Source: a virus. Taken from it: 64,000 nt of DNA. Location of the stretch: positions 1 through 64,000 of the IMG/VR virus record IMGVR_UViG_3300047557_002741, one strand, 5' to 3'. The notes below the pieces were generated by a model, which worked only from the letters and a program-made list of their open reading frames with translations, had not been told where the DNA came from and searched no databases. Position 1 is the stretch's first letter. The number at the start of each line of letters is the position of its first letter. A program made the position numbers and the translations under genes. Of this stretch, positions 1-64,000 are shown one piece after another.

Positions 1-215
1 TCATCTGGATTGCGATCTCTCCATTTACCTGATGTTGCGTCATAAACTAAAACATATTGGTCGTAATTGTTACCACTCAACTCAACATCAGTAAGTTCGT
101 TTAGTGATTGTGGCATAATTTCTATGTTGTAACTGAATGATGTTTTATAATTACTTGGTTGTGATGACTTAACTGAAAAATTATATGGAGATACGTAAGT
201 AACTTTATGAGTCAT
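1..215 (-). CDS. Virion structural protein, N-terminal part (3' partial)
   Basis: Reading starts at the ATG at 215 and stays open to the window edge, giving 71 residues. The stretch around residues 40-71 (LTDVELSG, then QYVLVYDATSGKWRDRNPD) is the short 'description' motif that recurs in fibritin-like and tail-fibre proteins of T4-like cyanophages. The start overlaps the stop of the preceding gene as ATGA, so the two are translationally coupled. Placement next to tail-fibre genes supports a virion-surface role. The rest of the protein lies outside the window, so its full architecture cannot be judged. Confidence 0.65.
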   Translation of the reverse strand, partial: MTHKVTYVSPYNFSVKSSQPSNYKTSFSYNIEIMPQSLNELTDVELSGNNYDQYVLVYDATSGKWRDRNPD

Positions 216-547
216 ACAGATGCACTCTCTTCTACGATTGCAGTTCCTTTAATGACCTTGGTTTTCTTTCCACTAAGTGTTAAAACAACATCAAAATAAT
301 TTCTTCCTGACTTGAGATTTGCAGTTTGTGCTGCAGATAATGTAAGTTTGATTGTTCCGGTTCCTGCGGTAATAGTTTTTGAAAATTCCTCATATGCAGT
401 CGCATCAGGATACTTACGAATTGCTGCATAAGTTGTAGTAAGACCAGACAAAACTGTTGCCGACTGATCTGGGTCAAAAAGATTAAAAGTTGCCTCAAAG
501 TCAGTTCCTTTTTCAATAACTATATTAGTGATTTCAGCAACTGCCAT
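212..547 (-). CDS. Small baseplate/tail-fibre-associated protein, BppU-like fold
   Basis: The 111-residue protein has no signal peptide or membrane segment. Its pattern of alternating beta-strand-like segments (EKGTDFEATFNLFDPDQ, then a YAAIRK block, a TGTIKLTLSA block and a GRNYFDVVLTLSGKK block) resembles the N-terminal immunoglobulin-like domain of phage upper-baseplate proteins (BppU/DUF2479 type). That assignment is by pattern only. It sits between two structural genes and is coupled to the next one by an ATGA overlap. Likely an accessory adaptor in the tail-fibre or baseplate region; could also be a minor capsid decoration protein. Confidence 0.6.
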   Translation of the reverse strand: MAVAEITNIVIEKGTDFEATFNLFDPDQSATVLSGLTTTYAAIRKYPDATAYEEFSKTITAGTGTIKLTLSAAQTANLKSGRNYFDVVLTLSGKKTKVIKGTAIVEESASV

Positions 548-562
548 TTTTCTTACTGATTT

Positions 563-1015
563 TTAACTATTTATTTTCTTTTTTAATTCTTCAACTTCAA
601 TTTTTAATTCTTTAACTGCCTCAATCAAAACTCCAATTAATCCATTATAATTTACAGTTTTATGTTCACCAGAACTTACTAATTCAGGTAAATATTGTTC
701 TATCTGTTGTGCAATGACACCAACAGATGGATTTCCAGTATCTATCCAATTAAATCTAACTCCTTCCAAATTTGATATTAAATTTAAAGAGTCTGTTATT
801 GGAGTAATATTAATTTTTTTTGTTATATCCGAAGTGGAATTAAAATCTGTTGCTGTAATAATTCCAATTACATTAATATTTCCTCCAACTGAAACATCAG
901 TGCTGATAGCAACATTATTAGCATTCAAATTTAAATTTGTAGGACTTTCAATTGTAGGAACTCCAGAGGCACCTATTAAATTTATCTGCTTTACGCCAAA
1001 ACTCTTATCCGCCAT
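563..1015 (-). CDS. Short tail-fibre protein with S74 intramolecular chaperone domain
   Basis: The 150-residue protein has an N-terminal beta-rich part with GGNINVIGIITAT repeats and, from about residue 60 to the end, an endosialidase-type chaperone (peptidase S74): SDITKKINI, then LNLISNLEGVRFNW, GVIAQQIEQYLPELV and a NGLIGVLIEAVKELK helix ending in a charged coiled-coil tail. In this family the domain trimerises the fibre and then cleaves itself at a conserved serine; the SD of NSTSDI is the likely site. At 150 residues this is nearly only the chaperone plus a stub, so it may cap a very short fibre or act in trans. A paralogous domain ends the collagen-like protein upstream. Confidence 0.8.
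   Translation of the reverse strand: MADKSFGVKQINLIGASGVPTIESPTNLNLNANNVAISTDVSVGGNINVIGIITATDFNSTSDITKKINITPITDSLNLISNLEGVRFNWIDTGNPSVGVIAQQIEQYLPELVSSGEHKTVNYNGLIGVLIEAVKELKIEVEELKKKINS
568..574 (-). promoter_or_regulatory. Candidate T4-type late promoter box
   Basis: The minus strand reads ATAAATA within AAATAAATAGTT, 21 nt before the ATG at 547. It lies in the last codons of the upstream gene, so it could be chance in AT-rich DNA. Confidence 0.4.
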
Positions 1016-1029
1016 TTGACTTTTTTAAC

Positions 1030-1036
1030 TATTTAG
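1030..1036 (-). promoter_or_regulatory. Candidate late promoter box CTAAATA
   Basis: CTAAATA on the minus strand, 15 nt before the ATG at 1015, in a 21-nt intergenic gap. The spacing would leave a very short leader, so confidence is low. Confidence 0.35.
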
Positions 1037-1261
1037 TTAGGTATATTTTATAATAACACCCTTAAAGATAAGACCATTTCCAGTAGCAAATCTAACAGAA
1101 TCTAAACCTCCACCAAAAGATGGTGGTTCTGGTTCTGGTCCTGGAGGTGGTTCTGGAGGTGGTACATTGACATCAAAAAAAGTAATATAATCTGTAGTTG
1201 CTACAACATTTCCATCAACAGACCCTTCTCGTATTCTTAAACGAAATAATTTATTTGCCAT
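1037..1261 (-). CDS. Proline/glutamate-rich small virion protein
   Basis: The 74-residue protein starts MANKLFRLRIREGS and has a proline-rich linker near residues 33-48 (PPPEPPPGPEPEPP) followed by a short beta-rich end. It resembles small tail-fibre-cluster proteins of cyanophages, but I cannot assign a family. The proline linker suggests a flexible connector between an N-terminal binding segment and the C-terminal tail. It is packed between the S74 protein and the subtilisin-like gene and is presumably late-expressed with them. Confidence 0.55.
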   Translation of the reverse strand: MANKLFRLRIREGSVDGNVVATTDYITFFDVNVPPPEPPPGPEPEPPSFGGGLDSVRFATGNGLIFKGVIIKYT

Positions 1262-1269
1262 TTTATTTT

Positions 1270-4200
1270 CTATTGAATAGTAAGTGATATGGTTCCATTA
1301 CCAGAGGAAACTTCAAAACTACCAGATAAAGAATTATTAGAAAAATCGGAGGAAGAAATAGAAGTTCCAGCACTGACAGATGATCCTGGTCCTGCTTCTA
1401 TAGTGTAATAATAAGTTCCATTTAATAAATCGGAGGAAGATACTTGAATGTTAACAACATCTCCAGGGTTTAGAGTAAAATCAGATATTGATGAAATTTC
1501 AGCCAAAGTTGACGGTTCATTACCTGTTAATGCATCATCATAAAGTACAATTCCAAGATTTCCTTGCATATTATAACTATCACTCCAAGTTGAATCGGAT
1601 GAAGTAATAGACTCTGTTCCAAAATACAAAGATTCGGATGTTTGTGATTCTAATCCCGATATCCAATTTTTTACGTCGTCAATTGTCCAATCTCTACTAT
1701 ATTGTAGTTTTGTAGCAATAATTCCAGCAGCAACTGGACAAGCGGCACTTGTTCCATTAAACTGAACATCCAGATTAATTAAAGATTTAGTATTATTTAA
1801 ATAATAATAATTATCATATCTAGAGATTCCAGAAGTACCAGTTGTTGCTGCTAAAACATCATCAGCCGCACAAAAACAATCAACTGCATTTCCCATATTT
1901 GAATATGATGCTTTGGATTCACGAGAATCAGAGAAAAGTAAAGGAACACCTACAGGAACATCATTTAAAGCACCAACAATAACACATTTATATTCTCCAG
2001 ATTCATTCTTTGATATATGAATAGGAAATCCAGGGCGATTATGAGAATTATATGTGGGATGAAAATTCACTGTTGAATATATTGAATTAGTTGTGGACTC
2101 TTCAAAAGTAAGTCCTTGATAATTTGAATGATAATTATTATAATCTGGATGATTTGATTTAACTAGTTTTTGATTGTTATTTCCTGCCGCAGCAACAAAT
2201 ATAACACCAGAATTTATTAATTCTTGTCCAGAAGTTATTGCCGGATGCCCTCCGGTTAATTCACAGACTCTTCTTTTTACATTCTGTTCAAGTCTATAAT
2301 AATTCATAAATTCTGGAAATGGTTCAAGAGCACCAGTATCTTTTATAGAAAAAGAATTCCAAGGTTCGTTTCTAAATTTATAGTAAAAACGTAGTTTTTT
2401 AGTATCTCCAATAACGAAAATATTACTGCCATCAGGTTTAAAAAATATTGATTGAGGATTTCTAGTAAAATCAAAAAATCTTAGCACAAAAGAACTTTGA
2501 GTTCCAATATCCCAACTACTAGTCAGGTTAGTTTTTGATATCCTTTGAAGTGTTGAAGTATTAGATGAAACTATGACGTATAAACTTAATCCATCGTCTT
2601 TAAAGAATAATCCTGTTGCAATATTATTACCAACAGTTATAGATTTTTCGAATGTAGCATTAGTAATATTCCATGGAGTAGATAAATTATATTGATATAT
2701 TGAGTTAGAATTAGAACTTTCAGTGTTTAAATCATTACTAAGAATATATAATTTTGTTCCATCGGGTTTAAAAAATAAATCTCCAGGAAGTTTTCCGGTA
2801 CGAGAAAATGTATTATTAGTCGATTGAATTGTACTAATATTCCAGTTAATTAAATTAAATTCAAAAATTTTTGAAGAAGTTCCATTTGAAGTTAAAATGT
2901 ATAGTTTATCTCCTTGTGGTTTAAAAAACATACCATAAACATTTTCTCCAGATAAACTACTTTCAAAAGAGAAAGAATTACCACTATAACTTAAAGTAGA
3001 AATATTCCAATCAGTTAAATTATATTCGTAAAGTATTTTTTGAGAACCAATAACATAACATTTAGATCCATCAGGTTTAAAAAAGAATGCAGAAGGATAT
3101 ATTTCCTCAGTCCTTAAAGAAATACTAGTAGTTATTCCCGTTATATTACTACTATTCCAAGTCTCTCCAAGTGAAATTTGATGAATAAAAGTAGTAGATT
3201 CATTAAGGTCAATAGGAGCAGTATTGTTTTCTCTAACCTCTTGCCTAAGTCCCCAACTATTACTTGAAACTGTGGGATTTTTATTTCCGTATGAAGGATT
3301 AATAGGTTTTATTTTATGAAATATTTTTTGCAAATCAAATCCAACAGCATAAGAATTACTTCCAGTTCCGTACATATTTAAAAACCACTTATTTGCATTA
3401 TATGCCCATCCATATTGTCTACCATATGCTAAAGAAGCACATGAGGTTCCATGTGTTTCACTACCAGTTTGTTTTGCAGTATTACTTCCATTACACCTTG
3501 CTCTTGTGTAAGAAGAATTGATTGTAATAGATCCAAAATCATCATCACCAATCGCAGTTCCTCCATTTGAAGAACTCACAAATTTTGAAGATCTATATTG
3601 TAATGAATTATTAGACCACCAACCTCTAGCAGCACTTTCAGTAGGTACTATGGTTCCATCCCATCTTGTCATTAATCTATTATTAGAATCTGCATTAAAG
3701 AAATCTGGATCCAAATAATAAGGTGCATCCAAAACAAGATCTAAAATGTCACAAGAACCATTTCCAGGAAGAAGGTTTCCACCTCTGTAACCTTTTGGTC
3801 CGATCAATTCTGGAATATTGACCACATTTCCATTAAATTCTGAAGTAGCATAATCATATCTATTCTGAAATTCAATATGTCCAAACCACATTTCAGTATC
3901 AGCTACAATAATATCAATATCAGTTCCATCTCCATATTGATTTATTTTATCTTCAAAAATAGAAGTGCTACTTGCCTGCCATGGATTTGTTTTTTGTTGA
4001 TGTCGTTTTAATTGCCAACTTCCTCTATTGAGAAGAGATGAATCCGGAGAAGACGGAATAATTGTTGTTGCTCCAATATATCTTTGATGTTTTACTGGAG
4101 TAGAATATCTATCAATTTTGGTAAGAGTGCTTATATCATCTGGGTTATCTGAATAAGTTCCCGGATATTTTCCCGTATTAATAATAACATAATTAACCTT

Positions 4201-4488
4201 TGGATGATTTCTAAGTTCTTCTGCCTCATCATCGGTTAATAAGTATATTCCTCTAGTTTCACTGTGAAGGCAATCATTAACACAAATGCAAGAATGTGAT
4301 GGAATATTATCTTCTAAAGTTCCATCCTTCATTAAAATCTCATGAACGTATTCCCACCCATCTTTATCATAACAACCAACATAATACTCTTTTAATCCAA
4401 TTTCAGGTTCCTTAGGAAGAGTACTTTTATACTTTAAAAATTCTTCTTTTCTTTTTTGATATTCAAAATCAAAATCAGTGTTAATCAT
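1270..4488 (-). CDS. Subtilisin-like (S8) protease with beta-propeller-like insertion
   Basis: The 1072-residue protein carries a complete S8 catalytic set: Asp about 197 (DIDIIVADTE), His about 346 (ETHGTSCAS), the strand motif VSSNSWG near 407-413, oxyanion Asn about 770 (FVAAAGN) and Ser about 914 (NGTSAACPVAAG). Between the His and Asn blocks, residues 440-715 form an insertion with five FFKPDG-x-LYVI repeats interleaved with WNIST-like turns, as in a WD40-like beta-propeller. About 160 residues precede the catalytic core. No signal peptide is visible, so it is probably a virion or host-cytoplasm enzyme. It lies inside the tail-fibre cluster and overlaps the previous gene by ATGA, arguing for a virion-borne protease acting on host surface protein or on phage fibre maturation. 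Confidence 0.88.
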   Translation of the reverse strand: MINTDFDFEYQKRKEEFLKYKSTLPKEPEIGLKEYYVGCYDKDGWEYVHEILMKDGTLEDNIPSHSCICVNDCLHSETRGIYLLTDDEAEELRNHPKVNYVIINTGKYPGTYSDNPDDISTLTKIDRYSTPVKHQRYIGATTIIPSSPDSSLLNRGSWQLKRHQQKTNPWQASSTSIFEDKINQYGDGTDIDIIVADTEMWFGHIEFQNRYDYATSEFNGNVVNIPELIGPKGYRGGNLLPGNGSCDILDLVLDAPYYLDPDFFNADSNNRLMTRWDGTIVPTESAARGWWSNNSLQYRSSKFVSSSNGGTAIGDDDFGSITINSSYTRARCNGSNTAKQTGSETHGTSCASLAYGRQYGWAYNANKWFLNMYGTGSNSYAVGFDLQKIFHKIKPINPSYGNKNPTVSSNSWGLRQEVRENNTAPIDLNESTTFIHQISLGETWNSSNITGITTSISLRTEEIYPSAFFFKPDGSKCYVIGSQKILYEYNLTDWNISTLSYSGNSFSFESSLSGENVYGMFFKPQGDKLYILTSNGTSSKIFEFNLINWNISTIQSTNNTFSRTGKLPGDLFFKPDGTKLYILSNDLNTESSNSNSIYQYNLSTPWNITNATFEKSITVGNNIATGLFFKDDGLSLYVIVSSNTSTLQRISKTNLTSSWDIGTQSSFVLRFFDFTRNPQSIFFKPDGSNIFVIGDTKKLRFYYKFRNEPWNSFSIKDTGALEPFPEFMNYYRLEQNVKRRVCELTGGHPAITSGQELINSGVIFVAAAGNNNQKLVKSNHPDYNNYHSNYQGLTFEESTTNSIYSTVNFHPTYNSHNRPGFPIHISKNESGEYKCVIVGALNDVPVGVPLLFSDSRESKASYSNMGNAVDCFCAADDVLAATTGTSGISRYDNYYYLNNTKSLINLDVQFNGTSAACPVAAGIIATKLQYSRDWTIDDVKNWISGLESQTSESLYFGTESITSSDSTWSDSYNMQGNLGIVLYDDALTGNEPSTLAEISSISDFTLNPGDVVNIQVSSSDLLNGTYYYTIEAGPGSSVSAGTSISSSDFSNNSLSGSFEVSSGNGTISLTIQ

Positions 4489-5027
4489 ATTTCTAATCTT
4501 AGAAGTCTATATGTAGTTATGCCAGAAATTCCAGTTTCTGGAGTAGCTGTTAATTTGTAAGTTAAACCACTTATTGTTGCACCAACCGAAACAATTTGTG
4601 AAGGATCGTACATAATTCCATATTCTTGAGAATATGCAGTTGTTCCATTATTCATTACAAGAACTTTTTGCACTTGAATTTTATTACCATTTTCAAAAAA
4701 TAAACTATATTCAAGAGATTTTAAATTATTAGTATCAATAGAAAAAGAATCTATATCTTCTGGAATTCCAGCAGCTGCATTAAATGTTCCATTTATTTGT
4801 ATAGAATTATTATTAACTCCCGATAAGTTAGAACCATCACCATAAAAAGTGGTTGCTGTTAAAACTCCAACAACGTTAACATTTCCAACTACGTGAAGTT
4901 TTGATGTGGCATTTCCAGTTCCTATTCCAATATAAGGAGTTGCTTCAGTTGCAATTCCAATACTTTTAGTTTCATCAGTAATATAAACAAAAGACCCAAA
5001 TTGTGATAGTTCTCTATTCTTAGACAT
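4485..5027 (-). CDS. Virion structural protein, fibre-like
   Basis: The 180-residue protein begins with a segment typical of cyanophage fibre proteins: SIGIATEATPYIGIGTGNA, then SKLHVVGNVNVVG and ATTFYGDGSNLSGV. These short glycine-punctuated beta-strands usually form trimeric beta-helical shafts ('phage tail repeat-like' segments). It contains no chaperone domain and no catalytic motif. The stop overlaps the subtilisin-like start as ATGA (4485-4488), so the two proteins should be made in similar amounts and may be partners. Preceded by an AGGAG ribosome binding site and a CTAAATA late box. Confidence 0.65.
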   Translation of the reverse strand: MSKNRELSQFGSFVYITDETKSIGIATEATPYIGIGTGNATSKLHVVGNVNVVGVLTATTFYGDGSNLSGVNNNSIQINGTFNAAAGIPEDIDSFSIDTNNLKSLEYSLFFENGNKIQVQKVLVMNNGTTAYSQEYGIMYDPSQIVSVGATISGLTYKLTATPETGISGITTYRLLRLEI

Positions 5028-5041
5028 TTGAATCTCCTATA

Positions 5042-8000
5042 TTAATATTTAGATTTTTCTTCAAGCATCTCAACTTTTAATTTGAGTTCTTTTATTGCTT
5101 CAATAATAACACCAATCAATCCACTATAATTAACAGTTTTATGATTAAAGTTATTTTCACTCACAAGTTGAGGAATAATTTCTTCTAGTTCTTGTGCAAG
5201 AACACCCATAGATGGTTTATTAGTGTCTTTCCAATTAAATTTAACTCCACGGAGATTTCCTATTAATTCAAGAGAATTAATAATAGTTTCAATATTATCT
5301 TTAAGTTTAATATCAGATCCAGAACTAATGTCGCCACCTGCGGTTATATCGCCACCAACAGCAAGACTACCTTTAGTACTATCACTTGGAATTGTAAATG
5401 AAAACGCAGTTGTATTTGTTTTTACATAAGGAGTAAGAATTCCAGTGCTCGGATCTCTTACAAAAACTGGATAATATGTAAATTGTCCTGTGGTATCAGT
5501 AACACTAATTTGATTTCCATCTCCTTTTATTCCTTGAGTTCCTTGAATACCTTGGCGTCCTTGAATACCTTGAGTTCCTTGAATACCTTGAACATTCGCA
5601 TTGGAACCTTGGATACCTTGAGTACCTTGGATACCCTGAGTTCCTTGAATACCTTGGCGTCCTTGAATACCCTGAGTTCCTTGGATTCCTTGAGTTCCTT
5701 GAATACCTTGAGTTCCTTGAATACCTTGAGCTCCTTGAGCATTTGAATCGGAACCTTTAATACCTTGAGTTCCTTGAATACCTTGAGTTCCTTGAATACC
5801 TTGGACATTGGCATTAGAACCTTGAATACCTTGAATACCTTGAGTGCCTTGAATACCTTGAGCACCTTGAATACCTTGAGTTCCTTGAATACCTTGAGTT
5901 CCTTGAATACCTTGAGTTCCTTGAATACCTTGAACATTCGCATTGGAACCTTGAATACCTTGAATACCTTGAGTTCCTTGAATACCTTGAGCTCCTTGAG
6001 CATTTGAATCGGAACCTTTAATACCTTGAGTTCCTTGAATACCTTGAGTTCCTTGAATACCTTGAACATTCGCATTGGAACCTTGGATACCTTGAGTGCC
6101 TTGAATACCTTGAGTACCTTGAATACCTTGAGGTCCTTGAATACCTTGGCGTCCTTGAATACCTTGAGTACCTTGAATACCTTGAACATTAGCATTGGAA
6201 CCTTGGATACCTTGAGTTCCTTGAATACCCTGAGGTCCTTGAGCATTTGAATCGGAACCTTTAATACCTTGAGTTCCTTGAATGCCTTGAGTTCCTTGAA
6301 TACCTTGGACATTCGCATTGGAACCTTGAATACCCTGAGTTCCTTGAATACCTTGAGGTCCTTGAATTCCTTGAGATCCTTGAATACCTTGAGATCCTTG
6401 AATACCTTGAGATCCTTGAATACCTTGAGTTCCTTGAATACCTTGGACATTCGCATTGGAACCTTGAATACCCTGAGTTCCTTGAATACCTTGAGGTCCT
6501 TGAATTCCTTGAGTTCCTTGAATACCTTGGCGTCCTTGAATACCTTGAGTACCTTGAATACCTTGGACATTGGCATTAGAACCTTGGATACCTTGAGTTC
6601 CTTGAATACCCTGAGGTCCTTGAATACCTTGGACATTCGCGTTAGAACCTTGGATACCTTGAGTACCTTGAATACCTTGAGTTCCTTGAGGTCCTTGAAT
6701 ACCCTGGGTTCCTTGAATGCCCTGAGTACCTTGAGTACCTTGAATACCTTGGACATTCGCATTGGAACCTTGGATACCTTGAGTACCTTGGATACCCTGA
6801 GTTCCTTGAGGTCCTTGGATACCTTGTCTTCCCTGAATACCTTGGGTTCCCTGAATGCCTTGAGTACCTTGAGGACCACGAATATTTCCTACGTTAGTCC
6901 AATTGTCATTTCCATCAGATACCCATAAATTACCAAGATTACTGTCAATAACACCATCACCAGCTGCAGCATCTGGCCACGCAGCAACTAACTGAGAATT
7001 TTCTGTTCCTGAAGTTAAAGGTAAAGAACCAATAATAGTTACTGAAGTTCCATCATTACCTTGAGATCCTTGAATACCTTGAGTACCTATAGTACCTTGA
7101 ATACCTTGGACATTCGCATTAGAACCTTGAATTCCTTGAGTTCCTTGGATTCCCTGAGTTCCTTGAATACCTTGTCTTCCTTGGATTCCTTGAGTTCCCT
7201 GAATTCCTTGAGAACCTTGAATACCTTGGACATTCGCATTGGAACCTTGGATACCCTGAGTTCCTTGGATTCCTTGAGTACCTTGAATACCTTGAGTACC
7301 TTGAATACCTTGAGTTCCTTGGATTCCTTGAGTTCCTTGAATTCCTTGAGTACCTTGAATACCTTGAGGTCCTTCAGTCCCTTCAGTTCCTTGAATACCT
7401 TGAGTACCTATAGTACCTTGAATACCTTGGACATTCGCATTAGAACCTTGGATACCCTGAGATCCTTGGATACCCTGAGATCCTTGGATACCTTGTCTTC
7501 CTTGGATTCCTTGAGTTCCCTGAATTCCTTGAGAACCTTGAATACCTTGGACATTCGCATTGGAACCTTGAATTCCTTGAGTGCCTTGGATACCCTGAGT
7601 TCCTTGGATTCCTTGAGTTCCTTGGATTCCTTGAGTTCCTTGGATTCCTTGAGTTCCTTGAATACCTTGGACATTTGCATTAGAACCTTGGATACCTTGA
7701 GTACCTTGGATACCTTGAGTTCCTTGAGGTCCTTGGATACCTTGAGTTCCTTGAGGTCCTTGGATACCTTGAGTTCCTTGGATTCCTTGAACATTCGCAT
7801 TGGAACCTTGAATACCTTGAGTTCCTTGAATACCTTGAGTACCTTGAATGCCCTGAGGTCCTTGAATTCCTTCACCTTGAATACCCTGAGTTCCTTGAAT
7901 ACCCTGAGTTGCTTGAGGTCCTTGAATACCCTGGGTTCCTTGAATACCCTGTATTCCTGTAGTTCCTTGTATACCTTGAATACCTTGAGTTCCTTGAATA

Positions 8001-8194
8001 CCTTGAATACCCTGAGTACCTTGAGCACCTTGAACGCCTTGAACTCCTCCGGGTGACCAATATCTAGTACCATCAGTATCTGATGCTAAAAGATAACCAT
8101 TAACTCCAGGTTTTCCTAGATATCTTTCAGCATCTTCAAGAGAAATAAATTCTCCATCAGCACCTACAACTTTTCCGCTAATTAAATTTCCCAT
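5042..8194 (-). CDS. Collagen-like tail fibre with C-terminal S74 chaperone
   Basis: The 1050-residue protein has an N-terminal head of about 55 residues, then roughly 840 residues of Gly-X-Y repeats dominated by GIQGTQ, then a unique region (QISVTDTTGQFTYYPVF) and a peptidase S74 intramolecular chaperone over the last 100 residues (SDIKLKDNIE, GVLAQELEEIIPQLV, SGLIGVIIEAIKELK). The repeats are broken about sixteen times by SNANVQ and three times by SDSNAQ. A non-collagenous island (TSVTIIGSLPL to WTNVGNIRG) interrupts near the middle. Phage collagen-like fibres form extended triple-helical rods; the S74 domain templates trimerisation and is released by self-cleavage. The highly repetitive DNA makes length variation by recombination likely. 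Confidence 0.9.
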   Translation of the reverse strand: MGNLISGKVVGADGEFISLEDAERYLGKPGVNGYLLASDTDGTRYWSPGGVQGVQGAQGTQGIQGIQGTQGIQGIQGTTGIQGIQGTQGIQGPQATQGIQGTQGIQGEGIQGPQGIQGTQGIQGTQGIQGSNANVQGIQGTQGIQGPQGTQGIQGPQGTQGIQGTQGIQGSNANVQGIQGTQGIQGTQGIQGTQGIQGTQGIQGTQGIQGSNANVQGIQGSQGIQGTQGIQGRQGIQGSQGIQGSQGIQGSNANVQGIQGTIGTQGIQGTEGTEGPQGIQGTQGIQGTQGIQGTQGIQGTQGIQGTQGIQGTQGIQGSNANVQGIQGSQGIQGTQGIQGRQGIQGTQGIQGTQGIQGSNANVQGIQGTIGTQGIQGSQGNDGTSVTIIGSLPLTSGTENSQLVAAWPDAAAGDGVIDSNLGNLWVSDGNDNWTNVGNIRGPQGTQGIQGTQGIQGRQGIQGPQGTQGIQGTQGIQGSNANVQGIQGTQGTQGIQGTQGIQGPQGTQGIQGTQGIQGSNANVQGIQGPQGIQGTQGIQGSNANVQGIQGTQGIQGRQGIQGTQGIQGPQGIQGTQGIQGSNANVQGIQGTQGIQGSQGIQGSQGIQGSQGIQGPQGIQGTQGIQGSNANVQGIQGTQGIQGTQGIKGSDSNAQGPQGIQGTQGIQGSNANVQGIQGTQGIQGRQGIQGPQGIQGTQGIQGTQGIQGSNANVQGIQGTQGIQGTQGIKGSDSNAQGAQGIQGTQGIQGIQGSNANVQGIQGTQGIQGTQGIQGTQGIQGAQGIQGTQGIQGIQGSNANVQGIQGTQGIQGTQGIKGSDSNAQGAQGIQGTQGIQGTQGIQGTQGIQGRQGIQGTQGIQGTQGIQGSNANVQGIQGTQGIQGRQGIQGTQGIKGDGNQISVTDTTGQFTYYPVFVRDPSTGILTPYVKTNTTAFSFTIPSDSTKGSLAVGGDITAGGDISSGSDIKLKDNIETIINSLELIGNLRGVKFNWKDTNKPSMGVLAQELEEIIPQLVSENNFNHKTVNYSGLIGVIIEAIKELKLKVEMLEEKSKY
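5046..5052 (-). promoter_or_regulatory. Late promoter box CTAAATA
   Basis: CTAAATA followed by TTAATATAGGAGATT on the minus strand, about 19 nt before the ATG at 5027, with an AGGAG ribosome binding site downstream. Drives the fibre-like and subtilisin-like genes. Confidence 0.55.
5527..8050 (-). repeat. Tandem DNA repeat encoding Gly-X-Y triplets
   Basis: About 2.5 kb of 9- and 18-nt direct repeats (minus strand GGTATTCAAGGAACTCAA and variants) interrupted at 6.88-7.06 kb by unique sequence. Low-complexity open frames on both strands here are by-products of the repeat. Confidence 0.9.
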
Positions 8195-8198
8195 TTAC

Positions 8199-8531
8199 TT
8201 ATTTTGCAGATTCTAAGACACTAAGGGTATACTTCATTGTGCTATTTGATTGTCCTTGTATTTCTATTTTATCTCCAACTTCCAAAACTAAACTGCCAGT
8301 AATTGGGTTCAAAGCATCATTAGCAGGTATTTTTATATTTTTAATTAATTCATAAGAAGATCCAGAACGATTATGATAAACAGTAACTGTTGCAACACCA
8401 GAAGAAATATTTGATACTACAGAAAATAGATGAATGGTGGAAACACCATTAGGAGTAGTATAAACAGTCGTTATACCTGTAGTGACATCTGCCCTAAATG
8501 TTTTATAGGTATTAAGTGCTAATGCTGCCAT
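8199..8531 (-). CDS. Small virion structural protein
   Basis: The 110-residue protein reads as a compact beta-sandwich: TTVYTTPNGVSTIHLFSVVSN, TVTVYHNRSG, then IKIPANDALNPITGSLVLEVGDKIEIQGQS. Proteins of this size and pattern are common in the fibre clusters of T4-like cyanophages and in other tailed phages, where they are usually called structural; the fold resembles small tail-tip carbohydrate-binding or adaptor modules, but I cannot name a family. It lies 4 nt after the next gene with no room for its own promoter, so it is read together with its large neighbours. Confidence 0.6.
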   Translation of the reverse strand: MAALALNTYKTFRADVTTGITTVYTTPNGVSTIHLFSVVSNISSGVATVTVYHNRSGSSYELIKNIKIPANDALNPITGSLVLEVGDKIEIQGQSNSTMKYTLSVLESAK

Positions 8532-8534
8532 CTC

Positions 8535-11207
8535 TTATTTTGCCCCTAATGCGATAATAAATGGTGTTACTGTATTTAGCAGACTGCGCTCAAATGCTCT
8601 TCCACGAATGGTACCTGTTGCTTGATCAATAATTAAATCTTCACCAATAGCAAAGTTACCATCCTGGTCTGTACTTGTATAAACAACTTCACCGCCGTTT
8701 ATTTTAATAACTTCATTTGCCTGAATTGTCACACCACCAGTTGAAGGTCTTGCAAATTCAATAGTATTTCCTGCGCCAATATATTCAAAAGAATGTGAAG
8801 AAACAATTTGCAAACTTTGACGAGAAAGAAATACTGTTGTTCCAATTCCAACTTCGTTATTAAGTGATTGAGCAAGTGTTACTGTAGAAATTCCCCCAGA
8901 AGGAGCAGTTGCAGATCTAACCTGATAATAAACAGGTCTAAAGTTTGCAACTCCGGTCGCAGTGTTTATACCAGACTGAGGAGCACTAAAAGTAACAATT
9001 CCAATATTATCAATTGAACGATAATTTCTACCATTACCAATCATATTTACTGCAACAACAGATCCGTTTGATATATCAGTAAATGCTTCTGCAATAATTT
9101 CAGATGGTCCTGTTGGAGTAGCAAATGTTATAGTTGGTGCTTCAGTATAACCAGAACCACCATTAGTAATAGTTACACTTTCAATCTCATAGTACAATTC
9201 GCCAAAATACAATGCTTGTCCAGAATAAGGTCTTTGATTTCCTATTCCGCTGATTACAAATGAAACATCGCCTTCTGATGCATTTTGAGAAACTTCTCCA
9301 GTATAATGATATGAAGAAAGAGTTGTTGCATCAGATACTCCCTCGGAAACCAAACCTTTGGTTCCAAAAGATGAGTTTGAGTTAGTAATATCACACTGAC
9401 CACCAGAACCAGTATATATTGCAATATCATCACAGATAGTAAATATAGAAACTAATTGAGTATATGCACCATTTGTGATTGAAACTCCAATTCCACCTTG
9501 ATTATATTGAGTATAAGAATCAACACTCATCATTCCTGTGATTCCCATATCATCTTTATCACCAGGATCTGCGTTGAATCCATCAGCTTTCATTCCAATA
9601 CTGTTTGGAATGAAATTAGTGCAGTTACGAACATAAGGACCCTTTGTTACATTTCCAACTCCTTGTGATGGACTCGAAGATGGATCAAGAATACCAGAAT
9701 TAAAAGCACCATCATTGCCAGGATAATTAGTAGTAATTCCAGAGGCATTAAACCCAACATCAATAATTGTAGTGACAACACCAACGCAAGAATAAATTGC
9801 AGAAACTACATTCGCACAACCATCAATACTTTGATTTCCATATGCACCATCTGGTTGCATACTCAAATCTCTGACTTGAGTAAATTCGCTTTGATAATTT
9901 CCTGTCCATAAAACATTATTAATACAGGATTTTGCAATTCCAGCAGAATAATTGAGGACATCAATTATCTCAGATGAAAATCCAACATATTGTGTATAGT
10001 GAGTAATTCCAACTCCAACACATTTTGAATTTCCACCTCTAGTAATATCGTGACAAACTGCTCTAAATGCAGTTTTAATTCCACTGGTCACAGTAGAAAC
10101 TCCAGCAGACAAAACTAAAGCAGGAGATTTGTAATCAGTGCTTGTTAAATAACCAACTGCTTCTGATGCAATAAAATCTAAATTATAACGAATCATTCTT
10201 GCTGCATCAAAAAATCTATCAGATGCAACACCTACAAGAGGTTTAAATGCAACTACCGCTGCTCCATTAGTTGCACTTTGTCCTTGGAATGATAAATCCG
10301 TTAAGTGTGTTCCATTTGTGACCCAAAATAAATCAGATCCAGGATTTAAAGGAGTCACTATACAGTTTCTTAATTCCGCTCCCTCAATAGAAACATTTTC
10401 TGGAAGTGTAATTGGATTATCCTCAATATAAGTTCCAGGAGAAACTTTTACAGTATCTCCAGAACTTGTGATTCCAACAGCATTTTTAATTGTTTTTTTA
10501 GCAGCATTGAGACTTAATCCATCTTTACTATCATCTCCATTCATTGCAACATAAACAGTTTTTCCTGGAGGATTGTCAATTGGTTCTATAGTAATATTAA
10601 CTTTATTGGCAGAAGCACTTGTAACAGTTACTCCGTTACCAACAAAATTAAAAATATTAACGTCATTTGCTACAGTTACATTGTTTTTTTGGACAGTAAT
10701 GCCTATACCAGAGATGGGAAGTACATCATTAGTGATAATTTCAACAACTTCACCTCCAAAACAAGGTTCATTTAATATAATTTGATTACCAGTGTCGTCA
10801 TTAAATTCACTAGAATTAAGTTTTACGCCATTTATGTAAACTTCTACGTTATTTGGTAAAAAATCTAAATCATAAAAAGTAGTTTGTCCAGGAAATGCAT
10901 AGACAATATTAGAGTTTCTTACGTATTTTTTCCAGGTTACTCCAACACCTGTAGAAATTAAAAAAGCTCCAGCAAGTCCAGAATCTTCTCCGGTTATAAT
11001 TTTTCCGGATAAATTTAAATCATTAATAAATGCAGTATCAGGAACGTGTAAACCACTGCTAATTCCAACATCACCCTCTACATTAAGAATATACTGTAAA
11101 TTATTTGTGGTACCAATACCTACTTTATTATCTTCTGCATTAGCAAAGATTAAGTTGTTATCAACTTCTAGTCCGTGTTTGACGACAAAATTCTTATTAA
11201 TTGCCAT
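8535..11207 (-). CDS. Large beta-helix-like tail fibre protein
   Basis: The 890-residue protein starts with a fibre-type head (NKVGIGTTNNLQYILNVEGDVG) and a segment LPNNVEVYINGVKLNSSEF typical of phage fibre linkers. From about residue 215 comes a right-handed beta-helix signature (KTVYVAMNGDDSKDGLS, AAKKTIKNAVGITSSGDTVKVSPGTYIEDNPI), the DUF1565/pectate-lyase-like fold used by many phage tailspikes. The C-terminal third has repeated GIGN and TVTLAQSLNNEVGIGTTVFL blocks. Likely a receptor-binding or baseplate-attached fibre. It shares the beta-helix head motif and the QVVSIF/GSNSNFG-type tract with the 1727-residue neighbour, so the two are probably diverged paralogues. Confidence 0.75.
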   Translation of the reverse strand: MAINKNFVVKHGLEVDNNLIFANAEDNKVGIGTTNNLQYILNVEGDVGISSGLHVPDTAFINDLNLSGKIITGEDSGLAGAFLISTGVGVTWKKYVRNSNIVYAFPGQTTFYDLDFLPNNVEVYINGVKLNSSEFNDDTGNQIILNEPCFGGEVVEIITNDVLPISGIGITVQKNNVTVANDVNIFNFVGNGVTVTSASANKVNITIEPIDNPPGKTVYVAMNGDDSKDGLSLNAAKKTIKNAVGITSSGDTVKVSPGTYIEDNPITLPENVSIEGAELRNCIVTPLNPGSDLFWVTNGTHLTDLSFQGQSATNGAAVVAFKPLVGVASDRFFDAARMIRYNLDFIASEAVGYLTSTDYKSPALVLSAGVSTVTSGIKTAFRAVCHDITRGGNSKCVGVGITHYTQYVGFSSEIIDVLNYSAGIAKSCINNVLWTGNYQSEFTQVRDLSMQPDGAYGNQSIDGCANVVSAIYSCVGVVTTIIDVGFNASGITTNYPGNDGAFNSGILDPSSSPSQGVGNVTKGPYVRNCTNFIPNSIGMKADGFNADPGDKDDMGITGMMSVDSYTQYNQGGIGVSITNGAYTQLVSIFTICDDIAIYTGSGGQCDITNSNSSFGTKGLVSEGVSDATTLSSYHYTGEVSQNASEGDVSFVISGIGNQRPYSGQALYFGELYYEIESVTITNGGSGYTEAPTITFATPTGPSEIIAEAFTDISNGSVVAVNMIGNGRNYRSIDNIGIVTFSAPQSGINTATGVANFRPVYYQVRSATAPSGGISTVTLAQSLNNEVGIGTTVFLSRQSLQIVSSHSFEYIGAGNTIEFARPSTGGVTIQANEVIKINGGEVVYTSTDQDGNFAIGEDLIIDQATGTIRGRAFERSLLNTVTPFIIALGAK

Positions 11208-11241
11208 CGGGTTTCACTCTCCACCCCTTTTTATTATTAGT

Positions 11242-11249
11242 TATTTATA
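11242..11249 (-). promoter_or_regulatory. T4-type late promoter TATAAATA
   Basis: A perfect TATAAATA on the minus strand 35 nt before the ATG at 11207, followed by a GGTGGAG ribosome binding site. This is the gp55-type late promoter sequence; it should start the fibre gene operon. Confidence 0.75.
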
Positions 11250-11270
11250 AGTTTTTAAGTTTGTTAAAAA

Positions 11271-14200
11271 TTAAGAACTAGCGCCTTTTATAATAGAAAA
11301 ATTAATCACTGGAGCAGCTGCTGATGTTTGTGCAGATGGAGTATAGATAGCAATTTTAAATGACCCAGAGTTCACCTCAGAAACATAAATGATATATTGT
11401 CCAGCCGATCCACCGGACTTATGATTAACTATTATTGTATCTGTTGCATCAACCAAATTATTAGAAACAGTAAATACATCAACAAGACCTGAAGTAGTTG
11501 TTTTACTAAATGATGTTATAGATCCAGTCAATGCGTTTAACGTTACAGTATTAGTACGCGCTCCAGTCTGAATTACAGATCCTCCAGATCCAGATGCATA
11601 TCCAACACCTATACCGATTTTACCAAATTTTTGCCATTCATTACTGCTAGTATAAACCCATCCAAGATAATCAACATTAGATGGATTTGAATTATACTGA
11701 ACATCACCGGGATTGCCAGCAAAAGATGGTGTTGAAATACCTACAGTATATTTTCTAGAAATATCAACATCACCTTGAAGATACAATGAATTTGCTTCAA
11801 TACCTTTTAATGAAGTAGAGGTAATTTTATTATTAAAAACAACAGGTCCATCAAATTCAGAAACAATATTTGAATCAGGACCACCTTCAACTCTTAAAGA
11901 ACGACTAATTGATGCCTCAAGTGGAGTAAGAACATCAAATCCTACATTAACTCCACCAATTCCAAGATCTTCACCGGTAACAGTTGGAATAGGAGCATCA
12001 AAAACTTCTTCTTGTCCTGTTGCAGAATTAACTTTTTTATTTCCAGTGTAAAAATCTCCATCAGCATTCATTGCAGTAAAGATTGCAATACCACCATCAG
12101 TTTTGGTGCATTGTGCTAACAATTCTTCTTGTGGAGAAAGATTTCTATCTTGTCTTTCAGGAAATGCGGTGGAATAATTACCAGGTCCATAACCAAGATA
12201 TTCAAATGTATGAGCAGAGGCACGAATGAGAGAATTCCTACGAAGTTCAATTGGACGTGGTTTAATTCTTTTTACAACAGCACCAGAATTATGAGTAGAT
12301 GTTCTAGTTCCAAGTAATCCACGATATACAGTAACTGGATTCCCAGTCACATCAGTTCTAATTCTCATAATTTCATTATCTATGAGCAAATAATCGCCAA
12401 TATTAAAATTAAAGTTAGTTACATTTGAAATTGAAATAGTGGAAGCAGAAATTGTAACTGATGCAGAAATTGTAGTTGTAATTCCAGCATATTCAGCAAT
12501 TAAACGACCGGAAGTATTTTCAGTTGTAGGAAGAATATTTCCACCAAACGAAGAATATGCTGGAGAATAAACAAAAATAGTTCCAGAAGTTGATGGTGTA
12601 GGAGTGCTTATTCCAGCATTAATTGTAAATGAAGTTGTTGTTCCAACGCTTTTAATTATGAAATCATTATTAAATAAATTATTGTTTGCTCCACCAAGAC
12701 GAATTTTATTATCAACTTGCAATCCGTGACTTTGTGGTGTTACGACAGTTGCAATTCCTGTAGTATTATTATGTGTTAAGGAGAAAACATTTAATGTTCT
12801 ACCAGTAAGAATTACGTTTGCAGTAGAAGCAACTGTTAAACCAATACCAGTGGTAGAAGCAGACGAAACAGTAGATGCCGATGAAACTACAATTTGTTTT
12901 GGACTATTAACCGCAGTAATTCTATAAAGAGTATTATAATTCGAATAAGAACTTGGTGAAATTCCTTCAACACTTACAGTGTCATTAAGATTATTATAAA
13001 TGGAACTGACAGTCAAATATCCTTGTTTATGCCCTGTTGTTGTCGCAATACCAACCAATGCCAGGGTATTTCCAATTCCATATGCACTACCACCATCAAT
13101 AATCTTAACAGAAGAAATAACACCACCACTTACAGTAACTCTTGCTGTTGCATGAGATCCAGTTGTTGATCCAGCAAATCCAACAAGATTTACATTATAA
13201 TAGTTTCCATTAACATAATTTGCTCCAGCACTTGTTATTCCAACTCGTGTAATTCTATTAAACCCATGATCAATAGAAGTATAAAAAGTATGTGAAGTTC
13301 CCGAAGAATTTGATATGATTTGTGTTAATCCAACACCAACACCAGTATCAACAAGTTGCTTTGATACATTTTCCTTTGTGATCGAATATTGAGGTTCATT
13401 AATTACAACTTGACCTATTGTATCGGGAAGAGCAAAGGATGTTGCTGCTTGTGGATCTGATGTAGGATTATCTCTATTTGTTTGAGGATAAAGACTTTGA
13501 ACAGGTTGAGAAAACCTTGTAGAATCAAAAGGAGAAACTGATGGAGAATTAGACGAATTTAAAACTAAAAGATGATAGATGCCATCTTGTTTTCCGGAAA
13601 CATATTCTTGAATTTCCTGACTTCTATAAATGTAATAAGTTCCAGGTGTTTTCTTTTTCTTAAAATATGGAAGTGCAGTTGTTCTTGCAGAAGTATCGTT
13701 TGTAAAAGTTCCTGGATCGTCTGTAATTGAAACACTAAATTGTTTTGAACTACTAATTCCAGTAACTGTAGCAGTTCCATTATATCCAGAATTAATGGCA
13801 CCTGTGGTATTATTAGTACTCTTAACATTAATAATCTCTACTTCAGATCCTACATTTAAGTCATGCGGAATTTCAGTAATAATATTAGCAGTTCCACCTG
13901 ACCAATTTGTACTTGCAATGTATCTTGGATTTCTTAATTCTTCTACACTAGATAAAGATGCTGGGGTTGAATTATAAAGATAATTAACTTCAGTATTTGT
14001 TAAACCGATAGAAGAATTAGATTCTTGAATAACATAACCATCAATTGGTGGTCTTGCATTATTTGAAGAGGAAGGAATAACATAGCGTAAACGATAAATC
14101 TTATCAATTAGACCTCTATTATCTGGTTTTCTATTGATATAGGACCTTGGAGTTGCTTGTCCAAGACCAGAGGTTCCTAATGAATTAATAATGTTATAGA

Positions 14201-16454
14201 GAGATCTTTCAGTAGATGCTGTTGCTACATTAATATACCATTGTCCTTGAGTAGAATCATATTGTATAGGATGCCCTATATTTCCTGGTTTTTTATCATT
14301 AACTCTACTAGAAACATTCAAAATTCCACCTTTATTATTCAAAGTAATTGCACTATCACTTAGTGCATCATTAAGAGTTTGTGCTATTTTAATTTGATTT
14401 GCACTTAAAGATGGAGTTGAAGAAGTAATTGCATAATAAACAGTATTATGTGTAAGACCATCGGGAATTTGTCCGTTTTCACTAATTACTCGAACAGATT
14501 CTCCATTAATAAAATTATGATCAGACGTTAATGTTAAAATGTTGCTAGAAATACTATTAACACCAACATTACTTCTACCAACTACAAATTTTTTCTCTGC
14601 ACTAATTTCATTTCCAGTATATTGAGTATTCGGCATAATAATTCTTGCCGAATATATGGATGAAATTCCACTCTGAGAAATTAGTACATTTAGTTGATCA
14701 TTTTCTCTAGCACCAACTCTATACCCATCATAAACATGTTCAGGTGGAACTGATTCATTTTTTTCATTATAAAGATATAATCTATTTGTAGACGCAACTC
14801 CAACAGTTTTTGCTACATCAAAAGCAAGAAATTCTACTCTAACTTCAGAACTTTCATTTTCTTTTGGTGGAATGATATGTGTAATATAACCTACATCATC
14901 TCTAAGAAATGCATCTTTTCTAAATCCAGATGCAACAAGAGATTTTGCACCAAAATTAGAGTTTGAATTATTAATTGATTGATCACCACCAGATTCAGAA
15001 AGAAAATGATTTGCAAATCCAATTGCAAAAACAGAAACTACTTGAATATATGCCTCATTAGAACATTTGATATGATAATTTTCATAAGATGGTTTAAATT
15101 TTGCTCTAGAATCTGATTGAATATTTTCATTTCCGGAAGCAGTATTATCTTGATATACTCCAGAAGTCGAATTATATTTCACAAAAGCATTGCTATCTTT
15201 TTGTAATCCAATTCCAGTGAATTGTGCAATAACCATGCTTTTAAATCCTGCTGCTTTATCACCATCAGCATGTAATCCACACATTCCATATACAGAACGC
15301 ATGGAAATATTAAAAACATATGGAGATGCCGAAGTAACAGTATCTACTGATATATTAACAGTTGCTCCAGTGACTGTAGGAAGTGGATTTTCCGGAGCAT
15401 TTTGAACTTTGTATTGAATATTAGTGGAGTCTACTTTATTAAAAACAACATATTGACCATCATAACCAGAAGCATCAACACCTTGAATTTGAATTGGAGT
15501 ATCTACATCAAATTCTGTTGCATCTTCATCTAAAGTTACTGTAATTGTTGTTGAAGATAAGAGTCCATTACCTGCACGAATACTTGTGATTCCAACTTCT
15601 TCACCTCTAGATCCTACGATGCGATATTCATCAACTTTAGTCTGAATATCAAGACCAGAAGAAGGATAATCTGGTTCAATTTTTCTTCCAGAAGAAGGTC
15701 CATATGCAAGACCAACTTTCTCATAATACATATCCAAATCGGTTCTATCATAAGATAAACCTAATGGATAAAAAGTATCTTTAATTTTTACATTATTCAC
15801 ACCATCTGCATATTCAAATGCAGTTAGTTTATGATGCGAAAAATTAGGAACAAATGCAGTTGTTGTATAATCTAAGTAACAAACGTCATTTGGATCTGCA
15901 TCCAAAACTGAAAATTGCCAGAAATAACATCCGCCAGTTACACGAAAAATAGCAGATCTTTCAATGTTATCGTTTTCGGGATTTGGAACATACTTTGGAC
16001 GAATTCTAGTTTTACGAAGATCCATACCAATGATTGATGTACCACGAGGTACAATCACACCACCATGAATACTATTTAACTTATAAAGAACATTGTCTGA
16101 TCTCGTAAGATCAAATTTGGTAGTTAAATCCCATGCACCAAAATCACTACTACTTTGACCATTTCTTAATCTGTAATTATTTGATCCATCAGGAATCCAT
16201 CCCGGACGATTATCTACAATATGATCACCAGGATAAAGAACGATTGTCGTCTTATTAAATCTATCGTTATCTAATCCAATTTGATAGGAAAATCTTGCTG
16301 CCTCTACAAGAGCACGTTGTAAAGTTTTAAATGGTCTTGTAAGAGAATTTCCTTGATTCTCAATACTATCTGTAGAATCAAGACTATTTGGATCAACATA
16401 GATAATCGTCCCTCTCACTGATTTGAGGAAATTATCAAGACGACTTAATCCCAT
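11271..16454 (-). CDS. Very large virion structural protein (beta-helix-like)
   Basis: At 1727 residues this is the largest gene in the window. The N-terminus (SRLDNFLKSVRGTIIYVDP, then TRPFKTLQRALVEAARFSYQ and TIVLYPGDHIVDNRPGW) is the beta-helix-type start found in a giant structural protein conserved among T4-like cyanophages. The remainder is repetitive and beta-rich, with many GIGLT/TGIATVVTPQSHGL-type segments, an FPERQDRNLSPQEELLAQC block and a fibre-like VNVGFDVLTPLEASISRSLRVEGG block near the C-terminus. No catalytic motif is recognised. It is likely a baseplate-attached fibre or side protein. It is preceded by a late promoter box and probably expressed with the downstream fibres. 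Confidence 0.75.
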   Translation of the reverse strand: MGLSRLDNFLKSVRGTIIYVDPNSLDSTDSIENQGNSLTRPFKTLQRALVEAARFSYQIGLDNDRFNKTTIVLYPGDHIVDNRPGWIPDGSNNYRLRNGQSSSDFGAWDLTTKFDLTRSDNVLYKLNSIHGGVIVPRGTSIIGMDLRKTRIRPKYVPNPENDNIERSAIFRVTGGCYFWQFSVLDADPNDVCYLDYTTTAFVPNFSHHKLTAFEYADGVNNVKIKDTFYPLGLSYDRTDLDMYYEKVGLAYGPSSGRKIEPDYPSSGLDIQTKVDEYRIVGSRGEEVGITSIRAGNGLLSSTTITVTLDEDATEFDVDTPIQIQGVDASGYDGQYVVFNKVDSTNIQYKVQNAPENPLPTVTGATVNISVDTVTSASPYVFNISMRSVYGMCGLHADGDKAAGFKSMVIAQFTGIGLQKDSNAFVKYNSTSGVYQDNTASGNENIQSDSRAKFKPSYENYHIKCSNEAYIQVVSVFAIGFANHFLSESGGDQSINNSNSNFGAKSLVASGFRKDAFLRDDVGYITHIIPPKENESSEVRVEFLAFDVAKTVGVASTNRLYLYNEKNESVPPEHVYDGYRVGARENDQLNVLISQSGISSIYSARIIMPNTQYTGNEISAEKKFVVGRSNVGVNSISSNILTLTSDHNFINGESVRVISENGQIPDGLTHNTVYYAITSSTPSLSANQIKIAQTLNDALSDSAITLNNKGGILNVSSRVNDKKPGNIGHPIQYDSTQGQWYINVATASTERSLYNIINSLGTSGLGQATPRSYINRKPDNRGLIDKIYRLRYVIPSSSNNARPPIDGYVIQESNSSIGLTNTEVNYLYNSTPASLSSVEELRNPRYIASTNWSGGTANIITEIPHDLNVGSEVEIINVKSTNNTTGAINSGYNGTATVTGISSSKQFSVSITDDPGTFTNDTSARTTALPYFKKKKTPGTYYIYRSQEIQEYVSGKQDGIYHLLVLNSSNSPSVSPFDSTRFSQPVQSLYPQTNRDNPTSDPQAATSFALPDTIGQVVINEPQYSITKENVSKQLVDTGVGVGLTQIISNSSGTSHTFYTSIDHGFNRITRVGITSAGANYVNGNYYNVNLVGFAGSTTGSHATARVTVSGGVISSVKIIDGGSAYGIGNTLALVGIATTTGHKQGYLTVSSIYNNLNDTVSVEGISPSSYSNYNTLYRITAVNSPKQIVVSSASTVSSASTTGIGLTVASTANVILTGRTLNVFSLTHNNTTGIATVVTPQSHGLQVDNKIRLGGANNNLFNNDFIIKSVGTTTSFTINAGISTPTPSTSGTIFVYSPAYSSFGGNILPTTENTSGRLIAEYAGITTTISASVTISASTISISNVTNFNFNIGDYLLIDNEIMRIRTDVTGNPVTVYRGLLGTRTSTHNSGAVVKRIKPRPIELRRNSLIRASAHTFEYLGYGPGNYSTAFPERQDRNLSPQEELLAQCTKTDGGIAIFTAMNADGDFYTGNKKVNSATGQEEVFDAPIPTVTGEDLGIGGVNVGFDVLTPLEASISRSLRVEGGPDSNIVSEFDGPVVFNNKITSTSLKGIEANSLYLQGDVDISRKYTVGISTPSFAGNPGDVQYNSNPSNVDYLGWVYTSSNEWQKFGKIGIGVGYASGSGGSVIQTGARTNTVTLNALTGSITSFSKTTTSGLVDVFTVSNNLVDATDTIIVNHKSGGSAGQYIIYVSEVNSGSFKIAIYTPSAQTSAAAPVINFSIIKGASS

Positions 16455-16484
16455 TTTTATTACTTTATAAGTTCCGTTATGGAT

Positions 16485-16491
16485 TATTTAT
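16485..16491 (-). promoter_or_regulatory. Late promoter box ATAAATA
   Basis: Minus strand GATAAATAATCC, 30 nt before the ATG at 16454 and only about 7 nt after the end of a terminator T-run. Confidence 0.55.
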
Positions 16492-16497
16492 CATACA

Positions 16498-16520
16498 AGA
16501 AAACCTCCTAGAAGGAGGTT
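16498..16520 (-). terminator. Rho-independent terminator after the Mom-like gene
   Basis: Minus strand AACCTCCT-TCT-AGGAGGTT, an 8-bp perfect stem with a 3-nt loop, followed by TTCTT. It lies just past the end of the Mom-like gene and abuts the next late promoter. Confidence 0.75.
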
Positions 16521-16540
16521 CTCAGGTCACACTTTTTGGG

Positions 16541-17194
16541 TCACTGTAACGATTCAGTATCGTCTTTTTTATTATACCACCTCTGCTCTTCCCATGTCAA
16601 CTTTTTTTTCAGTTCTTTATCAAATATCATTAAGTATCTGTGCTTCCTACTTCTTTCTCTCCACTCACCCTCTAATCCTTTGATAGGACCTCTTGAGTGT
16701 TTTAGAAAAGAACCATCAGGTTGCTTAATCCAAAAATCCGATTTCTTATCAGTTAAACCGTGATAAGTAAAATTGCAAGCTCTGTATATAGTTCCAAGGT
16801 GGTGATTAGCATCAGCGTAACTAAGAATACAAGAAACGCGGGCATCTTTTCTAAATCTCCTTATACAACGACTGACGAACCAAGATGTGATATTATACTC
16901 TTCTTTTTGAATATCTGGATGTATACAAAGTCGTGAGAGTTCGTAGATACCCTCTTGTTGATTTCTTTCTAGACCAAATGCACCGACTGCTATTTCTGGA
17001 ACTGGGAGACCGCTAAAAATGCAACAACCAACAGACCCGCCAATATTAAGGATGTCTGTGAATGATTTGCGGTAGAGTGAGTAATTATATCCACTTTTGA
17101 AATCTTTTGATTCGTCTTTAAGATAATGATGAGTATAAAGAAGTTCTTTAATTTCTTCTTTACTTACCTTATCTATATAAAAATCTGATTTCAT
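16541..17194 (-). CDS. mom: Mom-like DNA adenine-modification protein (GNAT-related)
   Basis: The 217-residue protein resembles phage Mu Mom. Key blocks are YELSRLCIHP at about 84-93 (Mom has YLELNRMALDD) and LSYADANHHLGTIYRACN at about 124-141 followed by FTYHG (Mom has [24 protein letters not shown]). This is the acetyltransferase-like core used to install a carbamoyl-methyl group on adenine, protecting phage DNA from restriction. A YTHHYLKD segment precedes the core. The basic C-terminus (RERSRKHRYLMIF) may contact DNA. It has its own terminator at 16.5 kb and lies next to tiny genes and tRNAs in an accessory stretch. Family assignment comes from motif reading; the exact modification is inferred. 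Confidence 0.78.
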   Translation of the reverse strand: MKSDFYIDKVSKEEIKELLYTHHYLKDESKDFKSGYNYSLYRKSFTDILNIGGSVGCCIFSGLPVPEIAVGAFGLERNQQEGIYELSRLCIHPDIQKEEYNITSWFVSRCIRRFRKDARVSCILSYADANHHLGTIYRACNFTYHGLTDKKSDFWIKQPDGSFLKHSRGPIKGLEGEWRERSRKHRYLMIFDKELKKKLTWEEQRWYNKKDDTESLQ

Positions 17195-17204
17195 CTAAGT
17201 ATTT

Positions 17205-17378
17205 CTACTCACTTTGTTTGCATTCTAACATATATTCTACAGTGTTTGCTACATCATTCATAGCATCACGCAAAAATGGTTGTTGACCAGATTCTTGCTT
17301 AAGGATTGGTCGTGAGTCATCAGTAAGAATCCAGCGCCATTGTTGCATGTTCTTACAATACCAGAGATTAATTTTCAT
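17205..17378 (-). CDS. Small conserved protein of unknown function
   Basis: Read from the ATG at 17378 this gives 57 residues: MKINLWYCKNMQQWRWILTD, then a DSRPILKQESGQQPFLRDAMNDVANTVEYM segment. A frame extending further upstream exists, but that DNA codes for another small gene in a different frame, so the internal start is preferred. The aromatic-rich first half (W-Y-C-x8-W-x-W) and helical second half look like a real small fold. I do not recognise a family. It lies between the Mom-like gene and a 52-residue gene that it overlaps by 11 nt. Confidence 0.5.
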   Translation of the reverse strand: MKINLWYCKNMQQWRWILTDDSRPILKQESGQQPFLRDAMNDVANTVEYMLECKQSE

Positions 17379-17526
17379 GTTTGAAATATTCGAGTTCGAC
17401 CCAGTTAAGGAGAGTTTGGAATGCTGTAATGGAAGCATTCGTGCAGTTATCATCCTTAAGTTTTTGAACATAATATTCAAGTGCCTCAATGACCATTTGA
17501 CGGTCTTGTTGTGAAATTAATGACAT
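17368..17526 (-). CDS. 52-residue hypothetical protein
   Basis: ATG at 17526 to TAA at 17368 gives MSLISQQDRQMVIEALEYYV, continuing as a helical protein with ASITAFQTLLNWVELEYFK near the end. It is mostly predicted alpha-helix with no membrane segment. The stop overlaps the start of the next small gene by 11 nt. Unknown function; the coupling and the sensible amphipathic composition argue that it is a gene. Confidence 0.55.
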   Translation of the reverse strand: MSLISQQDRQMVIEALEYYVQKLKDDNCTNASITAFQTLLNWVELEYFKHEN

Positions 17527-17546
17527 TTGGAGTTTTATAGAACTCA

Positions 17547-17619
17547 AGCCCCCACTCGGATTCGAACCGAGGACCGCTCGCTTACAAGGCGAGTGCTCTG
17601 GCCACTGAGCTATAGAGGC
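17547..17619 (-). tRNA. tRNA-Thr (UGU)
   Basis: A full cloverleaf of 73 nt on the minus strand: acceptor GCCUCUA paired with UGGGGGC (two G-U pairs), discriminator U, D-arm with GG, anticodon stem CUCGC/GCGAG around loop CUUGUAA (anticodon UGU), 5-nt variable loop and T-arm CUCGG-UUCGAAU-CCGAG. CCA is not encoded. Reads ACA codons, common in this AT-rich phage. Confidence 0.93.
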
Positions 17620-17621
17620 AT

Positions 17622-17891
17622 TTAATCAACAGGCAACATTTCTGGATTTTCCAGATCTAACTCATAAAGCAAAGGATGGCATTCTTCAAGCATTAGATAA
17701 TATGATGCTTGATATAAATCCTCTGGTTCATATCGTCTTTCGTTATCTGCTAATTTGATTAACTCCAAGTCGAATAATGAATCGTCAGGGAGTTCATCAA
17801 AAGTAAAAGGAATTTGGTTTATAAAGTACATTAAAACAATTTGTCTTCCGCGATTGTACCAGACATATGCGGCATCAATTCTGTACTTCAT
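17622..17891 (-). CDS. Conserved hypothetical protein
   Basis: The 89-residue acidic protein (MKYRIDAAYVWYNRGRQIVL, then FTFDELPDDSLFDLELI and a DLYQASYYLMLEEC helix) has no recognised domain. It lies between two tRNA genes and is preceded by a CTAAATA late box, so tRNAs and gene may share a late transcript. Nothing in the sequence indicates a catalytic site. The start is the only ATG in a good position, after an AGGA-rich leader. Confidence 0.55.
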   Translation of the reverse strand: MKYRIDAAYVWYNRGRQIVLMYFINQIPFTFDELPDDSLFDLELIKLADNERRYEPEDLYQASYYLMLEECHPLLYELDLENPEMLPVD

Positions 17892-17915
17892 AGGAGTTTT
17901 CCTACTACTTTTGAT

Positions 17916-17922
17916 TATTTAG
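17916..17922 (-). promoter_or_regulatory. Late promoter box CTAAATA
   Basis: CTAAATAATC on the minus strand, 25 nt before the ATG at 17891 and just after the upstream tRNA gene. Confidence 0.5.
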
Positions 17923-17935
17923 AGGTTAAACCTCA

Positions 17936-18008
17936 TACCCGTGGTGAGATTCGAACTCACGCTTGCGAAATTTTAAGTTTCGTGCCTCTTCCGCTGGGCT
18001 ACACGGGC
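17936..18008 (-). tRNA. tRNA-Leu (UAA), short variable loop
   Basis: A 73-nt cloverleaf: acceptor GCCCGUG/CACGGGU (first pair G-U), discriminator A, 3-bp D-stem GCC/GGC with GG in the loop, anticodon stem CGAAA/UUUCG with loop CUUAAAA (anticodon UAA), variable region CAAGC, T-arm GUGAG-UUCGAAU-CUCAC. The anticodon reads UUA (Leu), yet the variable region is only 5 nt, whereas bacterial tRNA-Leu normally has a long variable arm. Anticodon identity is clear; charging identity is less so. Confidence 0.85.
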
Positions 18009-18016
18009 ATAAAAAC

Positions 18017-18196
18017 TCAAAAAAGATTGAGTTGATTGTTAGAGTCTACCACATAAGTTGGAGAATGTAAACGGCAGTATTCATTAAACGTAATCTTCAT
18101 TTCTTTGTTGGTAAGATTACAGTTTTTTGCTGCCGTTGGTACATTCCATTTTGCTGCGAACAGCATTTCCATTGATTCTCGTGTTTCTGGACGCAT
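18017..18196 (-). CDS. 59-residue conserved protein, possibly helix-turn-helix
   Basis: ATG at 18196 to TGA at 18017. It starts MRPETRESMEMLFAAKWNVP, continues TAAKNCNLTNKEMKITFNEY and ends with CRLHSPTYVVDSN. The ETRESMEMLFAAKWNVPTAAK...LTNKEMK layout looks like a short DNA-binding HTH in which one helix (TAAKNCNL) and a second (TNKEMKITF) flank a turn. Proteins like this are common in cyanophages but have no established role. A conserved leader element lies directly upstream (18218-18253), so expression is probably not late. Confidence 0.68.
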   Translation of the reverse strand: MRPETRESMEMLFAAKWNVPTAAKNCNLTNKEMKITFNEYCRLHSPTYVVDSNNQLNLF

Positions 18197-18217
18197 TTTT
18201 AAAAAAGTATCGTGTGA

Positions 18218-18253
18218 GAATTTTTGCCGGGATTTTTTTCGACCAAAAATGAA
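18218..18253 (-). repeat. Conserved leader element, copy 1
   Basis: A stretch of about 36 nt (plus strand GAATTTTTGCCGGG, then a T-rich spacer and ACCAAAAATGAA) that matches a second copy at 37297-37334. It lies between the stop of one small gene and the start of the next, about 25 nt before the start codon. Likely a promoter or RNA leader. Confidence 0.55.
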
Positions 18254-18255
18254 AC

Positions 18256-18438
18256 TTAAAGTGGATTTGCATATGAGAGAGTCTCTTCATCCACTGTAGC
18301 ACGAACAAATTCTAACACATTCATAAACTCTTCAATCGTATCACAGGACACTTGCTTTTCTGACCCCTCATTTGAGTAAAGATACACAGATCGCTTAAGT
18401 GGGTCAACGACGCATCGTGCCAGGTACTCATCTTGCAT
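18256..18438 (-). CDS. Conserved cyanophage hypothetical protein
   Basis: The 60-residue protein reads MQDEYLARCVVDPLKRSVYL, then YSNEGSEKQVSCDTIEEF and MNVLEFVRATVDEE. The RCVVDPLKRSVYLYS start and the EFMNVLEFVR helix are familiar from many T4-like cyanophage genomes, always as a small protein of unknown role. A near-consensus sigma70 promoter sits 27 nt upstream, so it is probably expressed early. The alpha/beta layout without membrane segments suggests a small cytoplasmic regulator, which is a guess. Confidence 0.72.
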   Translation of the reverse strand: MQDEYLARCVVDPLKRSVYLYSNEGSEKQVSCDTIEEFMNVLEFVRATVDEETLSYANPL

Positions 18439-18464
18439 TCGGTTCGTTTCGTGATTACCTAAGT

Positions 18465-18493
18465 ATCATAGCACTTTGGGTTGGCAGCGTCAA
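18465..18493 (-). promoter_or_regulatory. Early sigma70-type promoter
   Basis: Minus strand TTGACG (18488-18493), 17-bp spacer, TATGAT (18465-18470). Expected start near 18458, 20 nt before the ATG at 18438. Drives the small-gene group. Confidence 0.75.
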
Positions 18494-18530
18494 GACCATA
18501 ACTAGGTATGTAGATTAAACTTACTTATGT

Positions 18531-19325
18531 ATGAAAACTGCTTTAATAATTACTGGATATATGAGAAATTGGGAGGACCATTTTCCAAACATTCAGAGAG
18601 AAATAATCGAAAAGTATAATGTAGATGTTTATATTTCATCGTATAGTTACTCAGAATTATACAAAGGTTCTGAAATAGTTGATGTTGACACTAAAAAAAT
18701 TGCAGAAAAATATAAACCAAAAGAATATTTGTTCAGAGAAAGAGAAACTTTACCAGATTTTAATTTCAAAGACAATGGATTAGAAATAAATGGCAGAGAG
18801 TGGTCATATCGTATACTTAAACAATGGTACTGCATATACCTAGGATTGAGTCTTTTTAATCCAGAAGAATACGAGGTAGTAATAAAATGTCGAAGTGACT
18901 TTTCAACCAAAAATTTTAAAGTTAAACCTGAAAAAAATCTTGTTATTCCAGCATGGAAAGTTCATCCTGGACCATGCGAACCTGAAGACTCATATATTGA
19001 TTATTTTGTCTATGGAAAAGGATTTTATATGGAAAAATTAATGAGTCTCTATGAAAAAATACAAGAAATGCATAACAATGATTGTGGCGATGTCTCTCTG
19101 GGAGAAACTCTCATTAAGTCATATCTTGATAGATATGTCGGAAAAGAAAATATAAGTTTTGACTATGATATGGATTGGAAATTAAGAAATGAAATATGGG
19201 CATCCGAATATAGAAAATTATATGAAATAGGAGACCCAGAAAAACTCATTAAAGTTCCAACCACTGAGAAGGATGCGTTGATCCTTGGTGATAATCTGGG
19301 TGCTCTCTCTTTAAAGTTACCCTAA
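18531..19325 (+). CDS. Putative glycosyltransferase-like protein
   Basis: The 264-residue protein begins KTALIITGYMRNWEDHFPNI, typical of a small family in which an N-terminal 'IITGxxR' strand starts a Rossmann-like fold and a later block (ILKQWYCIYLGL, VVIKCRSDF) resembles the donor-binding region of glycosyltransferase-like proteins in giant viruses and marine phages. The CRSDF motif could supply the metal-binding acidic residue. It stands alone on the plus strand in a minus-strand region and its 3' end overlaps the oppositely oriented oxygenase by 77 bp. No clear promoter or strong Shine-Dalgarno is seen. Function is tentative. Confidence 0.6.
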   Translation: MKTALIITGYMRNWEDHFPNIQREIIEKYNVDVYISSYSYSELYKGSEIVDVDTKKIAEKYKPKEYLFRERETLPDFNFKDNGLEINGREWSYRILKQWYCIYLGLSLFNPEEYEVVIKCRSDFSTKNFKVKPEKNLVIPAWKVHPGPCEPEDSYIDYFVYGKGFYMEKLMSLYEKIQEMHNNDCGDVSLGETLIKSYLDRYVGKENISFDYDMDWKLRNEIWASEYRKLYEIGDPEKLIKVPTTEKDALILGDNLGALSLKLP

Positions 19326-19926
19326 TATCACCAGGAATTACAATACGTTCATCTTTTCTAGTTGTAAATTTTTGGGTAAAATGTCCAATATTACTTGGAA
19401 AAATTACAATAGTTCCTTCAGTAGGAGTGATTGTATAAACATTACAATTATACCGATTATATCCAGTAATCAAATTTCTTTGAATTGCTGTTTGAAATAG
19501 ATCTCCAACACACTCATTTTTATTTGATTGCTGAGCAACGCAAAACTTATCAGAAGTTTCATCTGACTTTAAATAATAAACAAAACTCAAATTAGATTCG
19601 TTATGAGTGTGTGGTTTTACTGATGGAGTTTCATCATTAAAATGACAACCAACCCATGCTTTAATTACATGATAATCTAATTTTGAATAATCTACATTTA
19701 AAATGTTAAAGTAGTTGTCAATATGAGTTCTCAACTCTTTAAAAAAGAGTTGATAGTCTTCATTCAAATGAGCAAAAATACGACCAGAATACTCTGGACT
19801 TTCATTAGTGTACCCATTAAACCAGTATTCTTTTAAAGAATCTAAATTTTTTTCTTTAAATTCATTGTGACACTCAACTTCCCCCTGATAAACTATTAGG
19901 GGGAAGACTTCATGAACTTTATGCAT
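19249..19926 (-). CDS. 2OG-Fe(II) oxygenase superfamily protein
   Basis: The 225-residue protein carries the pattern of the putative 2OG-Fe(II) oxygenase family common in marine phages (PF13759 type): iron-binding H-x-H in KPHTHNESNLSFVYYLK, the later His in FPSNIGHFTQKF, and a basic residue for 2-oxoglutarate in ERIVIPGDIRV. The N-terminus (HKVHEVFPLIVYQGEV) matches the usual start. In phages these enzymes are thought to hydroxylate virion or host proteins, but substrates are unknown. It overlaps the next structural gene by 1 nt (TAATG type) and lies directly before structural genes, so the target may be a tail protein. The 3' end overlaps a plus-strand gene. Confidence 0.82.
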   Translation of the reverse strand: MHKVHEVFPLIVYQGEVECHNEFKEKNLDSLKEYWFNGYTNESPEYSGRIFAHLNEDYQLFFKELRTHIDNYFNILNVDYSKLDYHVIKAWVGCHFNDETPSVKPHTHNESNLSFVYYLKSDETSDKFCVAQQSNKNECVGDLFQTAIQRNLITGYNRYNCNVYTITPTEGTIVIFPSNIGHFTQKFTTRKDERIVIPGDIRVTLKREHPDYHQGSTHPSQWLEL

Positions 19927-20540
19927 CAGATAGAATTTATATTATATTCTCTATTATCGCCCGGATAGTCGTTTGGAGTCAAGCCTTGATACTCTGGAAT
20001 ATTTTTTGTGGTATCTTTTCTCACACCAAAAACAACATAATCACAATTGATCTGAGAACCTGAATTATTTTTAATGATAATTCTAGTTCCCCATTCAATT
20101 TTATCCACATACAATTCTTGCCATCTACCAACTGGTGTTAAGTTGACACCAATAGTCTCAACATCAACTAATCCAGTCCAATAATCAGGAAGTTGAATGA
20201 CATCCTCATTTCTTAATTTTCCTCTAAAATAAACTTCGGCATCTGGTCCCTCTAAAGTAATATAACGAAGTCTATAATTTTCTTTCGTTGGGTGAGGAAT
20301 ATCAAATGATTTTTTAGAGTCCCAAATCGGAGCTTTAACTGATAAAGTACCACCATCCCATTTTAAGTCTGTACATTGAATATAATCATGCCTTAGTAAA
20401 GCACAAGCATCTTCTGGGTAATCATTGTCTCCAGTCCAAGGATACATTGGATATCTCCAATCTGCTGTTGGAGTTAAATTTTGCCACTCACCAGTACACG
20501 AAGGATCTCCAATATTTCTAGGTATAAATTCGTTTGCCAT
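19926..20540 (-). CDS. Virion structural protein, short tail-fibre-like (paralogue A)
   Basis: The 204-residue protein contains the block KKSFDIPHPTKENYRLRYIT, then LEGPDAEVYFRGKLRNEDVIQLPDYW. This module (IPHPTK, LR, EGP, VYFRG, ELPDYW) is widespread in phage and bacterial fibre-like proteins and commonly precedes or replaces a chaperone domain. The C-terminus has a YQGLTPNDYPGDN motif shared with the next gene. Together they are tandem paralogues. Likely a structural component of the baseplate or short fibres. Confidence 0.72.
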   Translation of the reverse strand: MANEFIPRNIGDPSCTGEWQNLTPTADWRYPMYPWTGDNDYPEDACALLRHDYIQCTDLKWDGGTLSVKAPIWDSKKSFDIPHPTKENYRLRYITLEGPDAEVYFRGKLRNEDVIQLPDYWTGLVDVETIGVNLTPVGRWQELYVDKIEWGTRIIIKNNSGSQINCDYVVFGVRKDTTKNIPEYQGLTPNDYPGDNREYNINSI

Positions 20541-20542
20541 AA

Positions 20543-21319
20543 TTACTCCTTGATATCATAGTGATATCCAGAAACAGAATATTCATTATTGTTTCCTGGA
20601 TAATCTGCTGGGGTTTGACCCTCATATTCGGGGATTAACTTTTCACCATCATTTCTTTCTGCAAAGATATGATAGTAACAATCAATTGGCATACCACCTT
20701 TTGCTTGTAAGAAAACCTTATTCTCACCAATTCTCTTTACAATTACATCTTGATGAGCACCAATAGGAGTCAATGAAACTGTAATAGTTGTTGCGTCTAC
20801 AAATTTTTTCCAATACTCTGGAAGTTCAATTTCTGTAGTATTTTTAACTCTTCCTCTAAAATAAACATCATTAGATGGTCCTTCAGGGCAAGTGTGGCGA
20901 AGTCTCCATCCTTCCTTTGTTGGGTGAGGAATATCAAAATTCTTTTTTGCAGAAAGAATGTGAGTTCCACAACGAGATACTACCTCTCCTTGTGCAATCA
21001 AATCTCTACCAACATTAATATCTTCATTCGTATCAACCATTCCAAAAAATGCAGATGGACCATCAATAGCAAGAGAATATGGATTATTAGATCCAGTGCA
21101 AAGTGCTCCAGCGATCAAAGGTGAAGTTGCTTCTACATTAATATTTGGACCTACCATTAATGTTGCTTCAACAGTAGTAAATTTTTGAGGATCTCCAATA
21201 ATAGCAGGTCCTTCAATAAAAGCAGATCCTCTTGCTTCTGCAGGACCTACTCCCAATGCAATAGGATTTCCACATCCTACAAATAATCTTTTTCCAACAA
21301 ATAAATCAGGTACTTTCAT
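20543..21319 (-). CDS. Virion structural protein, short tail-fibre-like (paralogue B)
   Basis: The 258-residue paralogue of the neighbouring gene: AKKNFDIPHPTKEGWRLRHT, EGPSNDVYFRGRVKNTTEIELPEYW and a C-terminal YEGQTPADYPGNNNEYSVSG. Its N-terminal part (PDLFVGKRLFVGCGNPIALG, then IVDPQ-like repeats) is a longer head than in paralogue A, suggesting that the tandem copies share a C-terminal fold but bind different partners. Overlaps the upstream gene by 4 nt (ATGA). Structural role inferred from motif and location among baseplate genes. Confidence 0.72.
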   Translation of the reverse strand: MKVPDLFVGKRLFVGCGNPIALGVGPAEARGSAFIEGPAIIGDPQKFTTVEATLMVGPNINVEATSPLIAGALCTGSNNPYSLAIDGPSAFFGMVDTNEDINVGRDLIAQGEVVSRCGTHILSAKKNFDIPHPTKEGWRLRHTCPEGPSNDVYFRGRVKNTTEIELPEYWKKFVDATTITVSLTPIGAHQDVIVKRIGENKVFLQAKGGMPIDCYYHIFAERNDGEKLIPEYEGQTPADYPGNNNEYSVSGYHYDIKE

Positions 21320-21909
21320 TTTTTATTTTGCTCCTCGTTTGTGTATGGTCCGGCGCATGGCTTAGATCCATTAAGTTTTGTTGCTCCATCAGCAGCATCA
21401 ATAAGTCCTCCATATATATTTAAGATTGCTTTACCAATCACATCTACAGTTTTTTCGGAGAATATTTTAGTTGATACTTTTGAATTAACATCAATTTGCG
21501 GTGCCTTTATAATAACTTTTTCATTGCCATCAATAATAATATTTCCATTTTTACCATCAGAACCAGAAGCAATTAATTCAATATTCTGAGCCCAAATTAT
21601 AATTCGACCATTTGGTGCTCCTATAAATATATCTCCATTTTCTGCAAGTTGATAAATTGCAGGAATATCTTTCGCAACATCTTTACCTGCCTTGATAGCA
21701 AAAGAACCAGGACACACATTAATAGTAGATCCTTTTCTTCCCTGATCTACACTGCCACTAGAATCCATCGTCATATAATGACGACCACCATCTTCTCCAG
21801 TTCTGAACATGACACCAGAGATATTATTATCGTCATGAATATGACCGAATCTAAGTTCTCCGTGATCATTACCTACTCTATTAAAATGATAGTTAATTTT
21901 TTCAGACAT
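21316..21909 (-). CDS. Baseplate spike-like protein (beta-helix candidate)
   Basis: The 197-residue protein has runs typical of the C-terminal triple beta-helix of gp5/VgrG spikes: NGDIFIGAPNGRIIIWAQNIELIA, then GNIIIDGNEKVIIKAPQIDV. The N-terminus has an RFGHIHDDNNISG block. It follows the gp5-like gene directly (TAATG junction), consistent with the spike tip being encoded separately from the OB-fold hub part. No PAAR zinc residues are evident. Assignment is by pattern and context rather than by a clear homology. Confidence 0.55.
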   Translation of the reverse strand: MSEKINYHFNRVGNDHGELRFGHIHDDNNISGVMFRTGEDGGRHYMTMDSSGSVDQGRKGSTINVCPGSFAIKAGKDVAKDIPAIYQLAENGDIFIGAPNGRIIIWAQNIELIASGSDGKNGNIIIDGNEKVIIKAPQIDVNSKVSTKIFSEKTVDVIGKAILNIYGGLIDAADGATKLNGSKPCAGPYTNEEQNKK

Positions 21910-24155
21910 TATACTTTACCTACACAATCTATGACACTAATAATTCCAGTAAATGGAACTTGAGATTCTGGTTCGTCGCCTATTCTTCTTATACTAAATA
22001 TTGGAGTTATTTTAGCATTATAACCAGTATCACTCTCAATGTAAATATTAGGAAATTCTTTAAATCCTTGTCCAGGTTTTGTGATGATTACCTTAGTTAG
22101 AGATCCAAGATCATCAAATTCTGGCGTTAAAACTGCTCCGTTATCTGGAGTTATCACAATCTTGTCATCTTTATTATAAGATAATCCTGGATCAGTTATA
22201 TTTACATCACCAATCTCAAGAACTACAGGATAATTTCCTTCGGAAGTAGATGGATTAGATCCTCTCGGAGGAGTTGAATCAGAACATTTAGGTGCAGTAA
22301 TTGTGATTGTTTCATTAATAACTTGAGGAAGAGATCCACAAGATTGAACAGTATCTCCGGGTAAAAGATTAACAATAGAACCTGCTTGATAAGGAGTATC
22401 ATACGTTCCATTCGCTCTTTTAACAACAGTATCTCCAGACTCTGCCCAAGTTCTACCATCACCACCTTGACTACCATCTGGTGCAGGAAGATAACCTGTT
22501 CCTGGATTATCTATAACCACCGAAGTAACTTGACCATCAGAAACTCTAACAGTTCCAGTTGCTCCTCTACCATTACCGCAGTTATCCTTAAAATTAATGA
22601 ATGGAGCAGAAATATATCCAGAACCTGGAGTAATTATATCAACACCAAGAATATCACCAGCAGCACTTATGATCGCATTTCCTGCAGCACCAGATCCACC
22701 ACCTCCATAGAATTCAACAATAGGAGGTCCACAGAAGACAGGACCAACATTACAAGATCCAAGAGAATCAAAAACGTCGGAAAAATCAAGATCAAAATTA
22801 AAATTGTCAGGATTAATTGATTTTGAAACTGAACTTGCTACAGTTTCAACCTGTCTAATAATTGAATTAAGATCAAGTGTAGATAATGACTCGGATCCTT
22901 CCCAAATACTCCATTCTTTTATTTCGGCACAAGAAGGATTATCATCACAAGAAAGAAATGAAAGTAGATCTATAACGAAATTCAAAATTCCATCAGCAAT
23001 ACTAAATGCTCCACCAACAAGTGCTTTAACTGGACCAAGAATCGCATTAACACCAGAAGTAATTAATCCTGCAAGTTTACCAACCAAAGACCCAACAAAA
23101 TTTTCAACTGCACATAATGGAGTATTAATAAAACGATCTACTGCGGAAAGTAAAAATCTACCAACCATCTTCAAAAGATTACTAACAATTTTTCTAAACA
23201 GACATGCAATCAAATCATTTGCAGTTTCTACTGCTTTTTTTAATCCAGGTCTTTGATTTGGAAATAAAAGATAATATGTATCCTTTAAAGTATTGTTTAT
23301 TTTATTTGTTGTATATTTTTGAACTTCATTGATTAACCACTTAATTCCACCAGAAATGTACTCAGTTGCCTTAGTGATTGCGTTATCAATTTCCTTTTCA
23401 ATATTAGAAATCTTTGTAGATACTTTTGTTTCCCAATTATTTGCTGTTTTTTTAATTCTTTCAATATCAGCAATTAAATTTTTAATTTGTCTTTGAATTG
23501 CTCCTAAAGGAACAGGTTGACACGTAGAAGGACTTGGAATTGGATCTTTTACTTTACCATTGAGATATTGTTCTCTTGAAGCACCATCCTTTTTTTCATG
23601 TCCAGCAACTGCTTCTTGTTTTCCATTATTACTTGCAGTCTGAGTAGAATTAGTTTGAGTTGCTTCTGGTTCTTCTTTAGTAGTTGTTAAAGAATATCTT
23701 GCAATTGTATCTGTATTAGTATACCCACTGAATGGAAAAAATGCTATATCTGGATTATCTTTAGATGCAAGTGCAGTATATTGATTTGTTCCCAATACAC
23801 CCATAATGACAGGTTGTTGAGCATCTTCACCGTCTATAAAAAAACCAAATACAAAATTACCTTGACGAAGAGAAGCATTTGACCATGATCCTGCTCCACC
23901 ACCTCCAGCGGTTACAGGATACATAACTGATGCCCAAGGTAATTGATCGTCAGTTAATTCTTTTTTGTTCGCAGTATGATATCCCATAATGCGAACTTTA
24001 TATCTTTCACCAAATCCTTTATGATCGCCAGTGGTTTTTGTTCTGAATCCAGGAATATTTCCTGCCCATTTTTCTTCAGATACTATCTGACCTATCCACC
24101 AGATAAATCCATCACGACCAACAAAATATCTCTTAAAAAGTCCTTGTTCAATCAT
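21909..24155 (-). CDS. gp5: gp5-like baseplate hub/spike protein without lysozyme domain
   Basis: The 748-residue protein starts with a gp5-type OB-fold region: YFVGRDGFIWWIGQIVSEE, ERYKVRIMGYHTANKKELTDDQLPWASVMYPVTAGG and GSWSNASLRQGNFVFGFFIDGEDAQQPVIMGVLG; the T4 counterpart (RVRVVGL...LPWMSVIQPITS...GTRVYGHFLD...GIVLG) has the same order. A long helical middle (about 200-430) and a glycine-rich C-terminal part with IITPGSGYISAPFINFK repeats follow. The T4 lysozyme active site between OB fold and helix is absent, so cell-wall cutting must come from elsewhere, probably the 857-residue hub protein. Length 748 against 575 in T4. Confidence 0.8.
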   Translation of the reverse strand: MIEQGLFKRYFVGRDGFIWWIGQIVSEEKWAGNIPGFRTKTTGDHKGFGERYKVRIMGYHTANKKELTDDQLPWASVMYPVTAGGGGAGSWSNASLRQGNFVFGFFIDGEDAQQPVIMGVLGTNQYTALASKDNPDIAFFPFSGYTNTDTIARYSLTTTKEEPEATQTNSTQTASNNGKQEAVAGHEKKDGASREQYLNGKVKDPIPSPSTCQPVPLGAIQRQIKNLIADIERIKKTANNWETKVSTKISNIEKEIDNAITKATEYISGGIKWLINEVQKYTTNKINNTLKDTYYLLFPNQRPGLKKAVETANDLIACLFRKIVSNLLKMVGRFLLSAVDRFINTPLCAVENFVGSLVGKLAGLITSGVNAILGPVKALVGGAFSIADGILNFVIDLLSFLSCDDNPSCAEIKEWSIWEGSESLSTLDLNSIIRQVETVASSVSKSINPDNFNFDLDFSDVFDSLGSCNVGPVFCGPPIVEFYGGGGSGAAGNAIISAAGDILGVDIITPGSGYISAPFINFKDNCGNGRGATGTVRVSDGQVTSVVIDNPGTGYLPAPDGSQGGDGRTWAESGDTVVKRANGTYDTPYQAGSIVNLLPGDTVQSCGSLPQVINETITITAPKCSDSTPPRGSNPSTSEGNYPVVLEIGDVNITDPGLSYNKDDKIVITPDNGAVLTPEFDDLGSLTKVIITKPGQGFKEFPNIYIESDTGYNAKITPIFSIRRIGDEPESQVPFTGIISVIDCVGKV

Positions 24156-24370
24156 TAGTCGTCATAAACTCTGCATTCGAGAGCATCTGGGTGAGTGTCG
24201 CAATATAATTCTAAAGAAGTTGGATCATGATCTTCATCCGGATGATTTACTTGATATTGCTCTAAAGCATTAAGTTCATCTTCTAAATGACGACGACGTT
24301 GACCACTAGTATTTGGGTTGTCCAATTCATCTTTATCATTATTAATATGCTGTTGAAGTGTTCTGTCCAT
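24155..24370 (-). CDS. Small acidic protein between hub genes
   Basis: The 71-residue protein is highly charged and helical (MDRTLQQHINNDKDELDNPN, then GQRRRHLEDELNALEQYQVN) with a C-terminal DPTSLELYCDTHPDALECRVY containing two cysteines. Such small genes between gp5 and gp27 occur in cyanophages. The stop overlaps the gp5 start as TAATG, so production is coupled. A chaperone or minor hub role is a guess. Confidence 0.6.
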   Translation of the reverse strand: MDRTLQQHINNDKDELDNPNTSGQRRRHLEDELNALEQYQVNHPDEDHDPTSLELYCDTHPDALECRVYDD

Positions 24371-24371
24371 A

Positions 24372-25724
24372 TTAGAAAGGTTTTCTACCGAACGTGTCTC
24401 TCACAAGAGTTAAACTTGTAAATGTATTTCTAGTTGTAACTCTATGACATAGACTTGATATCATATATATACCACCACTCACGCTATTTGGTTCTGTAGT
24501 TTTTTCCAGTGTAAGTTCCGGAAAATCACAGTGAATTAAATCCCCTGCTTTTAAACTAAAATCACCAGGAATCATAATATGTATTTTGATGGTCATCATC
24601 TGATTATATCTCATAATCGATTGAACCATTGTATTAGCAGCATCATAAGTTGGATCGAATGGAGTATTCTTCCAATTTTCTAGTTGGGCAGAAATATCCT
24701 TACCTGATGGAAGTGCTCCAACATCTAAAACATGACTCATTAAACGTGACGTTGGTTTTCTAAATTCTTCTGCGACATAAAGAATATCCTGTCGTCCAGC
24801 ATTAACAATTTTGTCTTTTTGATAATCATCAACATTAAAGTTTCTTACTCTATGATCCATTGCATAAAAATCAAAGAATATACTTCTGTTCGCATAAGTT
24901 CCTAGTGTTAAATTTTGTTGCAAATCAATATCTCTTTCAATTTTATAAGAGAGAATTTTACCATCATACTCACCAGGTTTATCTGCGGTTTGATTAAAAA
25001 TATATTTTTTTACTGGAGTCTGTTCAAACAATTTATCAATAGACTTAAATTTAAATCCATCATAATTTTCATAGAACAAATATCCTGCAGTTCCTCCCTT
25101 TGATGTTTTACCATTTACACTTAACTCAGGAACTGACTTTGATGCCAACCAAGTATTAACATAAAAAGGTTTTCGATCATTTCCAATAAAATTATAATTA
25201 ATTAATGTAGTATCAGTTTCAATATTTTTTGACGTATTTAATCCTTTACGATCAGTAAGAATAGTTCTAACACTATCAGATATTTTGCCGTCATATCTTC
25301 TCACAACTCTTGTTTGTTCGTTTGCAAGAAATTCACGAGTAGATAAATCAATTGAATAAACATCCTTTTGAGTTCCAGGATCTACATCACGAACTCGATT
25401 TATATAAAAAGATTTCTCTGCTTTAAATGATAATTTATTTGGAGTTGGTTGATTATCTTGAAAATCAATAATCACCTGTTCTCCGCCATGAATAGGAAGT
25501 GCATCGAGAATTCCAATGGGTTTTACCTGATCTTTAAGTTTTTTATCAGTAAATCCAGTCTCAACAATTACTGCAGTAGCAGAAACTGAGTTAGATAAAA
25601 CGCTTTCATAATACTTTAGTTCAACTGAAGCTGCAGACATATCTACAGATTCACCACCATTTTTTGCTTGATAAATCTGGAATCTGGTTATATTACCAGA
25701 TCTTGTTGCGGTATTGTCTGCCAT
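24372..25724 (-). CDS. gp27: Baseplate hub protein, gp27-like
   Basis: The 450-residue protein lies directly before gp5, in the position of gp27, whose trimer binds the gp5 trimer. Sequence landmarks are SGNITRFQIYQAKNGGESVDMSAASVELKYYESVLSNSV near the start, a KPFYVNTWLASKSVPELS block, and MTIKIHIMIPGDFSLKAGDLIHCDF in the C-terminal third, followed by GGIYMISSLCHRVTTRNTFTSLTLVRDTF. This last part looks like the hub barrel domain of gp27/VgrG. Direct similarity to T4 gp27 is weak, so the assignment depends mainly on location and size. Confidence 0.68.
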   Translation of the reverse strand: MADNTATRSGNITRFQIYQAKNGGESVDMSAASVELKYYESVLSNSVSATAVIVETGFTDKKLKDQVKPIGILDALPIHGGEQVIIDFQDNQPTPNKLSFKAEKSFYINRVRDVDPGTQKDVYSIDLSTREFLANEQTRVVRRYDGKISDSVRTILTDRKGLNTSKNIETDTTLINYNFIGNDRKPFYVNTWLASKSVPELSVNGKTSKGGTAGYLFYENYDGFKFKSIDKLFEQTPVKKYIFNQTADKPGEYDGKILSYKIERDIDLQQNLTLGTYANRSIFFDFYAMDHRVRNFNVDDYQKDKIVNAGRQDILYVAEEFRKPTSRLMSHVLDVGALPSGKDISAQLENWKNTPFDPTYDAANTMVQSIMRYNQMMTIKIHIMIPGDFSLKAGDLIHCDFPELTLEKTTEPNSVSGGIYMISSLCHRVTTRNTFTSLTLVRDTFGRKPF

Positions 25725-28298
25725 TTATCCTTGTTTATATAAGAACCCTATCAGTTGTGCTTGATAATAACTATTTAATGCTTCTCTTTTAGAAAGTCCA
25801 ACAGGAATCATTCCACCACCACCTCCACCACCTATTATTGGTGGAGTAGAACCACCACCTAAAGGAATGGGTATAGAAATGATTTGTTGTTGACTTTCAT
25901 AAGATGCTTGCTGTGCAATTTGTCTTGCTTCCTGCGCTAAAGATTGTGTTGGTTGTCTAGGAACTTGTGCAAGTTGAGTAGATGGAACTGCACCACCAGT
26001 GCCTCCTTTATATTGAAATCTATCACCACCAAATATAGATCCAATAGATCTCAAATATTCTAAAGGATTAGTGGTTCCAGAAAATCCAAATCCTCTTGAG
26101 TTTCGATATTCAAGGTGGGTAACGTTAGTTGGTCCAAGTCCATGCGAAACTACTTGTCCTGGAGCAAGAACAGCACCTTTCTTAACTGCAGGATCTAATC
26201 TTCCAAGTTCTGCTAGTCTTTCAATTTTTCCAGTAGGAGTTAATATATCAACATAAGTATAGTATCCACTGCTAGTATGTTTAACATCAACGACTCTTCC
26301 ACCTAAAAATGTAATCTGTTTCGAATTGGAATACATTTGTATATCAACACCAGCGTGCTTATCCAACACTCCACCACTTCTTATTCTTGGAGCACCATAA
26401 TATTGATTTCTCCAGGTGTTTGTTTGATATTGCATTCCAACATTTTGACTTGGACCTACTGATATTGGTTGAAATCTAGCATTACCTAAGGACGTAACAT
26501 TAGCGGGTCCTGGATTTCTATTTCCATATGATATAGATCCAGGTCCAACATACCACCCAAACAAATGCCCATGTCTGGTTTTATATCCATGCCCACCAGG
26601 ATACTTATTTGCTGCTGATGGAACAGCAAAATCAGTTCTTCCTCCAACCCATTCTGCTGCATTTTTTCTTAAACTTGGATTTAGAATATTCTTCGCTGCA
26701 TCATTAACCATATTTGCAGCATTAGCCCTACCCCTAGAATGAGATGAAACAGCAGCAATTGCTGTTGCTTGATCGACAATTGCTGCCCATTTAGAAGGAT
26801 CACTTTCCCTAACTGGAGAATATTGATCTCTAGCATTAATCAATGCCTTAATACTACTTCCAGAATAAACACCAGATGCAAGTCTATTATAAATTGATTG
26901 AGCAACATCTGCTTGTCCTTGAGGATTACCACTTTCTAGAGAAGCAATAGCAGCCAATGCCCAAAAATCAGCATTGCCTCCAGATACCTGACCACCAAGA
27001 CCTCCACCAGCACTAGGTCCAGCAGGTGGTTCTGGTTCTCCTAAATCTCCGGGTGGAGGATTAATTTGAGAAATTTGACCGCTGATATTTCTATAAATTT
27101 CTTTTCCTGCCCAATCTCCAATAGCAGCACCAACGATGCCACCCAAAAATGTTCCAACGCCAGGAATTGGAAGAGCAGCAGTTCCAATCGCTCCCCCAAT
27201 TGTAGCTCCTAATGAAGCACCAACTGCTCCAGCAACTGCATTATCTAATCTCTCACCCATAGCAAGATCAATACCAATACCAATTAATGCACCAATAAAT
27301 GGAATTTTTTTAAAAACTCCTGATACTTTTGCTAAGTGTTTAGCACCTTTTTCACCAAATAATTTTTCAGCCCTTTTTACAAAAGTTGCTGCTGGACGAC
27401 CTCCAATAGCAGCAGCACCTCTTACTCCGGTTCTTGGCAATCCTCTTCTTCCAATAGCGCCAAGACCTCTCTTGGCAACTCCTGTTGCCCTTGTAGAAGC
27501 AGCACCAGTTGCAAGACCAGAAATATTTTTAAAAGTGCTACCCACAAAATTACTAAGTGCTTTTCCAGTCCTAACTAATAAATTTTTTACACTTTTTCCA
27601 AGTGTACTTAATAATTTTCCAGTAAGTTGAGCAGGACCTTTTAATAATGTAGATCCAATTTTAGCAACATTTTTTATAAGTCCTTGGGCAGTATTACTCA
27701 ATGAAATAATAGAAAATTTGATCAAATTAAAAACATTATCAAATCCATTCAAAATATCATCAAGAGCAGAGAAAATAAATTTTCTTTTAGATACAAGAAA
27801 GTTTAACAAACTTCCCAAAAGAATATTTCCAAAAAAGTTTAAAATAGTATCTAAAAAACTAAATTTAGGAAGAGATGGTATTTTTACTCCAGGAATTTTT
27901 GGAATTTTTGGTTTTTCTAATTCTGCTTCTTTTTTTTCTTTTTTTTCTTTTTCATCTAGTTTTCTTTCTTCTCTTATATCTTTATTCTTTTGATTTTTTC
28001 TATCAATAAAAAAATTAACTAAACTATCTAAAGTATCTTTTATTGAAGAAAATCTTTCATTAACATTTTCAAAAGAATTTTTACTGTCTCCAAAAGAATA
28101 TTTTTGAGGTTCTTTAATTAAAGAAGAAGAGGTTTTTACAATTGCCGAAGAAATTTTAGGTCTAAGTTGAATTGAAGATCCTTTTGTTTTTACAATTGCA
28201 CTACTCTTTTTATTTCTTCCAAACAAAGATTCCGTTGATATTTTTTTATCAACTATTTTTCCCGATTGTGTAGATGGTGGTAAGAGTGGTGTTGCCAT
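25725..28298 (-). CDS. Tape-measure/hub protein with cell-wall hydrolase domains
   Basis: The 857-residue protein has a basic N-terminus, a charged linker (about 100-130), hydrophobic stretches at about 150-205 and a glycine-zipper-like segment at 335-395. After that comes a SleB-type hydrolase-like block at about 441-585 (ALAAIASLESGNPQGQADVAQSIYNRLASG, then GGHGYKTRHGHLFGWYVG) and an M23-like block at about 645-735 with HAGVD (metal-binding HxxxD) but HLE where HxH is usual, so the second metal motif is altered. A proline/glycine-rich end (GGGSTPPIIGGGGGGG) follows. Likely a tape-measure or hub protein that carries wall-cutting activity, replacing the lysozyme missing from gp5. Confidence 0.7.
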   Translation of the reverse strand: MATPLLPPSTQSGKIVDKKISTESLFGRNKKSSAIVKTKGSSIQLRPKISSAIVKTSSSLIKEPQKYSFGDSKNSFENVNERFSSIKDTLDSLVNFFIDRKNQKNKDIREERKLDEKEKKEKKEAELEKPKIPKIPGVKIPSLPKFSFLDTILNFFGNILLGSLLNFLVSKRKFIFSALDDILNGFDNVFNLIKFSIISLSNTAQGLIKNVAKIGSTLLKGPAQLTGKLLSTLGKSVKNLLVRTGKALSNFVGSTFKNISGLATGAASTRATGVAKRGLGAIGRRGLPRTGVRGAAAIGGRPAATFVKRAEKLFGEKGAKHLAKVSGVFKKIPFIGALIGIGIDLAMGERLDNAVAGAVGASLGATIGGAIGTAALPIPGVGTFLGGIVGAAIGDWAGKEIYRNISGQISQINPPPGDLGEPEPPAGPSAGGGLGGQVSGGNADFWALAAIASLESGNPQGQADVAQSIYNRLASGVYSGSSIKALINARDQYSPVRESDPSKWAAIVDQATAIAAVSSHSRGRANAANMVNDAAKNILNPSLRKNAAEWVGGRTDFAVPSAANKYPGGHGYKTRHGHLFGWYVGPGSISYGNRNPGPANVTSLGNARFQPISVGPSQNVGMQYQTNTWRNQYYGAPRIRSGGVLDKHAGVDIQMYSNSKQITFLGGRVVDVKHTSSGYYTYVDILTPTGKIERLAELGRLDPAVKKGAVLAPGQVVSHGLGPTNVTHLEYRNSRGFGFSGTTNPLEYLRSIGSIFGGDRFQYKGGTGGAVPSTQLAQVPRQPTQSLAQEARQIAQQASYESQQQIISIPIPLGGGSTPPIIGGGGGGGMIPVGLSKREALNSYYQAQLIGFLYKQG

Positions 28299-28299
28299 A

Positions 28300-30324
28300 T
28301 TATCCTACAACATTATAGATTGCTTTTACAACTAAAGTAGTCATATTATTTGGATCTTCAGATGAGAAAGATGGAACTTCTCCCTGATTAGGAGCAGCAG
28401 AAGAAGTTGGAACAGAAGTTTTAGGTGCTCCACCTCCAGTAGGAGTTGGTATAGGCACTATTGCAGATCTTGATGGAGGAGGAAGAATGGGTGCTGGAGG
28501 CGCTTTAGTTCCTAGTTTTGCTGCAGAAATAGCATCTTTTAATGCCTTATCATATTGCTCATAATTTCTGTAATCTTCTGGTTTTATAATTCTAGTTCCT
28601 GGAATTTGTGTTTTAATTCTTTGCGCTATAGCATCAGTAAAATCTCTCTCAGTATACCCACCGTAAGATGCTCCACTTGCTGCTGCTTGAGTAGTCCTAG
28701 GATCTGTCGATGAATTTGGTATCATTCTTCTTGAATGATCCATTCCAATAATTAAAGGAGCACCATCTAATGAATTTCTCAATCCATTTATAAATTCAGA
28801 CATATAATTACTATTTGCAAACCCCGAAGGGGTTTTATACTTATCAACTGCCTGCTTTAATGTCGAAAATTCAGCGAGTGCAGAAGGAGATCCAGAAGAG
28901 GTTGCAGTTTTTAATGATTTTAAATCTCTATTGACTGCAGTAGATCCTGTTCCAGGAAGTTTAGTTATTTTATTTTTTTGTGCAGATTGCGAAAGAATAG
29001 ATGCAAGTACATTCGCAAATTGACCTTGACCTATGATATGTGCTCCACCACGATAGGTACTCGTTTGAGCATCCATATGAGGAAATAAAGTTCCAACTCG
29101 ACCACCACCTTGCATTGCTTGAACACCTAATCCACCAAATTTTGGTTTATTAGTTCCGCCACCCATTGCATTCATAGCAAGTAATGTATCTCTACCCCAA
29201 AAATCACCTGCCTTATTACTCATCATTACCTCACCTTCTTGTGCGGCAATCAATCTATCATCTTTTCCAAACCCACTAACTTTAATACCTGATTTATTTG
29301 TTATCTTTCCGCCATTCATAAAGGATATATCACCAACATTTATAACTGGACCACCACCTTCTTGTTGTTGAACAGGAAAAGGTGTTGGTATTTGTGGAGG
29401 ACCAGAAATTGTTGGTATTTGAGGAGCAGTAATCTGTTTTGCTCCAGGTATTAATCCGATTGCATTATTAATTTGACCTATTAACCCACTAATTCCAGCA
29501 TTAATTCCATTTATAACAAAATTAATTGGAGACACCACCATATTCCAAAGAAATGATATAATATTATTGAGAAATCCAACGATATTATTGGCAAGACTCT
29601 TTAGTGGATTTAGTATAATTCCAGGATTTTTAAAAACAGATAATAAAAAATTCAAAGCAGAACCAATCAATATTGACATAAAAAATTGTTTGATTCTATC
29701 AAAAAAACTTACAAAAGGTTTTGCTACTTTTTCAAAAATTTTATTCGCTCCTTTAACACCAGTTTCAAGTCTAGATTCTTTTTTTCTTTTTTTATCTATT
29801 TCACTTTTCTTTCTTTGCCTTTCTTTTTCTTTCTTTTCAATATTATCTTCTTCTTTAATAGTTGATAGTAATTTTTCTAATTTATCATTAACATCTGTTA
29901 GTTCTTTTATTAAATCTTCATTCAAAAACTTAACAATTTTATTATTTAATTCAGTCTTTTCTTCTGGTTGTTCTACGCTTGGTGGAAGTAATTTTTTAGA
30001 ATCAAGTTTAACTTTTTGTGATGAAGGTGCTTGGCGATTCATCACTTTCGCAATATTAATTTTCTTTGGTTTTATTTTAAAGGCACCTGTTTTTCCCTTT
30101 ACTCTTTTATATTCATTTGTAATTAATTCAACGCTTTCGGTAGTCATTTTACTACCGGACATTCTACCTTTAATTGATGCCTCTTTTAATTCACTAGCAT
30201 ATTCTTCATACGTTAAATCAAATACATCTTCCAATCCTAAAATTGAAAGAATTTGAGAGTTTATTTCTTCTTCTACTAAATCGGAAGGTTTTTTTGGAGA
30301 AGGAGCAAGTGCATCAACCGCCAT
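28300..30324 (-). CDS. Tape-measure-like tail protein
   Basis: The 674-residue protein has a helical charged N-terminal third (coiled-coil KLEKLLSTIKEEDNIEKKEK and following basic run), a membrane-type block at about 215-275 (FFMSILIGSALNFLLSVF, IVGFLNNIISFLWNMVVS) and then a glycine-rich C-terminal half. The segment DDRLIAAQEGEVMMSNKAGDFWG is the recurring 'Gly-Glu-x-Met' signature near the end of tape measures. Paired with the next gene, which has a similar N-terminal architecture, it probably determines tail length and reaches the membrane. It is preceded by the frameshift ORF, the usual neighbour of tape measures. Confidence 0.65.
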   Translation of the reverse strand: MAVDALAPSPKKPSDLVEEEINSQILSILGLEDVFDLTYEEYASELKEASIKGRMSGSKMTTESVELITNEYKRVKGKTGAFKIKPKKINIAKVMNRQAPSSQKVKLDSKKLLPPSVEQPEEKTELNNKIVKFLNEDLIKELTDVNDKLEKLLSTIKEEDNIEKKEKERQRKKSEIDKKRKKESRLETGVKGANKIFEKVAKPFVSFFDRIKQFFMSILIGSALNFLLSVFKNPGIILNPLKSLANNIVGFLNNIISFLWNMVVSPINFVINGINAGISGLIGQINNAIGLIPGAKQITAPQIPTISGPPQIPTPFPVQQQEGGGPVINVGDISFMNGGKITNKSGIKVSGFGKDDRLIAAQEGEVMMSNKAGDFWGRDTLLAMNAMGGGTNKPKFGGLGVQAMQGGGRVGTLFPHMDAQTSTYRGGAHIIGQGQFANVLASILSQSAQKNKITKLPGTGSTAVNRDLKSLKTATSSGSPSALAEFSTLKQAVDKYKTPSGFANSNYMSEFINGLRNSLDGAPLIIGMDHSRRMIPNSSTDPRTTQAAASGASYGGYTERDFTDAIAQRIKTQIPGTRIIKPEDYRNYEQYDKALKDAISAAKLGTKAPPAPILPPPSRSAIVPIPTPTGGGAPKTSVPTSSAAPNQGEVPSFSSEDPNNMTTLVVKAIYNVVG

Positions 30325-30490
30325 TTTGTTGTTGTTTTAGTTTTTCTTCTTCCAGATGTTGTTGTAATAATGCAATATAAATGTCCCTTTCCCAAGGAAT
30401 CATATTTTCAATCTCTGTTAATGAATATTTATGGTACTGCATCAAAGCAAAATTGATTCGGAAATAATTTTCCAAATCCATATGTACCAT
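30314..30490 (-). CDS. Frameshift extension of gp26 / 58-residue ORF
   Basis: ATG at 30490, with a better-placed second ATG at 30481 (MDLENYFRINFALMQYHKYS, then LTEIENMIPWERDIYIALLQ) after AGGA. It is in the -1 frame of the upstream gp26-like gene and the frame is open back to the slippery heptamer at 30499-30505. A frameshift would give a 299-residue fusion. This layout (chaperone gene, -1 extension, tape measure) matches tail assembly chaperones of other tailed phages such as lambda G/GT. The stop overlaps the tape-measure start by 11 nt. The ORF could also be translated on its own. Confidence 0.72.
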   Translation of the reverse strand: MVHMDLENYFRINFALMQYHKYSLTEIENMIPWERDIYIALLQQHLEEEKLKQQQNGG

Positions 30491-30492
30491 TC

Positions 30493-31212
30493 CTATGCGA
30501 AAAAACTAGAAAGACCCTCCAAAACGACAGTGCTCTCTACATTAGTTTTTGGATTTTTGAGTGTGATTTCATGTGATAGTTTGGGCATCGTTTCAAAAAA
30601 CTTTTCAATTTGTTTGAACTGCATACTGTTCATTTGCTCTAGAAATTCTACCAATTCTTTTTTAGTTACATCCGATGCCGCCCAAACTTCTTCTTCATTA
30701 TAAATTTTATCAATACAAGATGAAATCAAACTAAACGATTGGTCCATATTTGTTTGATTAGACAAATCAAAATTAGTCTTAATAAATTGATCTAATGAAG
30801 GATATTTCATTTCCATTATTAGATGTTCATCAAGTTTAATTTTTTTATTATGCTCTGGATCTTTCTTTATCTTAATATCATCAATATTAATATCAACAGG
30901 AACTGAAGTTTCTCCATCATCAGGAGCAATTAAATTAACTTCTATTTTTTCGCCAACAGATTTACCACGAATATTAAGAAACAAAAATTCGATATCAAAA
31001 GTAGGAAGATTTTCTACTTTAATAGATCTTGTTTGAATGCAATTTTTTAATACTGCTTTAATTGCGTTTGAAATTTCTTTTGTGTCCTCACTCTCTAATG
31101 CTAACAAAAGAAGTTTTTCTTCTTTAACTAAAAATGGTCTGTACTTTATTTTCTGTCCAGTTGAAGGCAACTCAAGTTCATAAGTTGGGGTTGCAATTGT
31201 AGGTAAGGGCAT
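30493..31212 (-). CDS. gp26: Baseplate hub assembly protein, gp26-like (T4 baseplate family)
   Basis: The 239-residue protein resembles T4 gp26 and its relatives (PF12322): YELELPSTGQKIKYRPFLVKEEKLLLLALES near the start, a VENLPTFDIEFLFLNIRGKSVGE block, and a helical C-terminal half ending VVLEGLSSFFA. In T4 the protein is needed for hub assembly. Directly downstream in the -1 frame is a 58-residue ORF, and the last codons hold a slippery heptamer, suggesting that this protein and its extended form behave as tail assembly chaperones for the following tape-measure-like proteins. The gene is preceded by a CTAAATA late box at 31239-31245. Confidence 0.82.
   Translation of the reverse strand: MPLPTIATPTYELELPSTGQKIKYRPFLVKEEKLLLLALESEDTKEISNAIKAVLKNCIQTRSIKVENLPTFDIEFLFLNIRGKSVGEKIEVNLIAPDDGETSVPVDINIDDIKIKKDPEHNKKIKLDEHLIMEMKYPSLDQFIKTNFDLSNQTNMDQSFSLISSCIDKIYNEEEVWAASDVTKKELVEFLEQMNSMQFKQIEKFFETMPKLSHEITLKNPKTNVESTVVLEGLSSFFA
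30499..30520 (-). other. Predicted -1 ribosomal frameshift site
   Basis: On the minus strand the gp26 gene ends AGT TTT TTC GCA TAG. The heptamer T TTT TTC (30499-30505) fits X XXY YYZ in the zero frame. GGAGGG (30515-30520) lies 9 nt before it, the position of a stimulatory Shine-Dalgarno such as in dnaX. A weak stem (GGAAA/TTTCC) follows about 23 nt later. Slipping leads in frame into the 58-residue ORF. Confidence 0.7.
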
Positions 31213-31238
31213 AATGTCCTATAGAATTTCAGTGTGAT

Positions 31239-31245
31239 TATTTAG
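31239..31245 (-). promoter_or_regulatory. Late promoter box CTAAATA
   Basis: CTAAATAATC on the minus strand, 27 nt before the ATG at 31212 and overlapping the last codon of the gp54 gene. Would start the gp26/tape-measure/hub operon. Confidence 0.6.
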
Positions 31246-32108
31246 TCCGGAAATAAACGTTCTCCAGCATAATTAGTTAATGCTCTTGTAGAACTTGCAT
31301 ATAATTCATCTCCTTCTAGTGCGCCACCAGAAAAAGCACCAGGAATATTTTGATTAATGGTATATGGATCTCCATCATATGCAGGTCCAAAACTTGTTCT
31401 GGCAGTATTTAATTCAGGAACTCCAGGTGCATTTGTATTAGATTTTATTTCTTTTGCTGGAAGAAACTTTCTTTCTCTAACATAACGAATATAAGAAAAT
31501 GAAACCGTACATTTTAATAACTGACTTTGATCATATGAAACAGGCATTGAAACCATGTTTATAGGAAATGCTCCAACAAAAGTATAATACATTACAGATC
31601 CAGCAAGATATAAATCTTTTTCAAATTTAGTTAGAAAAATATCAGTTTTGTATTCATTTGGATATATGACCCTATTATTTACATATGGACTTTTAAAATC
31701 TTGCCTATCCAACCCACTACTAAATCTCCTGCTTCCTTCACCCGAAATATAGTTCAACCATCCATCAAAAAACTCAATGACATTATAATTTCTATCAACA
31801 TAAAAAGTAAGATCCAAAGTATCATCATATATTCTTCTATAAGCCATCTTTTCAGTAACACCATGATAATCATTAGTTACTTCATGAGTTGCTAAAGAAG
31901 ATCCAGGTAAAGATGCCTCAGAACAAAGTAGTTGAATATTTGATATTATATCTCCAGAAATATCTCTACCAGAAAATTGAAGAAACTCTTTCAAATTTTC
32001 TGGTGGAGATATATCAACATGATATAATGAAGTTTGAGCAATATTAAGAACTCTAGATTTTATATCACTAACATTATAATGACGAGCGGGCGTTGGTGTT
32101 CCAGCCAT
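31242..32108 (-). CDS. gp54: Baseplate tail-tube junction protein, gp54/gp19-like
   Basis: The 288-residue protein follows the tail-tube fold shared by T4 gp19, gp48 and gp54: LYHVDISPPENLKEFLQFSG, LLCSEASLPGSSLATHEVTNDYHGV, RRIYDDTLDLTFYVDRNYNVIEFFDGWLNYI, then YYTFVGAFPINMVSMPVSYDQSQLLKCTVSFSYIRYV. The 'PGS', 'hEvtndyhGv' and 'aFPinm' blocks are diagnostic. At this place beside gp26 and divergent from gp4/gp48 it is most likely the initiator of tail-tube polymerisation. Its divergent promoter region with gp4 is only 33 bp. Expressed late. Confidence 0.8.
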   Translation of the reverse strand: MAGTPTPARHYNVSDIKSRVLNIAQTSLYHVDISPPENLKEFLQFSGRDISGDIISNIQLLCSEASLPGSSLATHEVTNDYHGVTEKMAYRRIYDDTLDLTFYVDRNYNVIEFFDGWLNYISGEGSRRFSSGLDRQDFKSPYVNNRVIYPNEYKTDIFLTKFEKDLYLAGSVMYYTFVGAFPINMVSMPVSYDQSQLLKCTVSFSYIRYVRERKFLPAKEIKSNTNAPGVPELNTARTSFGPAYDGDPYTINQNIPGAFSGGALEGDELYASSTRALTNYAGERLFPD

Positions 32109-32109
32109 C

Positions 32110-32117
32110 TATAAATA
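32110..32117 (+). promoter_or_regulatory. T4-type late promoter TATAAATA
   Basis: TATAAATA followed by CTTTTTGACC in the 33-bp gap between divergent genes, 24 nt before the gp4 ATG at 32142. Drives gp4 and the following plus-strand genes. Confidence 0.75.
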
Positions 32118-32141
32118 CTTTTTGACCGTTATATATTATGT

Positions 32142-32597
32142 ATGCTGGAAATGGCAGAAAGTATTAAAAGTATCTACAAACCATCCTACCCAGAAAAGTA
32201 TAGAGGTGATGCAAATAATATAATTTGCAGAAGCAGTTGGGAAAGAAAATTTTGTTATTATTGTGACCATAATCCAAGCATTGTATCTTGGGCATCAGAA
32301 GAATTTTCTGTACCTTATGTATCTCCAGTAGATAACCGTGTTCATAGATATTTTCCAGATTATCTAATCAAAGTTAAAGAACAATCTGGACAAATTAAAA
32401 CTTATGTAATTGAAGTGAAACCAAAAAAACAAACCGTTCCACCAAAACAAAAATCAAGAGTGACTAAATCGTATCTTTATGAATGCAAAACTTATGCGGT
32501 AAATCAAGCAAAATGGAAAGCAGCAAAGGAATGGTGTGCGGATAGAATGCTAGAATTCAAAGTCATAACAGAAGAAGAACTTTTTAATAACCGATAA
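32142..32597 (+). CDS. gp4: Head completion nuclease, gp4-like
   Basis: The 151-residue protein resembles T4 gp4 (gp50/gp65): ICRSSWERKFCYYCDHNPSIVSWASEEFSVPY, then VHRYFPDYLIKV and TYVIEVKPKKQTVPPK. The WE...D...EVKP pattern is the PD-(D/E)XK nuclease core, with Asp of FPDYL and Glu/Lys of IEVKP. In T4 this protein finishes head filling and helps tail joining. The stop TAA at 32595-32597 overlaps the next ATG by 1 nt. An internal ATG four codons in (MAESIK) is a possible start. Confidence 0.85.
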   Translation: MLEMAESIKSIYKPSYPEKYRGDANNIICRSSWERKFCYYCDHNPSIVSWASEEFSVPYVSPVDNRVHRYFPDYLIKVKEQSGQIKTYVIEVKPKKQTVPPKQKSRVTKSYLYECKTYAVNQAKWKAAKEWCADRMLEFKVITEEELFNNR

Positions 32598-32989
32598 TGG
32601 CAGAAGGTTTTGGTCAGTATATAGAAAAATCATCTAACTCAAGGATTAGAGAACTCAAAAAGAGAGTTGTCGCATTAGGAAGTGGAGATCCTGAAGATAT
32701 AATGCTAATCATTATGGAAATCTTTAAGGATCAGGTATTCATTCCAGAAGTAGGAAAGTTTTATACGTTTGTTTATAATCCTAAAACACCCAATATTGAA
32801 TACGATCAACATCCGTTAATTGCTTGTACAGAAATTCAAAGTTGGGGATTTAGAGGAATTAATTTTCACTGGAGAAAATACAGAAACTATACTTGGCAAG
32901 AAGTAGCAGGAAGACTTCATGTAGTTAAATATGATGAATTAGATGAGTTACTTGAATTACAATATGGAAAATTCCTAATAAATAAATAA
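32597..32989 (+). CDS. Conserved virion-associated protein of unknown function
   Basis: The 130-residue protein lies between gp4 and gp48 in the order seen in T4-like cyanophages. Landmarks: EDIMLIIMEIFKDQVFIPEVGKFYTFVYNPKTPNIEYDQHP, then GFRGINFHWRKYRNYTWQEV. This looks like a small beta-barrel with conserved tryptophans. I do not recognise a named family. The position suggests a structural or head-to-tail joining protein. A GINFHW-type block occurs in several phage head-tail proteins, but that is not proof. Confidence 0.6.
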   Translation: MAEGFGQYIEKSSNSRIRELKKRVVALGSGDPEDIMLIIMEIFKDQVFIPEVGKFYTFVYNPKTPNIEYDQHPLIACTEIQSWGFRGINFHWRKYRNYTWQEVAGRLHVVKYDELDELLELQYGKFLINK

Positions 32990-33058
32990 AAACCTCCTTA
33001 TCAATGTCTCATACTCTACAAACAATTGAGATTATTAATCCTTTTTCAAATAAGGAGG
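32979..33058 (+). promoter_or_regulatory. gp48 leader: late promoter boxes and RBS-hiding inverted repeat
   Basis: ATAAATAAATAAA around 32979-32991 contains a late-box match. CCTCCTTAT (32993-33001) is perfectly complementary to ATAAGGAGG (33050-33058), which contains the gp48 ribosome binding site; TCTCA/TGAGA can extend the fold inside the loop. If transcription starts upstream of 32993, the repeat could shut off gp48 translation. Confidence 0.5.
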
Positions 33059-33065
33059 AAGTTTA

Positions 33066-34604
33066 ATGCCGGCAAGAGTCATAAATGGATCTGCAGATCC
33101 AAAATATAAATTTCCATACGTTTTTCCAGGAGGAGATCCTCTTTATTTTACTCATAGAATAACATTTGAAAATTTAGGATCACCGGGAACTATAAATCCA
33201 TCAACACTAAAGACTGAATTAGTTTTTGAAAAACCAGGAAAAAATTTTGTACAATCTGCAATACTAGAACCAGATGGAATTTGGAGACCACTTAAAGAAA
33301 GTGAAGCAAGATACATTAATTTTGATGGATCTTTAGGTCCGGTATTTAAACCGGGTTCTAATGAATATGTTTTAGGGTATTCTGCAAGACAAAGTTTATC
33401 CGCAAAGGGATTAAATACATTAAACACTGCTGCCCGACAAAATGGAGCAATGGTTTTAGAAAAAGGTGGTGGTATAACAAGTCAACAAGCACTTCAAGCA
33501 TATCATATTGCACAAAGCACAGATCCAACAACATTTCAACAAATACCACCTGTTTTAACATCAACACAATCTACGATAGCAAGTCCTCCAGCAGCAACTC
33601 CTGCCGCGACAACAGCAACACCAGATCCGGAACCATCATCCACGCCACTTCCTGCACCTTTAGAAAACTTATTGGAAACTCAATTTGCTTCTGCAAATAC
33701 AAAAGATAAAAACTATGGTATTTTACGTTATCCAGTTAATCAATCTAGAGAAAGTACCTTTGATTATTTAAAAATAGACGTTGTAAAATACATATCATCT
33801 AAATTAATTCAAGATCAAAATCAAATTTCATTCACTAGACCATCAGAGAGATTGAGAGGAGTTGAATCTTTAGGTACAGTGATTTTACCAATGCAACCTA
33901 ATATTTCTGATAGTAATGGAGTTTCTTGGAATGAGGATCAATTAAATGCATTACAAGGTGCTTTTGGTGCAGTTGCATATAATACAATAGGAAAAGCAGG
34001 AAATATACAAGGAATGCAAGATGCTATAACAGGTTTAAAAGATCTTGCTAGTAGTTTAGGAACAACACTTGGAACTTTAGCAAATGATCCAGGAATATCA
34101 AATCTTATTGCTGGATATTTTGCAGGTCAAGCAGTTGGAGCAAATGTTATTGGAAGAGCAACGGGAGCAGTTATCAATAATAACTTAGAACTATTATTTC
34201 ATGGTCCAAAACTTAGGACTTTTAGATATAGTTATAAATTTACTCCAAGAGAGAAATCTGAAGCAGAAACAATTAAAAAAATTATAAGATTATTTAAAAG
34301 AGAAATGGCAACTTCTCAATCAGACACTGGATTATTTTTACAAACTCCAAATGTGTTTAAATTAAAATACATATACAATGGAGATAGAGGAGAAAATGGA
34401 GACCAACACCCCTATTTGAATTTAATTAAACCATGTGCGCTTACAAATTTTAGCGTAAATTATACTCCTGATGGAACTTATATGACTTATGCAAATGGAG
34501 GTTCAATGACTTCTTATCAAGTTGATATGGAATTTTCTGAGTTGGAACCAATTTATAAAAATGATTATGATGACACAGAAGGACAACAAGGAATGGGTTA
34601 CTAA
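33066..34604 (+). CDS. gp48: Baseplate tail-tube cap protein, gp48-like
   Basis: The 512-residue protein ends with the conserved gp48 block: FTPREKSEAETIKKIIRLFK, then GLFLQTPNVFKLKYIYNG, NLIKPCALTNFSVNYTPDGTYMTYANGGSMTSYQVDMEFSELEPIYKNDY. This is the tail-tube-like domain that caps the baseplate and starts the tube with gp54. The N-terminal part has a TFENLGSPGTINPSTLKTEL strand region and a proline/alanine-rich linker near residues 180-200, plus a hydrophobic segment around 340-365. It is longer than T4 gp48 (364 residues). It has a strong AAGGAGG ribosome binding site that may be hidden in a hairpin (see 32979-33058). Confidence 0.88.
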   Translation: MPARVINGSADPKYKFPYVFPGGDPLYFTHRITFENLGSPGTINPSTLKTELVFEKPGKNFVQSAILEPDGIWRPLKESEARYINFDGSLGPVFKPGSNEYVLGYSARQSLSAKGLNTLNTAARQNGAMVLEKGGGITSQQALQAYHIAQSTDPTTFQQIPPVLTSTQSTIASPPAATPAATTATPDPEPSSTPLPAPLENLLETQFASANTKDKNYGILRYPVNQSRESTFDYLKIDVVKYISSKLIQDQNQISFTRPSERLRGVESLGTVILPMQPNISDSNGVSWNEDQLNALQGAFGAVAYNTIGKAGNIQGMQDAITGLKDLASSLGTTLGTLANDPGISNLIAGYFAGQAVGANVIGRATGAVINNNLELLFHGPKLRTFRYSYKFTPREKSEAETIKKIIRLFKREMATSQSDTGLFLQTPNVFKLKYIYNGDRGENGDQHPYLNLIKPCALTNFSVNYTPDGTYMTYANGGSMTSYQVDMEFSELEPIYKNDYDDTEGQQGMGY

Positions 34605-34606
34605 AA

Positions 34607-35326
34607 ATGACAAGACCATATTTCAGGCAAATACCAAATTTTGAATACGTCAATCGTAATCCTGATAAGAACGATATATCAAATTATATTACAGTTAAAA
34701 ACTTATTCAAACGTGGAAAATTAAGAGAAGATATCTTTGGAAATTTATCGTTCTTCACCAAATATAAAATCATTGGAGACGAAAGACCAGATAATGTTGC
34801 GTATAAAATTTATGGAGATGAAACTCTTGATTGGGTAGTTCTTCTTTCAAATAATATTACGAATATTCAAACTGAATGGCCATTAAATCAAAATTCTTTT
34901 GATAGAATTCTTTTAGAAAAATACGGTTCATATGAAACTTTATATTCTGATATTCATCATTACGAAACCGTAGAAGTTAAAACATCATCAGGAGCAACAA
35001 TTTTACCTGGCGGTTTAGAGATTTCAAATACGTGGGAAACCAACGGAAACTTTATTAAAGATAACAATTCATACTATTATCAGTATTATGATGATGGATT
35101 TGGACAATACATAACACTTACATCAACGGAAATACTCACTCCAATCACAAATTATGAGTATGAAGAAAAAAAAGAAAATGATAAAAGAAATATCTACGTT
35201 CTAAAACCAAGATATCTCAATGTTGTATTTAATGACCTTGAAGATATTATGCCATATAAAAAAGGTTCCACTCAATACGTAAGTGAAACCTTGAAGAAAG
35301 CAGATAATATCAAACTTTACGAGTGA
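34607..35326 (+). CDS. gp53: Baseplate wedge protein, gp53-like
   Basis: The 239-residue protein starts with the gp53/LysM-like block: NLFKRGKLREDIFGNLSFFTKYKIIGDERPDNVAYKIYGDETLDWVVLLSNNITN, matching T4 gp53 (YYIKGSPRPEELANAIYGNPQLYWVLLMCND). In T4 gp53 clamps neighbouring wedges around the hub, so it is needed for baseplate closure. The remainder is beta-rich and cyanophage-specific. It ends with a shared palindrome: its TGA stop (35324-35326) abuts the TGA of gp32 on the other strand as TGATCA, leaving no intergenic DNA. Confidence 0.85.
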   Translation: MTRPYFRQIPNFEYVNRNPDKNDISNYITVKNLFKRGKLREDIFGNLSFFTKYKIIGDERPDNVAYKIYGDETLDWVVLLSNNITNIQTEWPLNQNSFDRILLEKYGSYETLYSDIHHYETVEVKTSSGATILPGGLEISNTWETNGNFIKDNNSYYYQYYDDGFGQYITLTSTEILTPITNYEYEEKKENDKRNIYVLKPRYLNVVFNDLEDIMPYKKGSTQYVSETLKKADNIKLYE

Positions 35327-36274
35327 TCAATCTTCAGCAAGACGCTGGAAATATGAAAGTGCATCATCCTCATCTTCATCATCCTGAGTGATTTTAGGAA
35401 GTGAAGGAGACTTAGAACGAGCATAAGATTGCTCCAGTTCATCAGCAACACGACTCTCAACAGAAGGTTTTTCTACATAAGACTCATACTCATCCTCTTC
35501 TTCCATTACAGCACGAGAACGTGTAGGAGAGGAAGTTTGAAGACCCAGAACAACGTTCATACGTGCTTCCAGTTCTTCATAGGATTTAAACTGATCTGGT
35601 GCAGTTACTGCTGCCAGAGAATACTCTTTCTTCCAGACGGCTTCCAGAGCATCGTCATCATCCAGTAGTGATTCAACAGAACCAAATTCTGACTTGTCGT
35701 AATTCCAGTACCCATCTTTCTTAACGATTTTGAGTTTGAAATTCGCACCCTGCCAGAAATCAAAAGGATTGATAGGAGTTTCATCCTCAAACTCAGGTTG
35801 CATTGCTTCCATGATTTTGTCAAAAATCTTCTTGCCATACTTGAAAAGGAAGACTTTACCTTCGTTTTGAGGATTGGTAGGGTCTTTTACAACATAAATG
35901 TTGCTATAGTAAGACAGTTTACGCTTTTGCTTACGAACAGTTTCTTTATCCTTGTCGCTACCACTGTTCCACAGTTTGCGATTATATTCAGAAACAGGAT
36001 CTTTCTGACCAAGAGTAGTCAAAGAGTTTTCAATATACCAACCACCAGGACCTTGGAAACCATGAGAATAAATCTTTGCCCAGGGAACATCTTCACCTTC
36101 GGGAGCAGGAAGGAAACGAATCACTGCAAAACCGTTTCCAGTTTTATCAAGTTCGGGTTTCCAGAGACGATCATCTTCACCACCACTGGTGGCACTCATT
36201 TTTTCGACTTCTTTGACCAGTTTAGCGGTCAGAGAACCAAGTTTGGATTGTTTTTTAAGATCTGAAAAAGACAT
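35327..36274 (-). CDS. gp32: Single-stranded DNA-binding protein, gp32-like
   Basis: The 315-residue protein has the gp32 layout: a basic N-terminus (SFSDLKKQSKLGSLTAKLVKEV) for cooperative binding, a core with GNGFAVIRFLPAPEGEDVPWAKIYSHGFQGPGGWYIENS and NPFDFWQGANFKLKIVKKDGYWNYDKSEF, and an acidic C-terminal tail (ITQDDEDEDDALSYFQRLAED) that recruits replication proteins. The zinc-binding cysteines of T4 gp32 are absent, as in other cyanophage versions. A near-perfect sigma70 promoter lies upstream (36339-36367). Its stop meets the gp53 stop with no gap. Confidence 0.9.
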   Translation of the reverse strand: MSFSDLKKQSKLGSLTAKLVKEVEKMSATSGGEDDRLWKPELDKTGNGFAVIRFLPAPEGEDVPWAKIYSHGFQGPGGWYIENSLTTLGQKDPVSEYNRKLWNSGSDKDKETVRKQKRKLSYYSNIYVVKDPTNPQNEGKVFLFKYGKKIFDKIMEAMQPEFEDETPINPFDFWQGANFKLKIVKKDGYWNYDKSEFGSVESLLDDDDALEAVWKKEYSLAAVTAPDQFKSYEELEARMNVVLGLQTSSPTRSRAVMEEEDEYESYVEKPSVESRVADELEQSYARSKSPSLPKITQDDEDEDDALSYFQRLAED

Positions 36275-36338
36275 TAGATTTCTCCGTATGAATTGGATTT
36301 GGCTTTTGGGACTTTGCTTAAGGGATCGTCCAGCCCAT

Positions 36339-36367
36339 ATTGTATCAGTCTAAGTCGTGCTTGTCAA
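36339..36367 (-). promoter_or_regulatory. Early sigma70 promoter for gp32
   Basis: TTGACA (36362-36367), 17-bp spacer, TACAAT (36339-36344) on the minus strand; start expected near 36332, about 58 nt before the gp32 ATG. It overlaps the end of the upstream gene. Confidence 0.82.
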
Positions 36368-36686
36368 TCTGTTCCTTCATCACTTCAAGCATCTTAGACA
36401 TATTGTTAAGGATAATATTCATATCAGTGTTAGGAGGCATACCCATCATTATCGCAGATTGAACAATACGATCTTTCATTTGTCGTGCTTCAGGATCATC
36501 AGATAAACACATTCTTGTATAAAGAACTTTCTGCTTTTCTAAAAGACGTTCTAAAAGATCAATATGATTCAGTCTTTCTTCTTTAGTCATAGAAGGAAAC
36601 TTGAAGATGTTTGAATAAACTTCTTCCTGCATTTCTGAGATTTCAACCATCTCAGCACGAACAACTTCTGAACTAAAGAAACTCAT
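36345..36686 (-). CDS. Small helical protein between gp59 and gp32 (DUF1825-like)
   Basis: The 113-residue protein is helical: SFFSSEVVRAEMVEISEMQE, then ERLNHIDLLERLLEKQKVLYTRMCLSDDPEARQM and MNIILNNMSKMLEVMKEQID. The order (FFxSExV at the start, ERLLEKQ, SDDPEA) resembles the cyanobacterial DUF1825 family of unknown function. It is coupled to gp59 by an ATGA overlap and its 3' end contains the gp32 early promoter. It sits between two replication genes where T4 has none, so it may be a host-derived factor of replication or transcription. Confidence 0.62.
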   Translation of the reverse strand: MSFFSSEVVRAEMVEISEMQEEVYSNIFKFPSMTKEERLNHIDLLERLLEKQKVLYTRMCLSDDPEARQMKDRIVQSAIMMGMPPNTDMNIILNNMSKMLEVMKEQIDKHDLD

Positions 36687-37279
36687 GAATCCTCCAAAAC
36701 GATTTCTTTTAAAATTTTACGAAATCGAAATATATCAATATTTAGAAATGGATTATATTTTTTAACTCTAAGACTGACGGTTTTCCACACGGGGTCTTGA
36801 AGTTTTTTATCAAAATTACTTGAATAGGAAAAGATCTTATCATAGATGACAAGAGTTTCTAAACTTATTTTGCCTGTTAGAAACTTTTTAAGGAGAAGTG
36901 GATGCCCTTTTGAACAGTTAAAAACTTCTTGAAATTTATTTTCTTCAAACAAAGATTGACTTTCTTCTTTAAAGACATATGAAAGTGATTGAATTTTCTT
37001 TTGCCAGTTTTGATACCTAGTTTCTCCTTCTTTAATCATTTCACCAATCCAAAGAGTTTCTGGATCATTACAGGATACAAAATTTGCTACAAAAAAATCT
37101 ACAACTTCTTGATCTGATTTTTGCCTTGAAACTTTTTCAAACCACATTCTATCCTTCCGTTTGTAGAAAGATTGAAGACTTGCTCGACTTTTTCCACAAT
37201 ATTTAAAGTAATCATATCCGTCTTTAGTAAAATGATTTTTTAAAGACAGATAAGTTTTATAAGAATCAAAAGGCATCAT
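36683..37279 (-). CDS. gp59: DNA helicase loader, gp59-like
   Basis: The 198-residue protein matches the gp59 start: FDSYKTYLSLKNHFTKDGYD, then FKYCGKSRASLQSFYKRKDRMWFEKVSRQ. In T4 gp59 binds gp32 and loads the gp41 helicase on forks. The C-terminal part (KKFLTGKISLETLVIYDKIFSYSSNFD, RVKKYNPFLNIDIFRFRKIL) keeps the helical two-domain layout. It is flanked by gp33 and gp32 as in T4 (33-59-32), with one extra gene inserted after it. A repeated leader element lies immediately upstream. Confidence 0.85.
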   Translation of the reverse strand: MMPFDSYKTYLSLKNHFTKDGYDYFKYCGKSRASLQSFYKRKDRMWFEKVSRQKSDQEVVDFFVANFVSCNDPETLWIGEMIKEGETRYQNWQKKIQSLSYVFKEESQSLFEENKFQEVFNCSKGHPLLLKKFLTGKISLETLVIYDKIFSYSSNFDKKLQDPVWKTVSLRVKKYNPFLNIDIFRFRKILKEIVLEDS

Positions 37280-37296
37280 TCAAAAAAGTAATATAG

Positions 37297-37334
37297 GAAA
37301 TTTTTACCGGGAAAATTTTTGCACCAAAAATGAA
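37297..37334 (-). repeat. Conserved leader element, copy 2
   Basis: About 38 nt (plus strand GAAATTTTTACCGGG, T-rich spacer, ACCAAAAATGAA) matching 18218-18253, with the ACTTTTTT following it also shared. It fills the gap between gp33 and the gp59 start codon, about 18 nt before the ATG. Confidence 0.55.
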
Positions 37335-37592
37335 TCAAAGAGGCAATTTTGCACGAGAACTTCTTTTTAAGAAATTAAGTTCTATTGCCTCATACTTAAT
37401 TTTTTCTTTCAGTGGTTTTGAAATGAGTTTTGGAACTGATTCCAAATCAATATTATTTTGTTCACAAAAATAAACAATTGCATCAATATAATTCATTTCA
37501 ACATTCACTTGCACAAGATTTTCAATTTCTTGTGCAAATCGTGATGGACAGAAAAATTTACTTTCTAGTACTTTCTCTAACTCATTCTCCAT
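37335..37592 (-). CDS. gp33: Late transcription coactivator, gp33-like
   Basis: Read from MENELEKVLESKFFCPSRFA this gives 85 residues. The C-terminal half (MNYIDAIVYFCEQNNIDLES, then VPKLISKPLKEKIKYEAIELNFLKRSSRAKLPL) aligns well with T4 gp33 (MSYLEATTAFLEENSIPETQ...IIEKIQSEAIDENLLRPS). gp33 links the late sigma gp55/RNA polymerase to the sliding clamp through its hydrophobic C-terminus, here LPL. A start 24 nt upstream (MYLTVLGQ) is possible but overlaps the previous gene more. Its presence fits the late boxes seen throughout the window. Confidence 0.78.
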   Translation of the reverse strand: MENELEKVLESKFFCPSRFAQEIENLVQVNVEMNYIDAIVYFCEQNNIDLESVPKLISKPLKEKIKYEAIELNFLKRSSRAKLPL

Positions 37593-38262
37593 CTGGCCTA
37601 GTACGGTGAGATACAAATTCTTTAATATAACGAACTAGTAATCTAATATACTCGTCTTTGTTTCTTTTGTCAAATACTTTCACTTCTCCACCAGGAGTTA
37701 CCATCAATGTAATGAGTTTTTTGATTGGTTTACCAGTCATTTCATAATAAGCAGATGCATAAAACATCTCCTGAACGAAATAATTTTCAATCCATGCTTC
37801 TGGTTTGATTTTATCCGAAGTTTTGAAGTCGATAACCGCAAGTTCTCCTTCATATTCAGCAATACAATCAACTCGTCCAGCAAGTCCAAAATATTGAGAA
37901 TATAAAGTTCTTTCAATCGCATGAATATTATTTATCTTATCAAGTTCAGGTTTTACATGATAAAACATATGTTTTGTAAGAGGTTGATAATTATCCCAAA
38001 TTAACTCTTTATTCTCTAGATAATCTTGACAGACTAAGTGAAAATCAGTTCCTCTTGCAGTTGCTCTTTTAGTAATACGATTTGCTTCTTCAAGTCCAAC
38101 TCTTTTACGCCAATCAATAAAAATTTGACGATTGTAAAATGAAGTGACTGATGTAATAGAAGGCACCCACTGCCCATCAGGAAGATGATAGAGACGGATG
38201 CCGTTTGTTTCTTTCTTTTCTAATTCAATATCACCTAGAAAATTATGATGAATAAATGTCAT
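37582..38262 (-). CDS. PD-(D/E)XK exonuclease (Cas4/MGME1-like)
   Basis: The 226-residue protein has PD-(D/E)XK blocks: ATARGTDFHLVCQDYLENKE (His motif), GRVDCIAEYEGELAVIDFKTSDKI (Asp, then D-x-K) and YFVQEMFYASAYYEMTG (Gln/Tyr motif). This is the exonuclease family containing mitochondrial MGME1 and Cas4-like phage enzymes. In cyanophages it is part of the replication and recombination block and probably degrades host DNA or processes DNA ends. It overlaps gp33 by 11 nt, and PhoH lies directly upstream. Confidence 0.83.
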   Translation of the reverse strand: MTFIHHNFLGDIELEKKETNGIRLYHLPDGQWVPSITSVTSFYNRQIFIDWRKRVGLEEANRITKRATARGTDFHLVCQDYLENKELIWDNYQPLTKHMFYHVKPELDKINNIHAIERTLYSQYFGLAGRVDCIAEYEGELAVIDFKTSDKIKPEAWIENYFVQEMFYASAYYEMTGKPIKKLITLMVTPGGEVKVFDKRNKDEYIRLLVRYIKEFVSHRTRPDGE

Positions 38263-39015
38263 TTATAGTCCCAGTTCAGTTTTTGCAACAATATATTCTT
38301 TGACTAATCCACTTCTAACAATATCTTCAATACCAAATTCAATAATATCAAATGAAGGCATTACACGAAGAATCTTCATAAAGTCAATAATACCATTCTT
38401 CTCATTAGTTTTAATTAAATCACTTTGAGTTGCATCACCACAGAACATAATTTTACTATCTTCGCCAACCCGAGTAATAATAGAATCCAATTCGTGGAAG
38501 TTGAGATTCTGAAATTCATCAACAATAATAATTGCCTTGTCTAGAGTAGTTCCGCGAATAAAAGAAGTACTCCAAAAACTAATCGTACCTTGTAGTTTGA
38601 GGTTTCCATAGAGCATTTCGAAGGATGCATCATCTGGCATTTGGAACATGTACTTCACCATGTTCTTATAAGGAATCTGGTAAAGTGAAGATTTGTCTTC
38701 ATGATCACCAGGAAGAAAACCAATTTCACGAGTAGCAACAAGAGACCTAACGATATAGATTTTTTCGTAAGGTGACCTTTCATCTAGAACATCTTGAAGA
38801 GCATTGTAGAGTGTGATAAAAGTTTTACCTGTACCAGCAGCACCATAAGCAACGATGTTTTTATGATCTTCGTATGCCTTATAAAGTAGTTTTTGATTAT
38901 CAGTAAGAGGTTCAATATCTCTCATTAAATCAGCACTGATTGGTTTCTTACGCTTCATTTGTTTTGCAGTAAGACCTACACCAATGGGTTGATCATTCGT
39001 CCTTTTTCTTGCCAT
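38263..39015 (-). CDS. phoH: PhoH-family P-loop ATPase
   Basis: The 250-residue protein has Walker A VAYGAAGTGKTFITLYNAL, Walker B AIIIVDEFQNLNFHEL and the FCGDATQSDL motif of PhoH-like RNA/DNA helicase-type ATPases. The mid-region includes GFLPGDHEDKSSLYQIPYKN. PhoH is one of the commonest auxiliary genes of marine phages; its role is unsettled. It ends at 38263, one base after the start codon of the exonuclease gene (38262), so both are co-translated. It belongs to the operon started from 40275-40303. Confidence 0.9.
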   Translation of the reverse strand: MARKRTNDQPIGVGLTAKQMKRKKPISADLMRDIEPLTDNQKLLYKAYEDHKNIVAYGAAGTGKTFITLYNALQDVLDERSPYEKIYIVRSLVATREIGFLPGDHEDKSSLYQIPYKNMVKYMFQMPDDASFEMLYGNLKLQGTISFWSTSFIRGTTLDKAIIIVDEFQNLNFHELDSIITRVGEDSKIMFCGDATQSDLIKTNEKNGIIDFMKILRVMPSFDIIEFGIEDIVRSGLVKEYIVAKTELGL

Positions 39016-39023
39016 ATAAAAAA

Positions 39024-39272
39024 TTAAACTGGTTTTACTTTTGAACCTGGAACTTTTGATGCTTTGTGAAGTACATCATTCCATCCTGGATGAGACTTTT
39101 TAAGTCTATCATAAACTTCACCTACTTCTCCAGAAGATGGACAAGTTGATGGATCACTCCAATCTCTTGTCCATTCTGGATTATCATTTTTCCACTGATC
39201 CCACTCATGAACACTGAGAACAACTTCTTTTTGTTCGCCTGTGACTTTATTGTAAACTGGATACGTTGCCAA
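39024..39272 (-). CDS. Conserved cyanophage protein with TTG start
   Basis: The 82-residue protein reads ATYPVYNKVTGEQKEVVLSV, then HEWDQWKNDNPEWTRDWSD and PSTCPSSGEVGEVYDRLKKSH. The start codon is TTG, supported by GGAGG seven nucleotides before it. It resembles the small YPVYNK/HEWDQW proteins found near phoH and thyX in cyanophages, which start like FmdB-type zinc-ribbon regulators but here lack the cysteine pairs. Function unknown. A late box (ATAAATA) lies 27 nt upstream. Confidence 0.7.
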   Translation of the reverse strand: MATYPVYNKVTGEQKEVVLSVHEWDQWKNDNPEWTRDWSDPSTCPSSGEVGEVYDRLKKSHPGWNDVLHKASKVPGSKVKPV

Positions 39273-39298
39273 ATTTATTCCTCCATAGTATATGAGAA

Positions 39299-39305
39299 TA
39301 TTTAT
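39299..39305 (-). promoter_or_regulatory. Candidate late promoter box ATAAATA
   Basis: AATAAATATTC on the minus strand, 27 nt before the TTG start at 39272, in the 3' end of thyX. Could give PhoH a late transcript in addition to the early one. Confidence 0.45.
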
Positions 39306-40021
39306 TCAATAGTAATAGAAGGGGGATCTGTGCATTCAGAGCATCCTTCACGAGTCCAACCAAGTGCTTCAGATACTGCAGGAAACTGACAAGTAAAAAT
39401 ACAACGTACAAGTTCAGCAATCTCCATGTGTTCTTTTTGAGTTCCATGAGCTGAGCGAAGATCGATATAATGTATCCATGACCTTACAGAACCCGTCATA
39501 TAGAGGCGTGTAGGCGTCGCTAAGGGCAGTACGAACCTTGCACACTCCTTTGCCACTCCTTTCTCTAGAAGACGATTGTAGAGACGCATAGAGTGCTCAA
39601 AATGAACACGAATGTCTTCTGTCAAAGTCAGGCGAAGATAATCTGGAATATCGTCGATTGAGTTCTGACGATTCTTATCATCCTGACGACGTAGTTCAGG
39701 AAGAGGAATAGTCTTACCAAGAAGTGTACTATCAGCATATCGTTGAGAAAATTCCTGATATGTAAAACTCCTATGACGCAAAATTTGAGCAGCAATACCT
39801 CTTGTTGTATTAATCTCTACAGTCATCGAAGCTTGTTCAAAGATACTCCAATGCTGATGTTGAATACAATACTTGAGCAATCCAGAAAACTTTTCATTCT
39901 CTTGATTTGCTGGATTAGAAACACGAGCACAGTATGCCATATGTTTCTCTGCATCTGGTGTTACAGATACAAGTTTAACTTCTGGTTTCATGAATTCGAA
40001 TTCTTCAAACATTTCTTTCAC
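39302..40021 (-). CDS. thyX: Flavin-dependent thymidylate synthase ThyX
   Basis: The 239-residue protein has the ThyX signature [16 protein letters not shown] near residues 84-100 and the C-terminal [27 protein letters not shown] block. The family makes dTMP from dUMP using FAD, NADPH and methylene-tetrahydrofolate, supplying thymidine for a phage with a high-AT genome. It overlaps the upstream gene by ATGA (40018-40021). Transcription from the early promoter at 40275-40303 fits a nucleotide-metabolism role. Confidence 0.93.
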
Positions 40022-40254
40022 AGTCCATCTCCATCATCATCGTTTATTAGTTTATATTTTTGATTTATATTTGTATTTTCAAATAAGTCTTCTTCATCAT
40101 CGTAAAACACTTCATCATAATCATCAATATAAGAAGCAACCTCTTCATATTGTGGTTTATAAGAATCAACATCAGAATAGACTTCTGATTTTAAACACTC
40201 TACAAGAGACTCAAGGTTTTTGATGATTAACTTAAGCTTTTCTTTATCCATCAT
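40018..40254 (-). CDS. Small acidic conserved protein
   Basis: The 78-residue protein (or 77 from the second ATG) is helical in its first half ([20 protein letters not shown]) and acidic in its second ([20 protein letters not shown], ending INDDDGDGL). No domain recognised. It is the first gene of the thyX operon: a near-perfect sigma70 promoter lies 14-50 nt upstream, with a GAGGG ribosome binding site. Acidic tails of this kind often bind DNA-mimic or polymerase partners, which is only a possibility. Confidence 0.6.
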
Positions 40255-40274
40255 GATTAACCCTCACAAAGGTA

Positions 40275-40303
40275 ATTATACACAAAAAAAGAGGGGGAGT
40301 CAA
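40275..40303 (-). promoter_or_regulatory. Early sigma70 promoter overlapping a terminator
   Basis: TTGACT (40298-40303), exact 17-bp spacer, TATAAT (40275-40280) on the minus strand. The -35 lies in the loop and right arm of the terminator at 40284-40313. Start near 40268. Confidence 0.85.
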
Positions 40304-40313
40304 GTCCCCCTCT
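40284..40313 (-). terminator. Rho-independent terminator
   Basis: Minus strand GAGGGGGA-CTTGAC-TCCCCCTC then TTTTTTT: an 8-bp GC-rich stem, 6-nt loop and T-run ending the upstream small-gene operon. Confidence 0.85.
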
Positions 40314-40317
40314 TATG

Positions 40318-40416
40318 TTATTTTGCTGCCAATAGAGTGGCAAGAGATGCTTTTTTGCGTCTCTCTTCTTTTTGCTTTTTCTCTTTAATGAGTTGAAGCA
40401 CGTTGAGTTTTTTCAT
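40318..40416 (-). CDS. 32-residue basic peptide
   Basis: ATG at 40416 to TAA at 40318: MKKLNVLQLIKEKKQKEERR, then KKASLATLLAAK. Strong AAAGGAGGG ribosome binding site. It overlaps the stop of the preceding 45-residue gene by TGATG. Lysine-rich helix, possibly a nucleic-acid or polymerase-binding peptide; function unknown. Just before the terminator at 40284-40313. Confidence 0.65.
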   Translation of the reverse strand: MKKLNVLQLIKEKKQKEERRKKASLATLLAAK

Positions 40417-40553
40417 CACTTGTGTCCCTCCTTTACAAACTTAACACCACGATAGGTTTCGTTGTATTGCTGAGGTTGTTGCATCATTTGTTGTTGATAC
40501 TCTAGACGCTTTTGAGTGTCATATTCGACACCACGATATACGACTTTTGACAT
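40416..40553 (-). CDS. DUF4278-like small protein
   Basis: ATG at 40553 gives 45 residues: MSKVVYRGVEYDTQKRLEYQ, then QQMMQQPQQYNETYRGVKFV. The repeated YRGV-(E/K)-(Y/F) motif is typical of the DUF4278 family of small proteins found in cyanobacteria, of unknown role. Its presence in the phage suggests a host-derived piece. The stop and the next ATG overlap as TGATG. It follows a structured 130-nt leader and an early promoter. Confidence 0.7.
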   Translation of the reverse strand: MSKVVYRGVEYDTQKRLEYQQQMMQQPQQYNETYRGVKFVKEGHK

Positions 40554-40683
40554 TAGGGGTTCTCCTTAGTTTTTTAGGTTAAAGAGCGTTCCTTCAGTCG
40601 GCGTTTGCGTTCGCTATTTGCGAATAGCGAATGAACGATCCGTTCCGCGTCGGCTTACTTCCGTCTGATTTCCAGATGAACGT
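40554..40683 (-). ncRNA. GC-rich structured leader RNA candidate
   Basis: The 130-nt 5' leader between the early promoter and the 45-residue gene is GC-rich compared with its surroundings. It contains a 9-bp perfect stem TTCGCTATT/AATAGCGAA with a 4-nt loop (40610-40631) and a GAACG/CGTTC stem, plus two GGAACG repeats. Could be a regulatory RNA or leader of the downstream small genes. No known riboswitch recognised. Confidence 0.45.
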
Positions 40684-40689
40684 AAGGTC

Positions 40690-40718
40690 AGTATAGACCT
40701 ATTAGGATATATAGTAAA
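40690..40718 (-). promoter_or_regulatory. Early sigma70-type promoter
   Basis: TTTACT (40713-40718), 17-bp spacer, TATACT (40690-40695) on the minus strand; start near 40683. Confidence 0.65.
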
Positions 40719-40743
40719 GTTTTTTTGTAACTTTTGTTACAAT

Positions 40744-41070
40744 TTATCTTTCAATATAACTTAACGTATGATTAGTAGCATAAAGTTGATGAATAATCAT
40801 ATCGCATCCAATCTTTGGATTGCAATCACCACAAGTATAAACATCTACTGCTGCTTTACTTTCCTCAGGCCAAGTATGAATACTGATATGACTTTCAGAC
40901 AACAAGCAAATTACAGTGACTCCCTGTGGATCAAACTTCTTTGAGATAGTCTGAATCACAGTAGCGCCACTTGCAACTGCAGCGTTTTCTAATAAGTCTA
41001 TAAGACAACGCTCGTCGTCCAAAAGAACAAACGAGCATCCATACAAGTTAAGTAGATAATGCTTCCCCAT
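40744..41070 (-). CDS. speD: S-adenosylmethionine decarboxylase SpeD
   Basis: The 108-residue proenzyme has the self-cleavage motif LLSESHISIHTWPEE (Ser forms the pyruvoyl cofactor) and the YTCGDCNP catalytic-cysteine block. It makes decarboxylated SAM for spermidine synthesis, a known cyanophage auxiliary function that may help DNA packaging and photosystem stability. It ends just before the early promoter at 40690-40718. Short prokaryotic form (class 1B), length normal. Confidence 0.93.
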   Translation of the reverse strand: MGKHYLLNLYGCSFVLLDDERCLIDLLENAAVASGATVIQTISKKFDPQGVTVICLLSESHISIHTWPEESKAAVDVYTCGDCNPKIGCDMIIHQLYATNHTLSYIER

Positions 41071-41071
41071 T

Positions 41072-41263
41072 TTACAGTGGATTATCCTCCGCTTCCTTAA
41101 TCAATGAACTCACAATCTCTTCAGTACCGTCCATTGATTTAATGGCAAATAGAGATGATTTTTGATATTTTTTAATCTTTTTATATTGTTTTAAAAGTCT
41201 GTTTAAATCTTGTTTAGGAAGTTCAAATTGAACTTCAAGATCATTATTAAATCCCTTATTCAT
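41072..41263 (-). CDS. Small conserved protein
   Basis: Read from MNKGFNNDLEVQFELPKQDL this gives 63 residues, ending LIKEAEDNPL. The start forms an ATGA overlap with the stop of the previous gene, which I prefer over an in-frame start 36 nt upstream. Helical middle (NRLLKQYKKIKKYQKSSLFA). No domain recognised. Runs directly into speD (gap of 1 nt). Confidence 0.6.
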   Translation of the reverse strand: MNKGFNNDLEVQFELPKQDLNRLLKQYKKIKKYQKSSLFAIKSMDGTEEIVSSLIKEAEDNPL

Positions 41264-41598
41264 TTTCTTTTCTTTTTTTCTGGTTTTTGATATCCCCAAA
41301 GTTTAGGATTTACTCTTCCGTATCCAAAATCAATTTTTTGAACTGCGCCAGGACCATACTTATCATAATACATATCAAAAAGATTTACTTTTTTAGAACA
41401 TCTAGTAAGATCCAAGCATGTTTCTTCATTATCTAGATACCAAATTAAATAAGCATCATTAGGAAAAGAAGTGTCTTTTGCTTTTTCAATAGTTGTTTTT
41501 TCCAGTAAAACTTCACATCCATATTCGTGTGGCAGAACTTGATTTTGTTTTTTAAAAGATTCTGCCATTTCTTTTTTCTCCTTCAGAGCAATTGTCAT
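41260..41598 (-). CDS. Conserved hypothetical protein
   Basis: Read from MTIALKEKKEMAESFKKQNQ this gives 112 residues; the start overlaps the preceding stop as ATGA. The middle (NDAYLIWYLDNEETCLDLTRCSKKVNLFDMYYDKYG, then VQKIDFGYGRVNPKLWGYQ) looks like a compact alpha/beta fold with conserved Trp and Tyr. Ends in a lysine run. Common in this neighbourhood of cyanophages, function unknown. Confidence 0.62.
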   Translation of the reverse strand: MTIALKEKKEMAESFKKQNQVLPHEYGCEVLLEKTTIEKAKDTSFPNDAYLIWYLDNEETCLDLTRCSKKVNLFDMYYDKYGPGAVQKIDFGYGRVNPKLWGYQKPEKKKRK

Positions 41599-42164
41599 GA
41601 ACGACCTCCCCATTGAATATCAGGGTAAGCTTCGCTCACAATTTCTTTAGTGATTTTATACTTAGTTTGCAACTTTTTATCTTTTACAAGACAAAGAATT
41701 TCTGCTTCAAGTGGATGAAGACCTTGTAAAATATTAATGAACATTGTTTCTCTTCGAAGAGAACTTAAACTATCATTTCCACCTTTGACAAAATTATAAA
41801 ACATATTATATTCTTTACGAATAGAAGACCTTCCTTGATCCATAGATCCAAGAGAATTTGAATTCAATTCTTCCATTTTCGATACAGCATCTTCAATTTT
41901 ATTACTCAATGTTCCACTATAAGAAGTCTGTTCACCAGTACTTGCATATGGAACATCGCCTTCTGGTAAAAGTGAGATAACTGTTTCGTCAAAATTCCAA
42001 ATTAAAATTGTTTTAAGTGAAAGATCTTCGTATTTTTGAAGAACCTCTATTTTTTTATTATTTGTTCTTTGTTTTGATACTAAGTTCAAAACTTCAAAAA
42101 TAAAAGGATTTTGCGGAAGACTTTCAATTTTTGATTCAGTCTTCTTCTTCGTCGTTATAGTCAT
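41595..42164 (-). CDS. Conserved phage protein (DUF6433-like)
   Basis: The 189-residue protein is largely helical: NPFIFEVLNLVSKQRTNNKKIEVLQKYEDLSLKTILIWNFD, and a C-terminal FINILQGLHPLEAEILCLVKDKKLQTKYKITKEIVSEAYPDIQWGG. That last block is the hallmark of a family conserved in T4-like phages (DUF6433 type), linked with replication genes but without established function. It opens a chain of four ATGA-type coupled genes ending in speD. An early-type promoter lies just upstream, overlapping the GIY-YIG gene. Confidence 0.68.
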   Translation of the reverse strand: MTITTKKKTESKIESLPQNPFIFEVLNLVSKQRTNNKKIEVLQKYEDLSLKTILIWNFDETVISLLPEGDVPYASTGEQTSYSGTLSNKIEDAVSKMEELNSNSLGSMDQGRSSIRKEYNMFYNFVKGGNDSLSSLRRETMFINILQGLHPLEAEILCLVKDKKLQTKYKITKEIVSEAYPDIQWGGRS

Positions 42165-42186
42165 AGGTAAAAATTTTACTCAAGTT

Positions 42187-42215
42187 ATTTTAGCAAATTC
42201 AAAGAGATTGTTCAA
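42187..42215 (-). promoter_or_regulatory. Early sigma70-type promoter
   Basis: TTGAAC (42210-42215), 17-bp spacer, TAAAAT (42187-42192) on the minus strand, 23 nt before the ATG at 42164 and inside the 3' end of the GIY-YIG gene. Confidence 0.6.
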
Positions 42216-42735
42216 GTCGTTTTAACCTTCTTCTCTCTTTCTGTTTTTTATTTATCTCGTCTCTATTTTGTTCTCTATATTTTTTTGCGTATTTTAATTT
42301 TTCTTCTCTGTTGTTCCAATAATTTTTTTTAGTAATTTCTCTATTTTTTTCTCTATTCTTTTTATTTCTTTCATTTGCAAGTTCTCTTTCTCTTTGCTTA
42401 TTTTTTCTTCTATACTCCTTTGCTTTATTTTTATATGACTCTTCACGTTCTTCTTTTGAATATTTTACTTTTCCTCCTCCCTCACCACCAGAAGTTAAAT
42501 TAATGAGCAATCCACCATCAATTTTTAATCCATAAAGGTGTATCATATATTTTTCGTGAATATACGCTCCATTTTCAGAATTAAATTTCTTTAAAATAAT
42601 AATTTGATTTTTATTTTTTGGTTTAAAATCTTGTCCGTTTTTTCTTTTGTGAGCAACATATGCTCTATTTTCTTGTCCTTTACCAATATAATAAGGAGTT
42701 TTATCTTCACGCAAATAAGCGTAAGTGTAGTACAT
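42199..42735 (-). CDS. GIY-YIG homing endonuclease
   Basis: Read from MYYTYAYLREDKTPYYIGKG this gives 178 residues. The GIY-YIG core is complete: YTYAYLRE with YYIGKGQENRAY (first strands and catalytic Arg), NGAYIHEKYMIHLYG (catalytic Glu) and GLLINLTSGGEGG. The C-terminal half is a repetitive basic helix (YKNKAKEYRRKNKQRE, then KYREQNRDEINKKQKERRR) that probably binds DNA. A TATAAATA late promoter 27 nt upstream and a terminator before that make a self-contained insertion cassette. A longer ORF start upstream would read through the promoter and is rejected. Confidence 0.9.
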   Translation of the reverse strand: MYYTYAYLREDKTPYYIGKGQENRAYVAHKRKNGQDFKPKNKNQIIILKKFNSENGAYIHEKYMIHLYGLKIDGGLLINLTSGGEGGGKVKYSKEEREESYKNKAKEYRRKNKQRERELANERNKKNREKNREITKKNYWNNREEKLKYAKKYREQNRDEINKKQKERRRLKRLEQSL

Positions 42736-42761
42736 TTCTGATCTGTTGTGATTCGCAATAA

Positions 42762-42769
42762 TATTTATA
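42762..42769 (-). promoter_or_regulatory. T4-type late promoter TATAAATA
   Basis: Minus strand TTGTATAAATATTATTG; box at 42762-42769, 27 nt before the GIY-YIG ATG, immediately after a terminator T-run. Confidence 0.75.
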
Positions 42770-42770
42770 C

Positions 42771-42794
42771 AAGAAAAGGTGCAGAGCACCCTTT
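42771..42794 (-). terminator. Terminator abutting the endonuclease late promoter
   Basis: Minus strand AAAGGGTGC-TCT-GCACCTTTT, a 9-bp stem with one G-U pair, followed by CTTG. Confidence 0.65.
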
Positions 42795-42830
42795 CTACCT
42801 GATAGATGCGAACCACACAGGCATTTTTAT

Positions 42831-43058
42831 TTAGTCGTCGTCATCTTCTTCGTCATCATAATCATAATCATTTTCAAACCTGACCGAGACTATTTCGTCA
42901 GGTATAACCTGTCCATTTTCATCAAAGAACTCTGGATGCAAATATGGAGGTTTTGACTCTAACAAATGCCTATAAGTTAACCAACCTATTATACCTCCTG
43001 TCATAAAAAAGAGCAACGTGAACATTACAGTGAATGTAATTACATATGCTGTTTCCAT
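42831..43058 (-). CDS. Single-span membrane protein
   Basis: The 75-residue protein has one hydrophobic helix near residues 5-30 (VITFTVMFTLLFFMTGGIIG) and an acidic tail (NDYDYDDEEDDDD). The hydrophobic segment with a positive C-flank suggests an inner-membrane protein with a cytoplasmic acidic end. Typical of cyanophages; function unknown. It precedes the terminator at 42771-42794 and is likely read with the genes upstream. Confidence 0.65.
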   Translation of the reverse strand: METAYVITFTVMFTLLFFMTGGIIGWLTYRHLLESKPPYLHPEFFDENGQVIPDEIVSVRFENDYDYDDEEDDDD

Positions 43059-43076
43059 TTATCTTCTCCAGAGAGT

Positions 43077-43283
43077 TTATTTTTTTCTAATGTCAAAATG
43101 AAATTCTATGAAAAAATGAAACTCTCTACGGAAGAGAGAAATCATTTTACCAAACTTCACTTGAAAAGTTTTTGGTGCTTCTGATTTTCTCCTCCTATTC
43201 CTAAGTAATAATTCAACACCTCGATTAATTTGAGGTTCTGATTTATTTAGTTTTCTTCTTTCTTCTTCCCGGTCGTTTATCAT
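43077..43283 (-). CDS. Small conserved basic protein
   Basis: Read from MINDREEERRKLNKSEPQIN this gives 68 residues, ending EFHFFIEFHFDIRKK. The middle has a basic RNRRRKSEAPKTFQVKFGKMISLFRRE run. The 3' end of the upstream gene overlaps it by 41 nt in another frame. It is a recognisable cyanophage small protein, but no function is known. The FQVKFGKMISLF...FHFFIEFHFD pattern reads as a beta-hairpin pair. Confidence 0.55.
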   Translation of the reverse strand: MINDREEERRKLNKSEPQINRGVELLLRNRRRKSEAPKTFQVKFGKMISLFRREFHFFIEFHFDIRKK

Positions 43284-43602
43284 GACTGTACTTCCAAGCA
43301 TCCTCTAAAATGCCATACAAATAATTTTTTATTTTTCTTGCTTGTGGTTTAGAGATGTGTCCATATCCTTCACGAAGTTGTTTGTGCATTTCATCAGAAC
43401 CTCCTTCAAGATAATCGTCTAAATCTAAAATAAGATTATTCAATTCTTGTGCAGTTGAACTTTCAATGAATTCTTCAACTTCATATTTTTTTGTTCCACG
43501 AATTTTCAGATAATCATAAAATTTTAAGACAAACTGACCTTGAAAAGCATAATCAATTGCCCTTTCAACATCATAGTAGACTTCGTGAAATGTGCTATTC
43601 AT
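43243..43602 (-). CDS. Conserved hypothetical protein
   Basis: The 119-residue helical protein (ERAIDYAFQGQFVLKFYDYLKIRG, EEFIESSTAQELNNLILDLDDYLEGG, then QLREGYGHISKPQARKIKNYLYGILEDAWKYSHDKRPGRRKKKTK) is found next to glutaredoxin in several cyanophages. The basic C-terminus could bind nucleic acid. Its start codon overlaps the glutaredoxin stop by 1 nt (TAATG). Confidence 0.62.
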   Translation of the reverse strand: MNSTFHEVYYDVERAIDYAFQGQFVLKFYDYLKIRGTKKYEVEEFIESSTAQELNNLILDLDDYLEGGSDEMHKQLREGYGHISKPQARKIKNYLYGILEDAWKYSHDKRPGRRKKKTK

Positions 43603-43838
43603 TAAACTAGATTTTGCTCCTTAAGATATTGAACTGTATCCGTACATCCACCAATATGTTGATCATTTACAATTACTTGAGGAAAAGTAGATCCTTCTCC
43701 AAATTCTGCGTAAAATTCCTCTCGTGTAAAATCATTATTCAATTTATAAACTACATGCTGTAGTTGTGCTAACTCTAGCACTTGCTGTACTTTTGTGCAA
43801 TATGGGCAACCGTCTTTTGAATAAACCGTAAACTTCAT
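43602..43838 (-). CDS. nrdC: Glutaredoxin
   Basis: The 78-residue protein has the dithiol active site SKDGCPYCTKVQQVLELAQ (CPYC), the cis-proline block GSTFPQVIVNDQHIGGCTDT and the final helix of glutaredoxins. Cyanophages use such proteins to reduce ribonucleotide reductase. The gene is preceded by a CTAAATA late box. Length and motif are normal for the family. Confidence 0.9.
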   Translation of the reverse strand: MKFTVYSKDGCPYCTKVQQVLELAQLQHVVYKLNNDFTREEFYAEFGEGSTFPQVIVNDQHIGGCTDTVQYLKEQNLV

Positions 43839-43859
43839 AATTCTTTATAAAACTGAAAG

Positions 43860-44162
43860 TTATTTAGTGTTAACTGGAATTCCCTGCCCTTCTGGCAATT
43901 TAATTTGTGGCAATAAATTATCATAATAATCAAATTTTTCTGCAGACATATCATGCAGAACAACAATTTCATTAGTAGGTAATGATTTTGGCATTTCAAT
44001 ATCAACAACAGGACCCATCAGAAATTTATTGCGAGTATAAGTTCTATTCTGTGGATCAAAAGAAACCATTACAAGAGCATCAGACTCTTCGCCACAATCA
44101 ACAATTTTTTTTCCAGTTCTTTTATCCAGAACTGAAAAATATTCTTCATTATACTTTTTCAT
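43860..44162 (-). CDS. Conserved hypothetical protein
   Basis: Read from MKKYNEEYFSVLDKRTGKKI this gives 100 residues. The sequence (CGEESDALVMVSFDPQNRTYTRNKFLMGPVVDIEMP, then LPTNEIVVLHDMSAEKFDYYD) looks like a small beta-rich cytoplasmic protein. No domain recognised. Its first 14 nt overlap the end of a 40-residue ORF upstream. Late boxes flank the neighbourhood. Confidence 0.58.
   Translation of the reverse strand: MKKYNEEYFSVLDKRTGKKIVDCGEESDALVMVSFDPQNRTYTRNKFLMGPVVDIEMPKSLPTNEIVVLHDMSAEKFDYYDNLLPQIKLPEGQGIPVNTK
43861..43867 (-). promoter_or_regulatory. Late promoter box CTAAATA
   Basis: CTAAATAACTT on the minus strand, 23 nt before the glutaredoxin ATG at 43838. Confidence 0.5.
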
Positions 44163-44271
44163 TATTAGAAGTCTTTTGATCATTATATGATGCTTGTGGT
44201 TTCCTGTAAAGACCAGGCCAAGTGTCTCTGATAATCTCTGCCAATTTATAAGGTGTTGTTGTTGATATCAT
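44149..44271 (-). CDS. 40-residue ORF
   Basis: ATG at 44271 (ATGA overlap with the oxygenase stop) to TAA at 44149: MISTTTPYKLAEIIRDTWPG, then LYRKPQASYNDQKTSNN. The coupling to the oxygenase suggests it is real, but no function can be assigned. Confidence 0.45.
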   Translation of the reverse strand: MISTTTPYKLAEIIRDTWPGLYRKPQASYNDQKTSNNEKV

Positions 44272-44867
44272 TTTATAAAATTAAACCAACCTGTCGCTAT
44301 ATATTTTTCATAGTTTTTTGAAATTTGTCCTCTATGAGTATGAGTCCAAATTGCAGGCCAAATTAAAGTTAATCCTTTAATTGCAGGAGTTATAAGATTT
44401 TGATACAAAAATTCTGTTCCGCCACCAGGAACATCATTCAAATATGTCATAAAAACTAGATGCCTATAAACGTGTAGGTTTCCTTCGTTTTCAAAATGAA
44501 AAATTTTATATCCACCACCAGGTTCATAATATTGCAACATCATGTCTTCAGTCATAGTCCAAGAAGTACTATGAGCAGCATGAGCATACTCATATTTTTG
44601 ACAATATGCTTCTATGCATTTTTGAAGTTCTGTGCAATATGACAAAATTCTGTCATCATTATAATTTGGAGGAATAGTCTTATCATAGGAATCTTTACGT
44701 GATGTATCTACATTTCCTATTGATCCTATACATCCACGGTTTATTTTAATAGTCTTATCATTATTAAAAAAATCTATTAAACCATCACATATTTTTTCAT
44801 CCATAATCCAACCACCAATAAATGATGGTTGATTGTGTTTTGATTTAATTTCATATTCTTTCATCAT
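44268..44867 (-). CDS. 2OG-Fe(II) oxygenase (prolyl-hydroxylase-like)
   Basis: The 199-residue protein has the 2OG-Fe(II) pattern: MLQYYEPGGGYKIFHFENEG (His, with Glu in the position of the usual Asp), a GGGTEFLYQNLITPAIKGLTLIWPAIWTHTH block (distal His) and KYIATGWFNF. It is close to the prolyl 4-hydroxylase-like enzymes common in cyanophages. The Asp-to-Glu change is unusual but seen in some relatives. Targets unknown. Confidence 0.78.
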   Translation of the reverse strand: MMKEYEIKSKHNQPSFIGGWIMDEKICDGLIDFFNNDKTIKINRGCIGSIGNVDTSRKDSYDKTIPPNYNDDRILSYCTELQKCIEAYCQKYEYAHAAHSTSWTMTEDMMLQYYEPGGGYKIFHFENEGNLHVYRHLVFMTYLNDVPGGGTEFLYQNLITPAIKGLTLIWPAIWTHTHRGQISKNYEKYIATGWFNFIK

Positions 44868-44881
44868 GTTATAATTTATAC

Positions 44882-45043
44882 TTAATGTCTTGATGGAGTA
44901 TAGTCGATGTCTTCCAGAATTGTTTCCAACATCTCTCCATATTCTTTAAATCTTTTATCTCCAGCAATAAAACATCTCTGACGCATCCATACCGCATCTG
45001 CAAGAAGTTTTACTTGATCTTCTGTGAGTTTTAAGGTTTTCAT
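44882..45043 (-). CDS. 53-residue hypothetical protein
   Basis: ATG at 45043 to TAA at 44882: MKTLKLTEDQVKLLADAVWM, then RQRCFIAGDKRFKEYGEMLE. Mostly helical with one Trp and one Cys. The KLTEDQVKLLADA start is typical of small phage regulators. No function known. It lies between the class II aldolase and the oxygenase. Confidence 0.58.
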   Translation of the reverse strand: MKTLKLTEDQVKLLADAVWMRQRCFIAGDKRFKEYGEMLETILEDIDYTPSRH

Positions 45044-45069
45044 TTTAGTTTTGTAAATTTCTTATGTAG

Positions 45070-45735
45070 TTATTTGACGAAATACATATGACGACGATAC
45101 TGTTCACCAGGGCAGTTTTCTAAATGTTCAACTTCTTCATCTGGAAGAAAATTAACACCACCAAGAAGTTTTGCTCCAATAAAAATATCAGCAGACTTTT
45201 CACACATCAGAGTAGCAGCAGCACAATCCTTTTGATAAGGTGATGCTGTAATAATACCATGATTCTCTAGAAGAATCAACTTAGGAAAGTATCCGTGTTG
45301 GTCTACAAACTCACCAACATACTTCTCCACATTTTGAAGTAAACGAGCACCAGGAGGAGCATAAGGGACAAGGCAGGACACTACACCGTTTCTTACAATC
45401 TGGTCTGGAAACCATCTCTGACAAGCAAAATCATTGACCGCAGGAGAGCAGAGTATCTGTGTAGTCTTTGGTGGATGAGTATGTGCGATATAATTGATTT
45501 CTGGGAAGTGCTTCATAATCCAAGCATGAAAAAGCACTTCAATACTTGGTTTCTTTTGATTTGGATTTAGTTGTTGAGCATCAGTATCCACCAGAACTAA
45601 ATCATCTTCCGATAGTGTATGAAGACTTGTGCCACTTGCTTTGATTAGAAAAGTATCTTCTGTTTGTCTCTCTGATACATTACCTTCACCACAGATAGTA
45701 TAGTCAGCAATCGTGTGTGCTAAGTCTAGAAGCAT
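45070..45735 (-). CDS. Class II aldolase/adducin-family protein
   Basis: The 221-residue protein has the family blocks GEGNVSERQ, LIKASGTSLHTL, HAWIMKHFPEINYIAHTHPPKTT (zinc-binding HTHP) and LLENHGIITAS (another zinc His). The family includes fuculose- and rhamnulose-phosphate aldolases and methylthioribulose-phosphate dehydratase. The substrate in a cyanophage is unknown; a sugar-phosphate salvage or methionine-salvage role would fit speD in the same phage (inference). Late-type CTAAATA box 20 nt upstream. Confidence 0.85.
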   Translation of the reverse strand: MLLDLAHTIADYTICGEGNVSERQTEDTFLIKASGTSLHTLSEDDLVLVDTDAQQLNPNQKKPSIEVLFHAWIMKHFPEINYIAHTHPPKTTQILCSPAVNDFACQRWFPDQIVRNGVVSCLVPYAPPGARLLQNVEKYVGEFVDQHGYFPKLILLENHGIITASPYQKDCAAATLMCEKSADIFIGAKLLGGVNFLPDEEVEHLENCPGEQYRRHMYFVK

Positions 45736-45755
45736 CGTTAAGTATTGTAAAATTG

Positions 45756-45762
45756 TATTTAG
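45756..45762 (-). promoter_or_regulatory. Late promoter box CTAAATA
   Basis: Minus strand TTTCTAAATACAATTT, box 21 nt before the ATG at 45735. Confidence 0.55.
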
Positions 45763-45811
45763 AAATTGTATCAGATATTGAAAAAAGTTTTGTTATGGTT
45801 TCTACAAATAG

Positions 45812-45892
45812 TTAATAATGATAATGGTCTGTGAGTGATAGAAAGAACAAAAAGAAACCGAATGCTATGAAGAATATTAGGATTTGGAGCAT
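45812..45892 (-). CDS. 26-residue membrane peptide candidate
   Basis: ATG at 45892 to TAA at 45812: MLQILIFFIAFGFFLFFLSL and a short TDHYHY tail. One hydrophobic span. No Shine-Dalgarno; it starts 2 nt after the endonuclease stop, so it would be coupled. Low confidence. Confidence 0.3.
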   Translation of the reverse strand: MLQILIFFIAFGFFLFFLSLTDHYHY

Positions 45893-45893
45893 T

Positions 45894-46268
45894 TTATTGG
45901 TGCTTTTGTAGATATTTAATCATTTCTTCTAGTACTGAAACATTATCTCCTACAAGTCCAAGAGCAGTGTTGCAGTTATTGCAAAGAATACCACGAACTT
46001 TATTTGAAGAATGGCAGTGGTCTATACACTTTTTATCCAAAACCTTATCACATATCTGACAGTTCTCATTTTTCATAAGTTCTGCGTACTGTTGTTCAGT
46101 TAGTTTGAACTTTCTACGCATAAATTCGTGCGGTTTATAATACTGTCTTCTATTTTTTGTCGCACACTTTTTACATCTTGGTTGCAATCCAACATTACCA
46201 GAACTAAAAGTTCTTTTGTGAAATGAACTATCTGGTAAAGAAATTTTACAATCATTGCAAGTTTTCAT
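45894..46268 (-). CDS. EndoVII-like (His-Me finger) endonuclease, free-standing
   Basis: The 124-residue protein has the recombination endonuclease VII pattern: zinc pairs CNDCKISL and RCKKCATKN near the start, CQICDK in the middle and the catalytic IDHCHSSNKVRGILCNNCN. T4 endonuclease VII has this fold, but small free-standing copies act as homing-type endonucleases. It lies directly downstream of the intron-containing psbA. Cyanophage S-PM2 is known to have a psbA group I intron and a nearby homing endonuclease, so a role in moving the psbA introns is plausible here. It has its own late promoter. Confidence 0.85.
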   Translation of the reverse strand: MKTCNDCKISLPDSSFHKRTFSSGNVGLQPRCKKCATKNRRQYYKPHEFMRRKFKLTEQQYAELMKNENCQICDKVLDKKCIDHCHSSNKVRGILCNNCNTALGLVGDNVSVLEEMIKYLQKHQ

Positions 46269-46293
46269 ATTTGTAATGCGTATTTTCTATACC

Positions 46294-46301
46294 TATTTAT
46301 A
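46294..46301 (-). promoter_or_regulatory. T4-type late promoter TATAAATA
   Basis: Minus strand TTGTATAAATAGGTATAG; box 26 nt before the ATG at 46268, directly after the psbA terminator. Confidence 0.75.
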
Positions 46302-46302
46302 C

Positions 46303-46328
46303 AAAAAAGGAACTCCGAAGAGTTCCTT
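46303..46328 (-). terminator. psbA terminator with UUCG loop
   Basis: Minus strand AAGGAACTC-TTCG-GAGTTCCTT then TTTTG: a 9-bp stem with a stable UUCG tetraloop. It follows the psbA stop by 10 nt. Confidence 0.88.
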
Positions 46329-46337
46329 AACATTATA

Positions 46338-47854
46338 TCACCCGATAGTTGGAGCAGTCAAGGCAACAGGCGTTGCTTCAACTGATGCAAGGTCTAGGGG
46401 GAAGTTGTGAGCATTCCTTTTGTTTTAACCTCTGTCGCCAGAGGGAGCGGACTATATCATCACTCATAAGAGTGTCGGACGCTAGTGGCGTATTACGGAT
46501 GAAGCGTCATCCACCGCCTAGTCTCTGAACCTTCCTTACACGCTTGCAAGGCTTGGCTGCTGATTGTCTACAAGAGAGTTCCAGCAATTCATCCGATTTA
46601 ACGAGCGCCATGCGTTCACAAAACGCTCGTGCATTACTTCAAAACCAAGATTTGCTCGGTTAAGAATGTCAGCCCAGGTATTAATCACACGACCATCAGA
46701 TGATAGAAGTGATTGATTAAAGTTAAAACCGTTACTCTGTTTCCTTAAATTTACCATCTTTAAGGAGAGGACTATATCTTCATCCCAGTAGGATGTTGGG
46801 CGCTAGTATCGTATTACATTCCACGCTTGGAAAACCGACTAGTCTCTGAACCTTTCCAAGAAGCGTCTTGGACTTGGCTGCTGATTACCCATTTATGGAG
46901 GGCTTCCAGCAATTCACCCAAAGTTTACCGTCAAATTGCTAAGACGGGACCCCGACGATTGAGGTTAAAAGCCATCGTGGAAACACCAAGAGCAGCAAAC
47001 CAGATTCCAACTACAGGCCAAGCAGCAAGGAAGAAGTGTAGCGAACGAGAGTTGTTGAACGTGGCGTATTGGAAGATCAGGCGACCGAAGTAACCGTGGG
47101 CAGCCAAGATGTTGTAGGTCTCTTCTTCTTGACCGAACTTGTATCCATAGTTCTGTGACTCGTTCTCAGTAGTTTCACGAACCAGTGAAGAAGTCACCAG
47201 TGAACCGTGCATAGCACTGAAAAGTGAACCACCGAACACACCAGCAACTCCAAGCATGTGGAAGGGGTGCATCAGGATATTGTGTTCTGCTTGGAAGACA
47301 AGCATGTAGTTGAACGTACCAGAGATACCCAGAGGCATCGCATCAGAGAAAGAACCTTGACCGAAAGGATAGACCAGGAACACTGCACTCGCAGCAGCAA
47401 CAGGTGCGCTATAAGCAACGCAGATCCAAGGACGCATACCAAGACGATAAGAAAGTTCCCACTCACGACCCATATAGGCGTAAATACCAATCAGAAAGTG
47501 GAACACAACAAGTTGGAATGGACCACCGTTATAGAGCCACTCATCAAGAGAAGCAGCTTCCCAGATAGGATAAAAGTGCAGTCCAATTGCGTTGGACGAA
47601 GGAATTACAGCACCAGAGATGATGTTGTTTCCGTACATGAGTGAACCAGATACAGGTTCACGGATACCATCAATGTCCACAGGAGGAGCACCGATGAATG
47701 CGATGATGAAACAAGTCGTAGCAGCAAGTAAGCAAGGAATCATGAGAACTCCGAACCAACCGACATAAAGACGGTTATCGGTTGAAGTTACCCACTGGCA
47801 GAATTGTTCCCAGAGGTTTTCGCCAGAACGGCGTGAAGCGATTGAAGCAGTCAT
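46338..47854 (-). CDS. psbA: Photosystem II D1 protein, psbA (three exons)
   Basis: The spliced gene is 1083 nt: exon 1 47854-46962, exon 2 46734-46623, exon 3 46415-46338, giving a normal 360-residue D1. Exon 1 ends in LGVSTMAFN and the split Leu codon CT|T; exon 2 encodes [31 protein letters not shown]; exon 3 encodes [10 protein letters not shown] to the conserved C-terminus ending TAPTIG. Unspliced reading would end early with 'RRGPVLAI'. D1 replaces host protein lost during infection to keep photosynthesis running. The two interrupting sequences are group I introns. No strong Shine-Dalgarno precedes the ATG. Confidence 0.95.
46416..46622 (-). ncRNA. Group I intron 2 in psbA
   Basis: 207 nt between ...GAGCGT (exon 2) and AATGCTC (exon 3). 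The upstream exon ends in U and the intron ends in G, as in group I introns. Conserved core elements: P-like GAATTGCTGGAA, Q AATCAGCAGCCAAG, R GTTCAGAGACTAG, S GATATAGTCC. No ORF of its own. Confidence 0.88.
46735..46961 (-). ncRNA. Group I intron 1 in psbA
   Basis: 227 nt between the exon 1 end ...AACCT and exon 2 TAACGG; U before and G at the end of the intron. Core elements GAATTGCTGGAA, AATCAGCAGCCAAG, GTTCAGAGACTAG and AAGATATAGTCC match intron 2, so the introns are paralogues. Splicing at these positions restores the conserved NLNGFNFNQ reading. Confidence 0.9.
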
Positions 47855-48098
47855 TTGTTTTAAAAGAGTAGTAAGACCATCAGGGAAATGGTGGAGTTAC
47901 TATTTCTCAGTACCCTTAACTGAGATATGAGAGACGTAATTTATACACCCATAGGTCTCGGTTAACGGGTGTTTAACAATGTTAAGATTTATGAGAAATC
48001 CGTAACATTTGTTTACCTATTTATCATACTACGGTTTGCCGCCTGTGTCAACCACCTTTATCCTGCTAAATAAGAATAGTGTTTATCACAACAAGAAA
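47855..48098. promoter_or_regulatory. Divergent psbA / secreted-cassette intergenic region
   Basis: 244 bp without a gene. On the minus strand it has GATAAATAGG (48018-48024) and GTATAAATT (47938-47945) as possible promoters for psbA, plus small inverted repeats (ACACCC/GGGTGT, CTCAG/CTGAG) in the leader. The plus strand has the late box CTAAATA at 48066-48072. Confidence 0.5.
48066..48072 (+). promoter_or_regulatory. Late promoter box CTAAATA
   Basis: CTAAATAAGAATAG, 26 nt before the ATG at 48099; drives the four-gene secreted cassette. Confidence 0.6.
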
Positions 48099-48590
48099 AT
48101 GAAAAGACTTCTATTAGCCTTTTCGTTATTCTTTACCATTCCAGTTAATGCTGCTGAAATTACATCAAGAATTACTGATTCCGTCCAATTAAAAGTTGAT
48201 GGTGCTGCGATTCAATCTACAAGAATTGGTAGTTCATACTCAGCATCAGGAACGAATATTAAAGTAACTACACTCGGTGGAGTTGGTTCTGGTTCCGCAA
48301 CAACCCCAGCATCTATCACTGACGGAACTTATGAAATCAATACTGATGGACAAGCATTCACATTTTCAGAAACTGCTGCCATCGGTGATGTACCAGTAAC
48401 CTCTCAAACTGTTACTAATGGTGTTGTTGGTTCGCCAAATCTTTATGGTGATAGTATCACTCAACCAGGTGGAGATAAAGGTTCACTCGCAGGAACTCTC
48501 TCTGCCACAGGTGTTCCTACTGTTACTGCTGGTGGTGCTGGTACTACTGCTACAGGACAACGTAGTATTGAACTGAGCGTATTCAAATGA
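48099..48590 (+). CDS. Exported protein A of four-gene cassette
   Basis: Read from MKRLLLAFSLFFTIPVNAAE this gives 163 residues. The first 19 form a signal peptide (positive start, hydrophobic core, cleavage after NAA). The mature part is Ser/Thr/Gly-rich and beta-like (IGSSYSASGTNIKVTTLGG, then DGTYEINTDGQAFTFSET). It shares the 'S-Y-x-x-x-GTNI' and 'FxFSET' pattern with the next gene. A longer in-frame start lacks the signal sequence and is rejected. The stop overlaps the next gene by ATGA. Confidence 0.68.
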   Translation: MKRLLLAFSLFFTIPVNAAEITSRITDSVQLKVDGAAIQSTRIGSSYSASGTNIKVTTLGGVGSGSATTPASITDGTYEINTDGQAFTFSETAAIGDVPVTSQTVTNGVVGSPNLYGDSITQPGGDKGSLAGTLSATGVPTVTAGGAGTTATGQRSIELSVFK

Positions 48591-48946
48591 AAAATATCCT
48601 AGCAGGGTTGCTCCTGCTAGGGTTTTCTTGTCCTGCCCTAGCTGAAAGTGTTGTGCCTAATTTTACTAGGGGTACAATCAATGCAACCACAGAATCAACT
48701 ACAAAAGTAATAGAAACAATTCGTCAAGTTGAATATACAACTGGCGAATCGTATACTGTAACTGGAACTAACATTAACATTCCTGGTGTACCTCAGCGGG
48801 GTGCTGGGTATTCAATTATGACTCAAGGTGCTCCATTCCAGTTTTCAGAAACCTACCTTGGCCCTGGAGTGGCAAAAGAGACATGGATAGATCGCACCAC
48901 AGAAACTCAATCAACCACTACATCAATTTCTGTCTTTACGCAATAA
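48587..48946 (+). CDS. Exported protein B of four-gene cassette
   Basis: The 119-residue protein starts MKNILAGLLLLGFSCPALAE, a signal peptide cut after ALA. Mature landmarks (TTGESYTVTGTNINIPGVPQ, QGAPFQFSETYLGPG) repeat the layout of protein A, so A and B are paralogues. No catalytic residues visible. ATGA coupled to A; the next gene begins within its 3' end. Likely secreted or envelope-associated. Confidence 0.68.
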   Translation: MKNILAGLLLLGFSCPALAESVVPNFTRGTINATTESTTKVIETIRQVEYTTGESYTVTGTNINIPGVPQRGAGYSIMTQGAPFQFSETYLGPGVAKETWIDRTTETQSTTTSISVFTQ

Positions 48947-49452
48947 TTTCAACAGGGACTGCATTTGCACAAAGCACTCCCGCTCCTTCTAATACTAATA
49001 TTGCTGGTCCTTCTGCATCTGCTACTGGTAACGTAACAAACCAGGCGGTTCAGGTATTACAAGGTCCTTATGCTTTAAATACTTATGGTGGTGGAGTTAG
49101 TTGTCAAGGAGCAACATTCAGTATCTCCCCGTTTTTAATGCATAGTGGCAATAATAGTGATGATCCAGAAAGTTTTGCTTCAAGAAATGGTAACTGGGGA
49201 ATTTCTGCTGGTTTGAATATTCCATTGGATGTGAATCTAATGGACTTGTGCAGAAAAAGAGCAGCAACTGAAATTGCCAGACAGCAAGCAGAAACTGATA
49301 AAGCAAGATTAGATTTTGAATTAGTTAGATTATTAAAATGCGGTGAGGCGATTAAGACAGGAATTACATTTCATCCCGATAGTCCATACTACAAAATCTG
49401 TGCTGACGTAGTTGTGAGGTATCCAAATGGAACCAATACAACAACTAAGTAG
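48883..49452 (+). CDS. Exported protein C of four-gene cassette
   Basis: The 189-residue protein begins with a signal-like segment (INFCLYAIISTGTAFAQ, cleavage after AFA) after a short N-terminal extension of about 14 residues. The mature protein has a GVSCQGATFSISPFLMHSG block, two cysteines, and helical RKRAATEIARQQAETDKARLDFELVRLLK. A coiled-coil-like helix next to beta strands suggests an envelope-spanning oligomer. Overlaps B by 64 nt and D by 26 nt. Function unknown; the start is forced by lack of later ATG codons. Confidence 0.62.
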   Translation: MDRSHHRNSINHYINFCLYAIISTGTAFAQSTPAPSNTNIAGPSASATGNVTNQAVQVLQGPYALNTYGGGVSCQGATFSISPFLMHSGNNSDDPESFASRNGNWGISAGLNIPLDVNLMDLCRKRAATEIARQQAETDKARLDFELVRLLKCGEAIKTGITFHPDSPYYKICADVVVRYPNGTNTTTK

Positions 49453-50284
49453 TACTAATATAACCACAATAAAGTCCGAAATACCAAAAATTGGTATTAG
49501 TGGTCCAAGTATTATTCCAAAAATAGAACCACCAATATCACAAAGTATAGATGCTCCAGTGACTAAAGGATTGGCATTACCAGTGTTTGAAATGCCAAGT
49601 CCAAAAATTCCTTATCCTGTAATTAATGTACCAACACAAGAAGAATTTGATGCTGCTGTAAAAGCAGATCGTGAAAAACAACAGCAGGAAGAAAAACCAA
49701 AAGAAAGAGGATTACCAGATACTAAACCACCAGAACTTCCACCTGCTGTTCAACAATTAACTCAACAACCACAAACTCCAATAGCAGAAATACCTGCAGA
49801 TAAACCAACTACACCAACCTTTACTATCAGTGGAATCGATATTAATTTACCTGATCCTTCTCTTGTTGCTACGGCTGGTGCTGTCGCAGTAGTAACTACT
49901 GCGGCAACAATGGTATCTACAACAGTTTTGAATGTAGTTAAAAATGCAGCGGAACCAATCATCAAAGAAGCAACAAAGAATAAGTTTAAGATTAAAATCA
50001 AACAAGTCAAACCAGTTTTGCATTACGTCCTAGCAGAAGGTGGGCACATTGATATCTTCGAATACTCTTCCGAAGGAACTCGTCTAATAGAACAAGTAAC
50101 TAATGTAGAACAATATATCCGCGATCAAGTCGAAATCAATGCTCTCTATGAGATTGATAATAAAATTATTATTGATGATATTATCAAAGATAAATTCACA
50201 AAAGAAGGCAAAGAAAGATTTAAGTCTCTCTTTGCCCCCGCTAAAAAGATTGCTAAAAAATTATCTGCTAAGTTTTCAATCTGA
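49427..50284 (+). CDS. Proline-rich membrane-associated protein D of cassette
   Basis: The 285-residue protein has a proline-rich N-terminal third (IPKIEPPISQ, then PKIPYPVINVP and LPDTKPPELPPAVQQL), a hydrophobic segment at about 143-167 (LVATAGAVAVVTTAATMVST) and a helical C-terminal half with a basic end (FAPAKKIAKKLSAKF). The proline-rich arm could span the periplasm and the membrane span anchor it, as in TonB-like or spanin-like proteins; this is inference. It overlaps C by 26 nt and its 3' end overlaps a minus-strand gene by 9 bp. Confidence 0.58.
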   Translation: MEPIQQLSSTNITTIKSEIPKIGISGPSIIPKIEPPISQSIDAPVTKGLALPVFEMPSPKIPYPVINVPTQEEFDAAVKADREKQQQEEKPKERGLPDTKPPELPPAVQQLTQQPQTPIAEIPADKPTTPTFTISGIDINLPDPSLVATAGAVAVVTTAATMVSTTVLNVVKNAAEPIIKEATKNKFKIKIKQVKPVLHYVLAEGGHIDIFEYSSEGTRLIEQVTNVEQYIRDQVEINALYEIDNKIIIDDIIKDKFTKEGKERFKSLFAPAKKIAKKLSAKFSI

Positions 50285-50410
50285 AGTAAATTTAGAAATA
50301 ATCCACACAACAATCACTGCTGGCAATTGAACTAAAACATTATAAAGAATTTCTAGAAAAATATTATCCTTTTCTTCTTTACGCTTTTCTTTTGTTGGTG
50401 CCGTTGTCAT
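50276..50410 (-). CDS. 44-residue single-span membrane protein
   Basis: ATG at 50410 to TGA at 50276: MTTAPTKEKRKEEKDNIFLE, then ILYNVLVQLPAVIVVWIISK. A basic/acidic soluble head and one membrane helix, typical of small cyanophage inner-membrane proteins. It is in the lysis and envelope neighbourhood; holin accessory or antiholin is a possibility without proof. Overlaps the end of the cassette on the other strand. Confidence 0.55.
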   Translation of the reverse strand: MTTAPTKEKRKEEKDNIFLEILYNVLVQLPAVIVVWIISKFTSD

Positions 50411-50618
50411 TTTGTAACAACTTAAACAAATCCTTACTATTTAACAAATTAGTATCAAATTGTAAAGATTTTTTACGCCCTCTTCGTGCGGGTCTCCTAA
50501 CAAAACGTATAACCTCTGGCGGTTGACGTTTAGGTATAGGTCTTCTATTCTCAAGCATTATCCCATCATTAGTTAATAGTCTTAGAACTATTAATACGTC
50601 TAAGATGAGAAGTTTCAT
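50379..50618 (-). CDS. Basic small protein, N-terminal hydrophobic segment
   Basis: The 79-residue protein begins MKLLILDVLIVLRLLTNDGI, a short hydrophobic helix, followed by an arginine-rich stretch (ENRRPIPKRQPPEVIRFVRRPARRGRKK). The start is supported by an ATGA overlap with the upstream nuclease. It may be an exported or membrane-anchored nucleic-acid-binding protein. No family recognised. Confidence 0.55.
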   Translation of the reverse strand: MKLLILDVLIVLRLLTNDGIMLENRRPIPKRQPPEVIRFVRRPARRGRKKSLQFDTNLLNSKDLFKLLQNDNGTNKRKA

Positions 50619-51046
50619 TCTACAAGAGTTCCATTTCTTCTTCTGATTTCACGAAGAGGTTTCCAGTCTTTATCTTTTGTTCCGCCGTCATAAGCAAGAG
50701 CGTATCCTTCAGTAATCATTTGATTATTCAAAGATACTTCTTCACCATTAATATAAAGATGTCCAATGATTCTACCATACTTTTCAGTAGAATCTGGAAG
50801 TTCTGTGCGAATAATGATGTCTTTTACCTCTTCCAAACGATGCTTCAACCAATTCTTTGCATCTAATCCAAGTGCTTTTTCTGCTTTGTCAGTTGTGCGA
50901 CTTTCTGGAGTATCAACGCCAGCAAGACGTATTCGCTTAGTAAGAGAAATATCGAAACCAAGGTCAATATCAGCATCGATTGTGTCACCATCAACTACTC
51001 TACTTACTGATTTGATTCTATAAACATAAGGATCTTTATCTGCCAT
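50615..51046 (-). CDS. SNase-like thermonuclease
   Basis: The 143-residue protein has the staphylococcal-nuclease pattern: VVDGDTIDADIDLGF, RIRLAGVDTPESR, then IIIRTELPDSTEKYGRIIGHLYI. The catalytic Asp, Glu and Arg are all in place. No signal peptide is seen, so it probably acts inside the cell, perhaps degrading host DNA or RNA. ATGA coupling to the next small gene. Common in marine phages. Confidence 0.85.
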   Translation of the reverse strand: MADKDPYVYRIKSVSRVVDGDTIDADIDLGFDISLTKRIRLAGVDTPESRTTDKAEKALGLDAKNWLKHRLEEVKDIIIRTELPDSTEKYGRIIGHLYINGEEVSLNNQMITEGYALAYDGGTKDKDWKPLREIRRRNGTLVE

Positions 51047-51258
51047 TAGAAAGGTAATCCGAACTTCTGAGTATTTAGTTTAGGAATAGGTAGTTTTTCA
51101 AATGCTTTAGAGACTTGTTTCTCTACAACAGCACCAACAAATTCTTCTGGATTATTAAGAATTGCTTCTGCTTTTTTATAAGTTACATAAGCACCATAAC
51201 AAAGTGCTCCGCTAATTGCCAGACTCGTCGCTGACAGAATGATTGCTAGATTCTTCAT
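51046..51258 (-). CDS. Small membrane protein
   Basis: The 70-residue protein (MKNLAIILSATSLAISGALC, then YGAYVTYKKAEAILNNPEEFVGAVVEKQV) has an N-terminal transmembrane helix or uncleaved signal, then an amphipathic helix. Starts 1 nt into the SNase start (TAATG type). A second small gene overlaps its start in another frame. Role in lysis or envelope is possible. Confidence 0.55.
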   Translation of the reverse strand: MKNLAIILSATSLAISGALCYGAYVTYKKAEAILNNPEEFVGAVVEKQVSKAFEKLPIPKLNTQKFGLPF

Positions 51259-51364
51259 TTTGCATCTCCTCGTGTGCTAACTTTAATATGTAGTAAATGA
51301 TGTATGCGGTGAAAGCAAGTCCGCAGGATAATATTATAACAACACCCCAAGGGAACTGATCCAT
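51212..51364 (-). CDS. 50-residue membrane protein
   Basis: ATG at 51364 to TAG at 51212: MDQFPWGVVIILSCGLAFTA, then YIIYYILKLAHEEMQNEE. One transmembrane helix and a charged tail. The start overlaps the metalloprotease stop as TGATG, a coupling that supports it. The 3' end overlaps the next small gene by 47 nt in a different frame. Function unknown. Confidence 0.58.
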   Translation of the reverse strand: MDQFPWGVVIILSCGLAFTAYIIYYILKLAHEEMQNEESSNHSVSDESGN

Positions 51365-52110
51365 CAATACTTACCTTCTGTACAATACTGGACTTTCTTA
51401 TTTGGATAATAAGGATACAAACCATCTTGGGGTTTCATCCATCCACATCCAATCAACCATTCTTTTGTGAGTGGAGTTGGAGTTACCTGTTCCCACAATG
51501 GACCTTGTGCTGCCATTTCAAGATACCTAGCAGTTTGATTGAGTTGCTCTTCTGCCCAGTTGGCATCTGCTTCCCAAGGAATAGCACGACTCTGCATCAT
51601 AGATTCATAAGTTAATCGTGTATTTTTCATTACCCAGGCAGGTATTTCACTATCTTGATGAACCTGTGCCATAAAAGAAGTTTTTAGTCCACCACCCATA
51701 GCATCTTGAACAACATGCCAACCTTCATGTCTTAAGGTTCCAAGAAATTCTCTTTCATCTTTCAATAGAGTTTCATTAATAAAGAACCGATTATAATTTG
51801 GTTTATAAAGACCAACTGTTCTTGGAGTGAAATATCTTTCTGGTGCGACATAAACAGGAACTTCAAGTTTATCCAGAGCAGTTACAATCCTAACTATTTC
51901 TTCTCTGAAAGGATCAAAATCCTGATCTTTTAAAAATTCAGATTCTGCAGATAACTTTTCAAGACCTTCTGTACATTCTAAAAGTATCATACAACCCATT
52001 GCCTCTGCACTGTAAGGTCTTACTGTAGGTTGTTTTGGTTCAAGTGAATTTGCTATTGCAGGAAGTGTTAAAGTTAAAGATAAACCGATTGTTGTGAGAA
52101 ATTTTTTCAT
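51364..52110 (-). CDS. Exported zinc metallopeptidase
   Basis: The 248-residue protein has a signal peptide (MKKFLTTIGLSLTLTLPAIA, cut after ANS or AIA) and the HExxH zinc site in TLRHEGWHVVQDAMGGGLK. A further acidic residue after the HExxH (in PWEADANWAEEQL) could be the third ligand (gluzincin layout). It probably acts in the periplasm on envelope proteins late in infection or during lysis. Its stop couples to a small membrane protein. Recognised in other cyanophages only as a conserved gene. Confidence 0.75.
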   Translation of the reverse strand: MKKFLTTIGLSLTLTLPAIANSLEPKQPTVRPYSAEAMGCMILLECTEGLEKLSAESEFLKDQDFDPFREEIVRIVTALDKLEVPVYVAPERYFTPRTVGLYKPNYNRFFINETLLKDEREFLGTLRHEGWHVVQDAMGGGLKTSFMAQVHQDSEIPAWVMKNTRLTYESMMQSRAIPWEADANWAEEQLNQTARYLEMAAQGPLWEQVTPTPLTKEWLIGCGWMKPQDGLYPYYPNKKVQYCTEGKY

Positions 52111-52307
52111 TCATCCCACCATCCTTCTTGTTTATGAATCCAGACTTTCAAATCTTTTACATATTTTCTCAAGATCTGGGCCTGTTCTTCATGCCAAAAA
52201 TCACCCGTCTCCATAAAAAGACGGGTGTGATTGTCTATGGCTTGGAGTATTTTATGGATTGGAGCATTCCAACACTCCCTCTTTGGAGTATTCCATTCTC
52301 TTGGCAT
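52107..52307 (-). CDS. Conserved small hypothetical protein
   Basis: The 66-residue protein is helical and tryptophan-rich: MPREWNTPKRECWNAPIHKI, LQAIDNHTRLFMETGDFWHEE and AQILRKYVKDLKVWIHKQEG. Similar proteins with CWN-x-PI-x-K and RKYV-x-x-LK-x-WI blocks occur in other cyanophages, without function. ATGA overlap with the metallopeptidase. Confidence 0.6.
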   Translation of the reverse strand: MPREWNTPKRECWNAPIHKILQAIDNHTRLFMETGDFWHEEQAQILRKYVKDLKVWIHKQEGWWDE

Positions 52308-52411
52308 GGTACAACTAGTGAGTGTATTTCATTATAACGAAAATATTCAAGTTGGCATTCACCTGGAGAAATCTCAGTGTATCCAACAATCATAAAAGCG
52401 ATGAATCCCAT
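52235..52411 (-). CDS. 58-residue hypothetical protein
   Basis: ATG at 52411 to TAG at 52235: MGFIAFMIVGYTEISPGECQ, then LEYFRYNEIHSLVVPCQENG. The first part is hydrophobic, the rest beta-like with a pair of cysteines. It overlaps 52107-52307 by 73 nt in another frame; start overlaps the stop of the preceding basic protein as TGATG. Coupled starts suggest both frames are used. Confidence 0.5.
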   Translation of the reverse strand: MGFIAFMIVGYTEISPGECQLEYFRYNEIHSLVVPCQENGILQRGSVGMLQSIKYSKP

Positions 52412-52533
52412 CACTTTTTCTTACCACCATTCTTTGCCTTTTTGGCATTGGCATTACCAGAGTTCTGCTTCTTATTATTAGCAGACCCAGCACCACCAGA
52501 ACCTTTTTTACCTTTGTTAGCAGACTTTGCCAT
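52411..52533 (-). CDS. Gly/Lys/Asn-rich basic protein
   Basis: ATG at 52533 to TGA at 52411, 40 residues: MAKSANKGKKGSGGAGSANN, then KKQNSGNANAKKAKNGGKKK. Low-complexity basic protein, probably unstructured, possibly DNA- or RNA-binding or packaged with DNA. TGATG coupling to the next gene and TAATG coupling to the holin-like gene. Function unknown. Confidence 0.55.
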   Translation of the reverse strand: MAKSANKGKKGSGGAGSANNKKQNSGNANAKKAKNGGKKK

Positions 52534-52958
52534 TAGAGATCTCCTCTTGAATAGGGTTTTTCTTCATCAACTTTTGCTTCTAAAGCTTCAACTCTTTCTT
52601 CAAGAGAAGTTTCTTCTTTATAACCAGTTTGGACCAATGGTTGTTCGACAGTTATTTCTTCAACTACTGCCTCTACTACTGGTTCTACTACTGCCTCTGT
52701 AGAAGGTGTTGGAGGTGTTTCTACAAACTCCTCTCTTTTTGCTTCAGTCTTTTTTTCATCATCATCATCTCCACCTTTCTTCATAGTATTAATTCCAAAA
52801 GTAGCAGCAGATGCAGTAAACACCGTTGCTATAAATGTTGGGTCCATCTTAGCAAGAGCACCAGCATAACTTGCCGTAAGAAGTGCGGCAGACCAACCCA
52901 AAATCGCAATACGAATAATTTGACTCATACAAGCTTCTTTTTTCTTTTGAGGGTCCAT
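52533..52958 (-). CDS. Holin-like membrane protein
   Basis: The 141-residue protein has two hydrophobic segments (IIRIAILGWSAALLTASYAG, TFIATVFTASAATFGI) after a short basic head and a long charged/acidic C-terminal tail (VVEPVVEAVVEEITVE...VEALEAKVDEEKP). Immediately downstream of the lysozyme gene, this is the usual spot and layout for a phage holin or pinholin. MSQIIRIAILG at 52928 may be the true start. Function inferred from topology and location. Confidence 0.62.
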   Translation of the reverse strand: MDPQKKKEACMSQIIRIAILGWSAALLTASYAGALAKMDPTFIATVFTASAATFGINTMKKGGDDDDEKKTEAKREEFVETPPTPSTEAVVEPVVEAVVEEITVEQPLVQTGYKEETSLEERVEALEAKVDEEKPYSRGDL

Positions 52959-52976
52959 TTTAGTGAGTTTGTAAGG

Positions 52977-53669
52977 TTAACCTTTTTTCCAAGCTTCACC
53001 TTCTGCCTTTCTTCTACGTGCTAAACCTGCTTCTACGTTAGACCCAGGATTGCGATAGAGATAAAGAGCATCGGGAACTAAATCCCACTCTTTATTTTTC
53101 AGGCGTTTAGTAATAGTATTAAAGTTATCACCGCCGTAAAAACCGGCACCAAGATTATAAGCAAAGCTGAGCAGAGCGCCTCTTTTTCCATCTGACATTT
53201 CACCCCAATGTGGAATTTTTCTTAGAGCAGGGAGGAACTGGTTCTTACACTGAGTAATTAACAATTCATCTGCTTCCGCTTGAGTGATTGAATCACCCAT
53301 TTGGAATGGTTGTCCATTTTTATCTCTTGTAGAACCCCAACCAATTGTAATTGGAAGTCCGCCTGTAAGAGGGTCGGGATATGCATTTAAATGACATCCT
53401 TCAAATTCTTTAATTAACTTAATTCCCATCATTGGCACATCATCACCACCCACTGGAGCAGGTGAAGAAGATGCTGCAGGAGCAGGAGAAGTTGATGTAG
53501 ATGCTACTGCAGCACTAGACTTTTTTCCACGATAGATTTCAGCCCAGTCTACATTATCTTCAAGAAACTTATTTGGTAAATGATCTTCTAACCACTGAAC
53601 TGCTTTAACGTGATTAGGATTTTTTTCATCATAAAATTTAAAAAAGTTATGTAAGTCAATTCTTGCCAT
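52977..53669 (-). CDS. Lysozyme (GH24-type endolysin) with N-terminal module
   Basis: The 230-residue protein has a C-terminal phage lysozyme domain: LIKEFEGCHLNAYPDPLTGG (catalytic Glu), PITIGWGSTRDKNGQPF and ALLSFAYNLGAGFY, and a C-terminal GLARRRKAEGEAW. The first 50 residues (DLHNFFKFYDEKNPNHVKAVQWLEDHLP) form a module shared with the neighbouring C39-like peptidase, joined by an alanine/serine/proline linker (about 55-73). It cuts peptidoglycan for lysis, with the holin-like gene just downstream. No signal peptide, so release needs a holin. Confidence 0.9.
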   Translation of the reverse strand: MARIDLHNFFKFYDEKNPNHVKAVQWLEDHLPNKFLEDNVDWAEIYRGKKSSAAVASTSTSPAPAASSSPAPVGGDDVPMMGIKLIKEFEGCHLNAYPDPLTGGLPITIGWGSTRDKNGQPFQMGDSITQAEADELLITQCKNQFLPALRKIPHWGEMSDGKRGALLSFAYNLGAGFYGGDNFNTITKRLKNKEWDLVPDALYLYRNPGSNVEAGLARRRKAEGEAWKKG

Positions 53670-53796
53670 GTTTTCCTCCGAAATACTTTTGATAAAGTTC
53701 GTTTGCTTCTTTATGTTTTCCGTTATTTGTAAGATCCTTAATTACTTTAAGCATCTTTCTTTTAAAATTAATCGAAGATTCTTCCCCACCCATCAT
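53656..53796 (-). CDS. 46-residue hypothetical protein
   Basis: ATG at 53796 to TGA at 53656: MMGGEESSINFKRKMLKVIK, then DLTNNGKHKEANELYQKYFG. Perfect GGAGG ribosome binding site 6 nt before the start. Helical TPR-like pair (LTNNGKHKEANELYQKYF). It overlaps both neighbours by tens of bases in a third frame. Could regulate one of the lysis enzymes; unknown. Confidence 0.6.
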   Translation of the reverse strand: MMGGEESSINFKRKMLKVIKDLTNNGKHKEANELYQKYFGGKHGKN

Positions 53797-54439
53797 TGCC
53801 TCCTGGACACCAACGGTGCTTAAGAACTGCTTTAGTGTAAATAGTTTTCTTACCGTTAGTCACAGGACCAGTATAATTATCATTTAAAGATCCATATGGA
53901 TCGTTAACAAAATATCCCTTTCCATCTGGAGTTTTGCCGATAACTACACACATGTGGCCACCAGTAGGATTAGATAAAGAGCCGCGGTGGAGAATACCAA
54001 TAACGACAGGTTTCCCAGCATCAAGGCTTTTATCAATATCAGCAAAAGAAAGATTGTAACTAAAATGAGACTTAACTCCATAACCAGCAAGAACTTTTGT
54101 CTGTACGGAGTGATCAGTCGTATCACCAATTGCGAATACTTTTTTAACGTATTCATCATCACCTTTGATGCTTCCTGGCTTGAGGAAAGCAAGGCACATA
54201 GCACACGATGAAGAGTTGCAAGTTCTATGTGCATCTCTGTAATTGTCTACTTGGTTGAAATAAGGAACTGCAAGAACTTCTGGAGTTGGTGGTTTTGTTC
54301 TAAAAATACCAACCCACTCAGTCTCTGAGTCATCCATAAATTCGGCAGGTAGATTATCTTCTAACCATTGAACTGCTGCTACATGATTCACATTACTATC
54401 ATCATAAAATTTGAAAAAGTTATGAAGATCTAGAGTCAT
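53768..54439 (-). CDS. C39-like cysteine peptidase with shared N-terminal module
   Basis: The 223-residue protein has residues 3-35 nearly identical in pattern to the lysozyme N-terminus (DLHNFFKFYDDSNVNHVAAVQWLEDNLP), then a peptidase C39-type domain: VLAVPYFNQVDNYRDAHRTC (catalytic Cys in NSSSC), KPVVIGILHRG, GGHMCVVIGKTPDGKGYFV (His) and NDPYG (Asp). Such enzymes cut peptide cross-links of cell walls. The shared module probably targets both enzymes to the same location. A late promoter with terminator lies 25 nt upstream. Confidence 0.82.
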   Translation of the reverse strand: MTLDLHNFFKFYDDSNVNHVAAVQWLEDNLPAEFMDDSETEWVGIFRTKPPTPEVLAVPYFNQVDNYRDAHRTCNSSSCAMCLAFLKPGSIKGDDEYVKKVFAIGDTTDHSVQTKVLAGYGVKSHFSYNLSFADIDKSLDAGKPVVIGILHRGSLSNPTGGHMCVVIGKTPDGKGYFVNDPYGSLNDNYTGPVTNGKKTIYTKAVLKHRWCPGGNDGWGRIFD

Positions 54440-54463
54440 TGAATATTACTTAAACACTGAAGA

Positions 54464-54471
54464 TATTTATA
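54464..54471 (-). promoter_or_regulatory. T4-type late promoter TATAAATA
   Basis: Minus strand TTTTTTTATAAATATC; the box is merged with the terminator T-run. 25 nt before the ATG at 54439. Confidence 0.78.
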
Positions 54472-54495
54472 AAAAAAGCGTCCTTTTGGACGCTT
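54471..54495 (-). terminator. Terminator after peroxiredoxin
   Basis: Minus strand AAGCGTCC-AAAA-GGACGCTT then TTTTT: an 8-bp stem with a 4-nt loop. Confidence 0.85.
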
Positions 54496-54518
54496 CTTTG
54501 TTTATTTAAATTTAAATA

Positions 54519-55046
54519 TCAAACAAATTCTTCTTCAAGAATTGTAGATTTGACATAAGTATAGACATTTTCAGGTGTCGATACTTCATAAGGATCTGTG
54601 TCGGCATTGTCGCGCTGACCTGCCTCAATGAAAAGTTTCTCGATGATTCCATTATCCACGATTGCAGCATAACGCCAAGAGCGATCACCGAAACCAAGGT
54701 TAGACTTATTGACAAGCATTCCCATAGAACGTGTGAAGTAAGCATTGCCGTCTGGAATGAGTTTTACTTTTTCAATGTTCTGGTCTTGTGCCCAGGCATT
54801 CATCACAAACCCATCATTAACAGAGATGCAGTAAATATCGTCGATGCCAAGACTAATAAAGTCGTCGTATTTCTCTTCGAATCCAGGTAACTGATAGGCA
54901 CTGCAAGTAGGAGTGAAAGCACCAGGCAAACTAAATACGACCACACGCTTTCCATCGAACAGATCTGCAGTTGTACGAGTTACAAATTCACCTTTTTCAC
55001 GAAATACAAATTGTACTTGAGGAACTTGATACTGTTCTTTACGCAT
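54519..55046 (-). CDS. Peroxiredoxin (Prx5/AhpE-like)
   Basis: Read from MRKEQYQVPQVQFVFREKGE this gives 175 residues. The active-site block FSLPGAFTPTCSAYQLPGFE has the peroxidatic Cys of the Prx5-type family; RSWRYAAIVDNGIIEKLFIE is the matching strand. It detoxifies peroxides during high-light infection alongside the Hli proteins. The start has GGAGG at good distance. Length 175 is family-typical. Two Hli genes lie upstream in the same operon. Confidence 0.88.
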   Translation of the reverse strand: MRKEQYQVPQVQFVFREKGEFVTRTTADLFDGKRVVVFSLPGAFTPTCSAYQLPGFEEKYDDFISLGIDDIYCISVNDGFVMNAWAQDQNIEKVKLIPDGNAYFTRSMGMLVNKSNLGFGDRSWRYAAIVDNGIIEKLFIEAGQRDNADTDPYEVSTPENVYTYVKSTILEEEFV

Positions 55047-55057
55047 TTTAACCTCCA

Positions 55058-55177
55058 TCAAAATACACCAGGAATAATTTGTCCGGTAACAAGGTAAGAA
55101 CCGGTAGCAGCAATAAATCCAATCATTGCAGCCCAACCGTTAATACGTTCCGCTTTTTCAGTAAAAATTTTGTTCAT
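55058..55177 (-). CDS. hli: High-light-inducible protein (Hli)
   Basis: ATG at 55177 to TGA at 55058, 39 residues: MNKIFTEKAERINGWAAMIG, then FIAATGSYLVTGQIIPGVF. The ExxNGxxAMIGF chlorophyll-binding helix is intact. One-helix protein that binds chlorophyll near photosystem II to quench excess light. The stop overlaps by TGATG a possible start of the next gene. Cyanophage-typical. Confidence 0.92.
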   Translation of the reverse strand: MNKIFTEKAERINGWAAMIGFIAATGSYLVTGQIIPGVF

Positions 55178-55449
55178 TGTTTTTCTCCTTGATACAAATG
55201 TTTTTGTTTAAGTTCTGGATTTGGATTAGATGTCTGTTTTGGAGAACGACTTTTATTTTTAATAACAATAAAAGCATCGTTCTGATAAGTTACAGTTCCA
55301 AATGGTTTTGCCCATTTTGGATTTGCATCTGGATGTGTAGAAGTTCCTGTTACCGCCACACCTCCAATTTCAACCAACAGTTCATCATTACGATCCCAGT
55401 TAAGTTTTTGGAGGGCAACTCCAAGTTGCCCAAGCATATCAGCACTCAT
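55174..55449 (-). CDS. Conserved cyanophage protein
   Basis: Read from MSADMLGQLGVALQKLNWDR this gives 91 residues: NDELLVEIGGVAVTGTSTHP, then AKPFGTVTYQNDAFIVIKNK. Looks like a small beta-barrel with a basic tail. ATGA coupling to the Hli gene downstream and TAATG coupling upstream. I cannot assign a function; membership in this operon suggests a photosynthesis or stress link. Confidence 0.6.
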   Translation of the reverse strand: MSADMLGQLGVALQKLNWDRNDELLVEIGGVAVTGTSTHPDANPKWAKPFGTVTYQNDAFIVIKNKSRSPKQTSNPNPELKQKHLYQGEKQ

Positions 55450-55535
55450 TAGTAAGTTTCGCAAACTTTCTCTACAGAATAACTCAAAAGAACTAGAAAT
55501 GCAACTGAAGTAGTAGTGAAAATTAGTTCAATCAT
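55449..55535 (-). CDS. 28-residue membrane peptide
   Basis: ATG at 55535 to TAA at 55449: MIELIFTTTSVAFLVLLSYS, then VEKVCETY. One membrane helix. Coupled on both sides (TGATG, TAATG) inside the hli operon, so probably translated. Could be a small photosystem-associated subunit, which is speculation. Confidence 0.5.
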   Translation of the reverse strand: MIELIFTTTSVAFLVLLSYSVEKVCETY

Positions 55536-55744
55536 CAGATGATACCGAAGAAGAAGTTGCCAGTGATAGCATAAGAAACGATGCCAGCAACAAAGCCGAC
55601 CATTGCCCAGCGTCCATTCATTTTCTCCGCTTTCTCAGCATAGGGTTCGATACCATAACGCTCAAGATCTTCTTTTGTCATATACATTGAGGGTTCTTTA
55701 GCAAACATATTCATTTGACCACGCTCATTGGTTGTTACAGTCAT
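55535..55744 (-). CDS. hli: High-light-inducible protein with N-terminal extension
   Basis: Read from MTVTTNERGQMNMFAKEPSM this gives 69 residues. The second half AEKAEKMNGRWAMVGFVAGI, then VSYAITGNFFFGII, is an Hli helix with intact E-x-x-NGR-x-AM. The extra N-terminal 30 residues distinguish it from the shorter Hli at 55058. First gene after the sigma70 promoter at 55771-55799, thus expressed early in infection. Confidence 0.92.
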   Translation of the reverse strand: MTVTTNERGQMNMFAKEPSMYMTKEDLERYGIEPYAEKAEKMNGRWAMVGFVAGIVSYAITGNFFFGII

Positions 55745-55770
55745 TCTCTTTTGTAAAGATTTACAACACA

Positions 55771-55799
55771 ATTATATAGCAAATCTAAAGAAAAAACAA
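55771..55799 (-). promoter_or_regulatory. Early sigma70-type promoter merged with terminator
   Basis: TTGTTT (55794-55799), 17-bp spacer, TATAAT (55771-55776) on the minus strand. The -35 lies at the end of the pstS terminator. Confidence 0.7.
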
Positions 55800-55820
55800 G
55801 GGGGGAAACCCACCCTTGTT
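55791..55820 (-). terminator. pstS terminator
   Basis: Minus strand AACAAGGG...CCCTTGTT (8-bp stem, 10-nt loop with extra G-C pairing) then TTTTTTC. 37 nt past the pstS stop. Confidence 0.78.
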
Positions 55821-55856
55821 AGAAAATGCTGACTTTAGTAAGTATAAATGCCTACA

Positions 55857-56819
55857 TTATTTACCAATACGTCCAACGGCGAGACGTGCTTTGTTTAGGA
55901 TACTTCCAGAAAGAGGAACATATCCAAGATCATCAGCAATAGATTGTGCATTAGTGCTCAGAGCATAATTAATAGCGGCACGAATATCATCTGTTTTTGC
56001 ACCATTACCTTTCTTATATGCAAGAATCCAAGTCAGAGTAGAAATAGGATAAGCATTTACACCTGCAGGATTGGGATTTTCACCAGCAAGGTTAGAGTCC
56101 AAAGTAATACCATTTAGAGCAGCGGAACCAGTTGCAGCAGAAGGTCCAACGAACTTACCTGCCTTGTTTTGAAGTACAGCGGCTTGGAGCTTATTAGCAC
56201 GAACAAATCCAGTGTTCACATAACCAATCGCACCAGCAGTGTTCTTGATAGTTCCAGAAACACCTTCGTTACCTTTTGAACCAACACCAGTAGGCCATTT
56301 GACTGCCTTGCCGACACCAGGAGCCCAACCACCAAATGCATCTAGAGAGTTAGTGAATGCGAAAGTAGTTCCAGAACCATCAGAACGGTGAACCACAGTC
56401 ACGGGACCAGCAGCACAACCAAGTGCCTTCCAATCCTTAATACGTCCAGAGAAGACATCAACAGTCTGCTTCTGAGTCAGTTTCAGTTTACATCCAGGTT
56501 TATTGTAAGCAACAGCAATCGTTCCACCCACCATCGGAATTTGAACAACACCACGCTTTACCTTTACCGCTTCTGCGGGTTTGATTGGTTCGTCACTTGC
56601 GGCGAAATCAACCGTTCCCGCAATGAATTGGCGAACACCAGCACCAGAACCAACGGACTGATAATTAACCCTACTCCCAGAAGTTCGTGCATAATCTTGG
56701 AACCATCGTTGATAAATTGGTGCAGGGAAGGTAGCACCAGCACCATTCAAAGTAGATCCGGCAAGAGTAGCGGCAGGAGCAGCAACCAGACCAATAGCAA
56801 TAAAGTTTTTGAGTTTCAT
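55857..56819 (-). CDS. pstS: Phosphate-binding protein PstS
   Basis: Read from MKLKNFIAIGLVAAPAATLA this gives 320 residues with a signal peptide. Phosphate-binding blocks are present: LNGAGATFPAPIYQRWF, VNYQSVGSGAGVRQFI, VVHRSDGSGTTFAFTN and GNEGVSGTIKNTAGAIGYV. It feeds the host Pst transporter under phosphate shortage and is a common cyanophage gene. A three-site Pho box with -10 lies directly upstream, so the host PhoB regulator can switch it on. Terminators flank the gene on both sides. Confidence 0.95.
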   Translation of the reverse strand: MKLKNFIAIGLVAAPAATLAGSTLNGAGATFPAPIYQRWFQDYARTSGSRVNYQSVGSGAGVRQFIAGTVDFAASDEPIKPAEAVKVKRGVVQIPMVGGTIAVAYNKPGCKLKLTQKQTVDVFSGRIKDWKALGCAAGPVTVVHRSDGSGTTFAFTNSLDAFGGWAPGVGKAVKWPTGVGSKGNEGVSGTIKNTAGAIGYVNTGFVRANKLQAAVLQNKAGKFVGPSAATGSAALNGITLDSNLAGENPNPAGVNAYPISTLTWILAYKKGNGAKTDDIRAAINYALSTNAQSIADDLGYVPLSGSILNKARLAVGRIGK

Positions 56820-56856
56820 AAAAAGTTTGTTTAGAAGTGAATTGACTTCGTAAGTA

Positions 56857-56901
56857 ATGATACTAGAAGACAATCTTAAAGTCCACTAAGGTTTGGTTAA
56901 G
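56857..56901 (-). promoter_or_regulatory. Pho box promoter of pstS
   Basis: Three 8-bp sites with 3-nt spacers on the minus strand: CTTAACCA (56894-56901), CTTAGTGG (56883-56890), TTAAGATT (56872-56879). A -10 TATCAT lies at 56857-56862, 9 nt after the last site. The 11-bp period matches cyanobacterial Pho boxes. Confidence 0.72.
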
Positions 56902-56914
56902 GTTTTGATTAACC

Positions 56915-56945
56915 AATAAAAAACCACTCCAAAAAGGAGTGGTTT
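56915..56945 (-). terminator. Porin terminator
   Basis: Minus strand AAACCACTCC-TTTTT-GGAGTGGTTT, 10-bp stem, then a T-run. Follows the porin stop by 23 nt and adjoins the Pho box. Confidence 0.88.
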
Positions 56946-56967
56946 CACTCAAGTTATGAGTAGTTTA

Positions 56968-58434
56968 TCAGAACTTGAAGGTAGTTTGAATTACACCACC
57001 AAAATTAGAGGAGTTATCAGCAAGACGCTGATTATCGCTAGCATAGAAGATAGCGGGAGTGATGCTGATGTTGTCAGATACTTGATACTTATAGAAGATT
57101 TCAAGCATCGTTGCCTTTTCAAGGTTCTCACCAGTAGGTGCTTGACCGATAGCAACACCAGCAGAGTTACCGCCAACAAACACGTCTTCCCACTGAAGAC
57201 CAGCAAACCAAGACTGACTATCGGTAGCAGCACTAGGAGTACCACTTACAGTGTTCCAACCATAACCTGCGGAGACAGAAGGAACAATACCAGACTTCTT
57301 AGGTTGCCAGTATGCGTTCAGAGCATAACCGTTAGAGGTTTGCCCAGGAACCAGAGTACCGGAAGCACCATCAAAACCGTTATAAGTACGAACACGGGTG
57401 CCTTCAGTACCATAACGATAACCAAATGCAGCACCCCAGTTAGTACCACGATAACCAATTTGTGCGAGAGTATTCAGAGCACCAGTCTCATCAAACTCAC
57501 CACGAGTGCTATCTTGACCTGCTTGTGCAACATAGTTTACACCAGCAACAATACCTTTTTTACCATACTGAACACCAAAACCAGCACCAGTTGCCTTGTT
57601 ATAAACACCAGGAGTACCAGCAACAGCAAAGAAGTCAAGAATACCAGACTTATATGCAGAAGGCATCCAGGCAATCTCAGTGTTACGAACTGCTGCACCA
57701 GCAGTCAAAGTAGTGCTTCCGTTGAACACAGGGAATGAATAGTACAGACGATCAATAACTACATTGTTGCCAACTTCACTGGAAGTGTTGTCTGCTTTAT
57801 CCAGTTTGAACAGAGAAGAACTGGAACCAAAAGGATCACTGCTGAAGTTAGCAGAACGCAAACGGGTCTTGAGTAGATCCTTACCAGTGAACGAAGTATC
57901 CAGGTTCAAACGCAGATCGTAGTTAAATGCAGCGTGAGTTACATCACCACCTTTGGTATCATAACCAGGAACACCACCAAGAACGAAGTTTGCTTCACCA
58001 CGGAGTTTGGTAGTGGTAGAGAACTGGGTTGCTTCCAGTTGACCAACCTGAGTTTCCAGTTTAGAAACAGAACCTTGAATTACAGTCAGTTCATTGCGGA
58101 ACTCATCAGCAAGACGCTTGAGTTCATCAGTGTTTTCAGTTACACGATCCAGGCAAGCATTTAGAAGTGCTGCTGCTTCAAAGCGAGTCATTGCTTTACC
58201 GCCACCATAGGTGCCGTTGGGATAACCAGCAACGCAACCATAACGCTCTACAAGGTTGCTGAGTGCCTGATAAGCCCAATCGGTGGGTTGAACATCAGAC
58301 AGTTGTGAGACGCTTGTAACCTGCTCAGAAGAGTATTGGTTGACTGCTGCCATATTGAGGTCTGCAGCATTTGCAGCAACAGGAGCAACCATTCCCAGAG
58401 CAACAGGTGCAAGCATCAGTTGTTTGAGTTTCAT
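56968..58434 (-). CDS. Cyanobacterial-type SLH porin (OprB-like)
   Basis: The 488-residue protein has a signal peptide (MKLKQLMLAPVALGMVAPVA, cut after ANA), an SLH domain (VQPTDWAYQALSNLVERYGC, AGYPNGTYGGGKAMTRFEAAALLNACLDRV), a coiled-coil linker (ELKRLADEFRNELTVIQGSV) and a beta-barrel ending in a terminal Phe (QTTFKF). This is the layout of major cyanobacterial outer-membrane porins. It is close to host genes and presumably taken from a host. In the phage it may raise nutrient uptake together with pstS, or change the surface to prevent superinfection. The aromatic C-terminus supports BAM-dependent insertion. Confidence 0.92.
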   Translation of the reverse strand: MKLKQLMLAPVALGMVAPVAANAADLNMAAVNQYSSEQVTSVSQLSDVQPTDWAYQALSNLVERYGCVAGYPNGTYGGGKAMTRFEAAALLNACLDRVTENTDELKRLADEFRNELTVIQGSVSKLETQVGQLEATQFSTTTKLRGEANFVLGGVPGYDTKGGDVTHAAFNYDLRLNLDTSFTGKDLLKTRLRSANFSSDPFGSSSSLFKLDKADNTSSEVGNNVVIDRLYYSFPVFNGSTTLTAGAAVRNTEIAWMPSAYKSGILDFFAVAGTPGVYNKATGAGFGVQYGKKGIVAGVNYVAQAGQDSTRGEFDETGALNTLAQIGYRGTNWGAAFGYRYGTEGTRVRTYNGFDGASGTLVPGQTSNGYALNAYWQPKKSGIVPSVSAGYGWNTVSGTPSAATDSQSWFAGLQWEDVFVGGNSAGVAIGQAPTGENLEKATMLEIFYKYQVSDNISITPAIFYASDNQRLADNSSNFGGVIQTTFKF

Positions 58435-58503
58435 AAAAATTTGTTTTTGTTCTATAGGACATTATGTAACTTTGCAAGTAATTGCGGCATTGTCACATCA
58501 CGG

Positions 58504-58510
58504 TATTTAT
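58504..58510 (-). promoter_or_regulatory. Candidate late box ATAAATA
   Basis: GATAAATACC on the minus strand, 70 nt before the porin start. Possible promoter; no Pho box seen in this gap. Confidence 0.4.
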
Positions 58511-58533
58511 CTTAACACTTTCTCTGGGATCAG

Positions 58534-59346
58534 TCAAGTGCTTTGTTGAACAGAGGAATTCTCAATCACTCTACCAAGATATGGATCATAATTCATAAGA
58601 GTTTCGATAGTCAAATCGGAACCTCTTTGGCTCCAAAAATCTAAAAGACCATTATAATTTCCCCTATGAAAGGTCTCAATATGTTCTGGATGTATAGTAG
58701 ATCCAAGTTCTATTTTATAGAAAAGCAAAGGAATACTATAAGTATTAGCAGAATTATAAATCAAGTCATCGGCAACGGGTCTAGGTTTAACCCCATTGTC
58801 TAACTTATACTTATCGCCCTTCGTATGAAATCTTAAAAGTTTTTCAGCATGATGCCTGGTTATCATATAACAGGCAGTTGAAAAGTCATTTACGAATCTT
58901 TTATGAAGGATTACGTGAAGGTCTCCCGTACAAATAATAGCAATCTGAACGACATCCCAATCATAAGGAATGCGGCAGTAAAAATCATCCCAAGTAAAAT
59001 TCCAATATTTAACTAGGTCAAGATTACAATCATCCTCCATAATAATCGCATAAGGAGAATCCGAAGTTTCATACCAATGTTTAATTGCTTTAAGGTGAGA
59101 AGTAACGCAACCAATTTCACCTGAGCTCATTGTCTCAGGATATCTTCCTCGAATAATATCACTTAGATCATCATCTCTACCATCATAAGCAGAAATACGA
59201 GTATAATTTTCAATTTGCCAATAATCAAATTGCTGCTCCATATATTCCCTTCTTTCTGGTTGACTATCCAGATTGAGATAATATATGGGACCGATATTTC
59301 GTAACTTATACGCTGATTTGTTTTTATCCATTTGATTAATCGCCAT
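58534..59346 (-). CDS. Glycosyltransferase family 25 (LPS-type)
   Basis: Read from MAINQMDKNKSAYKLRNIGP this gives 270 residues (a second start at 59331 gives 265). GT25 pattern: IYYLNLDSQPERREYMEQQF, SSGEIGCVTSHLKAIKHWYE and YAIIMEDDCNLD (metal-binding MEDD), then DLIYNSANTYSIPLLFY. GT25 enzymes add sugars to LPS or collagen-like proteins; a collagen-like fibre exists in this phage, so either is possible. Last gene of the sugar cassette in the window. Start overlaps the cupin stop. Confidence 0.84.
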   Translation of the reverse strand: MAINQMDKNKSAYKLRNIGPIYYLNLDSQPERREYMEQQFDYWQIENYTRISAYDGRDDDLSDIIRGRYPETMSSGEIGCVTSHLKAIKHWYETSDSPYAIIMEDDCNLDLVKYWNFTWDDFYCRIPYDWDVVQIAIICTGDLHVILHKRFVNDFSTACYMITRHHAEKLLRFHTKGDKYKLDNGVKPRPVADDLIYNSANTYSIPLLFYKIELGSTIHPEHIETFHRGNYNGLLDFWSQRGSDLTIETLMNYDPYLGRVIENSSVQQST

Positions 59347-59692
59347 TGAGAATTCTAATACTATCACTATCAAAGTGTTCTGTCGAAAATTCAAATAATT
59401 CAGTATCTTCTAAGGCATACATTCTATGCCTTAGTCCAATTGGTATATGAAATTTTTCTCCTCTACTAAGAACTTTTTTTTCTGCTAGTTCAATATTATC
59501 ACCAAAACTATGATATAGTATTATTTTACCAGATTGAACAAAAAATGTCTCGTCTTTTAGAGCATGATAATGCCACGAACATTTTTTACCCTTCACAAGA
59601 TAAAGAAGTTTACCGCAGTATTTTTCAGAGTTTACAATCCATTTCTCAAATCCCCATCCTTTAGGGACAAATTTAATTTCAGAAGAAGTCAT
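59336..59692 (-). CDS. Cupin (mannose-6-P isomerase-like/sugar epimerase-like)
   Basis: The 118-residue protein has a cupin barrel: KYCGKLLYLVKGKKCSWHYHALKDETFFVQSG (H-x-H...E metal site), GEKFHIPIGLRHRMYALEDTELFEFST (distal His). The short single-domain form resembles the cupins attached to GDP-mannose metabolism or WbuC-like proteins in O-antigen clusters. Overlaps both neighbours by several bases. Substrate unknown. Confidence 0.78.
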   Translation of the reverse strand: MTSSEIKFVPKGWGFEKWIVNSEKYCGKLLYLVKGKKCSWHYHALKDETFFVQSGKIILYHSFGDNIELAEKKVLSRGEKFHIPIGLRHRMYALEDTELFEFSTEHFDSDSIRILNGD

Positions 59693-59993
59693 TTGAATTC
59701 ATACCTTTATCGTCAATGTAATAATCCCCAGAGGGTTTTCCAAGATGAAGTTCGTGAAATTTACATCCCCAAGATTTTAACTGAGAATAAGTAAGATCAT
59801 AAAAATTCTCATAGGAAAGAATTCTTGAATCTTTAAATCTACCCATACCTCTCGCGGTTGAGTAAGTTATATGGTTTCCTTCATCATATAACTTATTTAT
59901 TTTTTCAATTCTAGATTGAATTGGGATGGCAAGTTCATAATTACCATTGGTAATGGTACATATTGTCCCATCAATATCAATTACGTACTTCAT
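59679..59993 (-). CDS. HAD-family phosphatase, capsular/LPS type
   Basis: The 104-residue protein starts KYVIDIDGTICTITNGNYEL (HAD motif I), with ITYSTARGMGRF (motif II) and GKPSGDYYIDDKGMNSNDFF (motifs III/IV). This short cap-less HAD is typical of glycan clusters in bacteria and phages, often annotated as capsular biosynthesis phosphatase. It may remove a phosphate from a heptose-like sugar made by the neighbouring kinase, though it is shorter than GmhB. Overlaps neighbours by 14-17 nt. Confidence 0.8.
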   Translation of the reverse strand: MKYVIDIDGTICTITNGNYELAIPIQSRIEKINKLYDEGNHITYSTARGMGRFKDSRILSYENFYDLTYSQLKSWGCKFHELHLGKPSGDYYIDDKGMNSNDFF

Positions 59994-60738
59994 TTATATC
60001 ACCTTCAGTAAGAACATAAGAACCCAAATGCTGAACCGATTTAGTAGCTAAATTTATACACTTCGGTATCGACACATAAAAATCTCTAGTAGTTAGATAA
60101 AAATAACAAAGAGATGCCAAGAAAATATCCCCAGCACCCGTTACGTCATATACATCCACATGAGGTGCCTCAAATCTAACACCATCATAAGTTGCTCCAG
60201 ACTTTCCATGAGTAACAATTAGTTTGTTAGAATCTGATATTTTTGCTTGCTCTGCTTCATATTGATTTATCTTTATAATGGCATTTGGAAAGATACTCAA
60301 ATCCTTTCTCTTACTATCAACAAAAATAGGTCCAGAAAAATTTTCACAAAGTTTCTTTATTGAAACTGGATCTATGAGACCCTTATCATAGTCGGATATA
60401 ACAATGGCATCATAATCTAGAAAAGAATCAACTGGTTTACATTCAACGTGAGTTCCTACATCATGTCTCATAATTTGAGTCATGGACTTCAAATCAATGA
60501 ATCTTCTTTTAATAAGTTTTTCTGGATCATTCGTATGGAAGTCACAATCAAGTCCAAAAGATAAAAGATTCAAATATACATTATGTGCCATCCCTATAAA
60601 TTTTTTTGTTTCTTTATAGAGATGAACTGGAACAGGGGCTTCTGGACTTAATCTATCACATGTACCATAGACATATTCATCTACGCAACTATCCCCTATC
60701 AATAATACCCTGAATGATTTTTGTGGTTGAGTATTCAT
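59977..60738 (-). CDS. PfkB-family sugar kinase (HldE kinase-like)
   Basis: The 253-residue protein has the HldE/RfaE kinase start VLLIGDSCVDEYVYGTCDRL, then SPEAPVPVHLY, and the PfkB end signature VTGAGDIFLASLCYFYL with FVDSKRKDL and VTHGKSGATY. It is shorter than the bacterial kinase domain (about 320), lacking part of the lid. The separate nucleotidyltransferase gene overlaps its start by 50 nt: in most bacteria the two are fused as HldE. Likely phosphorylates a heptose-type sugar at C1. Confidence 0.83.
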   Translation of the reverse strand: MNTQPQKSFRVLLIGDSCVDEYVYGTCDRLSPEAPVPVHLYKETKKFIGMAHNVYLNLLSFGLDCDFHTNDPEKLIKRRFIDLKSMTQIMRHDVGTHVECKPVDSFLDYDAIVISDYDKGLIDPVSIKKLCENFSGPIFVDSKRKDLSIFPNAIIKINQYEAEQAKISDSNKLIVTHGKSGATYDGVRFEAPHVDVYDVTGAGDIFLASLCYFYLTTRDFYVSIPKCINLATKSVQHLGSYVLTEGDINEVRN

Positions 60739-61090
60739 CTATCCTATCAAAAAATAAAAGTTTAGCTGCGTAGTATGAACCAATTACAGATTTATCTTTC
60801 CAGTCAGAACCAACGACCATTATATCAGGTTTTACAGATTTTACCAAATCTTCTAATTCTTTATCAGTACTAAAGAATCTAACCTCATCAACTGATTTTA
60901 AATTGATTAACATAAATGCTCTATCTGCAGCATTATTGATTGGTCTAGATTGCCCCTTCTTTTCCTTTACCCGATAATCCGTATCTATACCAACAACAAC
61001 ATAATCACCCAAAGACTTAGCGTATCTTAAAAGTTCAAGATGTCCTCTATGGAGGACATCAAACGTACCATTAACAAAAACTGTTGTCAT
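60689..61090 (-). CDS. Nucleotidyltransferase (HldE C-terminal/cytidylyltransferase-like)
   Basis: The 133-residue protein has the cytidylyltransferase-type fold: TTVFVNGTFDVLHRGHLELL (HxGH site), DYVVVGIDTDYRVKEKKGQSRP, and KPDIMVVGSDWKDKSVIGSY ending EYSTTKIIQGI (the STTxII motif). It would activate the phosphorylated sugar with a nucleotide. It overlaps the dehydratase by ATGA and the kinase by 50 nt, so all three are translated together. Confidence 0.86.
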   Translation of the reverse strand: MTTVFVNGTFDVLHRGHLELLRYAKSLGDYVVVGIDTDYRVKEKKGQSRPINNAADRAFMLINLKSVDEVRFFSTDKELEDLVKSVKPDIMVVGSDWKDKSVIGSYYAAKLLFFDRIDEYSTTKIIQGIIDRG

Positions 61091-62064
61091 TGAATTTTGT
61101 TGTACCAGTACATGAGAAGATCTTCTAAAGTCGTATCAATATCATATTCTTCTTTAAACCCAGTCATTTCAACTAAGTTTGTAGCATCACCATGTTGATA
61201 ATAAATTTCATGAGGTCTCCAAAAAGGTTCATGAATTTTTTGTTCTACATTTTTTAAACCAGAAATTTCAATCAGTTTATCAGTAAAGAACTGCATTTTG
61301 CGAGGAGTATCCCCACAGATATTAAAAACATGATTTACTACATCTTTATTAATCATTGCGAGATAATATGCTCGAACAGTATCACGAACATCCATTACTA
61401 CACGAGTAGTCTCAAGATTACCAACTTTAAGAACAGGTTCTTGAAGACCTTTCATCATTCTGGCAATTTGATAAGCATCAGATGAGATTGAGAATATTCT
61501 TCCCCTACGGGGTCCAGTATGAGAGAATGCGCGAGTGATGAATCCTTTTAGGAATCCATTATGCATTCTTTCCTGAAGATAAAGGTCTGTAGCGGCCTTT
61601 GAAGCACCATAGGGATTTGCTGGAAAAATTGTATCTTCCCAATGAATCTTTCTTCCATCCTGTCCAACATTTCCGTAAACTTCTGATGTAGAACAGAACA
61701 TCAATTTACATTCTAGTTGATGGTCCTGAATTACCTGAATGAGATTCGCACTACCAATTACATTAGTTTCCATTGTCCCAATAGGGTCAATGAAACTTGT
61801 TGGAGGATGTGATTGTGCGGCAAGATGAAATACTCCATCAAACTGATTTTCTTCAAAAACTTTCCGCATGGATCTATAGTTACAAAGATCTCCATAAAGA
61901 AAAGTTATTGAATTATAAACTTCATCTCTCACAACATCACGAATATCACTCTCCATACCATTAGTACGGCGAATTAATCCATAAATTTGATGCCCATTTT
62001 CATAAAGAAGATTTGCCAGATGAGGTCCAGCAAATCCAGTAATTCCTGTAATTAAAAATTTCAT
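61087..62064 (-). CDS. GDP-mannose 4,6-dehydratase-like SDR
   Basis: The 325-residue protein has SDR motifs: KFLITGITGFAGPHLANLL (NAD site), HLAAQSHPPTSFIDP, CSTSEVYG (Ser of triad) and PYGASKAATDLY (Tyr-x3-Lys), then SHTGPRRG. This fits GDP-mannose 4,6-dehydratase and its relatives, which also act on GDP-heptose. It makes the first deoxy intermediate for 6-deoxy sugars of O-antigens. Common in T4-like cyanophages. Confidence 0.9.
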   Translation of the reverse strand: MKFLITGITGFAGPHLANLLYENGHQIYGLIRRTNGMESDIRDVVRDEVYNSITFLYGDLCNYRSMRKVFEENQFDGVFHLAAQSHPPTSFIDPIGTMETNVIGSANLIQVIQDHQLECKLMFCSTSEVYGNVGQDGRKIHWEDTIFPANPYGASKAATDLYLQERMHNGFLKGFITRAFSHTGPRRGRIFSISSDAYQIARMMKGLQEPVLKVGNLETTRVVMDVRDTVRAYYLAMINKDVVNHVFNICGDTPRKMQFFTDKLIEISGLKNVEQKIHEPFWRPHEIYYQHGDATNLVEMTGFKEEYDIDTTLEDLLMYWYNKIQ

Positions 62065-62065
62065 A

Positions 62066-62794
62066 TTAGTAAGTTAGATAATCAATGTTATCAAAAAGAA
62101 AAAGTCCACGCTCTTTGTGGGTATTATACCATTTTTCTGGCATAATACAAATACTCTTAAGATTTGGAGAGTATTGTTTAAGAGCAGAACTCAGATGACT
62201 AGCGCCACTACTTAGAGCAACTAAACCATATGCGGAAGAAATTAAATCACAATATCTGAATATATTCTCAACCTCAATGTATCCATCAAATCCAACATCA
62301 TACGTATTATGTTTTCCATCAGAAACTTGCTTCGTGAAATACACGGAGACAAATTTTCTATCTGGGTATTCATTTTTTAGATTTTCAAAAATACTTTTAA
62401 GTTGATTTTTATCATAATCAATACTAATACAACTAAAATCAACAATAAAAATATCTTTTACATCATCATGTTTTTCTGGTTCATAATAAATCTTGGGGCG
62501 AGTATTAGTCGGATTTAGTCCATGAAACTTTTCCCAATTCAGAATTGTGTTTCCCATAATGTTTGAGTATGGAATTTCTGGAATATCGCCAGCATTCCAA
62601 GGGCCCTCTTTTTTACCTTCAACATATGGATTTTTTCCCCAAACCAATTCATAAATTTCTGAATTTCTGAATGGGGCACTCTCTAAGATATAAGTCTTTT
62701 TCCCATGTTGTTTTGCGAACTCTTCTGGTAAAGTTGAAAACTGCAGACTATCCCCAAGTCCACCATGATATGCTTTTAAAAAAATGTCAGTCAT
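62066..62794 (-). CDS. Glycosyltransferase family 9-like (heptosyltransferase-like)
   Basis: Read from MTDIFLKAYHGGLGDSLQFS this gives 242 residues; the start overlaps the upstream stop as ATGA. The GGLGDSLQFSTLPEEFAK block and VALSSGASHLSSALKQ match the GT9/ADP-heptose transferase pattern (acceptor-side GxxD and later GxxH/SG). It probably transfers the sugar made by this cassette, to host LPS or to a phage protein. Confidence 0.72.
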   Translation of the reverse strand: MTDIFLKAYHGGLGDSLQFSTLPEEFAKQHGKKTYILESAPFRNSEIYELVWGKNPYVEGKKEGPWNAGDIPEIPYSNIMGNTILNWEKFHGLNPTNTRPKIYYEPEKHDDVKDIFIVDFSCISIDYDKNQLKSIFENLKNEYPDRKFVSVYFTKQVSDGKHNTYDVGFDGYIEVENIFRYCDLISSAYGLVALSSGASHLSSALKQYSPNLKSICIMPEKWYNTHKERGLFLFDNIDYLTY

Positions 62795-63423
62795 AATACC
62801 CAAACTATTTGATAACCTTCGTAAATGAGAGTTGCTCCAATGTCATCCATAAAGTCTTTTACATAATTACCCTTACCAATTTTACATCCAGTAAAAAAGG
62901 CATCGTGGTCATCAACCGCAACTATTGAGCCACTCTTCAACTTATCTATTGCTGCACAAAGTTCTTTTACATGATGCAATTGAGATGGGTGTGGATTATC
63001 TCTCTCAATATCATACGAATCTAGATAAAGAAAATCTATTTTCTTACTCTTAGGTAAACTCCATAGAAATTTAACAGAATCAGAACAAACAACTTCTGTT
63101 TTTTCGGAAACTAAGGTTGAACAGTAATCAACATTGGATTGATTTATATCAACGGAATATACCTTCCCATCATAGTGATTTACAAACTGGTCAAAGATAT
63201 ATGTTGATGCCCCATCATCACCAAAAGCAAGGTGGCCATGATCCGCTCTAGTAGTTCCAGTCTCGACAATATAAAAATTTTTATTCTTCTTTTGTTCTAG
63301 AAGTTGAAATATCTTCAAAAAACTATCAGCACGATTTCTTACTGGATTATTTCCAGCAGGAGAAATCATCCTTTGATAGAATTCATTTTTAAAAACTTCA
63401 GAAAAACTTACATCATTATTCAT
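62791..63423 (-). CDS. Class I SAM-dependent methyltransferase
   Basis: The 210-residue protein has a Rossmann SAM-binding start: KNFYIVETGTTRADHGHLAF, KVYSVDINQSNVDYC (motif with acidic ribose-binding residue) and KIDFLYLDSYDIER. Similar enzymes in glycan clusters O-methylate sugars. It overlaps the FkbM-like gene by 8 nt, so the two may act on the same sugar. Confidence 0.78.
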   Translation of the reverse strand: MNNDVSFSEVFKNEFYQRMISPAGNNPVRNRADSFLKIFQLLEQKKNKNFYIVETGTTRADHGHLAFGDDGASTYIFDQFVNHYDGKVYSVDINQSNVDYCSTLVSEKTEVVCSDSVKFLWSLPKSKKIDFLYLDSYDIERDNPHPSQLHHVKELCAAIDKLKSGSIVAVDDHDAFFTGCKIGKGNYVKDFMDDIGATLIYEGYQIVWVL

Positions 63424-64000
63424 TTAACTTAATACAGAGGACATTACCTGAAAGAATTTTTGAATTATAGCCAAGACTCGTTAGGTCATTCAACAAATTG
63501 TTTAATTCGTCATACCCACATTTAACTGTGTTTAATCTATCATCATTTGGATTTGGATGGGGTCTTTCAAAGTAAATTATTTTTGGATATATTTTCTCCC
63601 CAATAAATTGTTTTACAATTTCCATATCAAAACCTTCAGTATCTATAACTAAAATATCAACTGAATTTTCATATGACTTCATCAAAGTAGAAACTGTAAT
63701 CCCATCAACTAATTCATAATGATTTTCATCAAAGAGGGTATTTTGGTCATTCTGTCTCAGGAGAAGAGTGGAATGCCCAGACGTTCCTTCATGGTCTATA
63801 TTCTTATATAATTTTACAGGACCATCAACATGAGAAATAGCAACATTTAGAAAATCAATTCTATCTTTCTGGTTTGAGTAATTATCTTTTAGTCTTCCAA
63901 ATTCATTTTTTTGCGGTTCAATCAATACAGAGAAAAACCTATCATCATCTTCTATCAAGTCCCTTACAGGATCTTCCATAAAGTTATTATCTGAACCATC
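63416..64000 (-). CDS. FkbM-family methyltransferase (5' partial)
   Basis: The frame is open to the window edge, adding DGSDNNF before the first internal ATG, so the true start lies outside. FkbM landmarks: SVLIEPQKNEFGRLKDNY, then IDFLNVAISHVDG, STLMKSYENSVDILVIDTEG and FDMEIVKQFIGEKIYPKIIYFE. FkbM-type enzymes methylate sugars of antibiotics and surface glycans. With the neighbouring class I enzyme it suggests a methylated sugar in the product. Confidence 0.85.
   Translation of the reverse strand, partial: DGSDNNFMEDPVRDLIEDDDRFFSVLIEPQKNEFGRLKDNYSNQKDRIDFLNVAISHVDGPVKLYKNIDHEGTSGHSTLLLRQNDQNTLFDENHYELVDGITVSTLMKSYENSVDILVIDTEGFDMEIVKQFIGEKIYPKIIYFERPHPNPNDDRLNTVKCGYDELNNLLNDLTSLGYNSKILSGNVLCIKLNE

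Follow-up and report, generated by a model that had tools for sequence, protein, structure and literature searches.

Phage lambda makes gpG and gpGT through a -1 frameshift shortly before the short form ends, and its tape measure gene follows directly downstream. In Escherichia coli dnaX, the ribosome slips on A AAA AAG, with a Shine-Dalgarno (SD)-like element ~10 nt upstream of the slip and a stem-loop downstream. Other frameshifted tail assembly chaperones are covered by the survey of Xu et al., as the PRFect paper describes it (PMC10885494). The tail-assembly chaperones of T4-like phages were named by Vladimirov, Gautam and Davidson (2022, Virology 566:9-15), a work cited here via PMC10885494 and PMC12846349. 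With reference to it, the PRFect paper states that some T4-like phages carry one short and one long, fused chaperone gene instead of frameshifting (PMC10885494), and the Adele paper mentions poly-T slip sites in the TAC-N genes of T4-like phages (PMC12846349). T4 gp51 is needed for assembly and is absent from the particle (PMC3004832). Cyanophage gp51 was described as a protein without the first ~200 residues, and gp51 as missing in Aeh1 (Sullivan et al., 2010; PMC3037559). A frameshifted gp26/gp51 chaperone is known in kind and, as far as the two later papers convey the 2022 work, in essence published. The abstract of that work is said to name genes 26 and 51, and frameshifting is reportedly kept in several T4-like groups.

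Here, we describe the gp26/gp51 junction of a T4-like marine phage (118-kb record IMGVR_UViG_3300047557_002741), of which a stretch of 64,000 nt, hereafter the window, was analysed. The first-pass annotation of this DNA had known of no statement that gp26 of T4-like cyanophages is such a chaperone pair; this was wrong, since the 2022 work made one for T4-like phages, as reported by the papers that cite it. The present analysis adds how widely the arrangement is conserved, how often start codons are lacking, an SD-like signal, the split between one-gene and two-gene genomes, and the exceptions among vibriophages.

Layout of the gp26/gp51 junction

The features of the locus are listed in Table 1. 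The gp26-like protein matched the profiles PF12322 (E=4e-74) and phrog_150 (E=3e-79). The 58-codon ORF behind it is the annotated cyanophage 'gp51', an identity missed in the first reading; it matched phrog_634, "baseplate hub assembly catalyst" (= gp51), at E=2e-28, and also positions 240-281 of phrog_150, the last 42 positions of that profile. For the 674-aa gene after gp51, the best PHROG match named tape measure reached only E=4e-5; in HTVC008M and Cr30, a nearby downstream gene is annotated as tape measure.

Table 1. Features of the gp26/gp51 locus in the window
Feature	Position	Strand	Remarks
gp54/tail-tube-like gene, directly upstream of the gp26-like gene	32108..31242	-	phrog_45 tail tube, E=1e-41
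gp26-like gene, short product (TAC-N)	31212..30493	-	239 aa; PF12322/phrog_150
SD-like GGAGGG, probable stimulator	30520..30515	-	9 nt between GGAGGG and heptamer
Slippery heptamer T TTT TTC, zero frame	30505..30499	-	T TTT TTC or T TTT TTT in 242/242 sequences with both genes
-1 frame C-terminal domain (TAC-C, cyanophage 'gp51')	30499..30314	-	61 codons after the slip, plus stop
58-codon ORF (gp51)	30490..30314	-	first ATG at 30490
ATAAATA core, putative late promoter	30426-30432	-	inside the gp51 ORF, ~100 nt before the tape-measure-like gene
Tape-measure-like gene, 674 aa	30324..28300	-	overlaps the end of the gp51 ORF; weak tape-measure PHROG matches

The gp26-like gene ends with TTG GAG GGT CTT TCT AGT TTT TTC GCA TAG. 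A -1 slip on T TTT TTC would lead into a stop-free frame (...S S F F R I G M V H M D L E N Y F...) that runs to the stop of the gp51 ORF, and the fusion of gp26 with the -1 frame would be 299 aa long. The first-pass annotation had placed T TTT TTC in the zero frame at the AGT TTT TTC GCA TAG end and GGAGGG 9 nt before it, and had predicted an open passage into a 58-residue ORF overlapping the tape-measure-like gene, with a product of about 299 residues; coordinates, frames and product length all agree with this description.

The gp51 ORF also contains an ATAAATA core that matches the cyanophage late promoter NATAAATA (PMC2984593). Among 61 distinct relatives, synonymous sites in the codons CAT AAA TAT TCA TTA hardly vary, which suggests a late promoter embedded in the ORF.

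Conservation of the slip site and upstream signal

The heptamer TTTTTTC occurred 49 times in the AT-rich window, compared with 50.4 expected. The count alone was rejected as evidence, there being no excess; since the presence of the heptamer is unremarkable here, the evidence lies in its place, frame and conservation. Loci were gathered by protein similarity to gp26 or gp51 and not by the heptamer. The 263 sequences comprised 242 (the window included) with one gp26 and one gp51 ORF, 11 of T4 type with two family members each, and 10 without a detected gp51. In eight of these 10, the contig ends soon after gp26, as judged from locus lengths, and the remaining two were Mendera and Vibrio K413. 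Below 70% identity, the 242 sequences fell into 67 clusters, and below 40% into 13.

In all 242 sequences, the -1 frame held the gp51 ORF, and the overlap contained an in-frame heptamer, either T TTT TTC (212) or T TTT TTT (30), which lay 9, 12, 15, 18 or 33 nt before the gp26 gene ends. The comparison with relatives that had been suggested in the first reading thus found the heptamer, the -1 frame and an SD-like stretch upstream all conserved, and this conservation supports its proposal of a tail assembly chaperone pair made by -1 frameshifting. The heptamer and the open -1 frame were also present in 20 named isolates: SynMITS9220M01, Mosig, HTVC008M, phiM7, DLP6, Mendera, CC2, OLIVR6, PX29, nt-1, Cr30, OspM_OC, X1, syn9, P-SSM2, S-RSM4, MED4-213, ACG-2014j, S-PRM1 and Aeh1.

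Synonymous codons at the slip site are held far beyond codon usage. The codon preceding the first Phe was NNT and the first Phe was TTT in 67/67 clusters, with heuristic probabilities from codon usage of ~1e-15 and ~1e-9, respectively, which serve as guides because the clusters are only partly independent. In the window's clade, the Ser before the heptamer Phe was encoded by AGT or TCT only, in about equal numbers and always T-ending; the Ser one codon earlier varied freely among four codons. Judged from these sequence features, a -1 frameshift at the gp26/gp51 junction is very probably real.

Predicted pairing with the anti-SD peaked at 5 to 9 nt before the heptamer, with a mean of ~-6 kcal/mol versus a background of ~0. 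It was also stronger than in synonymous resamples (-6.0 vs -4.8 kcal/mol; Wilcoxon p=1e-7). The upstream GGAGGG probably pairs with 16S rRNA and aids the slip, a likeness to dnaX, which has its SD-like element in the same upstream position. dnaX has a downstream stem-loop as well, whereas the window's clade has no conserved downstream structure: a conserved stem-loop was considered there and rejected, the consensus energy being -0.12 kcal/mol. Across the 67 representatives, downstream structure was uneven (mean z -1.26), with strong stems in some lineages. Sequences L148, L151, L174 and L089 had strong stem-loops (z ≤ -4) directly after the slip site, which are possible lineage-specific stimulators.

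Alternative routes to the gp51 domain

The gp51 ORF might instead encode a separate small protein that starts at its own ATG (30490) and is coupled to gp26 translation, the heptamer being a by-product of a conserved Phe-Phe end. The window and much of its clade have this ATG, the 58-aa gp51 is annotated on its own in databases, and a TAATG stop-start overlap exists in three Ackermannviridae vibriophages. However, no ATG, GTG or TTG stands before the conserved gp51 domain in 54 of the 67 clusters, yet conservation begins just past the slip (RIALSH...; residues RIALSHDSLENYY). Because of this lack of a start codon, frameshifting would be the only evident route to the gp51 domain in the 54 clusters. 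A Phe-Phe end, moreover, needs neither TTT-TTC nor a preceding T, and GGAGGG is ~24 nt from the ATG at 30490, too far for an initiation SD. We therefore regard a purely separate gp51 as quite improbable. Somewhat less improbable, but still unlikely, is that both routes operate in the window's clade, giving the frameshift fusion along with a free gp51 from the ATG at 30490. An open frame, the heptamer and this ATG do coexist in the window, but TTG or CTG replaces the first ATG in several members of the clade alignment, and the next ATG stands at the start of the conserved domain. That the frame break is a sequencing error or a decayed gene can practically be dismissed; no point in its favour was found, and the break is common to 242 sequences and 20 named isolates. 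Frameshifting is the preferred reading for the window.

The canonical heptamer T TTT TTY was missing in three Ackermannviridae-type vibriophages, K413 (L090), 207E48.1 (L272) and VAP7 (L273), where a TAATG overlap joins the gp26-like gene and the -1 ORF. The K413 record names no family, and its Ackermannviridae-type grouping is by similarity. These three phages possibly use stop-start coupling or a single-site slip on Phe.

Chaperone pair and comparison with T4

The gp26 and gp51 of T4 belong to the same protein family as those of the window's phage and follow the same short/long logic, but T4 has two separate genes where the window's phage has one gene and a -1 slip. T4 gp26 (208 aa) and gp51 (249 aa) both match PF12322 and are encoded on opposite strands. 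T4 gp26 retains FF close to its C terminus, but its gene lacks the heptamer and is not followed by a C-domain in the -1 frame. The match of T4 gp51 to phrog_150 extends to the end of the profile, and the protein matches phrog_634 too, all in a single frame; T4 gp51 therefore resembles a one-frame version of the fusion product, in which the join reads VFKLL.... Each frameshift-type genome checked had one PF12322 gene, and the gp26-like gene is the only member in the window's own 118-kb record, whereas T4 and its kind have two, a short gp26 and a long gp51. One T4-type sequence (L183) gave three PF12322 matches because its gp51 (4982-5758) is broken in frame into two ORFs, offset from each other by -1 close to five consecutive A, probably by an indel or a sequencing error.

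Given the one-gene/two-gene split and T4 gp51 as a one-frame fusion, the best reading is that gp26/gp51 likely encodes TAC-N and TAC-NC, a pair of tail-assembly chaperones. The AlphaFold models of gp26 and T4-type gp51 were confident, with pLDDT values of 89 and 88, respectively. In the search of the PDB with the gp26 model, the highest probability (0.77) was obtained for the HK97 tail assembly chaperone 2OB9_B (rmsd 3.0 A, 63 columns), although E was ~1, and YqbN (3KLU) stood at rank 34. The gp26 fold thus resembles the HK97 chaperone only weakly, a suggestive hint from a predicted model and not proof. The gp26 profile had no match among PDB sequences, and Foldseek found none in the PDB for the T4-type gp51 model.

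We infer the occurrence of frameshifting, its efficiency and the chaperone role alike. Most ribosomes would end at the gp26 stop codon and yield the short form, TAC-N (239 aa). On T TTT TTC, a fraction would move back by one base, probably with the aid of the SD-like GGAGGG, and read the gp51 ORF, which would add a C-terminal domain of ~60 residues and yield TAC-NC (299 aa). If lambda gpG/gpGT is a guide, both forms would attach to the putative tape measure protein of the next gene downstream and prepare it. The likeness to lambda drawn here is one of arrangement, a -1 slip close to where the short form ends, ahead of a tape measure gene in lambda and of a tape-measure-like gene in the window. 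The chaperone locus of Vandenendeviridae and Andersonviridae likewise has a -1 frameshift on poly-T at the TAC-N end, but these are other phage families with another slip motif, GTTTTT (PMC12846349). In T4, the same two forms come from two paralogues, gene 26 for the short and gene 51, in one frame, for the long. Tentatively, the short/long pair may have been reached in three ways among T4-superfamily phages and their relatives: -1 frameshifting in most lineages, the window's included; duplication and in-frame fusion in the T4 type; and, in the Ackermannviridae vibriophages, TAATG stop-start coupling that would give a free C-domain. We consider this scheme rather doubtful as a whole.

The frameshift reading corrects the annotation of many phage genomes, in which gp26 and gp51 are given as two genes or gp51 is missed. 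The C-domain is unannotated in CC2 (L088), ACG-2014j (L274), S-PRM1 (L275) and Aeh1 (L276), although the -1 frame encodes it. Cyanophage gp51 would appear to lack its N-terminal part because it forms the latter half of a frameshift product and is not a shrunken protein. In Aeh1, the gp51 domain is encoded in the -1 frame after an unbroken T TTT TTC, and no start codon is nearby, which would be why it was considered missing. For T4 gp51, long called the hub assembly catalyst, the analysis supports a reading as the long form of the chaperone.
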